This document shows, piece by piece, positions 1-38,186 of a stretch of 38,186 bases of DNA. Source of the DNA: Pseudomonadota bacterium (GTDB lineage: Bacteria > Oederibacteriota > Muellerivitia > Muellerivitales > Muellerivitaceae). The position numbers and the translations under genes are program-made. Numbering within the stretch: position 1 is the stretch's first letter; the number at the start of each line of letters is the position of its first letter. The stretch spans positions 1-38,186 of the forward strand of contig JAJPJW010000174.1 in the NCBI GenBank assembly GCA_021324075.1, read 5' to 3'. The notes beneath the pieces are model-generated. The model ran no database searches. It had not been told where the DNA came from and saw only the letters and a list, made by a program, of their open reading frames with translations.

Positions 1-1244
1 AGCGCCGCGTCCGCTGCGCCCCGCGCCGCGCGCGGCGCCCGCAGGGGCTCGGCCGCGGACCAGCCGCGCCCGCGCAGCATGTCGCCCAGGGCGGCCAGGA
101 GGGCGGCGATCCAATTGGAGGGCAGCAGGTAATTGTGGACATACCAGCGCATGTTCGGGTCGGCGGGCATGAGCAGGGCCACGCAAAAGGCGAGGAAGAG
201 GCAGGCGAGGGAGACCAAGGCCGCCATCAGGGTCCGCCTCGCCCCGGAATTGCGCCAGGCAAAGATCCCCAGGACGGCGAAGACCAAGGCCCCCGCCGGC
301 ATGTCCTGGGCCAGGTGAACGGGGATCTGGGAAGACTGAAGGTCGAAGATCAGGCGGGCCAGTTCCCGGAAACGGCCCCAGGTGGAGGTCCCTTTCAGGA
401 TGCCGGTGAAGACCCCCCAAAGGCTGGGCTCCCGGAAGTCCACGTATTCCCTCAAAAGGGATTTCACGAAAAGGCCGCAGTTCTCCGGCGCCCCCAGGTT
501 CAAGACGGGGTGCAGATGGGCCCGCAAGGGAAGGTAAAGCAGGGGGGAAATTCCCAAAAGACCGAAAGCGGCACCGCAAATCCAAAACTTCGGGGGCGGA
601 TAGGGAAGGCGGGAATCCTTCCGGACCAGGAGAAAAAGCAGGAAGGCCGGGAGGAAGATGAACTGGGTGGGCCAGTCATTGGCAAAGCCGATTCCCGCCA
701 GGAAGAAGGCCAGGGGAATCCAGGGCCCGGTTTCCCCCCTTTCCGATTCCCCGCGGATCAGGAAATGAAATAAAAGGAGCAAGAGGGCCATCTCCACCAT
801 ATAGATGCCGCCCTTGGCCCCCAGGGCCTCCTGCCAATAGGTTTTCGAGAAGGCCAACAAGAGGGCTCCGGCCAGGGCACAGGCCATGGGAAGCCGGGGT
901 TCCCCCCCCGACCCCATCCGAAGAAGGCGGGAGGCGTTCAAGGCCAGCAGGCAGACCCCCAGGGAGGCCACCAGGGCGGTAAGGAGGTTGATCCGGAAAG
1001 CCGCTCCCCCGATGGGAACCAGGGATGCCAGGTGGTCCAGCAGCGCGGCCAGGGGGTAATTGGGGGGGTGCTGGAGCCCCAGGGTGAAACCCGCGGTGAT
1101 GGTTTCGGGAGAATCGTCATCCATGAAGGCGGGGCAAAGGCCGCGCAGATAGAGGAAAAAGACCCCGAGGAAGAGGGCACTGTAAAAAAGGGAGGGGATG
1201 GGCCGGCCGGCCTTTTTCGAAATTGGTTTGGCGGAGCGTCCCAT
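1..1244 (-). CDS. DUF2723-family (GT117-like) polytopic membrane protein, 3' end cut by window edge
   Basis: Manual minus-strand translation from ATG at 1244 is open to position 1: MGRSAKPISKKAGRPIPSLFYSALFLGVFFLYLRGLCPAFMDDDSPETITAGFTLGLQHPPNYPLAALLDHLASLVPIGGAAFRINLLTAL. The D-S-x-E-x-I-T-A-x-x-x-L-G-x-x-H-P-P-x-Y-P-L pattern is characteristic of DUF2723. Not in the ORF track because it is incomplete. Confidence 0.8.
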   Translation of the reverse strand, partial: MGRSAKPISKKAGRPIPSLFYSALFLGVFFLYLRGLCPAFMDDDSPETITAGFTLGLQHPPNYPLAALLDHLASLVPIGGAAFRINLLTALVASLGVCLLALNASRLLRMGSGGEPRLPMACALAGALLLAFSKTYWQEALGAKGGIYMVEMALLLLLFHFLIRGESERGETGPWIPLAFFLAGIGFANDWPTQFIFLPAFLLFLLVRKDSRLPYPPPKFWICGAAFGLLGISPLLYLPLRAHLHPVLNLGAPENCGLFVKSLLREYVDFREPSLWGVFTGILKGTSTWGRFRELARLIFDLQSSQIPVHLAQDMPAGALVFAVLGIFAWRNSGARRTLMAALVSLACLFLAFCVALLMPADPNMRWYVHNYLLPSNWIAALLAALGDMLRGRGWSAAEPLRAPRAARGAADAA

Positions 1245-1364
1245 TCAGGCCTCGTCGTCCGGATTTTTCTTTTATTATAGGGGAAAGGGCGGGTGGGCCC
1301 TCAAAAGAGCCCTCCCAAGCCGGATTTTATCCGCCCCAGGGCCATCCCCGAGAAAGGCCGCCGA

Positions 1365-3551
1365 ATGGCTGGAAACAAGAACTCCATCGCCTGGCTTTTC
1401 TACCCGGCGGTTTCCCTGGCCGTCTTCTTTCCCTGCCTGGCCTTGGGGAAGGCCTATTTCCACGACGACCTTTTGATGCAGTATTTCCCCTTCCGGGATT
1501 TTTTAAGGTCCCAAATCGCCGGGGGTCATTTCCCGCTTTGGAACCCCTACCTCCTGGGCGGCATTCCCTTCTGGGCCGACCCGAACGCGATGGCAGCCTA
1601 CCCCCTCCAGTACGTTACGCTTCTTTTCCCGACCGCCTACGGCCTGGGGGTTTTTTATTTCCTGCACCTGTCGATCGCCTTCCTGGGGATGCGCTTTTTC
1701 CTCCGGGCCTTTTCCTTTTCCGAGGAGTCCTGCCGCGTGGGGGCGGTCACTTTCGGCCTTTCCGGTTTTTTCGGCTGGGAAATCGTCCATCCGCCCCTCC
1801 TGGCGGCCTTCAGTTGGCTGCCCTGGTTTTTCGGGTTTTTGGAAAGGCTCCTCCAGGATCCAAAACCCAAAACGGCGTTTTTTGCCGGGCTTTCCTACGC
1901 CCTTTTATTCCTCAGCGGCAACTACCAGATGAGCGTGACGGTTTTTTACGGAGGAGTCCTTTACCTGGCGGCGCGGTGGGCCACCGAAAAAAAATTACGG
2001 AAGGTCCGGGTTTCCCGGGCCGCAACCGGGGCATTGATGGGGGGGATCTTCCCGTTGTTCTTGTGGCTGGTCCCTTCGCTGGAATTCATCCTTCATTCCA
2101 GCCGGTTCGGTTCGGCAAAAGATTATTTAAGCTTCAACGCGGATTTTTCCTTGGAGCCGGGACAACTCCTTCAATTCCTGTTTCCCGCCAATCCCATGGG
2201 CCCCTCTTTCGCCCCCTATCCCGCTTACCTGGACAATATGGGCTACCTGGGGATATGGGCCCCTTTCCTGATTTTGACGGGACTCAAGGGCAGTTCCGCC
2301 GGGAGGCGGGCCCTGGGCGCGGTGGGGGTTTTCGGACTGCTCCTGGCCTTCGGGAAATACCTGCCTTTCCACCATTGGGCCTGCGATGGGCTGCCCGGTA
2401 TCGGCTTCCTCCGGTCGCCCTTCCGCTTCCTTTGCCTCTATGCCTTCGCCGGCGCCTTTTTCACCGCAAGGGGATATGAAAGCTTCCGCGCCACGCTCAA
2501 GGCCCGCGGAAAGGGATCGTGGCGCGGATGGATTTTCCTTTATGCGGGTTTATTGGCGGCACTGGTGATCTTGAAATTTCCCGATCATGCCTTCCAGCTG
2601 CCTTTCCTGGGGATGGGGCTCCTGGCCTGCCTTTGGATTGACGCCCGTAAGGGCCCGCACCCATGGTCCCTGGGGCTTCTGGAGGCCGCCTTCCTTTTTC
2701 CGATGCTGGCCGCCTTCTGGCACGTGGCTTCCCCCGGCCCTTCCTCCAATTTTGATTACGCCGCCCAAATGCCTTTCCTGGCCGACCTCCCCAAAGCCTC
2801 GGCGCAAGGACGGGTGCTGGTACCGGAGGATATCCCTTACGGGGTCCAGTGCGGCCCCCATACCTATTGGGCGAAATCGCCGGTGGATGCGGCCTGCCTT
2901 TTCGGCGTCCGTACCGTGGACGGTTACAACCCGCTGATCCCCGGGAATTTTTCCCGGTCCTGGACCTTGCCCGCAGGGACCTTCGGGAAGCTTTGGGCCC
3001 TGCAAGGATGGCTGACGGGGCCAAGGCAAGCCCCTCCGGAAGGGGAACTGCAAAATTCCTGGGGGGCAGTCCGGTTTTACCGCTCCCCGGACCCCAGGCC
3101 CTTTTGCTGGGTAGCTGAAAAAACGGATGTCCTGCCGGATGAGGAAGCGGTTTGGACCACAATGCAATCGGCGGATTTTGACCCCTACCAAAGGACCCTT
3201 TTAACGGGTTCCGTTGACGGTTCGCTTTTACCGTCCTCGGGCGTTTTTCAAAGCGCAGGCGATTGGATTCCAAAAGGGCCGAATGAGGAGGGCTTCCAAC
3301 TCCAACTTCCAAGGCAGGCCCTGGTTGTTTTTTCCGAAACGGTTTTTCCCGGTTGGAAGGCCTGGATTGACGGCCAACCGGCAAGGATTTACACGGCGGA
3401 CGGCCTGTTGCGCGCCTTGGAGGTTCCGGCCGGGGCGCATGACGTAAAATTTTGTTACCGCCCCTGGTGGCTTTGGCCTTCGCTGGCCTTGGGTTTTTTA
3501 TGGCTTATTTCACTTGGGGCCTGGAGGCTTTTTCGTCCAGGACGGTGGTAA
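1365..3551 (+). CDS. YfhO-family bacterial membrane protein
   Basis: Polytopic; N-terminal FHDDLLMQYFPFRDFLRSQIAGGHFPLWNPYLLGGIPFWADPN and C-terminal ETVFPGWKAWIDGQPARIYTADGLLRALEVPAGAHDVKFCYRPW are typical of YfhO proteins. ATG at 1365 preferred over 1293. Confidence 0.8.
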   Translation: MAGNKNSIAWLFYPAVSLAVFFPCLALGKAYFHDDLLMQYFPFRDFLRSQIAGGHFPLWNPYLLGGIPFWADPNAMAAYPLQYVTLLFPTAYGLGVFYFLHLSIAFLGMRFFLRAFSFSEESCRVGAVTFGLSGFFGWEIVHPPLLAAFSWLPWFFGFLERLLQDPKPKTAFFAGLSYALLFLSGNYQMSVTVFYGGVLYLAARWATEKKLRKVRVSRAATGALMGGIFPLFLWLVPSLEFILHSSRFGSAKDYLSFNADFSLEPGQLLQFLFPANPMGPSFAPYPAYLDNMGYLGIWAPFLILTGLKGSSAGRRALGAVGVFGLLLAFGKYLPFHHWACDGLPGIGFLRSPFRFLCLYAFAGAFFTARGYESFRATLKARGKGSWRGWIFLYAGLLAALVILKFPDHAFQLPFLGMGLLACLWIDARKGPHPWSLGLLEAAFLFPMLAAFWHVASPGPSSNFDYAAQMPFLADLPKASAQGRVLVPEDIPYGVQCGPHTYWAKSPVDAACLFGVRTVDGYNPLIPGNFSRSWTLPAGTFGKLWALQGWLTGPRQAPPEGELQNSWGAVRFYRSPDPRPFCWVAEKTDVLPDEEAVWTTMQSADFDPYQRTLLTGSVDGSLLPSSGVFQSAGDWIPKGPNEEGFQLQLPRQALVVFSETVFPGWKAWIDGQPARIYTADGLLRALEVPAGAHDVKFCYRPWWLWPSLALGFLWLISLGAWRLFRPGRW

Positions 3552-3570
3552 CTCGGTTTAAATATTCCCC

Positions 3571-3705
3571 CCCTTTGAAAAAGGGGCTGTTTGGTTTTGC
3601 GGGTACATAGGGGAGGTTCCCTATGAGCGACGTTGGGAAGGGGGGTATTCGCTTTTGCGGCGAGGCTAACTCCCCCTCAATCCCCCTCTTTCAGAGGGGG
3701 AGGGG
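3571..3705. repeat. Intergenic cluster of three G/C-tract hairpins
   Basis: CCCCTTtgaaAAGGGG; CATAGGG(3606-3612)/CCCTATG(3619-3625); CCCCCTCT(3682-3689)-ttc-AGAGGGGG(3693-3700). Confidence 0.7.
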
Positions 3706-3836
3706 AATAACCCGTCAAATGGAGACTGCCTCCGGGACAAAAGGGGGTTTTGAAATAGCTTCCCCCAAGTTTTTTCGGGTAAAATAAGCCATTCCCAACT
3801 CCCCTCAACGACCTTAACTTCTTTTCAAGAGAACCC

Positions 3837-5444
3837 ATGCCCGACCTCATCGAAACCCCCAGCCAGACCTTCCTTTCCGCCGAGCCCAAAGTGACGCTGG
3901 TCAACAGCTTCGCCAAGCCCTTCGACAACGCGGTGGCCACGGCGCGCACCTGCTATTCCAGCAAGGGCATCGTCACGGCCGAACAGGTGGCGGGGGAAGG
4001 CCTGGACGAGACCAAGCAGGAAGAGCGCCGCCAAAGGCGCGACGAGCTGGCCCAGTCCATCTACAAGGCGGGGCACCATACCACCCTGCAGCACGCGCAT
4101 TTCCAGTTCGCCCTGGAGAATGTTTCGCGCCAGTTCATCTGGAGCTTCCTGCACAGCCACCCCTTCTATAATTCCGAACAGGTGTCCCAACGCTACGTGA
4201 CGGTCAACCCCACCCAGATGGCCATACCACCCCTGCCGGGCCCGGCGGCGGAGGTTTACCGCAAGGCCCTGGCCCTGCAGACCCAGGCCTATGAGGAACT
4301 CACCGAATCCCTGAAGCCCCTGGTGGAGAGGGAATACCTGCAGCGCTTCAAGAATTCCGACCCCAAGGGCAAGAAGGTGCTGGTGGCGGTGCAGAAGAAA
4401 TCCCAGGAAGTGGCCCGCTACGTTTTGCCTGTGGCCGCCTTCGCCTACCTCTACCACACGGTTTCGGGACTGACCCTGTTGCGCTACTGGCGGCTCTGCC
4501 AGACCTTCGACGCGCCCCTGGAACAGCGGCTGGTGGTGGGCAAGATGGTGGAGGCCGTCCTCCAGGAAGCCCCGGCTTACAAGGCCATCCTGGAACAGCC
4601 CATGGATTTTGCGACGACCCCCGAAGCGCAAATGTACGAAGGCTTCCATGCCAACGACTCAACCCACAAGGCCTTCCGGGAGGAGTTCGACGCTTCCTTG
4701 GGCGGGCGCACTTCCCGGCTGGTGGATTACTCCAAGGAAGGGGAGAAGATGCTGGCCGCCTCGGTGCGCGAGGTCTTCGGCCTGCCTTCCTCCGCCCTCT
4801 CGGATGACGCGGCCATCGAGCTGGCCCTGAACCCGTCCAAGAACAAATACCTGGGCGAGACCCTGAACGTGAGCACCCACAGCAAGGTTTCCCGGGCCCT
4901 CTTCCACCCCCACTACACTTTCCGCAAGAAGATCACCCATACGGGCGATTCGCAGGACCAGCGCCACCGCATGACGCCCGCCTCCCGGCCCATCCTGCAC
5001 GCCCTGACCCTGGACGAACCCGATTACCTGGTGCCCGTGCTCCTGAAGCAGGACAAGGCCCTGGAGCGGCGTTTCGCCGAGGTCATGGACCAAAGCTGGG
5101 AAGCCATCGGCCAACTGCGCAAGATGGGCGTCCCGGACGAATTCGCGGCCTACCTGCTGCCCAACGCGGTCTCGGTGCGCTTCACCGAGTCCGCGGACCT
5201 GCTGAACCTGCACCACAAGCACGCCATGCGGCTTTGCTACAACGCCCAGGAAGAGATCTGGCAGGCCTCGGTGGACGAGGCCCAACAGGTGAGGGAAGTG
5301 CACCCCCGCATCGGCAAATGGCTGCTGCCGCCTTGTACCCTCCGCGCTTACGCGGGTACGCTGCCCAAATGCCCCGAGGGCGAGCGCTTCTGCGGCGTCG
5401 TGGTCTGGAAGAAGGACCTGAACGAGTACCAAAGGGTGATTTAG
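3837..5444 (+). CDS. Double-length FAD-dependent thymidylate synthase (ThyX)-like protein
   Basis: Two ThyX-like halves: GHHTTLQHAHFQFALENVSRQFIW...EQVSQRYV in the first, DQRHRMTPASRP in the second; 535 aa versus about 220-250 aa for classical ThyX. Confidence 0.75.
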   Translation: MPDLIETPSQTFLSAEPKVTLVNSFAKPFDNAVATARTCYSSKGIVTAEQVAGEGLDETKQEERRQRRDELAQSIYKAGHHTTLQHAHFQFALENVSRQFIWSFLHSHPFYNSEQVSQRYVTVNPTQMAIPPLPGPAAEVYRKALALQTQAYEELTESLKPLVEREYLQRFKNSDPKGKKVLVAVQKKSQEVARYVLPVAAFAYLYHTVSGLTLLRYWRLCQTFDAPLEQRLVVGKMVEAVLQEAPAYKAILEQPMDFATTPEAQMYEGFHANDSTHKAFREEFDASLGGRTSRLVDYSKEGEKMLAASVREVFGLPSSALSDDAAIELALNPSKNKYLGETLNVSTHSKVSRALFHPHYTFRKKITHTGDSQDQRHRMTPASRPILHALTLDEPDYLVPVLLKQDKALERRFAEVMDQSWEAIGQLRKMGVPDEFAAYLLPNAVSVRFTESADLLNLHHKHAMRLCYNAQEEIWQASVDEAQQVREVHPRIGKWLLPPCTLRAYAGTLPKCPEGERFCGVVVWKKDLNEYQRVI

Positions 5445-5447
5445 AAA

Positions 5448-5478
5448 CAGTTCACAGCCGACAGTTCACAGTCGGCAG
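5448..5478 (+). repeat. Heptanucleotide (YYBRCRG) array directly after stop codon
   Basis: tag aaa CAG TTCACAG CCGACAG TTCACAG TCGGCAG. Confidence 0.85.
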
Positions 5479-5487
5479 GTAGGCTAA

Positions 5488-5991
5488 ATGCGAAAAAAAG
5501 TCCTCTTCTTATTGATCATCAGCTTGGCGTTGTTAGAAGCGGCTCCGGCTTTTGCTAAAAAGAAGAAGGCCCCCACCCCCACGCCGGTCCCGGCGGCCTC
5601 CCCGAACCTGGCCGCGATGCAGAAGGCCCTGCGGTTCTACGTCTATGAGAAAAGCAGCGACGTGGTGAATGACGTCACGGGGCTTTTCGATTCCAAGTCC
5701 CAGAAGATCACCTTGAAATGCGAACTCAAGAACCAGACCCCGAAGGAAATCCACGGTGCCCGGGGCACCCTCCGTTTCACCACCCTCTTCGGGGAATTCA
5801 TCGCGGACATTTACATCGAATCCACCACCGTACTGCCGCCCGGGCAGGTGGTGGGGATCAACTGGGACGTGCCCACGGACCGCTTAAGCGCCGACGCCTT
5901 CGATAAGCTCAAGAAGGCCAAATTGGAGCAGATCAAGCAGACCTGGTATCCCAGCATGGTGGTTTTCACTGATGGCACGGTATTGAAATAG
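5488..5991 (+). CDS. Secreted hypothetical protein (signal peptide, KKKKAPTPTPVP linker, beta-rich domain)
   Basis: ORF with signal peptide MRKKVLFLLIISLALLEAAPAFA; ITLKCELKNQTPKEIHGARGTLRF resembles FxLYD-like folds. Confidence 0.7.
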   Translation: MRKKVLFLLIISLALLEAAPAFAKKKKAPTPTPVPAASPNLAAMQKALRFYVYEKSSDVVNDVTGLFDSKSQKITLKCELKNQTPKEIHGARGTLRFTTLFGEFIADIYIESTTVLPPGQVVGINWDVPTDRLSADAFDKLKKAKLEQIKQTWYPSMVVFTDGTVLK

Positions 5992-6011
5992 AGGCCAAAA
6001 AAGACCGCTTA

Positions 6012-6098
6012 GCCACAGATGCACACAGATTCACACGGATGAAGATTTAAATCCTAAAGATTTTTTCCCATCCGTGTTTATCTGTGTGCATCTGTGGC
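6012..6098. repeat. Long inverted-repeat (MITE/REP-like) element, copy 1
   Basis: 30-nt arms GCCACAGATGCACACAGATTCACACGGATG / CATCCGTGTTTATCTGTGTGCATCTGTGGC (2 mismatches), 27-nt loop. Confidence 0.92.
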
Positions 6099-6189
6099 AA
6101 TATTTTTTTGCAGTTAGATTTTGATCTGTGGTCAAAGTCTTCCGCATGAAACCCGCCCGTCTTCCCTCTTCGGCATCGGTGACGCCGGT

Positions 6190-8292
6190 TTACTTTCCTC
6201 CGCCCGGCGACCGCAAGGCTTCCAAGCTTTTCGCCGCGGAAGTAAAGTTGACCGGGCTTTGGGCGGCTTTCCGGAAAGCTTTTTCCGCCTCGTCCTTCCG
6301 GCCCAAATCCATCAGTACCAGCCCTTCGGCGTTGTAAAGATGCGCCAGGGGATAGCCGGTTTTCAGGCCCTCTTGCAGGGCCCCGAGCATTTCCGCCTGG
6401 GAATGATTGACGGCCTGCCTCGTATAGACCTTGTCCCAATAGCAGGTCCTGAGGAAAGGGTCCCCGGCCATGGCGCCATAACTTCCTTTGAGCAGGTTGA
6501 AAACCGAGGGGGCGGTGAACCAGGGCGGGTATTGGAGGACCTCCGAGGTGACCGGTTGAAGCGCCCGGTCCGCCCGGAGCCAGCCCAAAAGGATTTCACG
6601 GTTGGAATCCTCCACGGGGACCACGCCCAGCATTAATCCGCCCTCATGGCCGGCGTAGGGCGGCCCCAGCCAGTACCAACGGCCACGGGGGAACCGGGCG
6701 GCCAGGAAGGGCTTGTAGTCGGCTTCCAGGAAGACCGCCACCCATTTGATTTCCCCATCTGGAATCCTGGGGTTTAATTCCGCGTTCAAGGGAAAGGTCG
6801 CCAGGGCCAGGGTTTCGTCCGAGCTTTGGGCCCAGAGGTTCAAGAGCACGGCCCCGGGCCCCAGGGGTGCATCGTCCCGCTCCAGGATTTGGTAAGCCCG
6901 GTAAAAGGGCTCGGATTTTTCAACCTGCCAATGGGGATTGGGAACCCCCAGAACCTGGTGGAAAGGCCCCAAGAGGTGGTAAATGTTCCAAACCGAGGAG
7001 AGGGCCAGGAGCAGGACCAAGGCCGTGGTTTTGCGGCCCGGGGAGAGTTTTTCCACCAGGGCCCCAAGGCCGATGGCGCAAACCACGAGGGCCAAGGGAA
7101 AAAAATTGATGATGCGGTTGGCTTCAAATCCCTTGGACAACAGGGCAGGCAGGAAGGCCAAGAACAGGGAGGCCCCCAGCCATTGGCTCCAGGGCACCCG
7201 GCGAAGGCGGACAAGTTCCACCAAGCCGGTGATGAAAAGGGCGCCTTCCAGGGGGTTGAGCAGGTTTCCCCAGGCGAAGTAATCGCAGAGGGGCGGCTGG
7301 GGACGGGCGAAAACCACGGCCAGATAGGCCCCGGCGCCGGAAAGCCATTCGCCCGCGTGAAAACCCCGCCCCAGGGACCAAAGGCCCTGGATGTAGCCGC
7401 CATAGTGTTCCGATAACCCGACCCCCGCAAAAAGGAACAGGAAGGGCAAAAGGGCCGCGAGGAAGCGGCCGAAAAGGCCGCGGAAGAGATCGGGAACCCC
7501 TTGGACGCTGTTCCGGAAAAGGGCCCAGGCCACCGGGGCCATGAAGGCCGGCCAGGCGTGGGAAATGAAAAGCCCGGACCCGGTCAAAAAGCCGAGGCCA
7601 TAGGCGCCCAGGTTTTTCCAACGGCCTTCCCGGTTTTGGACGACCCCGCCCAAGACACCCAGGGCCAGGATTTCCCACAAGTCATGCAAAGCGCCGAAGA
7701 CGGCATAGCGGCCCGCAAAGAGATGCCAAAAACTGAAGGCCAGGAGGGTGGAGAGAACGAGCGCATAAGCGCGGGGAAAGAACATCCGCCCGGCGGCGTA
7801 AGAAACCCCGAGGGCCAGGATGGATAGGAGGGCCGGCAAAAGCCACAGGGTGGAAAGGGAAGGGCCCAGGAGCTTGAAAAAGGCGGCCTGGAGCCAGATG
7901 AAGGCGCAGGGCGCCTGGGAGAAATAAAAAAAGAACCGCCATTCCCAGTGCCGGAGGAGGTCCATGGAAAAGGACGCGCCCAAGCCCTCGTCCAAGGAAG
8001 GCCAGGCGCACAAATCCGTCAAATGAAAAAGGCGGATGCAGGATCCGGCCGCGGCCACCAGCAGGAAAAACAGGATGAAAGAACGGCCCCTGCTTTCCGG
8101 GACGCTTTCCCGCAGGAGAATGGGATCTTTTAAGGGGACCTGTCCTAAAACCCAAAGGGTGGGCAGGACCAGGCCGCCCAGGGCGAGAAGGGCCTGCCAA
8201 AGGGGATCCAAGGAAAGATAAGACAGGAGAGTAAGGCCCAAAAGCATCGTCGCGGCATAGGGCCATGGATAATAGGGGGGGGATGTTTTCAA
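6190..8292 (-). CDS. GT-C/GT39-like polytopic membrane protein with C-terminal TPR unit
   Basis: Multiple TM helices; C-terminus AHLYNAEGLVLMDLGRKDEAEKAFRKAA is a TPR. First codon in track is TTG (8292); ATG at 8247 is an alternative. Confidence 0.65.
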   Translation of the reverse strand: MKTSPPYYPWPYAATMLLGLTLLSYLSLDPLWQALLALGGLVLPTLWVLGQVPLKDPILLRESVPESRGRSFILFFLLVAAAGSCIRLFHLTDLCAWPSLDEGLGASFSMDLLRHWEWRFFFYFSQAPCAFIWLQAAFFKLLGPSLSTLWLLPALLSILALGVSYAAGRMFFPRAYALVLSTLLAFSFWHLFAGRYAVFGALHDLWEILALGVLGGVVQNREGRWKNLGAYGLGFLTGSGLFISHAWPAFMAPVAWALFRNSVQGVPDLFRGLFGRFLAALLPFLFLFAGVGLSEHYGGYIQGLWSLGRGFHAGEWLSGAGAYLAVVFARPQPPLCDYFAWGNLLNPLEGALFITGLVELVRLRRVPWSQWLGASLFLAFLPALLSKGFEANRIINFFPLALVVCAIGLGALVEKLSPGRKTTALVLLLALSSVWNIYHLLGPFHQVLGVPNPHWQVEKSEPFYRAYQILERDDAPLGPGAVLLNLWAQSSDETLALATFPLNAELNPRIPDGEIKWVAVFLEADYKPFLAARFPRGRWYWLGPPYAGHEGGLMLGVVPVEDSNREILLGWLRADRALQPVTSEVLQYPPWFTAPSVFNLLKGSYGAMAGDPFLRTCYWDKVYTRQAVNHSQAEMLGALQEGLKTGYPLAHLYNAEGLVLMDLGRKDEAEKAFRKAAQSPVNFTSAAKSLEALRSPGGGK

Positions 8293-8427
8293 AAGGCCTT
8301 GCCTTTCGCACGGGCACCGGCGTGATCCGATGGGCGTAACGCCCCATGCGAAATTTATTTTAACGCCGGTCCCCCGCTCCCAAGCTTTTTAATTCCACCC
8401 GGTTTTTTTGGGTTATAGTCTTCCCCT

Positions 8428-9162
8428 ATGAAACCCACCCGGCTCGCCCTTTTCGACATCGACGGCACCATCCTCACCACCGTGCGCTCGGCCTGGGAAA
8501 ACCCCTTCAAGGACGCCATGGAAAAAGCCTTGGCCGAGGCCGGGGACCCCCGGGCCATCGACACCGGCAAGTACCGTCCCGGGGGCAAGACCGACACCCA
8601 GATCATCTACGAGATCCTGGAACAGAACGGGATCGACGAGTCCCGGATAGGCCGGCTTCTTCCCCGCATCAAGGCCCATTACCTGTCCCTTCTGAAGCAG
8701 GTGATCGAGGGGAACCCGGGTTACGTCACCTTGAAGCCCGGCATCCAGGAACTGATCGCCGAACTCCACGGCCATCCGGACGTTCTCCTGGGGCTTTTGA
8801 CCGGTAATTTCGAAGAGGGGGCCCGGATCAAACTGGGGGCGCAGGGCCTGAACCACTATTTCGGCTTCGGGGCCTTCGGGGAAAACGCCCGTCAAAGGTC
8901 CGAACTGCCCCAGAGGGCGGTGGACGCCGCCAAGCACCACAAGGGGCACCATTTCACGGCGAAAGAAATCGTCATCATCGGCGACACGCCCAACGACATC
9001 CATTGCGGGCGGCACCTGAACGTGCGCACCATCGCCGTGGCCACCGGGCCTTTTACCTTGGAGCAGCTCCAAGCGGAGAAGCCCGATTTCGCTTTTGTTA
9101 ATTTCCTTGAGAAGGGAAAGGTCGTTTCGGCTATTTTGGACCCGCTTCCCCATTCGTTTTAA
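8428..9162 (+). CDS. HAD-superfamily hydrolase (phosphoglycolate-phosphatase-like)
   Basis: LALFDIDGTILTT motif I, LLTGN motif II, IIGDTPNDIHCG motif IV. Confidence 0.9.
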   Translation: MKPTRLALFDIDGTILTTVRSAWENPFKDAMEKALAEAGDPRAIDTGKYRPGGKTDTQIIYEILEQNGIDESRIGRLLPRIKAHYLSLLKQVIEGNPGYVTLKPGIQELIAELHGHPDVLLGLLTGNFEEGARIKLGAQGLNHYFGFGAFGENARQRSELPQRAVDAAKHHKGHHFTAKEIVIIGDTPNDIHCGRHLNVRTIAVATGPFTLEQLQAEKPDFAFVNFLEKGKVVSAILDPLPHSF

Positions 9163-9202
9163 AGGGGGTTTAAACCGTTTTTAGCGGTCCCCCCTATTTT
9201 TT
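9163..9202 (+). terminator. Rho-independent terminator-like hairpin after the HAD gene
   Basis: AGGGGG tttaa ACCG tttttag CGGT CCCCCCT followed by ATTTTTT. Confidence 0.65.
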
Positions 9203-9267
9203 GTAACCTTTCCCGGGTTATTTTGTACTTATCCAACACGACATTCGACCAGATGGAGGGGTTTTCC

Positions 9268-10080
9268 ATGAAAAAGGCTTTTTACTTCGCGGCTTTGATC
9301 CTGCTCAGCGGCTCTTTGTTTTGGGCCGGTTGTTCCAGCAACAGTTACAACAACCCCAGTTCCCCCTACGGCAACCCCACCAATACCTATACTCCCGTTG
9401 TTACCAGCACCCCCACCGGTACCCCCACGGTGACCTTGACCCGGACTCCCACCGGGACTCCCACACTGACCGCCACCTCCACTTCCACCGGGACGCCCAC
9501 GAACACGGCCACCGTTACCCCCACGGCCACCATTACCAACACCGCCACTAATACCGCCACGAGGACCAATACGGGAACTCCCACTGATACGGCCACCACG
9601 ACCCCCACCGCCACGGTCACCGACACGCCCACGGTGACGGATACGGCCACCATTACGGACACGCCGACCGACACGGCGACGGCCACGATCACGAGTACGC
9701 CTACCGCCACCCCCATCGTCATCACCATCAACATCCAAACCTCGCCGTCGCTGGGCGGGACTTACGCCAGCTATTACTTTTTCTCTTCGGGCGGGAGCAA
9801 CAACTCTTCCAACGGCCTTTTGACCATGACGGTCCACCAGAATACCGTCGCCAACATGACGGGAGGCGGCTCCATCCACCCCCTTTATGCCAACGTCAAC
9901 ACCTCGACCACTTGTGTCACGGGGTTTTCGGGGGAAACCAGCGCCAGCATGCCCCTGACCTTTACGACCTTGGGAACCTATTACATCCACTGCGGATTCC
10001 ACGCCACGGGCTGCACGACAACCTCCTGCAGTTCCACTAGTTGTGCCGGCTTGTCGGCCGACATTACCGTGATTCCTTAA
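9268..10080 (+). CDS. Lipoprotein with ~100-aa Thr/Pro repeat linker and cupredoxin-like C-terminal domain
   Basis: Lipobox LFWAGC; TPTGTPT-type repeats; C-terminal domain with IHPLYANV and [16 protein letters not shown] (Cys-x2-His as in type-1 copper sites). ATG at 9268 fits the signal peptide. Confidence 0.75.
9394..9720 (+). repeat. Degenerate tandem ACN-CCN-ACN repeat encoding Thr/Pro/Ala/Asn linker
   Basis: Continuous (A/G)C(C/T)-CCC-AC(C/T/G)-like codon periodicity. Confidence 0.8.
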
Positions 10081-10099
10081 CCTCTCTCCTTCTGGTTTC

Positions 10100-10136
10100 G
10101 GGCCCCCGGTCGTCCACCGGGGGCCCTTTTTATTTT
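10100..10136 (+). terminator. Rho-independent terminator
   Basis: Perfect 11-bp stem GGGCCCCCGGT-cgtcc-ACCGGGGGCCC followed by TTTTTATTTT. Confidence 0.92.
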
Positions 10137-10231
10137 CCGGCCTTTTTACCGCCTAAAACCTCCTTGCAAAATCCCCCTCCGGCTTGGAAGATACGGGTCG
10201 AAAGTCTTTAGACCCGACTGCAAGGAACCCC

Positions 10232-11059
10232 ATGACCACCCAGATCCGCCTGGCCCACAGCCCCGACGCCGACGACGCCTTCATGTTCTACGGCCTGGCC
10301 AAGGACAAGATCGACACGGAAGGCATCCAATACGAGCATATCCTCAAAGACATCCAGACCCTCAACGAATGGGCCAAGGAAGGCCGCATGGAAGTGACGG
10401 CCCTTTCGGCCCACGCCTATGCCTATGTGAAGGACAAATACGCCATCCTGACCCACGGGGGCAGCATCGGGAAAAACTACGGGCCCATGGTGGTGGCCCG
10501 GGAAGCGAAGCCCCTCGAATCCTTCCGCAAGATCGCCGTGCCCGGCAAGATGACCAGCGCCTACCTGGCCCTGAAACTGCGCCACCCGGATTTTGAGGAA
10601 GTGGTGATGGATTTCGACGCCATCCAACCGGCCGTCAAGGAAGGCAAGGTCGAGGCGGGGCTCCTGATCCACGAAGGCCAGCTGACCTACCGGAAGGACG
10701 GCCTCCACTGCGTGGTGGAGCTGGGCCAATGGTGGTTCGAGAAGACCCAGCTTCCCCTGCCCATGGGGGTCAACGGCATCCGCCGGGACCTGCCGGCGGA
10801 GGTGAAAGCCAAGGTTTCCAAGCACCTCAAACAATCCATCCAATATTCGCTTTCCCACCGCGACGCGGCGCTGGATTACGCCCTGGCCTTCGGGCGGGGC
10901 CTGCCCCGCGACGTGGCCGACAAGTTCGTCGGACTGTGGGTCAACGACCGCACGGTCGACATGGGCGAGGAAGGCCGCAAGGCCATCCGCACATTCCTCG
11001 GGGAAGGGGAATCGAAAAAACTCATCCCCCCCGTCGGCGAGATCGAATTCGTTGCCTAA
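10232..11059 (+). CDS. mqnD: 1,4-dihydroxy-6-naphthoate synthase family (MqnD, futalosine menaquinone pathway)
   Basis: IRLAHSPDADDAFMFYGLAKDKIDTEG; AIPGKMTSAYLAL-like segment; LPLPMGVNGIRRDL. ATG at 10232 with SD AAGGA. Confidence 0.87.
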   Translation: MTTQIRLAHSPDADDAFMFYGLAKDKIDTEGIQYEHILKDIQTLNEWAKEGRMEVTALSAHAYAYVKDKYAILTHGGSIGKNYGPMVVAREAKPLESFRKIAVPGKMTSAYLALKLRHPDFEEVVMDFDAIQPAVKEGKVEAGLLIHEGQLTYRKDGLHCVVELGQWWFEKTQLPLPMGVNGIRRDLPAEVKAKVSKHLKQSIQYSLSHRDAALDYALAFGRGLPRDVADKFVGLWVNDRTVDMGEEGRKAIRTFLGEGESKKLIPPVGEIEFVA

Positions 11060-11381
11060 GGGCGGCTCCGTCCAGCGAAAGGCCCCCTGGACCCTTTATG
11101 TCGCCGAATGCGCGGACGGTTCCTATTACACCGGCATCGCGAAGGACGTCGAAAGGCGCATCCGGGCCCACAACACCGGCAGGGGGGCCAAGTACACCTC
11201 CACCCGCGGTCCGGTGAAACTCCTTTTCCAGGAACCCCAGGCCAGCTATTCGGCCGCCCTGCGGCGCGAATACCAGGTCAAAACCCTCCCCAAGGACCGC
11301 AAGGTCCGGTTCGTGAAGGGGGAAAAATTGAAGAAACCCGCGAAGAAGGCCAAAATGACCTTCCAAAGGAAGAAAAACTAG
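11052..11381 (+). CDS. GIY-YIG nuclease-superfamily protein (YhbQ/UPF0213-like)
   Basis: WTLYVAECADGSYYTGIAKDVERRIRAHNTGRGAKYTSTRGPVKLLF; TTG start, overlapping the mqnD stop by 8 nt. Confidence 0.85.
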   Translation: MPKGGSVQRKAPWTLYVAECADGSYYTGIAKDVERRIRAHNTGRGAKYTSTRGPVKLLFQEPQASYSAALRREYQVKTLPKDRKVRFVKGEKLKKPAKKAKMTFQRKKN

Positions 11382-11522
11382 GCCCCCATTGGTATTTGGG
11401 CATTGTTTGTTGGATCTTTGTAAAAAGTCCCTCCCAGGCCGAAAGGGGCGGGCCTCTGTGATAAAATTCCCCCAATTCATCGGCCGTAAATTTTTCATTA
11501 TCTAAAGGCTTTGGAATCTCTT

Positions 11523-14378
11523 ATGACACGCCGTTTATTCGCCGCCCTATCGGCCCTGGCCATGCCTTTGGTTTTGTTGGGCTTCGGTCCCCAGGCCCAT
11601 TCCCATCCGCCCGGTTCATCCCAAAGCCGGCTTAATCTCGAATCCAACTTCGGGAAATTTCCCCTGGCTTTTGAACCCAACCGGGGCCAGGAGGCCTCAC
11701 CGGTCAAGTTCCTTTGCCGGGGCGGCGGTTACAGCCTTTTTGTGACGGGGGACGAAGCCGTTTTTCTCCTTAAAAAACCGGCTCCGAAATTTCCCATCCA
11801 CCCGGACAAGACTTTTTCAAGGCCCAAGCCCCAAGCCCCCGATATCCTCCGCCTCAAGCTGGCCCAAGCCAATCCGGATGCACTTTTCGAGGGGGCCCAG
11901 GCCCTTCCGGGCATCAGCAACTATTTCATCGGGCCCGATCCCGCCCATTGGGTCACGCGGGTGCCCCAATATTCCCGGGTGGTGCTCCATGGGGTCTATC
12001 CGGGCGTGGATGTCGCCTATTACGGCAACCAGGGCAGGCTGGAGTACGACTTTCAGGTGAACCCGGGCGCGGACCCCAGGAGCATCCATATGCACATCGA
12101 AGGGGCGGACAGCGTCCAAACCGACGGGCAGGGGAACCTTCAATTGACCGTCAAGGGCCGGAAGGTCCTATTTGAGGCGCCCCAGGTCTACCAGGAGGAT
12201 GGGACGGGACGGCGGCCGGTCTCCGGAAGATACTCCGCCGGGGGCAACAACGACGTTTCCTTCGACGTGAAAGATTACGACCCCAGCCGGAAACTCGTCA
12301 TCGACCCCGTCCTGGACTATGGCACTTACCTAGGAGGAACGGGCGGCGACCGGGGAACCGGCATCGCAGTCGATGGGTTGGGCAACACCTACATCACGGG
12401 ACTTACTTCCGGCAGTTTCCCCATCACGCCGGGGGCCATTCAAAGCGTCTTTGGGTCCAAGGTTTATACCGAAATGAACGACGTTTTCGTGTCCAAATTT
12501 GACCCGACCGGGTCCACGCTCCTTTACTCGACTTACTTGGGGGGGACCCAGAATGACACCGGTGAAGCCATCGCCGTCGATGGGAACGGAGACGCCTATG
12601 TGACGGGCCAGGCGGGGGCGGGGTTCCCCACGACACCAGGCGCCTATCAAACCGGTTTTGGCGGTGGATTCGATGCCTATTTTGGGGATGCTTTTTTATC
12701 CAAACTCAACGCGGATGGGACAGCCCTTCTTTATTCAACTTTTTTGGGCGGCCCGAACAGTGATGCCGGAACCGGAATCGCCCTGGACAACTCGGGAAAC
12801 GCCTATTTGACGGGTTGGGCCTCCTCCACCAACTTTCCCTCGACGCCTTCCTCCTTCATGCCCGTTTACGGATCCGGCGATAATGCGGATATTTTCGTGG
12901 CCAAGGTCAATCCCGCAGGCGGCGGTTCCTCGGACCTGGTCTATTCCACCTTCCTTGGGCAGGACGGGGTCGATGGCGGCCCTTTGAACATCGCGGTGGA
13001 CGGCAGCGGCGACGCCTATGTGGTGGGCGCCACCAACGGCAGCCATTTCACGACCACCGCGGGCGCTTTTGAGGCTTCCTTTGTCAACGGCGGGTCCGGC
13101 ATTCCGGATAATTTTTTGTTGAAGCTCAACCCCTCCGGATCGGGCCTGGTTTTTTCCACTTACGTAGGGCCGAGCGGTTTGTACGGCGGCTACGGCATCG
13201 CCTTCGACAGCGGCCAGGATATTTATATTACGGCCACTTCCCAGTCTGTCAGTTACCCCACCAGCCCAGGGGCTTACAGCCCCACTTACTTGGGGGGGTT
13301 GAACGGTGTGGTGGCTGAATTGAACCCGACAGGCTCAGCCCTTCTTTATTCCACTTTTTTGGAGCAGGCCTATAGCAGCACCATTTCTTGGGCGGCTTAT
13401 CCGACGGGCATCGAGGTGGACGACTGTGGGAACATCCATGTCACCGGGGCCACTTCCTACCCCTCTTTTCCTCTCACATCCGGTGCATGGGATAACAGCT
13501 TTAGCGCCAGCGGTTTCGCGGGTTTTTTCCTGGTTTTGAACCCCGCCCAGACGGGAAGCGCCCAACTCGTCTTTTCCACCTTTATGGGGAGCAGCAGCAG
13601 CACCTTCCCTTACTCCATGGCGAAGGATCCTTCGGGGAATCTTTATGTGGCCGGGGAAACCGGAAGCGGTTTTCCCTCGACCGGGGGTTCCTACCAGGCG
13701 GCCTATGGGGGTCCGTCCTGTTGCGGCGACGGGGATGCCTTTGTCGCCAAGATCGACGTTTCCTCACTTTGCGTTTCCGGCACGGCCACCCCTACGCCGA
13801 CGAACAGCCCGACCTCAACCTCCACCCTGACACCCGGTTCCACCGCCACTCCTTCCAGTACCCCAACCGTGTCGGCCACCGCGACCCCCACCAACAGCCT
13901 GACCTATACGTCCACCGCAACGCCCAGTTCCACCCCGACCCTTTCGCCAACCGCCCCGCCCACGGACACGGCCACCCCGACGCCCAGCCTCACACCGTCG
14001 TCCACTCCCACGGTGACCACGACCTTTACCCCCACCGACAGTCCCACCCCGAAAGGGTTCCATCCTCCCACCGCTACGCCGACGCCCGCGCCCATCGGGA
14101 TCGGATGGCCCTATCCCAATCCGGACTGGGGTGAAGGGCCGGTGAACATCCCCATCCAGGCCGCCGCGGGTTGTTCGGTCGAATGCAAGGTCTATACGAC
14201 GGCTTTCCGCAAGATCCGGGACTTTACCCGTCCGATGACCGCCGACGCCTACCATCTCACTTGGGACTTGGACGACAACTGGCAGGCGCCGGTGGCCAAC
14301 GGCCTTTATTACATGGAAGTGGAGGTGACGGGCCCCGTCCAAATGTCCAAGCTTTTCAAGGTCCTGGTGGCCCGGTAA
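11523..14378 (+). CDS. Secreted SBBP (seven-bladed beta-propeller) repeat protein with Thr/Pro linker and C-terminal putative sorting domain
   Basis: Signal peptide; repeated units such as LLYSTYLGGTQNDTGEAIAVDGNGDAYVTGQA; linker TPTPTNSPTSTSTLTPGST...; C-terminal WPYPNP...KVYTTAFRKIRDF...NGLYYMEVEV...KVLVAR. Confidence 0.85.
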   Translation: MTRRLFAALSALAMPLVLLGFGPQAHSHPPGSSQSRLNLESNFGKFPLAFEPNRGQEASPVKFLCRGGGYSLFVTGDEAVFLLKKPAPKFPIHPDKTFSRPKPQAPDILRLKLAQANPDALFEGAQALPGISNYFIGPDPAHWVTRVPQYSRVVLHGVYPGVDVAYYGNQGRLEYDFQVNPGADPRSIHMHIEGADSVQTDGQGNLQLTVKGRKVLFEAPQVYQEDGTGRRPVSGRYSAGGNNDVSFDVKDYDPSRKLVIDPVLDYGTYLGGTGGDRGTGIAVDGLGNTYITGLTSGSFPITPGAIQSVFGSKVYTEMNDVFVSKFDPTGSTLLYSTYLGGTQNDTGEAIAVDGNGDAYVTGQAGAGFPTTPGAYQTGFGGGFDAYFGDAFLSKLNADGTALLYSTFLGGPNSDAGTGIALDNSGNAYLTGWASSTNFPSTPSSFMPVYGSGDNADIFVAKVNPAGGGSSDLVYSTFLGQDGVDGGPLNIAVDGSGDAYVVGATNGSHFTTTAGAFEASFVNGGSGIPDNFLLKLNPSGSGLVFSTYVGPSGLYGGYGIAFDSGQDIYITATSQSVSYPTSPGAYSPTYLGGLNGVVAELNPTGSALLYSTFLEQAYSSTISWAAYPTGIEVDDCGNIHVTGATSYPSFPLTSGAWDNSFSASGFAGFFLVLNPAQTGSAQLVFSTFMGSSSSTFPYSMAKDPSGNLYVAGETGSGFPSTGGSYQAAYGGPSCCGDGDAFVAKIDVSSLCVSGTATPTPTNSPTSTSTLTPGSTATPSSTPTVSATATPTNSLTYTSTATPSSTPTLSPTAPPTDTATPTPSLTPSSTPTVTTTFTPTDSPTPKGFHPPTATPTPAPIGIGWPYPNPDWGEGPVNIPIQAAAGCSVECKVYTTAFRKIRDFTRPMTADAYHLTWDLDDNWQAPVANGLYYMEVEVTGPVQMSKLFKVLVAR

Positions 14379-14460
14379 AAATTTCCTCGCCCACCCTTTT
14401 TCCCCCGAATTGGGTATGATCTTCCCGCCGTAACGCGCCTAGGACCAAGGGGAGGGGAAC

Positions 14461-14997
14461 ATGATGGACGACAACCTGCATTCGGGGGAAAACCCGCAGA
14501 CACCTGCGCCCATGACCGCCCTGCAGAAAAAAATCCTTTTGGGGGTCGCCGGGCTTTTCCTGCTGGCCGGGGCCTTCATGGCCGGCCGTTATTCGGCCCA
14601 GATGAAAACCACCCAGCCCAACCCCTTCGCCCAGATGCCGCCCACGCCGGTTCCCATGGGCACCCCCGTGCCGGTCACCGAAGCCGCGCTGACCATGATC
14701 GACTTCACGGGCGCCCCGGAGGCGAAGAAGGCCCAGGTCCTGGCCAGTTTCAACGCCGAGTTTTGCCAGTGCAATTGCAAGATGACGGTGGCTACCTGCA
14801 TGATCCGGGACCCCAATTGCCCCTTTTGGAGGGACCACGTGTCCCAGTTCCAAAAGGCCCTGGGCAACGGGAAGAAACCCAAGGTTTCCCTGGACACCAA
14901 ACCCAAAGTCTCCATCATGCCCCAGGCCAACCAGGGCTTGGTCCTGCCTTCCGCCCATACGAACGATTTTCCCGCGCCATCGGGGCAGGGGAAATAA
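14461..14997 (+). CDS. Membrane-anchored protein with CxCxC cysteine cluster
   Basis: One TM helix (ILLGVAGLFLLAGAFMAGRY), then FCQCNCKMTVATCMIRDPNCPFW. Confidence 0.7.
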   Translation: MMDDNLHSGENPQTPAPMTALQKKILLGVAGLFLLAGAFMAGRYSAQMKTTQPNPFAQMPPTPVPMGTPVPVTEAALTMIDFTGAPEAKKAQVLASFNAEFCQCNCKMTVATCMIRDPNCPFWRDHVSQFQKALGNGKKPKVSLDTKPKVSIMPQANQGLVLPSAHTNDFPAPSGQGK

Positions 14998-15021
14998 GGC
15001 CGGCACCCGGAGAAGGATGAA

Positions 15022-15807
15022 ATGACCCAACCGGTCCTCGAAGTGGGCGCGGCGCTCATCTTCAAGAACGGCCAGTTCCTCATCACCCAGCGGCTGGAGT
15101 CCGATTCCTTCGGCGGCTATTGGGAGCTGCCGGGCGGGAAAAAGGAGCCCACCGAGTCCCTGGAGGAATGCGTCCTGCGGGAACTGAAGGAAGAACTGGA
15201 CATCGTCGTGGAGATCCGGCACTTCTTCCGCATCCTCACCTACCACTATCCCCAGCGTTCGGTGCGGCTGAACATCTTTTTCTGTTCCCACAAGGACGGG
15301 GAGCCCAAAACCATCGAATGCCAGGCCTTCGCCTGGGTGGACCCGAAGGACCTGCCCACCTATCGATTTCCCGAGGCCGACCAGACGCTGATCCAGGAAC
15401 TGTCGAAGCGCAACGACTGGGACGCCTACCTGGACGGCCTGAAATATCCCCACGAGTATTACGAGGGCCTGCGGCTCTTCAACAACGGCGAGTATTTCGA
15501 ATGCCACGAAATGCTGGAGGATATCTGGCATCCGGCCGAAGGGCAGGACCGGCTGCATTACCAGGGCCTCATCCAGGCCGCCATCGCCCTGGAGCATTTC
15601 CGCAAAGGGAACTATGCCGGGGCCATGGGCCTTTACGAGAAGGCCTGTGAGAAATGGGCCCAATTGCCGCCCCAATACATGGGGGTGGATTTAAAATGGC
15701 TGAGGGAAAAACTGGACGCCTTTTTCGGCCGGGTCCAAAAAGCCGGGCCGGCCGGCATGAAGGGCGTGGAGTTGGCCCTCGTGCCGAAGATCCCGGAACC
15801 CGTTTGA
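15022..15807 (+). CDS. NUDIX hydrolase fused to DUF309 domain
   Basis: NUDIX box GGKKEPTESLEECVLRELKEELDI; C-terminal YYEGLRLFNNGEYFECHEMLEDIWHPAEGQDRLHYQGLIQAAIALEHFRKGNYAGA matches DUF309. Confidence 0.88.
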   Translation: MTQPVLEVGAALIFKNGQFLITQRLESDSFGGYWELPGGKKEPTESLEECVLRELKEELDIVVEIRHFFRILTYHYPQRSVRLNIFFCSHKDGEPKTIECQAFAWVDPKDLPTYRFPEADQTLIQELSKRNDWDAYLDGLKYPHEYYEGLRLFNNGEYFECHEMLEDIWHPAEGQDRLHYQGLIQAAIALEHFRKGNYAGAMGLYEKACEKWAQLPPQYMGVDLKWLREKLDAFFGRVQKAGPAGMKGVELALVPKIPEPV

Positions 15808-15814
15808 GGAAGCC

Positions 15815-17047
15815 TTGAAGCCAAAACAAACCCGAGTCAAAAAGACGCCCGCCCAGGTGGCGGAGCCGCCGTCCTGGCGTTCCTGCCTGCCTTATGCTTT
15901 TATCGCGACCCTCTATTTGCTTCTTGCCCTCCCCTTGCGCTTCGCCCGGGGCGGCGGGCCGGACTGGGATTCCTTCATGGCCGCCACGGACCTGATCCTC
16001 CAGGGCAAATGGCTCCAACTTTACGAGAACCACCAGTCCTTTTTCTCCTTCAGCTTCCCACCCCTCCCCTTTTTCCTGATGGCGCCTTTCCGGTTCCTGG
16101 CCCAGGCCCTGGGGTTGCCCCCGGGCGCGGGAGACGCCCTCACGGGCCTTCCCATGCTGGCGGGGGATTTTTTAAGCGCATGGATGCTGGTGAAGCTTGT
16201 GCGGCGGTTCCGGGAAGTTTCGAAAGGCGAGGGGCTTTTCCTCTTCGCTTTCTACCTGGCGGCCTGGATCGTTTTTTTCGATTCGGCTTACCACTCGCAT
16301 TTTGATTCCATCCTGCTCTTTTTCCTCTTCACGGCGGTGGAAAGGTTGCAGGCGGGGAAAGCGGCCGTCGCGGGGATTTTCCTGGGCCTGGCCCTGCTCA
16401 CCAAACAAACGGCCCTCATGGTCCTGATCCCCCTTGCCTTTGTCCTGATGGGAAAGGGACGGAAGGAGCCGGGGAAGATGCTCATCCCCGCGGCGGCCAT
16501 AACCCTCGTTGGGATGGCGCCTTTCTTGGCCGCCGATTTTTCACAAGTCAAATCGGTGCTTTTGGACGCGCCCAACCAAAGGCCCATCGGCTACCAAACC
16601 ATCTGGTGGATTTTCGCCGGGAACGAAGGGGCCATGGCCTGGCTCAACGGCGCCGAACCTTGCCTGAACGTCCTCATCCTATTGCTGGTCACCGGCTATT
16701 GCGCCTTCATGGTGGGACGGCGGGGCGTCGGCCTCCGGGAACCAAGGCTCCTGGGCCTTTGCGCGGCCTGCGCGGTGATCATGGTCTTCCTGGAAGGCTG
16801 GGGAAGCCTGCACTACTTCCTGCTGCCCTTCGGTTTCCTGCTGGCTTGGGAGGCCGCGACCGGGGGTTGGCCATGGGTGTCGGTTGTTTTCACGGCCGTA
16901 CTGTCAGACCAATTCATCCTCAAGTATTCGTCCGAGACCCATTACGGCTTCAACCCATGGACCGCCTGGGAAATGATCCTGCTTTTTACGGGGACACTGG
17001 TTGTTTTGACCCGGCAGCTCAACCGGGGAAGGGAATCGTCCCTTTAA
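15815..17047 (+). CDS. GT-C-like polytopic membrane glycosyltransferase
   Basis: Many TM segments; PDWDSFMAATDLILQGKWLQLYENHQSFFSFSFPPLPFFLMAPF and LGLALLTKQTALMVLIPL typical of GT-C membrane transferases. TTG start. Confidence 0.65.
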   Translation: MKPKQTRVKKTPAQVAEPPSWRSCLPYAFIATLYLLLALPLRFARGGGPDWDSFMAATDLILQGKWLQLYENHQSFFSFSFPPLPFFLMAPFRFLAQALGLPPGAGDALTGLPMLAGDFLSAWMLVKLVRRFREVSKGEGLFLFAFYLAAWIVFFDSAYHSHFDSILLFFLFTAVERLQAGKAAVAGIFLGLALLTKQTALMVLIPLAFVLMGKGRKEPGKMLIPAAAITLVGMAPFLAADFSQVKSVLLDAPNQRPIGYQTIWWIFAGNEGAMAWLNGAEPCLNVLILLLVTGYCAFMVGRRGVGLREPRLLGLCAACAVIMVFLEGWGSLHYFLLPFGFLLAWEAATGGWPWVSVVFTAVLSDQFILKYSSETHYGFNPWTAWEMILLFTGTLVVLTRQLNRGRESSL

Positions 17048-18129
17048 TAGTGGTAAGTGATGGCAAGCCCGGCGTCGGCGCCGGTGTAATCAATGTTCAC
17101 CGGCTTGATCCCGGTGGTGCCGACAGGGCTGGCCGAAATCACCCCCGTGGAATCGGACGACAAGACCGACTGCTGGCCCGCGCCGTTGCTGTAGGAAACC
17201 ACCCCCTCCATGTCCCCGGTGGTGGCCCAGCGGCCCCGCACATAGAGGCTGGCCGAAAGTTGGTCCCCCACCGCGACGTCCCAACCCAGCCCCAAGAATC
17301 CCCCGAAGCCGATGCCCACCATTTCCCCCGATTGCAGGGTGACGGCGCTGGACGGGTTGGCCTGTACGTAATTAACCTCCGCGATGGTTTCGTAAAAGCC
17401 CCCGCCCGCTTGGGCCCAAAGGCGGGTGCGGCCCAGCTTGAAATAATGCGTGAAGGCGGGCTGGATGGAAACCATGTTGGGCTGGATGGTCCCCTTGAGC
17501 GTGTTGCCGAAATTGTCGTGGGCCGAGGCCTGGAAACCGTTGAAGGCCGCCCCGTCGAAGGACATGCTCCAGGCGTCATAGGTGTCCAGCATGAAGCCCA
17601 CCTCCAGGCCGGCCAGGGGGCCCGTGCCGTCCACGGTGGCGGAGGCATAACCGTATTTGGCCCCGAAATAACTTTGGAAGGCCGGGGCGGAGGAGGGCAG
17701 GCCCCCCAGGCTGGCCGAAATGAGGCCGCCGTGGAGTTTCACCCAGATGCCGTAGTCGCGGAAGACCCGGGGATAGGGGTCGTTGCGTTCGGCCTCCCAG
17801 ATCATTTTGGCCCGGAGGCCCTCGGCCAGCTCGCGAAGCTGGTAGTTGTCGGGATGCCAGCGGAGGCTCTGGTCGAAGGCCGGGACGGCCCGCATGGGCT
17901 GGTTGGAGAGGTAATAGTCGAAGCCCAGGATCTGCCAGGCCTTCCAGTTTTGGGGGTCGGCGCGGACTTCGGCCTGGAGGTAGGGGATGGAATCCATGTA
18001 GTCCTTGTGGGCGTAGGCGCCGAAGCCCTTCACGTAGTCGCTGTCGGCGGTATCGGCCCAAAGGGGGGGAGAAGCCAGGGCGATCAGGAGGACCAAAGCG
18101 GTTTTACGGGCCGACATAGATTTCCCCAT
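17044..18129 (-). CDS. Secreted TPR plus outer-membrane beta-barrel-like protein
   Basis: Signal peptide MGKSMSARKTALVLLIALASPPLWA; TPR-like DYVKGFGAYAHKDYMDSIPYLQAEVRADPQNWKAW; alternating beta strands ending with aromatic AGLAITYHY. Confidence 0.65.
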   Translation of the reverse strand: MGKSMSARKTALVLLIALASPPLWADTADSDYVKGFGAYAHKDYMDSIPYLQAEVRADPQNWKAWQILGFDYYLSNQPMRAVPAFDQSLRWHPDNYQLRELAEGLRAKMIWEAERNDPYPRVFRDYGIWVKLHGGLISASLGGLPSSAPAFQSYFGAKYGYASATVDGTGPLAGLEVGFMLDTYDAWSMSFDGAAFNGFQASAHDNFGNTLKGTIQPNMVSIQPAFTHYFKLGRTRLWAQAGGGFYETIAEVNYVQANPSSAVTLQSGEMVGIGFGGFLGLGWDVAVGDQLSASLYVRGRWATTGDMEGVVSYSNGAGQQSVLSSDSTGVISASPVGTTGIKPVNIDYTGADAGLAITYHY

Positions 18130-18201
18130 CGAATCGGTAAAAACAATTCCAGTATATCGGCCGGCCCCCACAAAGCCAGGCGGTTCGGGGGAATGAACCG
18201 G

Positions 18202-19152
18202 TCATTCGTTTTGCGAATCCACCCGGGCGCCGGTATTCCGGACCCACATGGGGTATTTGATCCGCTCCAGGGCGCTGTCTTTGGTAAAGGCCTTGAAATC
18301 GGCTTCGGACATTTGGGAGGCCTTCTCCCGGGTGAGGGCGAGGACTTCGGGCCGGGGCTGGAAAGCCGCCTCCCGGCCGGCCGGGGCGTGGGTGTTATAG
18401 GGGCAGGCGGTCTGGCAAAGGTCGCAGCCCGCCAGGTAGCCGTGCAGGGCCGATCCGGGCGGCAGGGCCGAGCGGTGTTCCAAGGTGAGATAGCTGATGC
18501 ATTTGACGGCGTTAAGGAGGCCCGGTTCCTCCAGGGCCCCGGTGGGGCAGGCGTCCAGGCAGGCCGTGCAGGTCTTGCAGAGGTCCTCGACCGGTTCGTC
18601 GGGCCCCAGTTCCACGTCGGTGAGGATCTCCCCCAGGAAGAGGAAGGACCCGAAAGTCTTGTTCAAGAGCAGGGTGTTCTTGCCGGTCCATCCCAGGCCC
18701 GCCGCGGCCGCGTAACTGCGCTCCAAGACCGGGCCCGTGTCGACGTAAGCCTTGGCCCTGGCTCCCGGAACCAGTTCCCCGCAAAGGTACCCGGCAAGGG
18801 CCTCCAGTTTTTCACCGAGGACCTCATGGTAGTCCCGGCCCCAGGCGTAGCAGGAGACGGGATGGTTCTCCAAAAGCGGGTAATGCTGGGGCTGGGGGTT
18901 GTAGCTGAGCCCCACGCAAAAGACGGACTTGGCCCCGGGCAGGAGCGACTGGGGGTTCCCCCTTTCTTCCTTGCGGCGTTCCAAATAGTTCATTTCGCCC
19001 GCATATCCCTTTTGGAGCCAACCGAGAAAAGAGGAGTAATTTCCGGGAGGGACGGCGGCGGTGGCGCCGCAAAGCTCAAAACCTAGTTCTCGTGCTTTTT
19101 GCTTGAGCTTTTGAGTAATTTCAATTGAATTCATCAGCCCATTATCCATCAA
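18202..19152 (-). CDS. queG: Epoxyqueuosine reductase (QueG)
   Basis: Two ferredoxin-type clusters (CKTCTACLDACPTGAL, CDLCQTACPYN), VDTGPVLERSYAAAAGLGWTGKNTLLL. Start may be internal (ATG at 19134). Confidence 0.9.
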   Translation of the reverse strand: MMDNGLMNSIEITQKLKQKARELGFELCGATAAVPPGNYSSFLGWLQKGYAGEMNYLERRKEERGNPQSLLPGAKSVFCVGLSYNPQPQHYPLLENHPVSCYAWGRDYHEVLGEKLEALAGYLCGELVPGARAKAYVDTGPVLERSYAAAAGLGWTGKNTLLLNKTFGSFLFLGEILTDVELGPDEPVEDLCKTCTACLDACPTGALEEPGLLNAVKCISYLTLEHRSALPPGSALHGYLAGCDLCQTACPYNTHAPAGREAAFQPRPEVLALTREKASQMSEADFKAFTKDSALERIKYPMWVRNTGARVDSQNE

Positions 19153-19163
19153 GAAGTTGGCGG

Positions 19164-19247
19164 CTCACAGTTCGCAGTTGGCAGCAAAGGCTTTTGTCCC
19201 CTCAGTTTTAACTTTGCTGTGAACTGCCGACTGCCAACCGTGAACTG
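19164..19247. repeat. Inverted pair of heptanucleotide (YYBRCRG) arrays
   Basis: Plus strand 19164-19184 CTCACAG TTCGCAG TTGGCAG then CAAAGG; minus strand 19247-19212 CAG TTCACGG TTGGCAG TCGGCAG TTCACAG CAAAG. Confidence 0.85.
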
Positions 19248-19250
19248 TCT

Positions 19251-19790
19251 TTAGCCGTGCTTGAAATGCGAATAGGTTTGGAGGAGCGCGCTCAAGGAAG
19301 ACAGGACGAGGATGAGCAGCACCAGCTGCCGCAGGTGGGACGGGACGACGGAATAAATCCCCAACGCCAGGGCCACGACGGCCCAGGAAAAACCGATCCA
19401 GATCAGTTCCTTCAGTCCGGCGCGGCGGTTATGGTGCTGTTTTATTTTGAGGGCGAATTGCTCGGGCGTGAAACGCTCCTGGGTGGTCCGGTTGTCCGCC
19501 TGCCCCCCGAGGGTCCGCAGGAGGATATCCACCAGGAAAACCTGGAGCTCCGCGGCGGCCGCGGGGGCGTCGCGGGAAACAAGGGCCGAGTAAACTTCCT
19601 TGTCCGGGTCGTAGGAAAGCAGGCATTCGATTTCGGGCGGGCCCGGTTCGGAAAAACGGATGTTTTCCCATTCCCGGTCCTGGCCCTTCAGGTGGACCTC
19701 CACCGGGATGCCCCGGCGGTGCAGCTCCTCCAACAGCTCAAAGGCCGAGGGCTGAAGCTTCTTCTCAGGGGTCAGGATATATTCGGCCAT
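19251..19790 (-). CDS. Hypothetical protein with two C-terminal TM helices
   Basis: ORF MAEYILTPEKKLQPSAFELLEELHRRG...; hydrophobic IWIGFSWAVVALALGIYSVV and LVLLILVLSSLSALLQ. Confidence 0.6.
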   Translation of the reverse strand: MAEYILTPEKKLQPSAFELLEELHRRGIPVEVHLKGQDREWENIRFSEPGPPEIECLLSYDPDKEVYSALVSRDAPAAAAELQVFLVDILLRTLGGQADNRTTQERFTPEQFALKIKQHHNRRAGLKELIWIGFSWAVVALALGIYSVVPSHLRQLVLLILVLSSLSALLQTYSHFKHG

Positions 19791-19866
19791 ACGGGCTCCA
19801 CGGAGGTCCGTAAAATAAAAAAGCAGGGGCGAGGATAGCCCCTGCCGGAAACCAAAGAAGGCGGTT

Positions 19867-20325
19867 TTACTTGGCGGCGGCCGCGGCCTGCCGGTAAATG
19901 GGCGTCCAGCCCGACTGGTCCTTGAACAAACGCACGCATTGGATCTTCTTTTCGTCGGTCAGGTAAAAGCGGTGGTTGCGGTTGGCCGGGACCGAAATAT
20001 AGTCCTGGGGTTCCACGATGATCTTCATCCACCTGTCGTCCAGGCTGCGGATTTCGAAGACGCCCGAGCCGTCCAGGACGAAGCGCACTTCGTCGTCGGT
20101 ATGCAGGTGCTCGCCCACGAACTTGTCGCAAAGGGCCTGGAAGTTGGGCATCTCGGCCCACATTTTCACCTGGTCCATGGTGACGTAGCCGTTTTCCTTC
20201 ATGATGGCTTCCAGGGGAGGCTTGTAGGCGGACTCCTCGGTGGGGAGCTGGCGGTAAGTGACTCCCTGCGTGTTCAATTCTTCCGCCGTGATGTTCTTGC
20301 CTGTCTCCAGCCAGATCGCTTTCAT
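19867..20325 (-). CDS. mtnD: Acireductone dioxygenase (ARD) family cupin
   Basis: GEHLHTDDEVRFVLDGSGVFEIR ... VPANRNHRFYL ... RLFKDQSGWTPIYR. Confidence 0.88.
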   Translation of the reverse strand: MKAIWLETGKNITAEELNTQGVTYRQLPTEESAYKPPLEAIMKENGYVTMDQVKMWAEMPNFQALCDKFVGEHLHTDDEVRFVLDGSGVFEIRSLDDRWMKIIVEPQDYISVPANRNHRFYLTDEKKIQCVRLFKDQSGWTPIYRQAAAAAK

Positions 20326-20337
20326 GCGTCCTCCTTG

Positions 20338-21009
20338 TTAATCCAACGAAATCCCAAGCTGTTTCATGCGGCCCGCGGCCTCGAAAAGGTAGTCGTAGCA
20401 TTCGGCGTGGGTCTTGGCCTGTTTCCAATCCTTGCCCCAGACATAGACCCCGTGGCGCCGGACCAGCACCGCGTGGCTCTTGGGGTTGTTTTGAATGGCC
20501 TCGGCCAGCGAATCGGCCAGGTCGCACTCGTAGGCGGTGTTCTCGATGATGGGGACTTCCAGGGTGTCGAAGGCGCCGTAGCCTTCCACGCCCTTCTGCA
20601 TTTCCATGTTCTTGATGCGGAAATTTTTGTCGAAGAGCATGGTGGCCGTATTGGCGTTCACCGAATGGCTGTGCAACACCGCGCCTGCGTTGCGGATCTT
20701 ATAGGCGTGCATGAAGAGGGGCGCGCATTGGGAGAGCTTGAGGCCCTTGCCCGGTTCCTCGACCGCCATGCCCCCGGCGTCCAGCACGAAAATGTCTTCC
20801 GGTTTCAGGCGTTCCTTCTGGACCCCGCTGGGGGCCATATAGATGAAGCCGTCTTCCTTGATGGAAATGCCGCCGCCGGTGCCCGAAGCCCAGCCCAGGT
20901 TATAGAAGTTACGGCAGAGTTCGCAGACCAGCTCGCGGGTTTTCTTGGAAGAGGCCGAGGAAGGAGTCTTCTTTGCTTTAGGATTTTTTTCCGTCAAAAT
21001 CGCTTTCAT
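20338..21009 (-). CDS. mtnB: Methylthioribulose-1-phosphate dehydratase
   Basis: [47 protein letters not shown]; adjacent to mtnD. Confidence 0.87.
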
Positions 21010-21089
21010 TGAGGATTTAATTATCAGTTATCTTATGGACAGCGTCAAGGGGAAGCCGAGTTCATGGCGTTGAAGCGAAGGAGACAAGG

Positions 21090-21536
21090 ATGCCGTATTA
21101 CCAATCCACCCATTCCCTCTCGGTGGCCGCGCCGGCGGAAAAGATTTACGAAGCGTTGACGAACTGGCCCCTGCGCGCCCAATGGCGGCGGGGGATCGAG
21201 ATCCACTGGGAAGGGGACGCTAAGGCCTTCCGGGGCCAGACGGTTTCCTTCAAAGTCAAAAGGCCCTTCTTTTCGTATTCTTTCTCCTTCCGTATTTCGG
21301 GACTGGAGCCTCCCCGTCGGCTTTACATGGAGTACACCGGCAGGCCCCTGAAGGGCCGGGCGGCGGTGGAAATCGTCCCGGAGGAAAAAACCTGCCGGGT
21401 GGACTTCCATTGGATGAAAGTGGAGCCGGAGGGGTGGATGGCCAAGCTTTATTTCGCCCTGGGATTGGGTATGCGCACCCACCGTTTGAGAACCCGGGAA
21501 ACCTTAAGGATGCTGAAGGAATACCTGGAAAAATAA
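21090..21536 (+). CDS. SRPBCC (START-like) domain protein
   Basis: STHSLSVAAPAEKIYEALTNWPLRAQWRRGIE typical SRPBCC N-terminus. Confidence 0.7.
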   Translation: MPYYQSTHSLSVAAPAEKIYEALTNWPLRAQWRRGIEIHWEGDAKAFRGQTVSFKVKRPFFSYSFSFRISGLEPPRRLYMEYTGRPLKGRAAVEIVPEEKTCRVDFHWMKVEPEGWMAKLYFALGLGMRTHRLRTRETLRMLKEYLEK

Positions 21537-21623
21537 GTCTTTATTGATTTGGCGCTTCTTGTCCCCCTATCATTACCTTCCTATTTTGATGTCACCACTT
21601 ACTTAAACGATGCGGAGAGAACC

Positions 21624-22784
21624 ATGAGCAACCTCAGCCAAGACCAGATCAAGCGCTACACGCGCCACATCCTGCTTCCCGAAGTGGGCGTGACCGGCCA
21701 GAAGAAACTCCTCGACGCCAAGGTCTTGGTCGTGGGCGCGGGGGGCCTGGGATGCCCCATCTCCCTTTACCTGGCCGCGGCGGGCGTGGGCACCATCGGC
21801 CTGGTCGATTTCGACACGGTGGACGCTTCCAACCTCCAGCGCCAGGTTCTTTTCACCACCGAGGACGTGGGAAAGCCCAAGGTGGAAGTGGCCGCCAAGC
21901 GCCTCAAAGCCCTGAACCCGGACGTCACGGTGAATACCTACCAGGTGGCCCTGAAGAGCGACAACATCATGGACATCCTGAAGGATTACGACATGATCAT
22001 CGATGGGACGGATAATTTTCCGACCCGCTACCTCACCAACGACGCGGCCGTTCTCCAGAAGAAAGCCAACATCTACGGCTCCATATTCCGGTTCGACGGG
22101 CAGGTGACGGTGTTCAAGACCCCCGAGGGCCCCTGCTACCGCTGCCTTTACCCCGAGCCGCCCCCCCCGGGCGAGGTTCCGTCCTGCGCCGAAGGCGGCG
22201 TCATGGGCGCCATGGTGGGGACCATTGGGGCCATCCAGGCCACCGAGGCCATCAAACTCATCACGGGCATCGGCAAGCCCGCCATCGGCAAGTTCGTCAT
22301 CTACAACTCGCTGGACATGCAGTTCCGCAACCTGAAGCTGCACAAGGACCCCAGCTGCCCCATCTGTGGGACCAACCCCACGATCAAGCAGTTGATCGAC
22401 TACGAACAGTTCTGCGGCATGAAAGTGGAGGATACCCAGACTAAACAGGTGGCGGTGGCCAAGGACGAGATCGACCCATTGGAGCTCAAGGTGAAGATGG
22501 ACGAGAAGCAGGACTTCTTCCTCCTGGACGTGCGCGAGCCCAACGAGTACGAGATCGCCAACATCAAGGGCGCCACCCTGATCCCCCTTTCCCAATTGCC
22601 CAACCGGTTCCACGAACTGGACAAGGTCAAGGGCAAGGAGATCGTGGTGCATTGCAAGAGCGGCGTGCGAAGCCGCAAGGCCATCAACTTCCTTAAAACG
22701 CAGGGCTTCGACCATTTGGTCAACGTGGCCGGGGGCATCCTGGGCTGGAGCGACCAGGTGGACTCGTCGGTCCCGAAGTACTGA
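21624..22784 (+). CDS. MoeB/ThiF-family adenylyltransferase with C-terminal rhodanese domain
   Basis: VLVVGAGGLGCPISLYLAAAGVGTIGLVDFDTVDASNLQRQ; CYRC...CPIC zinc site; rhodanese loop VVHCKSGVRSR. Confidence 0.92.
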   Translation: MSNLSQDQIKRYTRHILLPEVGVTGQKKLLDAKVLVVGAGGLGCPISLYLAAAGVGTIGLVDFDTVDASNLQRQVLFTTEDVGKPKVEVAAKRLKALNPDVTVNTYQVALKSDNIMDILKDYDMIIDGTDNFPTRYLTNDAAVLQKKANIYGSIFRFDGQVTVFKTPEGPCYRCLYPEPPPPGEVPSCAEGGVMGAMVGTIGAIQATEAIKLITGIGKPAIGKFVIYNSLDMQFRNLKLHKDPSCPICGTNPTIKQLIDYEQFCGMKVEDTQTKQVAVAKDEIDPLELKVKMDEKQDFFLLDVREPNEYEIANIKGATLIPLSQLPNRFHELDKVKGKEIVVHCKSGVRSRKAINFLKTQGFDHLVNVAGGILGWSDQVDSSVPKY

Positions 22785-22787
22785 GGC

Positions 22788-23477
22788 TTATTTCTTAGGC
22801 AGGCGGGGTTTGGGCGGGGGTTCGACCTCGCCCGTCAAGAGCCCGGCGGGTTGTACGGGCATCCGCTGGGGCGCGGGCGCGCCGCCGGTAAGAAGCTCCT
22901 TCCCCGTCTCCTCTTCCCTTTCCGGCAGGCTCAAGCGGATCAAATTCAACTCTTCCATGCGGGCTTCCAGGCATTTGGCCAGGGGCTCGTCCGATTTGGC
23001 GTTCGAAGCTTCCCGGTAGGCTTCCGAAAGGGGGCTCTTGGCCTCCACCTTCTGGAAGAACTCCTTGGATTGTTCCGGACCCAGGCCGATGGCGATGCCC
23101 TGCACGGCCTTGCGCTGCCAGTCGCTGATCTTGGAATAGAAATCCTTCTCCCCGGCGTGCCGGAAGATCAGGCTGCCCTCCTTCATCAGGTGTTCCAGGT
23201 AGGCCCGGAAAAAGTTCACGGACGTCAGGTCGAACCTCTTCTTGCGTTCCACCGAGTAGTCCATGGTTGAAACCCAAAGAACGGCCAGCCAGCCGATGGC
23301 CCAGCCGTACCAGGGGATTTGGGTGAGCCAGTCCACGAAGGGCAGGGTGGAGGCGGGCGGTGGAAAGCGGCCCAGGAACAGGGCCGCCCCCTGGAAAAAG
23401 GCGAGGACCAGGAATAAAAGCGGGCGTTGGAGGGAAAGCCTGAGGATTTCCCAGCGATCTTGAAGCCATTGGACCAT
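22788..23477 (-). CDS. Hypothetical membrane protein
   Basis: ORF MVQWLQDRWEILRLSLQRPLLFLVLAFFQGAALFLG..., soluble C-terminal helical part. Confidence 0.6.
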   Translation of the reverse strand: MVQWLQDRWEILRLSLQRPLLFLVLAFFQGAALFLGRFPPPASTLPFVDWLTQIPWYGWAIGWLAVLWVSTMDYSVERKKRFDLTSVNFFRAYLEHLMKEGSLIFRHAGEKDFYSKISDWQRKAVQGIAIGLGPEQSKEFFQKVEAKSPLSEAYREASNAKSDEPLAKCLEARMEELNLIRLSLPEREEETGKELLTGGAPAPQRMPVQPAGLLTGEVEPPPKPRLPKK

Positions 23478-23576
23478 GCGGAAATTTTACCAATGCCTTA
23501 CGCCTTTCCGGGGGGTTTTTTCGGCTTCGAGGGCGTAAGATGCCCCGTCGGTCAACCATCGTCGGAGGGGGGAAGC

Positions 23577-23747
23577 ATGAGCGCCATTATCGGACTGTTG
23601 ATCTTCATCGGGGATATCTACGGTATTGTCATGACGATTCAAAGCAAGGCCAAAACGGACTCCAAGATCATCTGGGTCCTGCTTATTTTCTTCCTGCCGG
23701 TACTCGGGCTGATCCTGTGGTTCCTGATGGGGCCGGGGAAGAAATAA
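23577..23747 (+). CDS. PLDc_N-type small membrane protein
   Basis: MSAIIGLLIFIGDIYGIVMTIQSKAKTDSKIIWVLLIFFLPVLGLILWFLMGPGKK. Confidence 0.75.
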   Translation: MSAIIGLLIFIGDIYGIVMTIQSKAKTDSKIIWVLLIFFLPVLGLILWFLMGPGKK

Positions 23748-23773
23748 GCCGGGGAAATATTCTTTTTTACGGA

Positions 23774-23838
23774 AGGCTCCCTTAAAATAACCGCCGGGCC
23801 TGCCCGCCTAGACCCCCGGCAGGCCCTCAAGGGAGCCT
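23774..23838 (+). promoter_or_regulatory. Nested leader hairpin containing the SD of the downstream cyclic-nucleotide-binding gene
   Basis: Outer 10-bp AGGCTCCCTT/AAGGGAGCCT, inner 9-bp GGGCCTGCC/GGCAGGCCC; SD AAGGGAG lies in the right arm, 6 nt before ATG 23842. Confidence 0.6.
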
Positions 23839-23841
23839 GCG

Positions 23842-24294
23842 ATGGAAGACGCCACCCAAAGAGCCTTGGAGGATTTGCGCCGCCTGCGCAACTGCCTGCA
23901 GGGCACCTTTTTCCTCGAGCGGCTCAAACTCACCGAGATGGAAAAGCTCATGTCGGTGATGAAAAAGCTCAAGGTCCCCGCCGGCTTCAACGTCTTCAAG
24001 CAAGGGGACAAGGGGGACACCTTTTACCTGGTTTCCAAAGGCCGCCTTTCCTTCTGGGTGCGCAAGGGGAAGGAAGAAAAAAAGGCCACCGACCTCCAGC
24101 CGCTGGATTATTTCGGGGAGACGGCCCTCATCAGCGACGCGCCCCGGTCGGCCACGGTCAAGGCCGAGACCGACTGCGAGCTTTTCATCCTCCGGAAGGA
24201 CGATTTCCACGAAATCCTCATGGCCAATCCCTGGATCGCCGAGGAGATCCGGACCCAGATGGAACGCAAATCCCAGATCCGGAAACGGTCCTAA
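23842..24294 (+). CDS. Cyclic-nucleotide-binding domain protein without an obvious DNA-binding domain
   Basis: VFKQGDKGDTFYLVSKGRLSFWV...YFGETALISDAPRSATVKAETDCELFILRKDDF. Confidence 0.85.
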   Translation: MEDATQRALEDLRRLRNCLQGTFFLERLKLTEMEKLMSVMKKLKVPAGFNVFKQGDKGDTFYLVSKGRLSFWVRKGKEEKKATDLQPLDYFGETALISDAPRSATVKAETDCELFILRKDDFHEILMANPWIAEEIRTQMERKSQIRKRS

Positions 24295-24309
24295 TCCCCC
24301 CAAAGGAAA

Positions 24310-24927
24310 GTGATAATGGAAGCCGCGAAAAAGGAAGTCGGGCTGGCGCGGGTGGCCTTCGAGGGGAAGTTCAAGGCCTTCGTGGACTACCAGAGCCCGG
24401 AAGCGGATGTGCTTTCGCGCGAGAGGGACGCCATCCAGCTTTTCGCCCTGACCCTGGTGCGGGTCCTCTTCCTGCTGGGTGAAAACAAGCAGGCCCCCAT
24501 GCTGCTCCAGTACCTGCAAACCGCCATGGGGGATACGGTGACCCCCAAGGGGCTCAACCGGCCCACCATCCTGGGCCAGGGCCAGGCCCTGGTGGAGGCC
24601 CTGCCGGAGAAGCCCGAAAGGCTCATGGTGCTTCGGCTGATCCAGGAAGAGGAAAGCCGGCTGGCGGAGATCACCCTGCCCATCGGGGACGAGGGCCATT
24701 ACTACCCCGCCACGGTCATCTTTTATTTCCAGCACCTGATCCGTAACTTAAGCGAAGCCTCCCTTTTCTTTTTGATGCTGGTGTTGGGGGGGCTGATGGA
24801 ATATTACGAGAAGATCGGCAAGACCAACGACCTGAAGGCCCTCACCGACGGGCCGGCCTACGGTTTTTCCACCGCCATCCGTTACATCAACGAGGAACGC
24901 CAGCGGCACAACCCGGGAACCAACTGA
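24310..24927 (+). CDS. Hypothetical mostly helical protein
   Basis: ORF between the cNMP-binding and galK genes with short spacing on both sides; possible start at 24316. Confidence 0.6.
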   Translation: MIMEAAKKEVGLARVAFEGKFKAFVDYQSPEADVLSRERDAIQLFALTLVRVLFLLGENKQAPMLLQYLQTAMGDTVTPKGLNRPTILGQGQALVEALPEKPERLMVLRLIQEEESRLAEITLPIGDEGHYYPATVIFYFQHLIRNLSEASLFFLMLVLGGLMEYYEKIGKTNDLKALTDGPAYGFSTAIRYINEERQRHNPGTN

Positions 24928-24928
24928 C

Positions 24929-26104
24929 ATGGCCTATCCACTGACGGAACAGACATCCGACCTTTTCCTCCAAACCTTCGGGGCAAAACCCGAGTTGACC
25001 GTCATGGCGCCGGGGCGGGTCAACCTGATCGGCGAGCATACGGATTACAACGAAGGTTACGTGCTGCCCATGGCGGTGGACCGGGGCGTGGCCCTTTCGG
25101 GGCGCAAACGGCAGGACCCCAAAATCATCCTCTACTCGGCTGATTACCAGGAGCAGGAGGAATTCACCCTCAACGCCATCCGGCACGACATCAGCCGGCC
25201 CTGGGCCAACTACCTCAAGGGCGTCGTCCTGCTTTTGAAGCAAAACGGGCTTCCGCTTGGCGGTTTTGAGGCGGCCCTGAAGGGGGACCTGCCCCAGGGC
25301 GGGGGGTTGAGTTCCTCGGCCGCTTTGGAGGTGGCCACGGCGGTCTTCCTGCAAAAACTCTTCAAGCTGGGCCTGGAGGACCTGGACCTGGTCAAGGTGG
25401 CCCAGCAGGCGGAGAACGAGTTCGTGGGCGTGCAGTGCGGCATCATGGACCAGTTCGCCTCCCATATGGGCGGAAAGGACCATGCCCTCTTCCTCGATTG
25501 CCGCAGCCTGGAGCATGACTGGGTGCCCTTGGGGACGGGCCTCAAAGTAGTGGTCTTCAACACCGGGGTCAAACGGGAGCTGGCCTCCTCCGATTACAAC
25601 GTGAGGCGCCACCAGTGCCAGGAAGGGGTGAGAGCCTTTTCGAAGTTCCTGCCCGGGATCCGGTCCCTCCGGGACGTCTCCCTCTGCGATTTCGAGAAAT
25701 ACCAGGCCCAATTGGAACCGGTGGTCATGAAACGCTGCCGGCACGTGGTTTCCGAGAACCAGAGGGTGTTGGATACGGTGGAAGCGCTGAAGGCCAAGAA
25801 TTTAGAGCGGGTGAAGGTCCTTTTCCGCGAATCCCATGAATCCTTGCGGGACGACTATGAGGTGAGCTGCCACGAGCTGGATGTGCTGGTGGAACTGGGC
25901 CAGGAGCACCCCCTTCAAAAAGGTTCGCGCATGACGGGCGGCGGCTTCGGCGGCTGCACGGTGCATTTGGTGCCCGCCGAGGAACAGGTGCAGGAAAACT
26001 TCATCTCCTTCGTTTCGGAAGGCTACCAGAGGCGCATCGGCCGCAAGCCGGAATACTATGTTTTCTCGCCTTCGGCGGGAGCGAAGTTCCTCAACCCAAC
26101 TTGA
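24929..26104 (+). CDS. galK: Galactokinase (GHMP kinase)
   Basis: MAPGRVNLIGEHTDYNEGYVLPMAVDRGV; PQGGGLSSSAALEVA; TGGGFGGCTV. Confidence 0.93.
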   Translation: MAYPLTEQTSDLFLQTFGAKPELTVMAPGRVNLIGEHTDYNEGYVLPMAVDRGVALSGRKRQDPKIILYSADYQEQEEFTLNAIRHDISRPWANYLKGVVLLLKQNGLPLGGFEAALKGDLPQGGGLSSSAALEVATAVFLQKLFKLGLEDLDLVKVAQQAENEFVGVQCGIMDQFASHMGGKDHALFLDCRSLEHDWVPLGTGLKVVVFNTGVKRELASSDYNVRRHQCQEGVRAFSKFLPGIRSLRDVSLCDFEKYQAQLEPVVMKRCRHVVSENQRVLDTVEALKAKNLERVKVLFRESHESLRDDYEVSCHELDVLVELGQEHPLQKGSRMTGGGFGGCTVHLVPAEEQVQENFISFVSEGYQRRIGRKPEYYVFSPSAGAKFLNPT

Positions 26105-26117
26105 GCAAGGAATACCA

Positions 26118-27023
26118 ATGAAACCCACACTCCTGATCATGGCCGCGGGCATGGGCAGCCGTTACGGCGGCTTGAAACAGATGGAATCCATGGGCCCGGG
26201 CGGCACCACCCTCCTGGATTATTCGGTTTACGACGCCATCCGCGCCGGGTTCGGCAAGGTGGTTTTCATCATCCGGCACGACATCGAGGCGGATTTCAAG
26301 AAGCTGGTGGGGAAGAAATGGGAACCCAAGGTCCCGGTCCGCTATGTCTTCCAGGAATTAGCCATGATCCCGGACGGATTCCGCGTCCCCGAAGGCCGCC
26401 AGAAACCCTGGGGCACCGCCCACGCGGTTTGGGTGGCCCAAAGAGCGGTCCAGGAACCCTTCGCGGTCATCAACGCCGATGATTTCTACGGCCGCCATTC
26501 CTTCAAGGCCATGGCGGGATTCCTGAAGAAGATCAAAAAGAACGACGCGGCCACCTATGCCATGGTGGGGTTTCCCCTCTTGAAGACCCTCTCCGAGCAC
26601 GGCACCGTGGCCCGGGGCATCTGCCGGATCGGGCCGGGGAGGAAGCTCAAGGAAGTGGTGGAACGCACCCAGATCGGCCAGGAAGGCCGCAAGGTCTTCC
26701 ACTTGGACGACGCGGGGGAAAGGCATCCCCTCAAGGCCACCACGACGGTTTCGATGAACATGTGGGGTTTTACCCCCCGTCTTTTCGAACAGATCAACGG
26801 GCGGTTCGGCGTTTTTTTGAAAGCCAAGGGCGCCGAATTAAAGTCCGAGTTCCTCCTGCCCCGGGTGGTGGACGACGCCATCGCCCGGCGGGAAGCCTCC
26901 GTGAAGGTGCTTTCCACCAAGGACCAGTGGTTCGGGGTCACCTATCCGCAGGACAAGGAGCGGGTCAAGGGGGAAGTGGCCGAACTGGTGAAGAAAAGAC
27001 TTTACCCCCAGGCCCTTATTTGA
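26118..27023 (+). CDS. Sugar-phosphate nucleotidyltransferase-like protein
   Basis: LLIMAAGMGSRYGGLKQMESMGPGGTTLLDYSVYDAIRAGFGKVVFIIR; FAVINADDFYG. Confidence 0.82.
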   Translation: MKPTLLIMAAGMGSRYGGLKQMESMGPGGTTLLDYSVYDAIRAGFGKVVFIIRHDIEADFKKLVGKKWEPKVPVRYVFQELAMIPDGFRVPEGRQKPWGTAHAVWVAQRAVQEPFAVINADDFYGRHSFKAMAGFLKKIKKNDAATYAMVGFPLLKTLSEHGTVARGICRIGPGRKLKEVVERTQIGQEGRKVFHLDDAGERHPLKATTTVSMNMWGFTPRLFEQINGRFGVFLKAKGAELKSEFLLPRVVDDAIARREASVKVLSTKDQWFGVTYPQDKERVKGEVAELVKKRLYPQALI

Positions 27024-27924
27024 GCCGGGATAGGGTTGAAGCCTTCAAAAAGTTCTCCGCCACCTCGACGCAGTCGGGGTATTGGTTCCGCTTCACGACC
27101 TGCCGGTAGAAAATCCTCGCCTCCCTTTTCTTTCCCATTCCCGCCAGCGCGTTCCCGATGTTGAAAAGATAAAGGCTTTCCCGGGGATCCTTGCCCGAGG
27201 CGATGAGGAGGTATTTCATCGTGTGGGGCCAGTCCTCCTTGGTGGAATAGTAGGAGGCCAGGGAATTGTAGAAATAAGGGTCGTCCGGATAAAAAGTGAT
27301 GGCCAAGCGGATCAAGCGGTGGGCCTTGTCCCGGGCCTCCGCCTGGTCCTGGCCCAGGTAAAAGGCGATGGGTTCCCGCAACCGGGGCGGGATGGCGGTG
27401 GAAAGGGGAAGGAACTTCGGGTCCACCCACTTCAGGTTCCGCCGGTTTTTGTCCATGTATTGGAGGCCGTTGGCCAGGGTGTCATATTGGGCCTGGAAAT
27501 CACCCGAGTCCTGGAAGAGGCGGGAAAGTTTGAAGTAAAGGTCCAGCCGCCAGGGGCATGAAAAGAGGGCCTTCTGCCAGCAGGTGACGGCCTGGGACAT
27601 CAAGGGCCGGTCGAAATAGGCCGGGTTCGACAGCGGAGGATCGGAGGGGGCCACCGGGGCCTGGAACCATACCACCGGGGTTTGCAGCGCCGGCGGACGG
27701 GAAAGGGCGGGGGCCTTGTCCTGCGCCTTGAGGTAGTAATAGTCCCCGGCGGCGATGAGCCATTCCACATCGCCGCTGTCGGATTGGTGCCAGTCCCCAA
27801 GGGTTTTTTCCATGCCGGCGAAATCCTGCCGGTCGAATTGGGTATTGAATTGGGAAGGGTAATCGGACCCGCCATGGCAAAGGCCAAAGACCGCGAAAAA
27901 TAAAAACAGGACCAACCGTTTCAT
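27016..27924 (-). CDS. Secreted TPR-like protein
   Basis: Signal peptide MKRLVLFLFFAVFGLCHG; TPR-like LYLFNIGNALAGMGKKREARIFYRQVVKRNQ. Confidence 0.65.
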   Translation of the reverse strand: MKRLVLFLFFAVFGLCHGGSDYPSQFNTQFDRQDFAGMEKTLGDWHQSDSGDVEWLIAAGDYYYLKAQDKAPALSRPPALQTPVVWFQAPVAPSDPPLSNPAYFDRPLMSQAVTCWQKALFSCPWRLDLYFKLSRLFQDSGDFQAQYDTLANGLQYMDKNRRNLKWVDPKFLPLSTAIPPRLREPIAFYLGQDQAEARDKAHRLIRLAITFYPDDPYFYNSLASYYSTKEDWPHTMKYLLIASGKDPRESLYLFNIGNALAGMGKKREARIFYRQVVKRNQYPDCVEVAENFLKASTLSRLK

Positions 27925-27959
27925 TTCGGAATTCTACTATTGAACTCCGTGGAAAGGGG

Positions 27960-28604
27960 TCAAAATTTCCGGGGGTGCTTGAGCCGCAAATGCAGCCCCA
28001 CGCCGTCGCGGATGGGCAGCATGGAAGAGGCGAAATTGCGGTCGTTCCAGAACAGGCGGGTGTATTTCAAGATGGCCCGGGTGGACGCGTCCGGGTTGGG
28101 ATGGGCCACCTTGCCCGACCACAGAAGGTTGTCGGTGATGACCATGTTGCCCGGCTTGATGCGGTGGTCGATGGCGTGGTAGGCGTCCGGGTAGCCTTCC
28201 TTGTCGATGTCGCAGTAGTAAATGTCGAAGTTGCCCGGGGTCTTGGCCAGGGATTCCAGGGCATCGCCCATGTGGAAGCGGACTTTTTTCAACAACCCCG
28301 CCTTCTTGAAATAATGCTGGGCCAGTTTGGTGTTTTCCGGATCGGCGTCGGTGTGGTGCACGATGCCGCCCGGCGGCAGGGCCAGGGCAAACCAGAGGGT
28401 GGAATAACCGAAGCCCGAACCCAGTTCGAAAATCCGCTTGGCTTTGGAAACCTCGGCCAATTGGAACAGCACCCGCCCGACTTCGCAATTAACGATGGGA
28501 AAATTTTTCGACTCGCCGTAGGCCTGCATTTCCCGCAGGACGGGGTGGTCCACCCGGGCTAAGTGGTAGAGGTATTTTCTGACCGGCTCCTGGAAGATGG
28601 CCAT
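27960..28604 (-). CDS. O-methyltransferase (SAM-dependent, class I)
   Basis: AKRIFELGSGFGYSTLWFALALPPGGIVHHTDADPENTKLAQHYFKKAGL; FDIYYCDIDKEGYPDAYHAID; ITDNLLWSGKV. Confidence 0.85.
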   Translation of the reverse strand: MAIFQEPVRKYLYHLARVDHPVLREMQAYGESKNFPIVNCEVGRVLFQLAEVSKAKRIFELGSGFGYSTLWFALALPPGGIVHHTDADPENTKLAQHYFKKAGLLKKVRFHMGDALESLAKTPGNFDIYYCDIDKEGYPDAYHAIDHRIKPGNMVITDNLLWSGKVAHPNPDASTRAILKYTRLFWNDRNFASSMLPIRDGVGLHLRLKHPRKF

Positions 28605-28938
28605 GTGGAGGCTCCTTTGGAATTGGACGGCCCGAAGGCCGCCATGGCTAAAGCGCGTTGTTGGATAATCCGGGTGGAACCCGCCCCACAGCCCTTCGAT
28701 TTCACGGCTGCTAACGATTCCTGTTCAGAAAATAAACAAACGGCAAAGGAAAATAAAGAAAAAGCCGACCGATTTTTGGGAAAGGCTTACCCTGAATGGT
28801 CCGGGCTTGCAAAGAGTGGCCGGTAGGCGTGGGAAGTCCGAAACGGGTGAAACGAGCAGAACCACTAAAATCGCTATGAGAAAGACAACCCTCAAGCCGG
28901 AATGGATGGAAAGTTTTGAGGGAAGGGAAATCCGCGGA

Positions 28939-29421
28939 TTAAGGATTCAATTCCCGGAACCAATAAACGAGATAGACCGTCCCGGCGAGGATGACCACCA
29001 GATTGAAGAGGCTGGAGATGCCGTGGGCCTTGCCGAACTCCCGGGAAAGGGTGTCCACCTTGGGCTGGTCCTTCACCTCTTCGGCGGCCTGCCGTTCCAC
29101 CCGCAAGGCGGCCACCTTGGGGCCGATCCAAAGCCCTTGGCCCAGTGAAAAGAGCAGCATCAGGCAAAGGGCGGTGATTTTCACGCAGTCCTGGCTCACG
29201 TAATTTTTGAGGGGATGCAGCAGGTGGAAAGTGACGACGAGGAGGATTCCACAGACATAGCTGATCCAGTAATAGGCGGGGAAGAGGTGGCTTTGCACTT
29301 CCCCGAAAAGCTGGCGCGGGAGCGTTTTAAAGAGGACGGGGGCCTGGATAAAAGTGAAATAAAGCAGGGTCCCGTACCAGAAGATGAAGGTGAAGAAATG
29401 GATGAAGCGCAATAAGGCCAT
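28939..29421 (-). CDS. DUF4149/TMEM205-like membrane protein
   Basis: MALLRFIHFFTFIFWYGTLLYFTFIQAPVLFKTLPRQLFGEVQSHLFPAYYWISYVCG. Confidence 0.7.
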   Translation of the reverse strand: MALLRFIHFFTFIFWYGTLLYFTFIQAPVLFKTLPRQLFGEVQSHLFPAYYWISYVCGILLVVTFHLLHPLKNYVSQDCVKITALCLMLLFSLGQGLWIGPKVAALRVERQAAEEVKDQPKVDTLSREFGKAHGISSLFNLVVILAGTVYLVYWFRELNP

Positions 29422-29451
29422 GGGTTCCTCCTTAAGGACGACCGCCATTTT

Positions 29452-29570
29452 ACCCTCATTTGGCTATTTGGCGCCGGGCGAAGCCCGGTTAAGGAAATGA
29501 GGGTGACACTATTCTCGTTATTTGGGCTAAAGCCCTTTGCTAAAGATGAACAGTGTAAGCAGGGCAAAGG
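29452..29570. repeat. Cluster of palindromes between divergent genes
   Basis: ACCCTCATTT(29452-29461)/AAATGAGGGT(29495-29504) enclosing CCGGGC-gaa-GCCCGG; then GGGCT-aa-AGCCC (29524-29535) and CCTTTGC/GCAAAGG (29534-29540/29564-29570). Confidence 0.75.
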
Positions 29571-29606
29571 ATTGTTTTCAACGCGTCCCCGCTATAATGC
29601 GCCCCC

Positions 29607-29945
29607 ATGGAAACCCGGAAAAAAGCCAGGATTGTTTTTCCCAGGACCGGCCAGGAATGTGAAGTGGACCTGGACGACACCTTGGCGGACGCCACCTTCC
29701 GCTACGACCTGCCCATCCGCTACCGTTGCGAGCGGGCGGTTTGCACCACCTGCCTGGTGGAAGTGCTGGAAGGGGAAGGGAACCTTTCGGAAATGGGAGA
29801 GCGGGAAAAGCAAACCCTCGCCGCCATCAAGGCCAAACCCAACTGGCGGCTTTCCTGCCAGGTTTCAGTGATGGGGGACGTAAAGCTGGACTATATTCCG
29901 ATCACGGACCCGCGGCGCAGGCCCGACGAGCCGCCGCTTTTTTGA
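29607..29945 (+). CDS. 2Fe-2S ferredoxin (plant-type)
   Basis: YRCERAVCTTCLVEVLEG...LSCQ: C-x4-C-x2-C...C ligand pattern. Confidence 0.88.
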   Translation: METRKKARIVFPRTGQECEVDLDDTLADATFRYDLPIRYRCERAVCTTCLVEVLEGEGNLSEMGEREKQTLAAIKAKPNWRLSCQVSVMGDVKLDYIPITDPRRRPDEPPLF

Positions 29946-29956
29946 ACACCGCCCTT

Positions 29957-30466
29957 TTAAGAAACGACCGGCAATTGTTCCCGCAAGTGCAGGTATTCCT
30001 CGACGCCGTGCAGGATGCCCTTGAGGTCCCCATCGGTCACTTGGCGCACCACTTTTCCCGGAACTCCCAGGACCAATGAACGGGGCGGGATGACCTTGCC
30101 CTCGGTCACCACCGCACCCGCGCCGATGATGCACTCATCGCCGATGTGGGCGCCGGTCAGGATGACCGACCGGATGCCGATGAGGCAGCGGTTGCCGACG
30201 GTACAGGCGTGCACGCAAGCCTGGTGGCCCACCACGCAATCCTCCCCGATGACGGCCGGGTAACCCGTGTCGGTATGGAAGACGGACCCGTCCTGGATAT
30301 TGGTGCGGCGGCCCACTTGGATGGCCGCCATGTCGCCCCGCAAAACCGCCCCGGGCCAGAGGCTGACGTCATCCCCCAAGGCCACTTGGCCGATCACGAC
30401 CGCCCGGTCGTGGACACGGACGTTTTTTCCGAATTGGGGGCTGTGGTTTTGGTAGGGCTGGATCAT
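29957..30466 (-). CDS. Gamma-carbonic-anhydrase-family (left-handed beta-helix) protein
   Basis: LWPGAVLRGDMAAIQVGRRTNIQDGSVFHTDTGYPAVIGEDCVVGHQACVHACTVG. Confidence 0.88.
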   Translation of the reverse strand: MIQPYQNHSPQFGKNVRVHDRAVVIGQVALGDDVSLWPGAVLRGDMAAIQVGRRTNIQDGSVFHTDTGYPAVIGEDCVVGHQACVHACTVGNRCLIGIRSVILTGAHIGDECIIGAGAVVTEGKVIPPRSLVLGVPGKVVRQVTDGDLKGILHGVEEYLHLREQLPVVS

Positions 30467-30474
30467 GGGAGCCT

Positions 30475-30927
30475 TTACAGGTTTTCCAACACATCCACCG
30501 CGTGGCCCTTGACGCTCACGGGCGACCAGATCTTCTTGACCTTGCCGGCCTTGTCGATGATGAGGGTGGTCCGCACGATGCCCATAAATTCCCGGCCCAT
30601 GAACTTCTTTTTTTGCCAGACACCGTAGGCCTTGAGCATCTTTTTGCCCTCGTCCGAGAGGAGAGTAAAGGGCAGTTTGTATTTGTCCTTGAAGGTCTGG
30701 TGTTTCTTGACCGGGTCGGCGCTGACGCCCAAGACCACCGCGCCCTTCTTTTTCACGGCGCCCCAGTTGTCCCGGAAATCGCAGGCTTCCTGGGTACAGC
30801 CCGGTGTCATGTCCTTAGGGTAGAAATAAAGGACGACGGTCTTTCCCTTGAGATCCGCCAAGGACACCTTTTGTCCCTGGTCATCGTCTAATTCAAACAT
30901 CGGGGCTTTCTGGCCTTCTTTCAGCAT
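30475..30927 (-). CDS. bcp: Thioredoxin-dependent peroxiredoxin (Bcp/PrxQ)
   Basis: VVLYFYPKDMTPGCTQEACDFRDNW; ADPVKKHQTFKDKYKLPFTLLSDE. Confidence 0.92.
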   Translation of the reverse strand: MLKEGQKAPMFELDDDQGQKVSLADLKGKTVVLYFYPKDMTPGCTQEACDFRDNWGAVKKKGAVVLGVSADPVKKHQTFKDKYKLPFTLLSDEGKKMLKAYGVWQKKKFMGREFMGIVRTTLIIDKAGKVKKIWSPVSVKGHAVDVLENL

Positions 30928-31282
30928 GGTTCACCTCGCGGGATGGAAATGGGGGCCATCATTGGGGAGAGCCCTTTTGAATGCAAGTTCTGGAAGAAGG
31001 GAAGGGGTGATTCCCTTTAAAAATGGGCCTTTTAAACGTAAAATTTGTGTAAAAGTTGACACAAATGAGACATAAATGTCCTTATTTTTATCGTTTTGAG
31101 ATTCTCGTTTAACCCTTTTGTTTAAGAAAAACCTTATTTTTAGGCCTTAATTCCTGGCCTTTGATATTTTTTATGTAACCTAAAAGGTACAAGAGGTATA
31201 TTCAATCGTACCAACTCATCCATATTATCCACCCCAAGTTTTAACCTCATCAACGAGGGCTTCAAGTTAAAGGAGAAAGAAT

Positions 31283-31966
31283 ATGAACTTCTACTTTTCA
31301 CTCTTCCAACTCATCGAGACCGTGGAGCGCCTGGAGCGGGATGTGCAGCATTTGGCCGGAAGGGCCCTTCGAATCAGCCCCCGGGACGCCCGGGCCAACC
31401 GGGAATTGCTGGAGCAATGCGAGAGCAAGATGCATGAAGTGAAGGTGCTCCTGAACAACAAGACCCACATCAGCAAGATCACCCTGCGCAAGGCCGCGCT
31501 GCTCTTCCAGATCCTGGAAATCTTCTACCGCCGGATGCTGCACCTGGCTTCGGCCACTTCCAACGTGGGCCCGGACGACGATCATTCCCTGAAGGCCGTC
31601 TGGCAGATGCTTTCCCTGGCCCAACAGCATTACCAAGGCCTCGCCAAGATCCTCTTTGAACTGACGGGCATCCCGGTAAGCCTCACTTTGAACGGCACCC
31701 CGGAAATTTCTTCCCACGACCTGCCGGCCATCCTCCAAAAGGAAGCGGCCTATCAGCAGGAGGGCCTCAAGCTCCTGGAAAAGGCCATCGAAGTCTTCGG
31801 CGAGGAGCAGGACCTGGCGGAACAATTGGCCCAGATCCGGAAGGACCTGTTGGATATCAAGAAGCGCATGAAGCATTTCTCCGCCGGACAAGGGTTGGAA
31901 AAACCCGAAGCCGCCAAGCTGGAAAAGGCGGCCGAGAAGGCCGAGCCGGCCGCTCCCGTCAGGTAA
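31283..31966 (+). CDS. Hypothetical all-helical protein
   Basis: ORF with SD AAAGGAG at 31269-31275 (8 bp upstream); heptad-rich, charged Ala/Glu/Lys tail. Confidence 0.65.
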   Translation: MNFYFSLFQLIETVERLERDVQHLAGRALRISPRDARANRELLEQCESKMHEVKVLLNNKTHISKITLRKAALLFQILEIFYRRMLHLASATSNVGPDDDHSLKAVWQMLSLAQQHYQGLAKILFELTGIPVSLTLNGTPEISSHDLPAILQKEAAYQQEGLKLLEKAIEVFGEEQDLAEQLAQIRKDLLDIKKRMKHFSAGQGLEKPEAAKLEKAAEKAEPAAPVR

Positions 31967-31995
31967 CGGCCCCAGGGTGAAAAAGTTGAAAATGG

Positions 31996-32036
31996 AGCGG
32001 AGGGGGCTGCTTCCAGGGCCCTTTCCGCTTTTTTAT
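31996..32036 (+). terminator. Rho-independent terminator-like hairpin
   Basis: AGCGGA gg GGGC...GCCC tt TCCGCT followed by TTTTTTATTT. Confidence 0.75.
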
Positions 32037-32065
32037 TTCCGGACCCTTTCCTCGGGAGGCCAGGC

Positions 32066-33349
32066 GTGAGCCCCCGCCGCTTCCGTCCCCCGGCCCTTTA
32101 CATGAAGGCGCCCTTCCTCCAAAACGTCCTGGACGGCATGGCCGAGTCGGTGAAGATCATCGACCGCAGCTACCGCCTGGTTTACGCCAATTCCACCTCG
32201 CGCAAGAACCTGGGGAAGGACCTCAACGAACTGCGCGGCCGCTCCTGCCACGAGATGTTCTACGGCTTCAAGGAAAAATGCTTCTTCTGCAACATGGGCA
32301 AGGTCTTCGAACAGGGCCAGTCCGCCACCACCTACTGCACCCTGGCGGTAAAGGGCGCCAACCGCGAATTCGAGGTTTCAGTCTTCCCCCTGAAGGGCGC
32401 CAACCAGCAGGTGGACTACGCGGTGGAAGTGGTGCGGGACATCACGCCCCTGTCCAAGGGCGGGGCCCTTCCCCAGAACGCCGGCAAGATCGCCAGCCGG
32501 GACAAGAGTTTCGCGCTGGCCTTCGACAACATGGCCCAATGGGCCGAGGACGAGTGGCCGGTGCTTTTGCAGGGCGAGAAGGGCACGGGCAAGAAGTCCT
32601 TCGCCCAGGCCCTGCACCAGCGCAGCCGCCGCGCGGGCGGCCCCTTCCGCATCTTCCACTGCATGGACAACGCCGGGGAGGAAGGCTGCGACGGCCTTTT
32701 CGTTCCGGGCGGCGCCTGGGAAAAGGCCCGGGGCGGGACCCTTTACCTGGACGGCATCTGCCGCCTGGGAGACGGCACCCAGAAGAAGCTGGCGGAAATC
32801 CTCTCCGCGCCCGCCGATGACAACAACCCCCGCGTGGTGGCAGCCACTTCATTGGATATCCTCGCCCTCGTGCAGGAGGAAACCATCCGGCTGGACTTCT
32901 ACAACCGCTTCGCTTCCCGCGTCCTGCGCCTCCCGGCCTTGAGGGACCGCAAGCAGGACCTCCCTTTCCTCGCCCAGCATTTCATTGAGACCTACCGGGT
33001 CCTGACCGGATCGCCGGCGGAGAAACTGGGGCCCGAGGCCATGGTGCAGCTCATGACCTACGCCTGGCCGGGCAATATCCGGGAACTGGAAACCCAAATC
33101 GAACGGGCCTGCCTTTTGGCCACCGGCCCCCAGGTCGGGAAGCTGGACCTGCCTATCGAGGTGCCCAAGAAGGAAAAGCTCGACGACCTTTTGGACACCA
33201 CGGAAAAGGCCTATTTGGTCGACGTCCTTTCCAAGACCCACGGCAACCCGGGGGAAACGGCCCAGTTGTCGGGGCTCAACCTCAAGACCCTCCAACGCAA
33301 GATGAAGAAGCACGGCCTCAGGGCCGAAGATTTCCGGAACCTGCCTTAA
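32066..33349 (+). CDS. PAS plus degenerate sigma54-type AAA+ plus Fis-type HTH regulator
   Basis: PAS-like LDGMAESVKIIDRSYRLVYANSTSRKNLG; CH..CFFC cluster; Walker A GEKGTGKKS; Walker B GGTLYLDGI; R-finger region RLDFYNRF; WPGNIRELE; C-terminal HTH ETAQLSGLNLKTLQRKMKKHGL. GTG start; ATG at 32102 alternative. Confidence 0.85.
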   Translation: MSPRRFRPPALYMKAPFLQNVLDGMAESVKIIDRSYRLVYANSTSRKNLGKDLNELRGRSCHEMFYGFKEKCFFCNMGKVFEQGQSATTYCTLAVKGANREFEVSVFPLKGANQQVDYAVEVVRDITPLSKGGALPQNAGKIASRDKSFALAFDNMAQWAEDEWPVLLQGEKGTGKKSFAQALHQRSRRAGGPFRIFHCMDNAGEEGCDGLFVPGGAWEKARGGTLYLDGICRLGDGTQKKLAEILSAPADDNNPRVVAATSLDILALVQEETIRLDFYNRFASRVLRLPALRDRKQDLPFLAQHFIETYRVLTGSPAEKLGPEAMVQLMTYAWPGNIRELETQIERACLLATGPQVGKLDLPIEVPKKEKLDDLLDTTEKAYLVDVLSKTHGNPGETAQLSGLNLKTLQRKMKKHGLRAEDFRNLP

Positions 33350-33350
33350 G

Positions 33351-33387
33351 CAGTCGGCGGTCGGCAGCTTACAGTCGACAGCAAAAT
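33351..33387 (+). repeat. Heptanucleotide (YYBRCRG) array directly after stop codon
   Basis: taa g CAG TCGGCGG TCGGCAG CTTACAG TCGACAG CAAAAT. Confidence 0.8.
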
Positions 33388-33420
33388 CACCGGCAAGAGG
33401 GTTCCTCCACATTTTCTTTG

Positions 33421-33518
33421 CCCCCTCACCCTAACCCTCTCCCTTCAGGGAGAGGGAAGTGTCGAAAAGCCATTTGTCCAGTCTCCCTCGCCCTTGAGGG
33501 AGAGGGCGGGGTGAGGGG
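33421..33518. repeat. Palindromic intergenic element with two hairpins and complementary outer arms
   Basis: CCCCTCACCCtaaCCCTCTCCCttcaGGGAGAGGG ... CCCTCgCCCTTGAGGGAGAGGGCGGGGTGAGGGG. Confidence 0.8.
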
Positions 33519-33667
33519 TCATAAAAAATGATTTTCTTTCCAAATTCGTCCATGACAGAACCTCTGTCCGTTGTTCCTTGACGCTCCCCCGGCACCGTTT
33601 TAAACTGCCCCCTCATTCAATCCGGCGGGTGGAATTTCCCCAACCCCCATTCCAAAAGGAGTTTTCC

Positions 33668-34927
<1,260 letters not shown>

Positions 34928-35027
34928 TCCGACGGGTTTGAAGGGAGGGGGATGCCCCTCCCGAAACCCTTCCCTAAAAGTGGTATAGTGTTGCCCGTAT
35001 CCCATTTCCCATTATTTACAGGCGCCT

Positions 35028-38000
35028 ATGCCCGATCCAAAGGCCAAATCCCAGGATACGCCTTCCCGGCGTAAGCTCCTCTTTTTGGGGGGCGTTTTCC
35101 TCGCCGTTTTTTTCCTGCCCCTGACCGGTTGGGTCTTAAACCGTATCTTCCAGCCCCTGCCTTTCGCCGATGAGGACGCCGGGGAACCCCAAGCCTGGCT
35201 GAAAAGGGAACAGTGGCTGGCCCAAGGACGCAAGAGCCCCGACGGTCTTCCCGCGGCCGCCCATTGGCTTGCCGCCCTCCAGCAGGCCCAAAAGCTTCCC
35301 CTCGTCCGGGGAAGTTCCCTCCGCCGGCCTTCGGGCGCCCGGCCCCTGGCGGGGGCGCCTTCCGCCCCCCCGCCCCTCGGCGGCTGCGATTGGACCGAGC
35401 AGGGGCCTTCGCCCCTGGTGGACGCCACCTACGGCAAGGTCTCGGGGCGCGTGACCAATTTGACCCTGGACCTCACCAGCGACCCCACGGGCAACACCCT
35501 CTACCTGGCCGCGGCCTACGGCGGCGTCTGGAAGACCACCAACGGCCTTTCGTCCTCCCCCAGCTTCACGCCCATCAGCGACATCCACCAGAGCCTGGCC
35601 ATGGGGGCCGTCGGCGTGGACCCCAGCGTGTCACCCCCGATCCTTTACGTCGGCACGGGCGAGATCAACCAGGCGGCGGATTCCTATTACGGTACGGGCA
35701 TTATGAAATCCGTGGACGGCGGCGGCACCTGGACCCTCACCACCACGGCCAACTCCGGGGCCATCTCCCTCTTGGGGCTGGGCTTCTCCAAGATATTGGT
35801 GGACCCCGCCAACCCGGCCACGGTCCTGGCCGGCGCGGCCTTCTCCATCTGCTGTGACCCGGGCATCAACCAGACCAATATGGGGCTTTACATCTCCACC
35901 GACGCAGGCAACAGCTGGACCCACCAGGCCACCATCGGCAGCCATTCCTGCACCGACCTGGTCTACGACCCTTCCAACCAGACCTATTACGCGGGCATCC
36001 GGGGCGTGGGCATCTACAAGTCGGTGGACCACGGCACCACCTGGACGCTCTGTGCCTCGCCCTTCGTGGGAGGCACCCCGCCCACCTTGTCCAACTTCGG
36101 CCGGGTTTCCTTGGCCGTTCGGGGGGGCAAGTTGTGGGCTCTTTTTACGGAAAGCATTACCTTTGATCTTTCCACACCCACTTCGGGACAAGACACGGGC
36201 CTGGCCGAGTCGGATGACAACGGCGCCACCTGGAACCCGGTGGGGGTGCCCAACGTCCCCGGCGGCAGCCTGGTGAACGCGGGGTTTGTCGGAGGCCAAC
36301 CTCAAGGTCAATACGACCAATACCTGGCCGCGCCCCCCGGCTCCACGGCGCTTGTGGCCGGCGGTATCGACCTGTGGAAGGCCAATATCGTCAATGGCAC
36401 CTCCACTACCTGGACGAACCTCAGCAACGCCTACACGGGCAGCCCCAGCAGCCACCCCGACCAGCACGCCTTCGCCGCGGTCAACGCCAATACCTGGTAC
36501 ATGGGCAACGACGGCGGGGTCTGGTCCACCACCAACGCGGGCGGCAGCATCAACGACCTCAATACCGACCTGGGCACGATCCAATACGTGAGCGTGAGCC
36601 CCGACCCCGCTTCCGCCACGGCCTTCATCGGCGGCGCCCAGGACAACGGCACCTCCCGGACCGCCGGGGGGCTTACCTGGCACGAAGCCTTCGGCGGGGA
36701 CGGCGGCTACACGGACGTCAACCCTTCCACACTGGGCCAGTATTACGGCGAGCATTTCCGCGTAGGACTTTACCGCGTGGACAACTTCGGCTCGGCCTTC
36801 GTGACGGTGGTTGATGGTTCGACGATTACTGACTATTCGGCCTTTTATACTCCATATAAGGTCATCCCCGGAGCGGGTCCCACAGTCGTTTATGGAACCA
36901 CGCGCGTTTGGGAAGGGCCGGGTACGGCTTCTCTTGGTGCGGGATGGAACCCCATCAGCCCGTTCCTTATCGGCAACAATGAGGGTCAGTTTATTAACGG
37001 CCTCGATGTGGCGCCCAGCAATTCCAACTATATTTATGCGGCTTTCAGCGATCTGAATGCGGGGAATTACACCGTTTTTATGACGGCCAACGGGGGCGGC
37101 AGTTGGACCAATATCTCGGCCGGGCTTCCCGGTACCCGCCCGGTCAGGGGCATCTCGGTGGACCCCACGAACCCCCTCAAGGCCTACCTGGGGGTGCAGG
37201 GTTTCGCCCTGGCTAACGGGTCGGGACACGTCTTTGAGACGACCAATGGTGGGACTTCCTGGACCGACATCACCGGCTCCCTGCCCGACGCGCCGGTCAA
37301 CAGCGTCCTGGTGGACCCCCAGTTCCCGGGCGACCTTTACGTGGGGACGGACGTGGGGGTTTTCGTAACCCAGGACAACGGCACCACCTGGTCCCGGATG
37401 GGGAACCAGCTTCCCGATTCGGCGGTCTTCCAGCTCAAACTCTCGGTCACCTGTCCCCGCGTGCTCTCGGCTTCCACCTATGGACGGGGAGCCTGGACCA
37501 TCTGCCCCCTGGATAATCCCAACTGTCCCACCAACACCCCGACCGACACCCCCAGCCCCACCGCCAGCTTCACCCCCACCTCCACCCCGACCGCCACGGC
37601 CACCACCAGCTTCACCCCGACCCTCACGCCGAGCCTTACCCCAACCTTCACCACCACTTTGAGCCCCACCGCCACCCCCACCCAAACCACGACCGCCACT
37701 CCTACCCTGACCCCGAGCGTGACGCCGACGCCGACCATTCCCAACACCTTGGCGCCCGTCATTTGGCCCAATCCCCTGCAAGGGGGTATTACGGCACCCC
37801 AACTCCAGCTTTCCTTCGCCACGACCGTCCACTCGCTCCAAATCAAGGTTTTCACCACCTCCTTCCGGAAGGTGAAAGAGTGGGACAGCCAGGAAATTCC
37901 CGCGGGCGTCCGCACACTGCCCTGGGACGCCGTGGACCAGAACGGAACGTCGCTCGCCAACGGCCTCTACTATGTGGTGGTGCAGGCGGACACCAACCGT

Positions 38001-38030
38001 TGGGTGGTGAAGTGGCTGATCTTGCGCTGA
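35028..38030 (+). CDS. Secreted BNR/VPS10-like beta-propeller protein with Thr/Pro linker and C-terminal putative sorting domain
   Basis: Repeats such as GIMKSVDGGGTWTLTT, GLYISTDAGNSWTHQ, GIYKSVDHGTTWTLC, VFVTQDNGTTWSRMG; linker TPTDTPSPTASFTPTST...; C-terminal WPNP...KVFTTSFRKVKEW...ANGLYYVVVQA. Confidence 0.85.
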   Translation: MPDPKAKSQDTPSRRKLLFLGGVFLAVFFLPLTGWVLNRIFQPLPFADEDAGEPQAWLKREQWLAQGRKSPDGLPAAAHWLAALQQAQKLPLVRGSSLRRPSGARPLAGAPSAPPPLGGCDWTEQGPSPLVDATYGKVSGRVTNLTLDLTSDPTGNTLYLAAAYGGVWKTTNGLSSSPSFTPISDIHQSLAMGAVGVDPSVSPPILYVGTGEINQAADSYYGTGIMKSVDGGGTWTLTTTANSGAISLLGLGFSKILVDPANPATVLAGAAFSICCDPGINQTNMGLYISTDAGNSWTHQATIGSHSCTDLVYDPSNQTYYAGIRGVGIYKSVDHGTTWTLCASPFVGGTPPTLSNFGRVSLAVRGGKLWALFTESITFDLSTPTSGQDTGLAESDDNGATWNPVGVPNVPGGSLVNAGFVGGQPQGQYDQYLAAPPGSTALVAGGIDLWKANIVNGTSTTWTNLSNAYTGSPSSHPDQHAFAAVNANTWYMGNDGGVWSTTNAGGSINDLNTDLGTIQYVSVSPDPASATAFIGGAQDNGTSRTAGGLTWHEAFGGDGGYTDVNPSTLGQYYGEHFRVGLYRVDNFGSAFVTVVDGSTITDYSAFYTPYKVIPGAGPTVVYGTTRVWEGPGTASLGAGWNPISPFLIGNNEGQFINGLDVAPSNSNYIYAAFSDLNAGNYTVFMTANGGGSWTNISAGLPGTRPVRGISVDPTNPLKAYLGVQGFALANGSGHVFETTNGGTSWTDITGSLPDAPVNSVLVDPQFPGDLYVGTDVGVFVTQDNGTTWSRMGNQLPDSAVFQLKLSVTCPRVLSASTYGRGAWTICPLDNPNCPTNTPTDTPSPTASFTPTSTPTATATTSFTPTLTPSLTPTFTTTLSPTATPTQTTTATPTLTPSVTPTPTIPNTLAPVIWPNPLQGGITAPQLQLSFATTVHSLQIKVFTTSFRKVKEWDSQEIPAGVRTLPWDAVDQNGTSLANGLYYVVVQADTNRWVVKWLILR

Positions 38031-38053
38031 TTTTTGGATCAAAAGACTTGTTA

Positions 38054-38179
38054 GCCACAGATGCATGGGATTCATGGGATAGACAAAAGATCCACCGACA
38101 TCCTTTTTTCAAAAATGAAGTTGTATCAATTTGTTGCTTTTGGTTTTGAGCCATCCCATGAATCCCATGCATCTGTGGC
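38054..38179. repeat. Long inverted-repeat (MITE/REP-like) element, copy 2
   Basis: Perfect 27-nt arms GCCACAGATGCATGGGATTCATGGGAT / ATCCCATGAATCCCATGCATCTGTGGC, 72-nt spacer. Confidence 0.92.
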
Positions 38180-38186
38180 AAAATTG

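Follow-up and report, generated by a model that had tools for sequence, protein, structure and literature searches.

The window analyzed here, a stretch of 38,186 nucleotides that corresponds to contig C135 of a 3.57-Mb genome in 228 contigs, raises the question of why a short array of 7-nt units stands almost directly behind the stop codon of three of its genes. A sequence-only reading had described CAG plus four units fitting YYBRCRG, placed in gene orientation. All three arrays are present as claimed, at 5448-5478 (plus strand), 19217-19247 (minus strand) and 33351-33381 (plus strand), and they start 3, 3 and 1 nt after the stop codon, respectively. By pattern match, copy 1 reads CAG TTCACAG CCGACAG TTCACAG TCGGCAG. 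It follows the TAG stop of a ThyX-like gene and a 3-nt linker, AAA (together 5442-5447, plus strand), and takes up most of the 43-nt gap to the next gene, as had been noted. No inverted partner of copy 1 was found up to that gene, and it is classed as a single arm. Copy 3 (CAG TCGGCGG TCGGCAG CTTACAG TCGACAG) is also a single arm. It follows the TAA stop of an AAA+ regulator gene and a 1-nt linker (33347-33350, plus strand), and ends in the inner border CAAAA (33382-33386, plus strand).

Copy 2 (CAG TTCACGG TTGGCAG TCGGCAG TTCACAG, minus strand) is separated by a 3-nt linker from the TAA stop of a hypothetical gene at 19251-19790 (linker and stop at 19248-19253, minus strand). A fourth array, overlooked in the earlier reading, is located at 19154-19184 on the plus strand (AAG TTGGCGG CTCACAG TTCGCAG TTGGCAG, one mismatch to the pattern). 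The two arrays face each other from opposite strands and are therefore the arms of a single inverted-repeat element, with the fourth array on the left and copy 2 on the right of a 32-nt spacer (19185-19216). The spacer carries the inner borders CAAAG ... CTTTG. The CAAAR 3' border reported as common to copies 2 and 3 is indeed there, and can now be identified as the inner end of an arm. The complete element is a 94-bp inverted repeat (19154-19247) that takes up the greater part of the space between the hypothetical gene and its neighbor, which we take from its protein sequence to be queG-like.

The recurrent pattern can be written as CAG(YYSRCAG)4. Shuffles of the window gave no matches to the four-unit pattern, even with three mismatches allowed. 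The whole 3.57-Mb genome contained 19 perfect four-unit matches and 44 three-unit rows, versus 0 and 2 for the reversed pattern. A motif count no higher than in composition-matched shuffles had been named beforehand as one result that would overturn the claim; the count was far above both the shuffled and the reversed-pattern control. Further statistics were based on about 1.09 Mb of the window's genome (G000) and about 0.44 Mb of a genome from the same genus (G001), where most G001 stretches and some G000 ones were picked since they bear arrays. After overlapping stop-codon letters were trimmed, 44 of the 46 arrays in the 1.09 Mb of G000 had exactly four units, as did 46 of 53 in G001 and 7 of 8 in G003, a genome from another genus.

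The letters within units were far more variable than their number, with 69 distinct units among 360. By position, the 360 units read T/C, T/C, C/G, A/G, C (99%), A/G and G (100%), and adjacent units differed at position 3 beyond expectation (P = 0.001 in G000 and 0.0025 in G001). Arms have an outer border TAA[A/C]GGCAG and an inner border CAAARCC. We detected 35 convergent pairs with spacers that cluster near 20 and 33 nt, and about half of the elements were single arms by the detection used. That each copy is only a direct-repeat array is not supported, with convergent inverted pairs making up about half of the elements. Across the intergenic DNA of both sampled genomes, period 7 was by far the most enriched spacing, with 19 and 31 strong segments versus about zero in shuffled sequence. 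Periods 9 and 10 also appeared at a looser threshold.

We determined how the elements are placed relative to genes, using calls from a simple codon-usage script in which starts are approximate and stops less affected. By these calls, 71 of 72 elements are intergenic, and the exception sits after a stop codon that the caller missed. For 61 elements the gap has a stop codon on at least one side, and 46 of them come to within 5 nt of one. Elements placed uniformly in these gaps would be expected to do so in 11.1 cases, and did so in no more than 23 in any of 100,000 simulations; by this test, a shortage of room in tight gaps does not suffice to explain the anchoring. On the start side, the distance to the gene varied broadly, from 0 to 761 nt. 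Anchored ends (n = 51) were exactly 3 nt from the stop in 34 cases and 4 nt in 11. The stops were TAA in 37, TGA in 11 and TAG in 3, an enrichment of TAA relative to about 50% of gene calls. TAA alone was rejected as the target site because TGA and TAG stops are anchored too. Single arms run in gene orientation, and just three pairs and a few single arms among the 72 elements occur between divergent genes. The central claim of the sequence-only reading, that the arrays are anchored at stop codons in a fixed orientation, is borne out by these counts, since a lack of enrichment just past stops was the other result that would have overturned it. The observation is genuine and stronger than first reported.

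Paired elements fold into imperfect hairpins with a mismatch every 7 nt, and the mean fold z was -4.8 for 26 paired elements, with mononucleotide shuffles as the control. True partner arms pair at 19.5 of 28 positions versus 18.8 for partners swapped within the genome (p = 0.02). Compensatory pairing between partner arms is therefore only marginal, and there is no clear or strong covariation. Anti-pairing at position 3, hinted at by two elements, was not significant.

The inverted arms, their intergenic location and their rarity between divergent genes would also suit an element acting at the level of DNA or transcription, such as a terminator or cruciform that marks gene ends. We consider this very unlikely. 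The stems that were inspected lack a trailing U-run, and no T-run of the kind that follows a Rho-independent terminator was seen after the listed arms. Many elements lie inside tandem gene runs. One site (L086) has a terminator-like hairpin of its own, complete with T run and conserved in G001, directly behind the first arm, so that the arm itself does not serve as the terminator at this site.

Several known repeat classes share parts of this architecture. The STRR repeats of heterocystous cyanobacteria are exact 7-nt units in variable number that, like the arrays described here, are arranged in tandem between genes. To our knowledge, their description includes no fixed four-unit, stop-anchored layout. 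Going by this general definition, the present arrays depart from STRRs in having 69 distinct units among 360 and a unit number fixed at four. The TAACTGA heptamers of Beggiatoaceae, Cyanobacteria and Bacteroidetes are likewise intergenic and tandem, and their reverse complement, TCAGTTA, includes a CAGTT core (MacGregor 2015, PMC4679880). Unlike the CAG family, they are exact direct repeats of 2-6 or more units, mostly located just upstream of starts and almost never in inverted pairs; the arrays here are degenerate and stop-anchored.

The closest match in layout that we compared comprises the GGGAATC / GGGGA(C/T)T heptameric repeats in Xanthomonas and Nostoc (Rehm et al. 2015, PMC4692102). 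These share with the CAG family the 7-nt units, the four-unit mode, the convergent inverted pairs and a location near stops on the sense strand, mostly between aligned ORFs and with few between divergent ORFs. Stop anchoring had been called unusual in the earlier reading; it is sharper here, but heptad arrays that favor four units, pair convergently and lie near stops were already known in those genera (PMC4692102). The differences are that the Xanthomonas and Nostoc units are G-tract units, occur in arrays of 2-26 units and have stop distances available only as bins (0-50 bp and more), whereas the CAG family has no G-tracts, exactly four units in nearly all arrays and a 3-nt anchor. The four-unit preference in Xanthomonas and Nostoc was tied to G-quadruplex formation (PMC4692102). 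Among 70 arms of the CAG family, GGG occurs in three and at least four GG tracts in four. A G-quadruplex explanation is rejected for this family, and the four-unit rule therefore cannot rest on G-quadruplexes alone.

REP/BIME elements, such as those of E. coli, are also intergenic inverted repeats near stops that could fold in the 3' UTR. They have no heptad periodicity. By the REP definition (PMC3733652), a GTAG/CGTC tag is expected at one end; the outer border found here, TAA[A/C]GGCAG, has no such tag. Neither are the arrays closely similar repeated palindromes, considering that arm identities within a genome equal the column-shuffled expectation. There are therefore no recent copies among them, and they look like independent draws from one profile. 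The RAYT Y1 transposase (PF01797) had no hits in the array-rich genomes G000 and G003, and mobilization by a RAYT/REP system was rejected on this ground. Recent copy-paste spread is unlikely given both the independent-draw appearance of the copies and the absence of a REP-type transposase from these two genomes.

The exact pattern is frequent solely in the window's family (G000, G001 and G003), with few instances in G002 and G007. G005, G006 and G008 have none, and about 90 further genomes have next to none. A cross-phylum scan that required at least four perfect units returned, among the matches listed, CAG-heptads of 2-83 units in cyanobacteria, Planctomycetota, Bacteroidota and others, with weaker anchoring. 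Since unit number varies so widely elsewhere, strict adherence to four units characterizes this lineage. Other heptad families occur near gene ends as well. Arrays with AGTT and AATT cores are typically about 32 nt long, which amounts to five cores at 7-nt steps, and are often near stops. Arrays with AGTT, AATT or AAGTTCG cores were seen in G001 (L199 10467-10570, L202 11289, L206 3063 and others) and in G000 (L049 7249, L080 2152), in both cases often right after stops.

At orthologous sites, the layout is conserved and the letters are not. The ThyX site has a four-unit arm in G001 too, as does the AAA+ site, each with changed letters; arrays also persist with changed letters at the L085 and L086 sites. 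The AAA+ site has a single arm in the window and a full inverted pair in G001. Where G001 carries the right arm, the window has a palindromic repeat, CCCCTCACCCTAACCCTCTCCC ... GGGAGAGGGCGGGGTGAGGGG, at 33423-33520. At the L085 site, the orthologous arrays are offset by exactly one unit, with four units in both and 20 of 21 positions identical after the shift. The gap between the hypothetical and queG-like genes holds different inverted repeats with units of about 8 nt in G001, G004 and G007 (ACCGCGAAGGCGCG... and ACCACAGAGGCACAGAGA..., at L172 of G001, 2618-2747, and at L156 and L157). In G003 and G006 these genes overlap as ATGA, and there is no gap where G000 has its element. Other G001 sites carry a second heptad family (CAG GTGCTAG GCAGTAG GTTCTAG GGGCTAG), which is inverted too, or AATT-type heptads. 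Because many G001 stretches were chosen as array-bearing, co-occupancy outside the window is biased upward. The window's own three sites form the unbiased sample, of which two are co-occupied and the third is replaced by another inverted repeat. Unit letters of orthologous arms were only sometimes closer than those of random arms, so vertical descent with fast change is not always separable from independent gain.

These gains at gene junctions and replacements by other repeat families make a parasitic origin the main rival to a host function. The arrays would be remnants of an unknown heptad-adding process or mobile element, acquired where genes meet, tolerated nowhere else and without function for the host. 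Presence or absence at orthologous sites (including the ATGA overlaps), the occupation of one gap by different families in different species, and the spread of the unit type across phyla with very different array lengths are all in line with this. We nevertheless judge it somewhat unlikely, as there are no near-identical recent copies, array-rich G000 and G003 have no RAYT transposase, and uniform tolerance within gaps would not yield a sharp 3-nt position. Target-site duplication, which the earlier reading had offered as a speculation, was not found.

Another possibility is that the arrays bind a protein recognizing C(A/G)G cores at 7-nt spacing on RNA or DNA, with a TRAP-like logic in which four steps fit the size of the protein and inversion is incidental. 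The near-invariant C and G at positions 5 and 7, the existence of single arms, the fixed unit count and the weak covariation between partners are what such an array would be expected to have. Replacement by families with other cores at the same gene ends is something that one specific reader would not tolerate, and no candidate protein was identified. We regard this explanation as unlikely.

The structure, count, placement and orientation of the elements, and their persistence and replacement at orthologous sites, were observed directly. By analogy, a REP-like structural element of the 3' UTR is the most likely interpretation. More specifically, we tentatively propose, with confidence that approaches but does not reach an even chance, that each array forms an arm of a 3'-UTR element, which is added to gene ends and acts post-transcriptionally, with its layout under selection. 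One arm would consist of TAA[A/C]GG-CAG-(YYSRCAG)x4-CAAARCC with the stop codon of the gene at its outer edge, joined in about half of the elements by a second, inverted arm beyond a spacer close to 20 or 33 nt in length. When transcribed along with the gene before it, the pair would form, in the cell, a ladder-like imperfect hairpin, in which short CAGYY/RRCTG rungs alternate with mismatches every 7 nt, beginning 3 nt past the stop. The hairpin may then act at the end of the upstream coding sequence, where it could, for instance, affect ribosome release, 3'-end decay or the separation of neighboring cistrons. Selection would hold position, four steps and inverted orientation over the exact letters.

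Counting for the 3'-UTR element are the stop-side rather than start-side placement, the gene orientation of single arms and the scarcity between divergent genes. So do the convergent pairs with their two spacer classes, the fold z-scores and the fixed four units. Persistence with changed letters, the occupation of corresponding gene ends by other inverted repeats in G001, G004 and G007, and the other heptad families near stops with the same five-core, 7-nt layout also count in its favor. Counting against it are the single arms, which make up about half of the elements, the slight excess in partner pairing, and the reliance of the z-scores on mononucleotide shuffles. The closest functional model is the stop-proximal REPs of E. 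coli, which can downregulate translation when less than 16 nt from the stop, according to an account citing Liang et al. 2015 (PMC12306157).

Compared with the G-quadruplex-linked heptads, the G-tract-free family keeps more strictly to four units, is paired convergently in the same way and is anchored more sharply at stops. The four-unit rule therefore needs a cause other than G-quadruplexes. Stop-anchored arms of four heptad steps could represent a general class of bacterial gene-end element, although we find this rather doubtful. The families (CAG, AGTT, AATT and CTAG, and GGGAATC in Xanthomonas) would then share an architecture and interchange at the same gene ends, with the four steps held by selection or a counting mechanism, and the layout rather than the sequence conserved. 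If so, common and ignored intergenic repeats would be a class of 3'-UTR element that acts at translation termination or mRNA ends, and most of that class would be invisible to sequence-based searches.

Two further features of the window were observed. An intergenic inverted repeat with period-10 tandem arms, CACAGATGCA ... CATCTGTGTG, is present at 6014-6096. Three predicted proteins contain Thr/Pro-rich (TPTxTPT) low-complexity regions, encoded at 9439-9700, 13700-14000 and 37527-37735.
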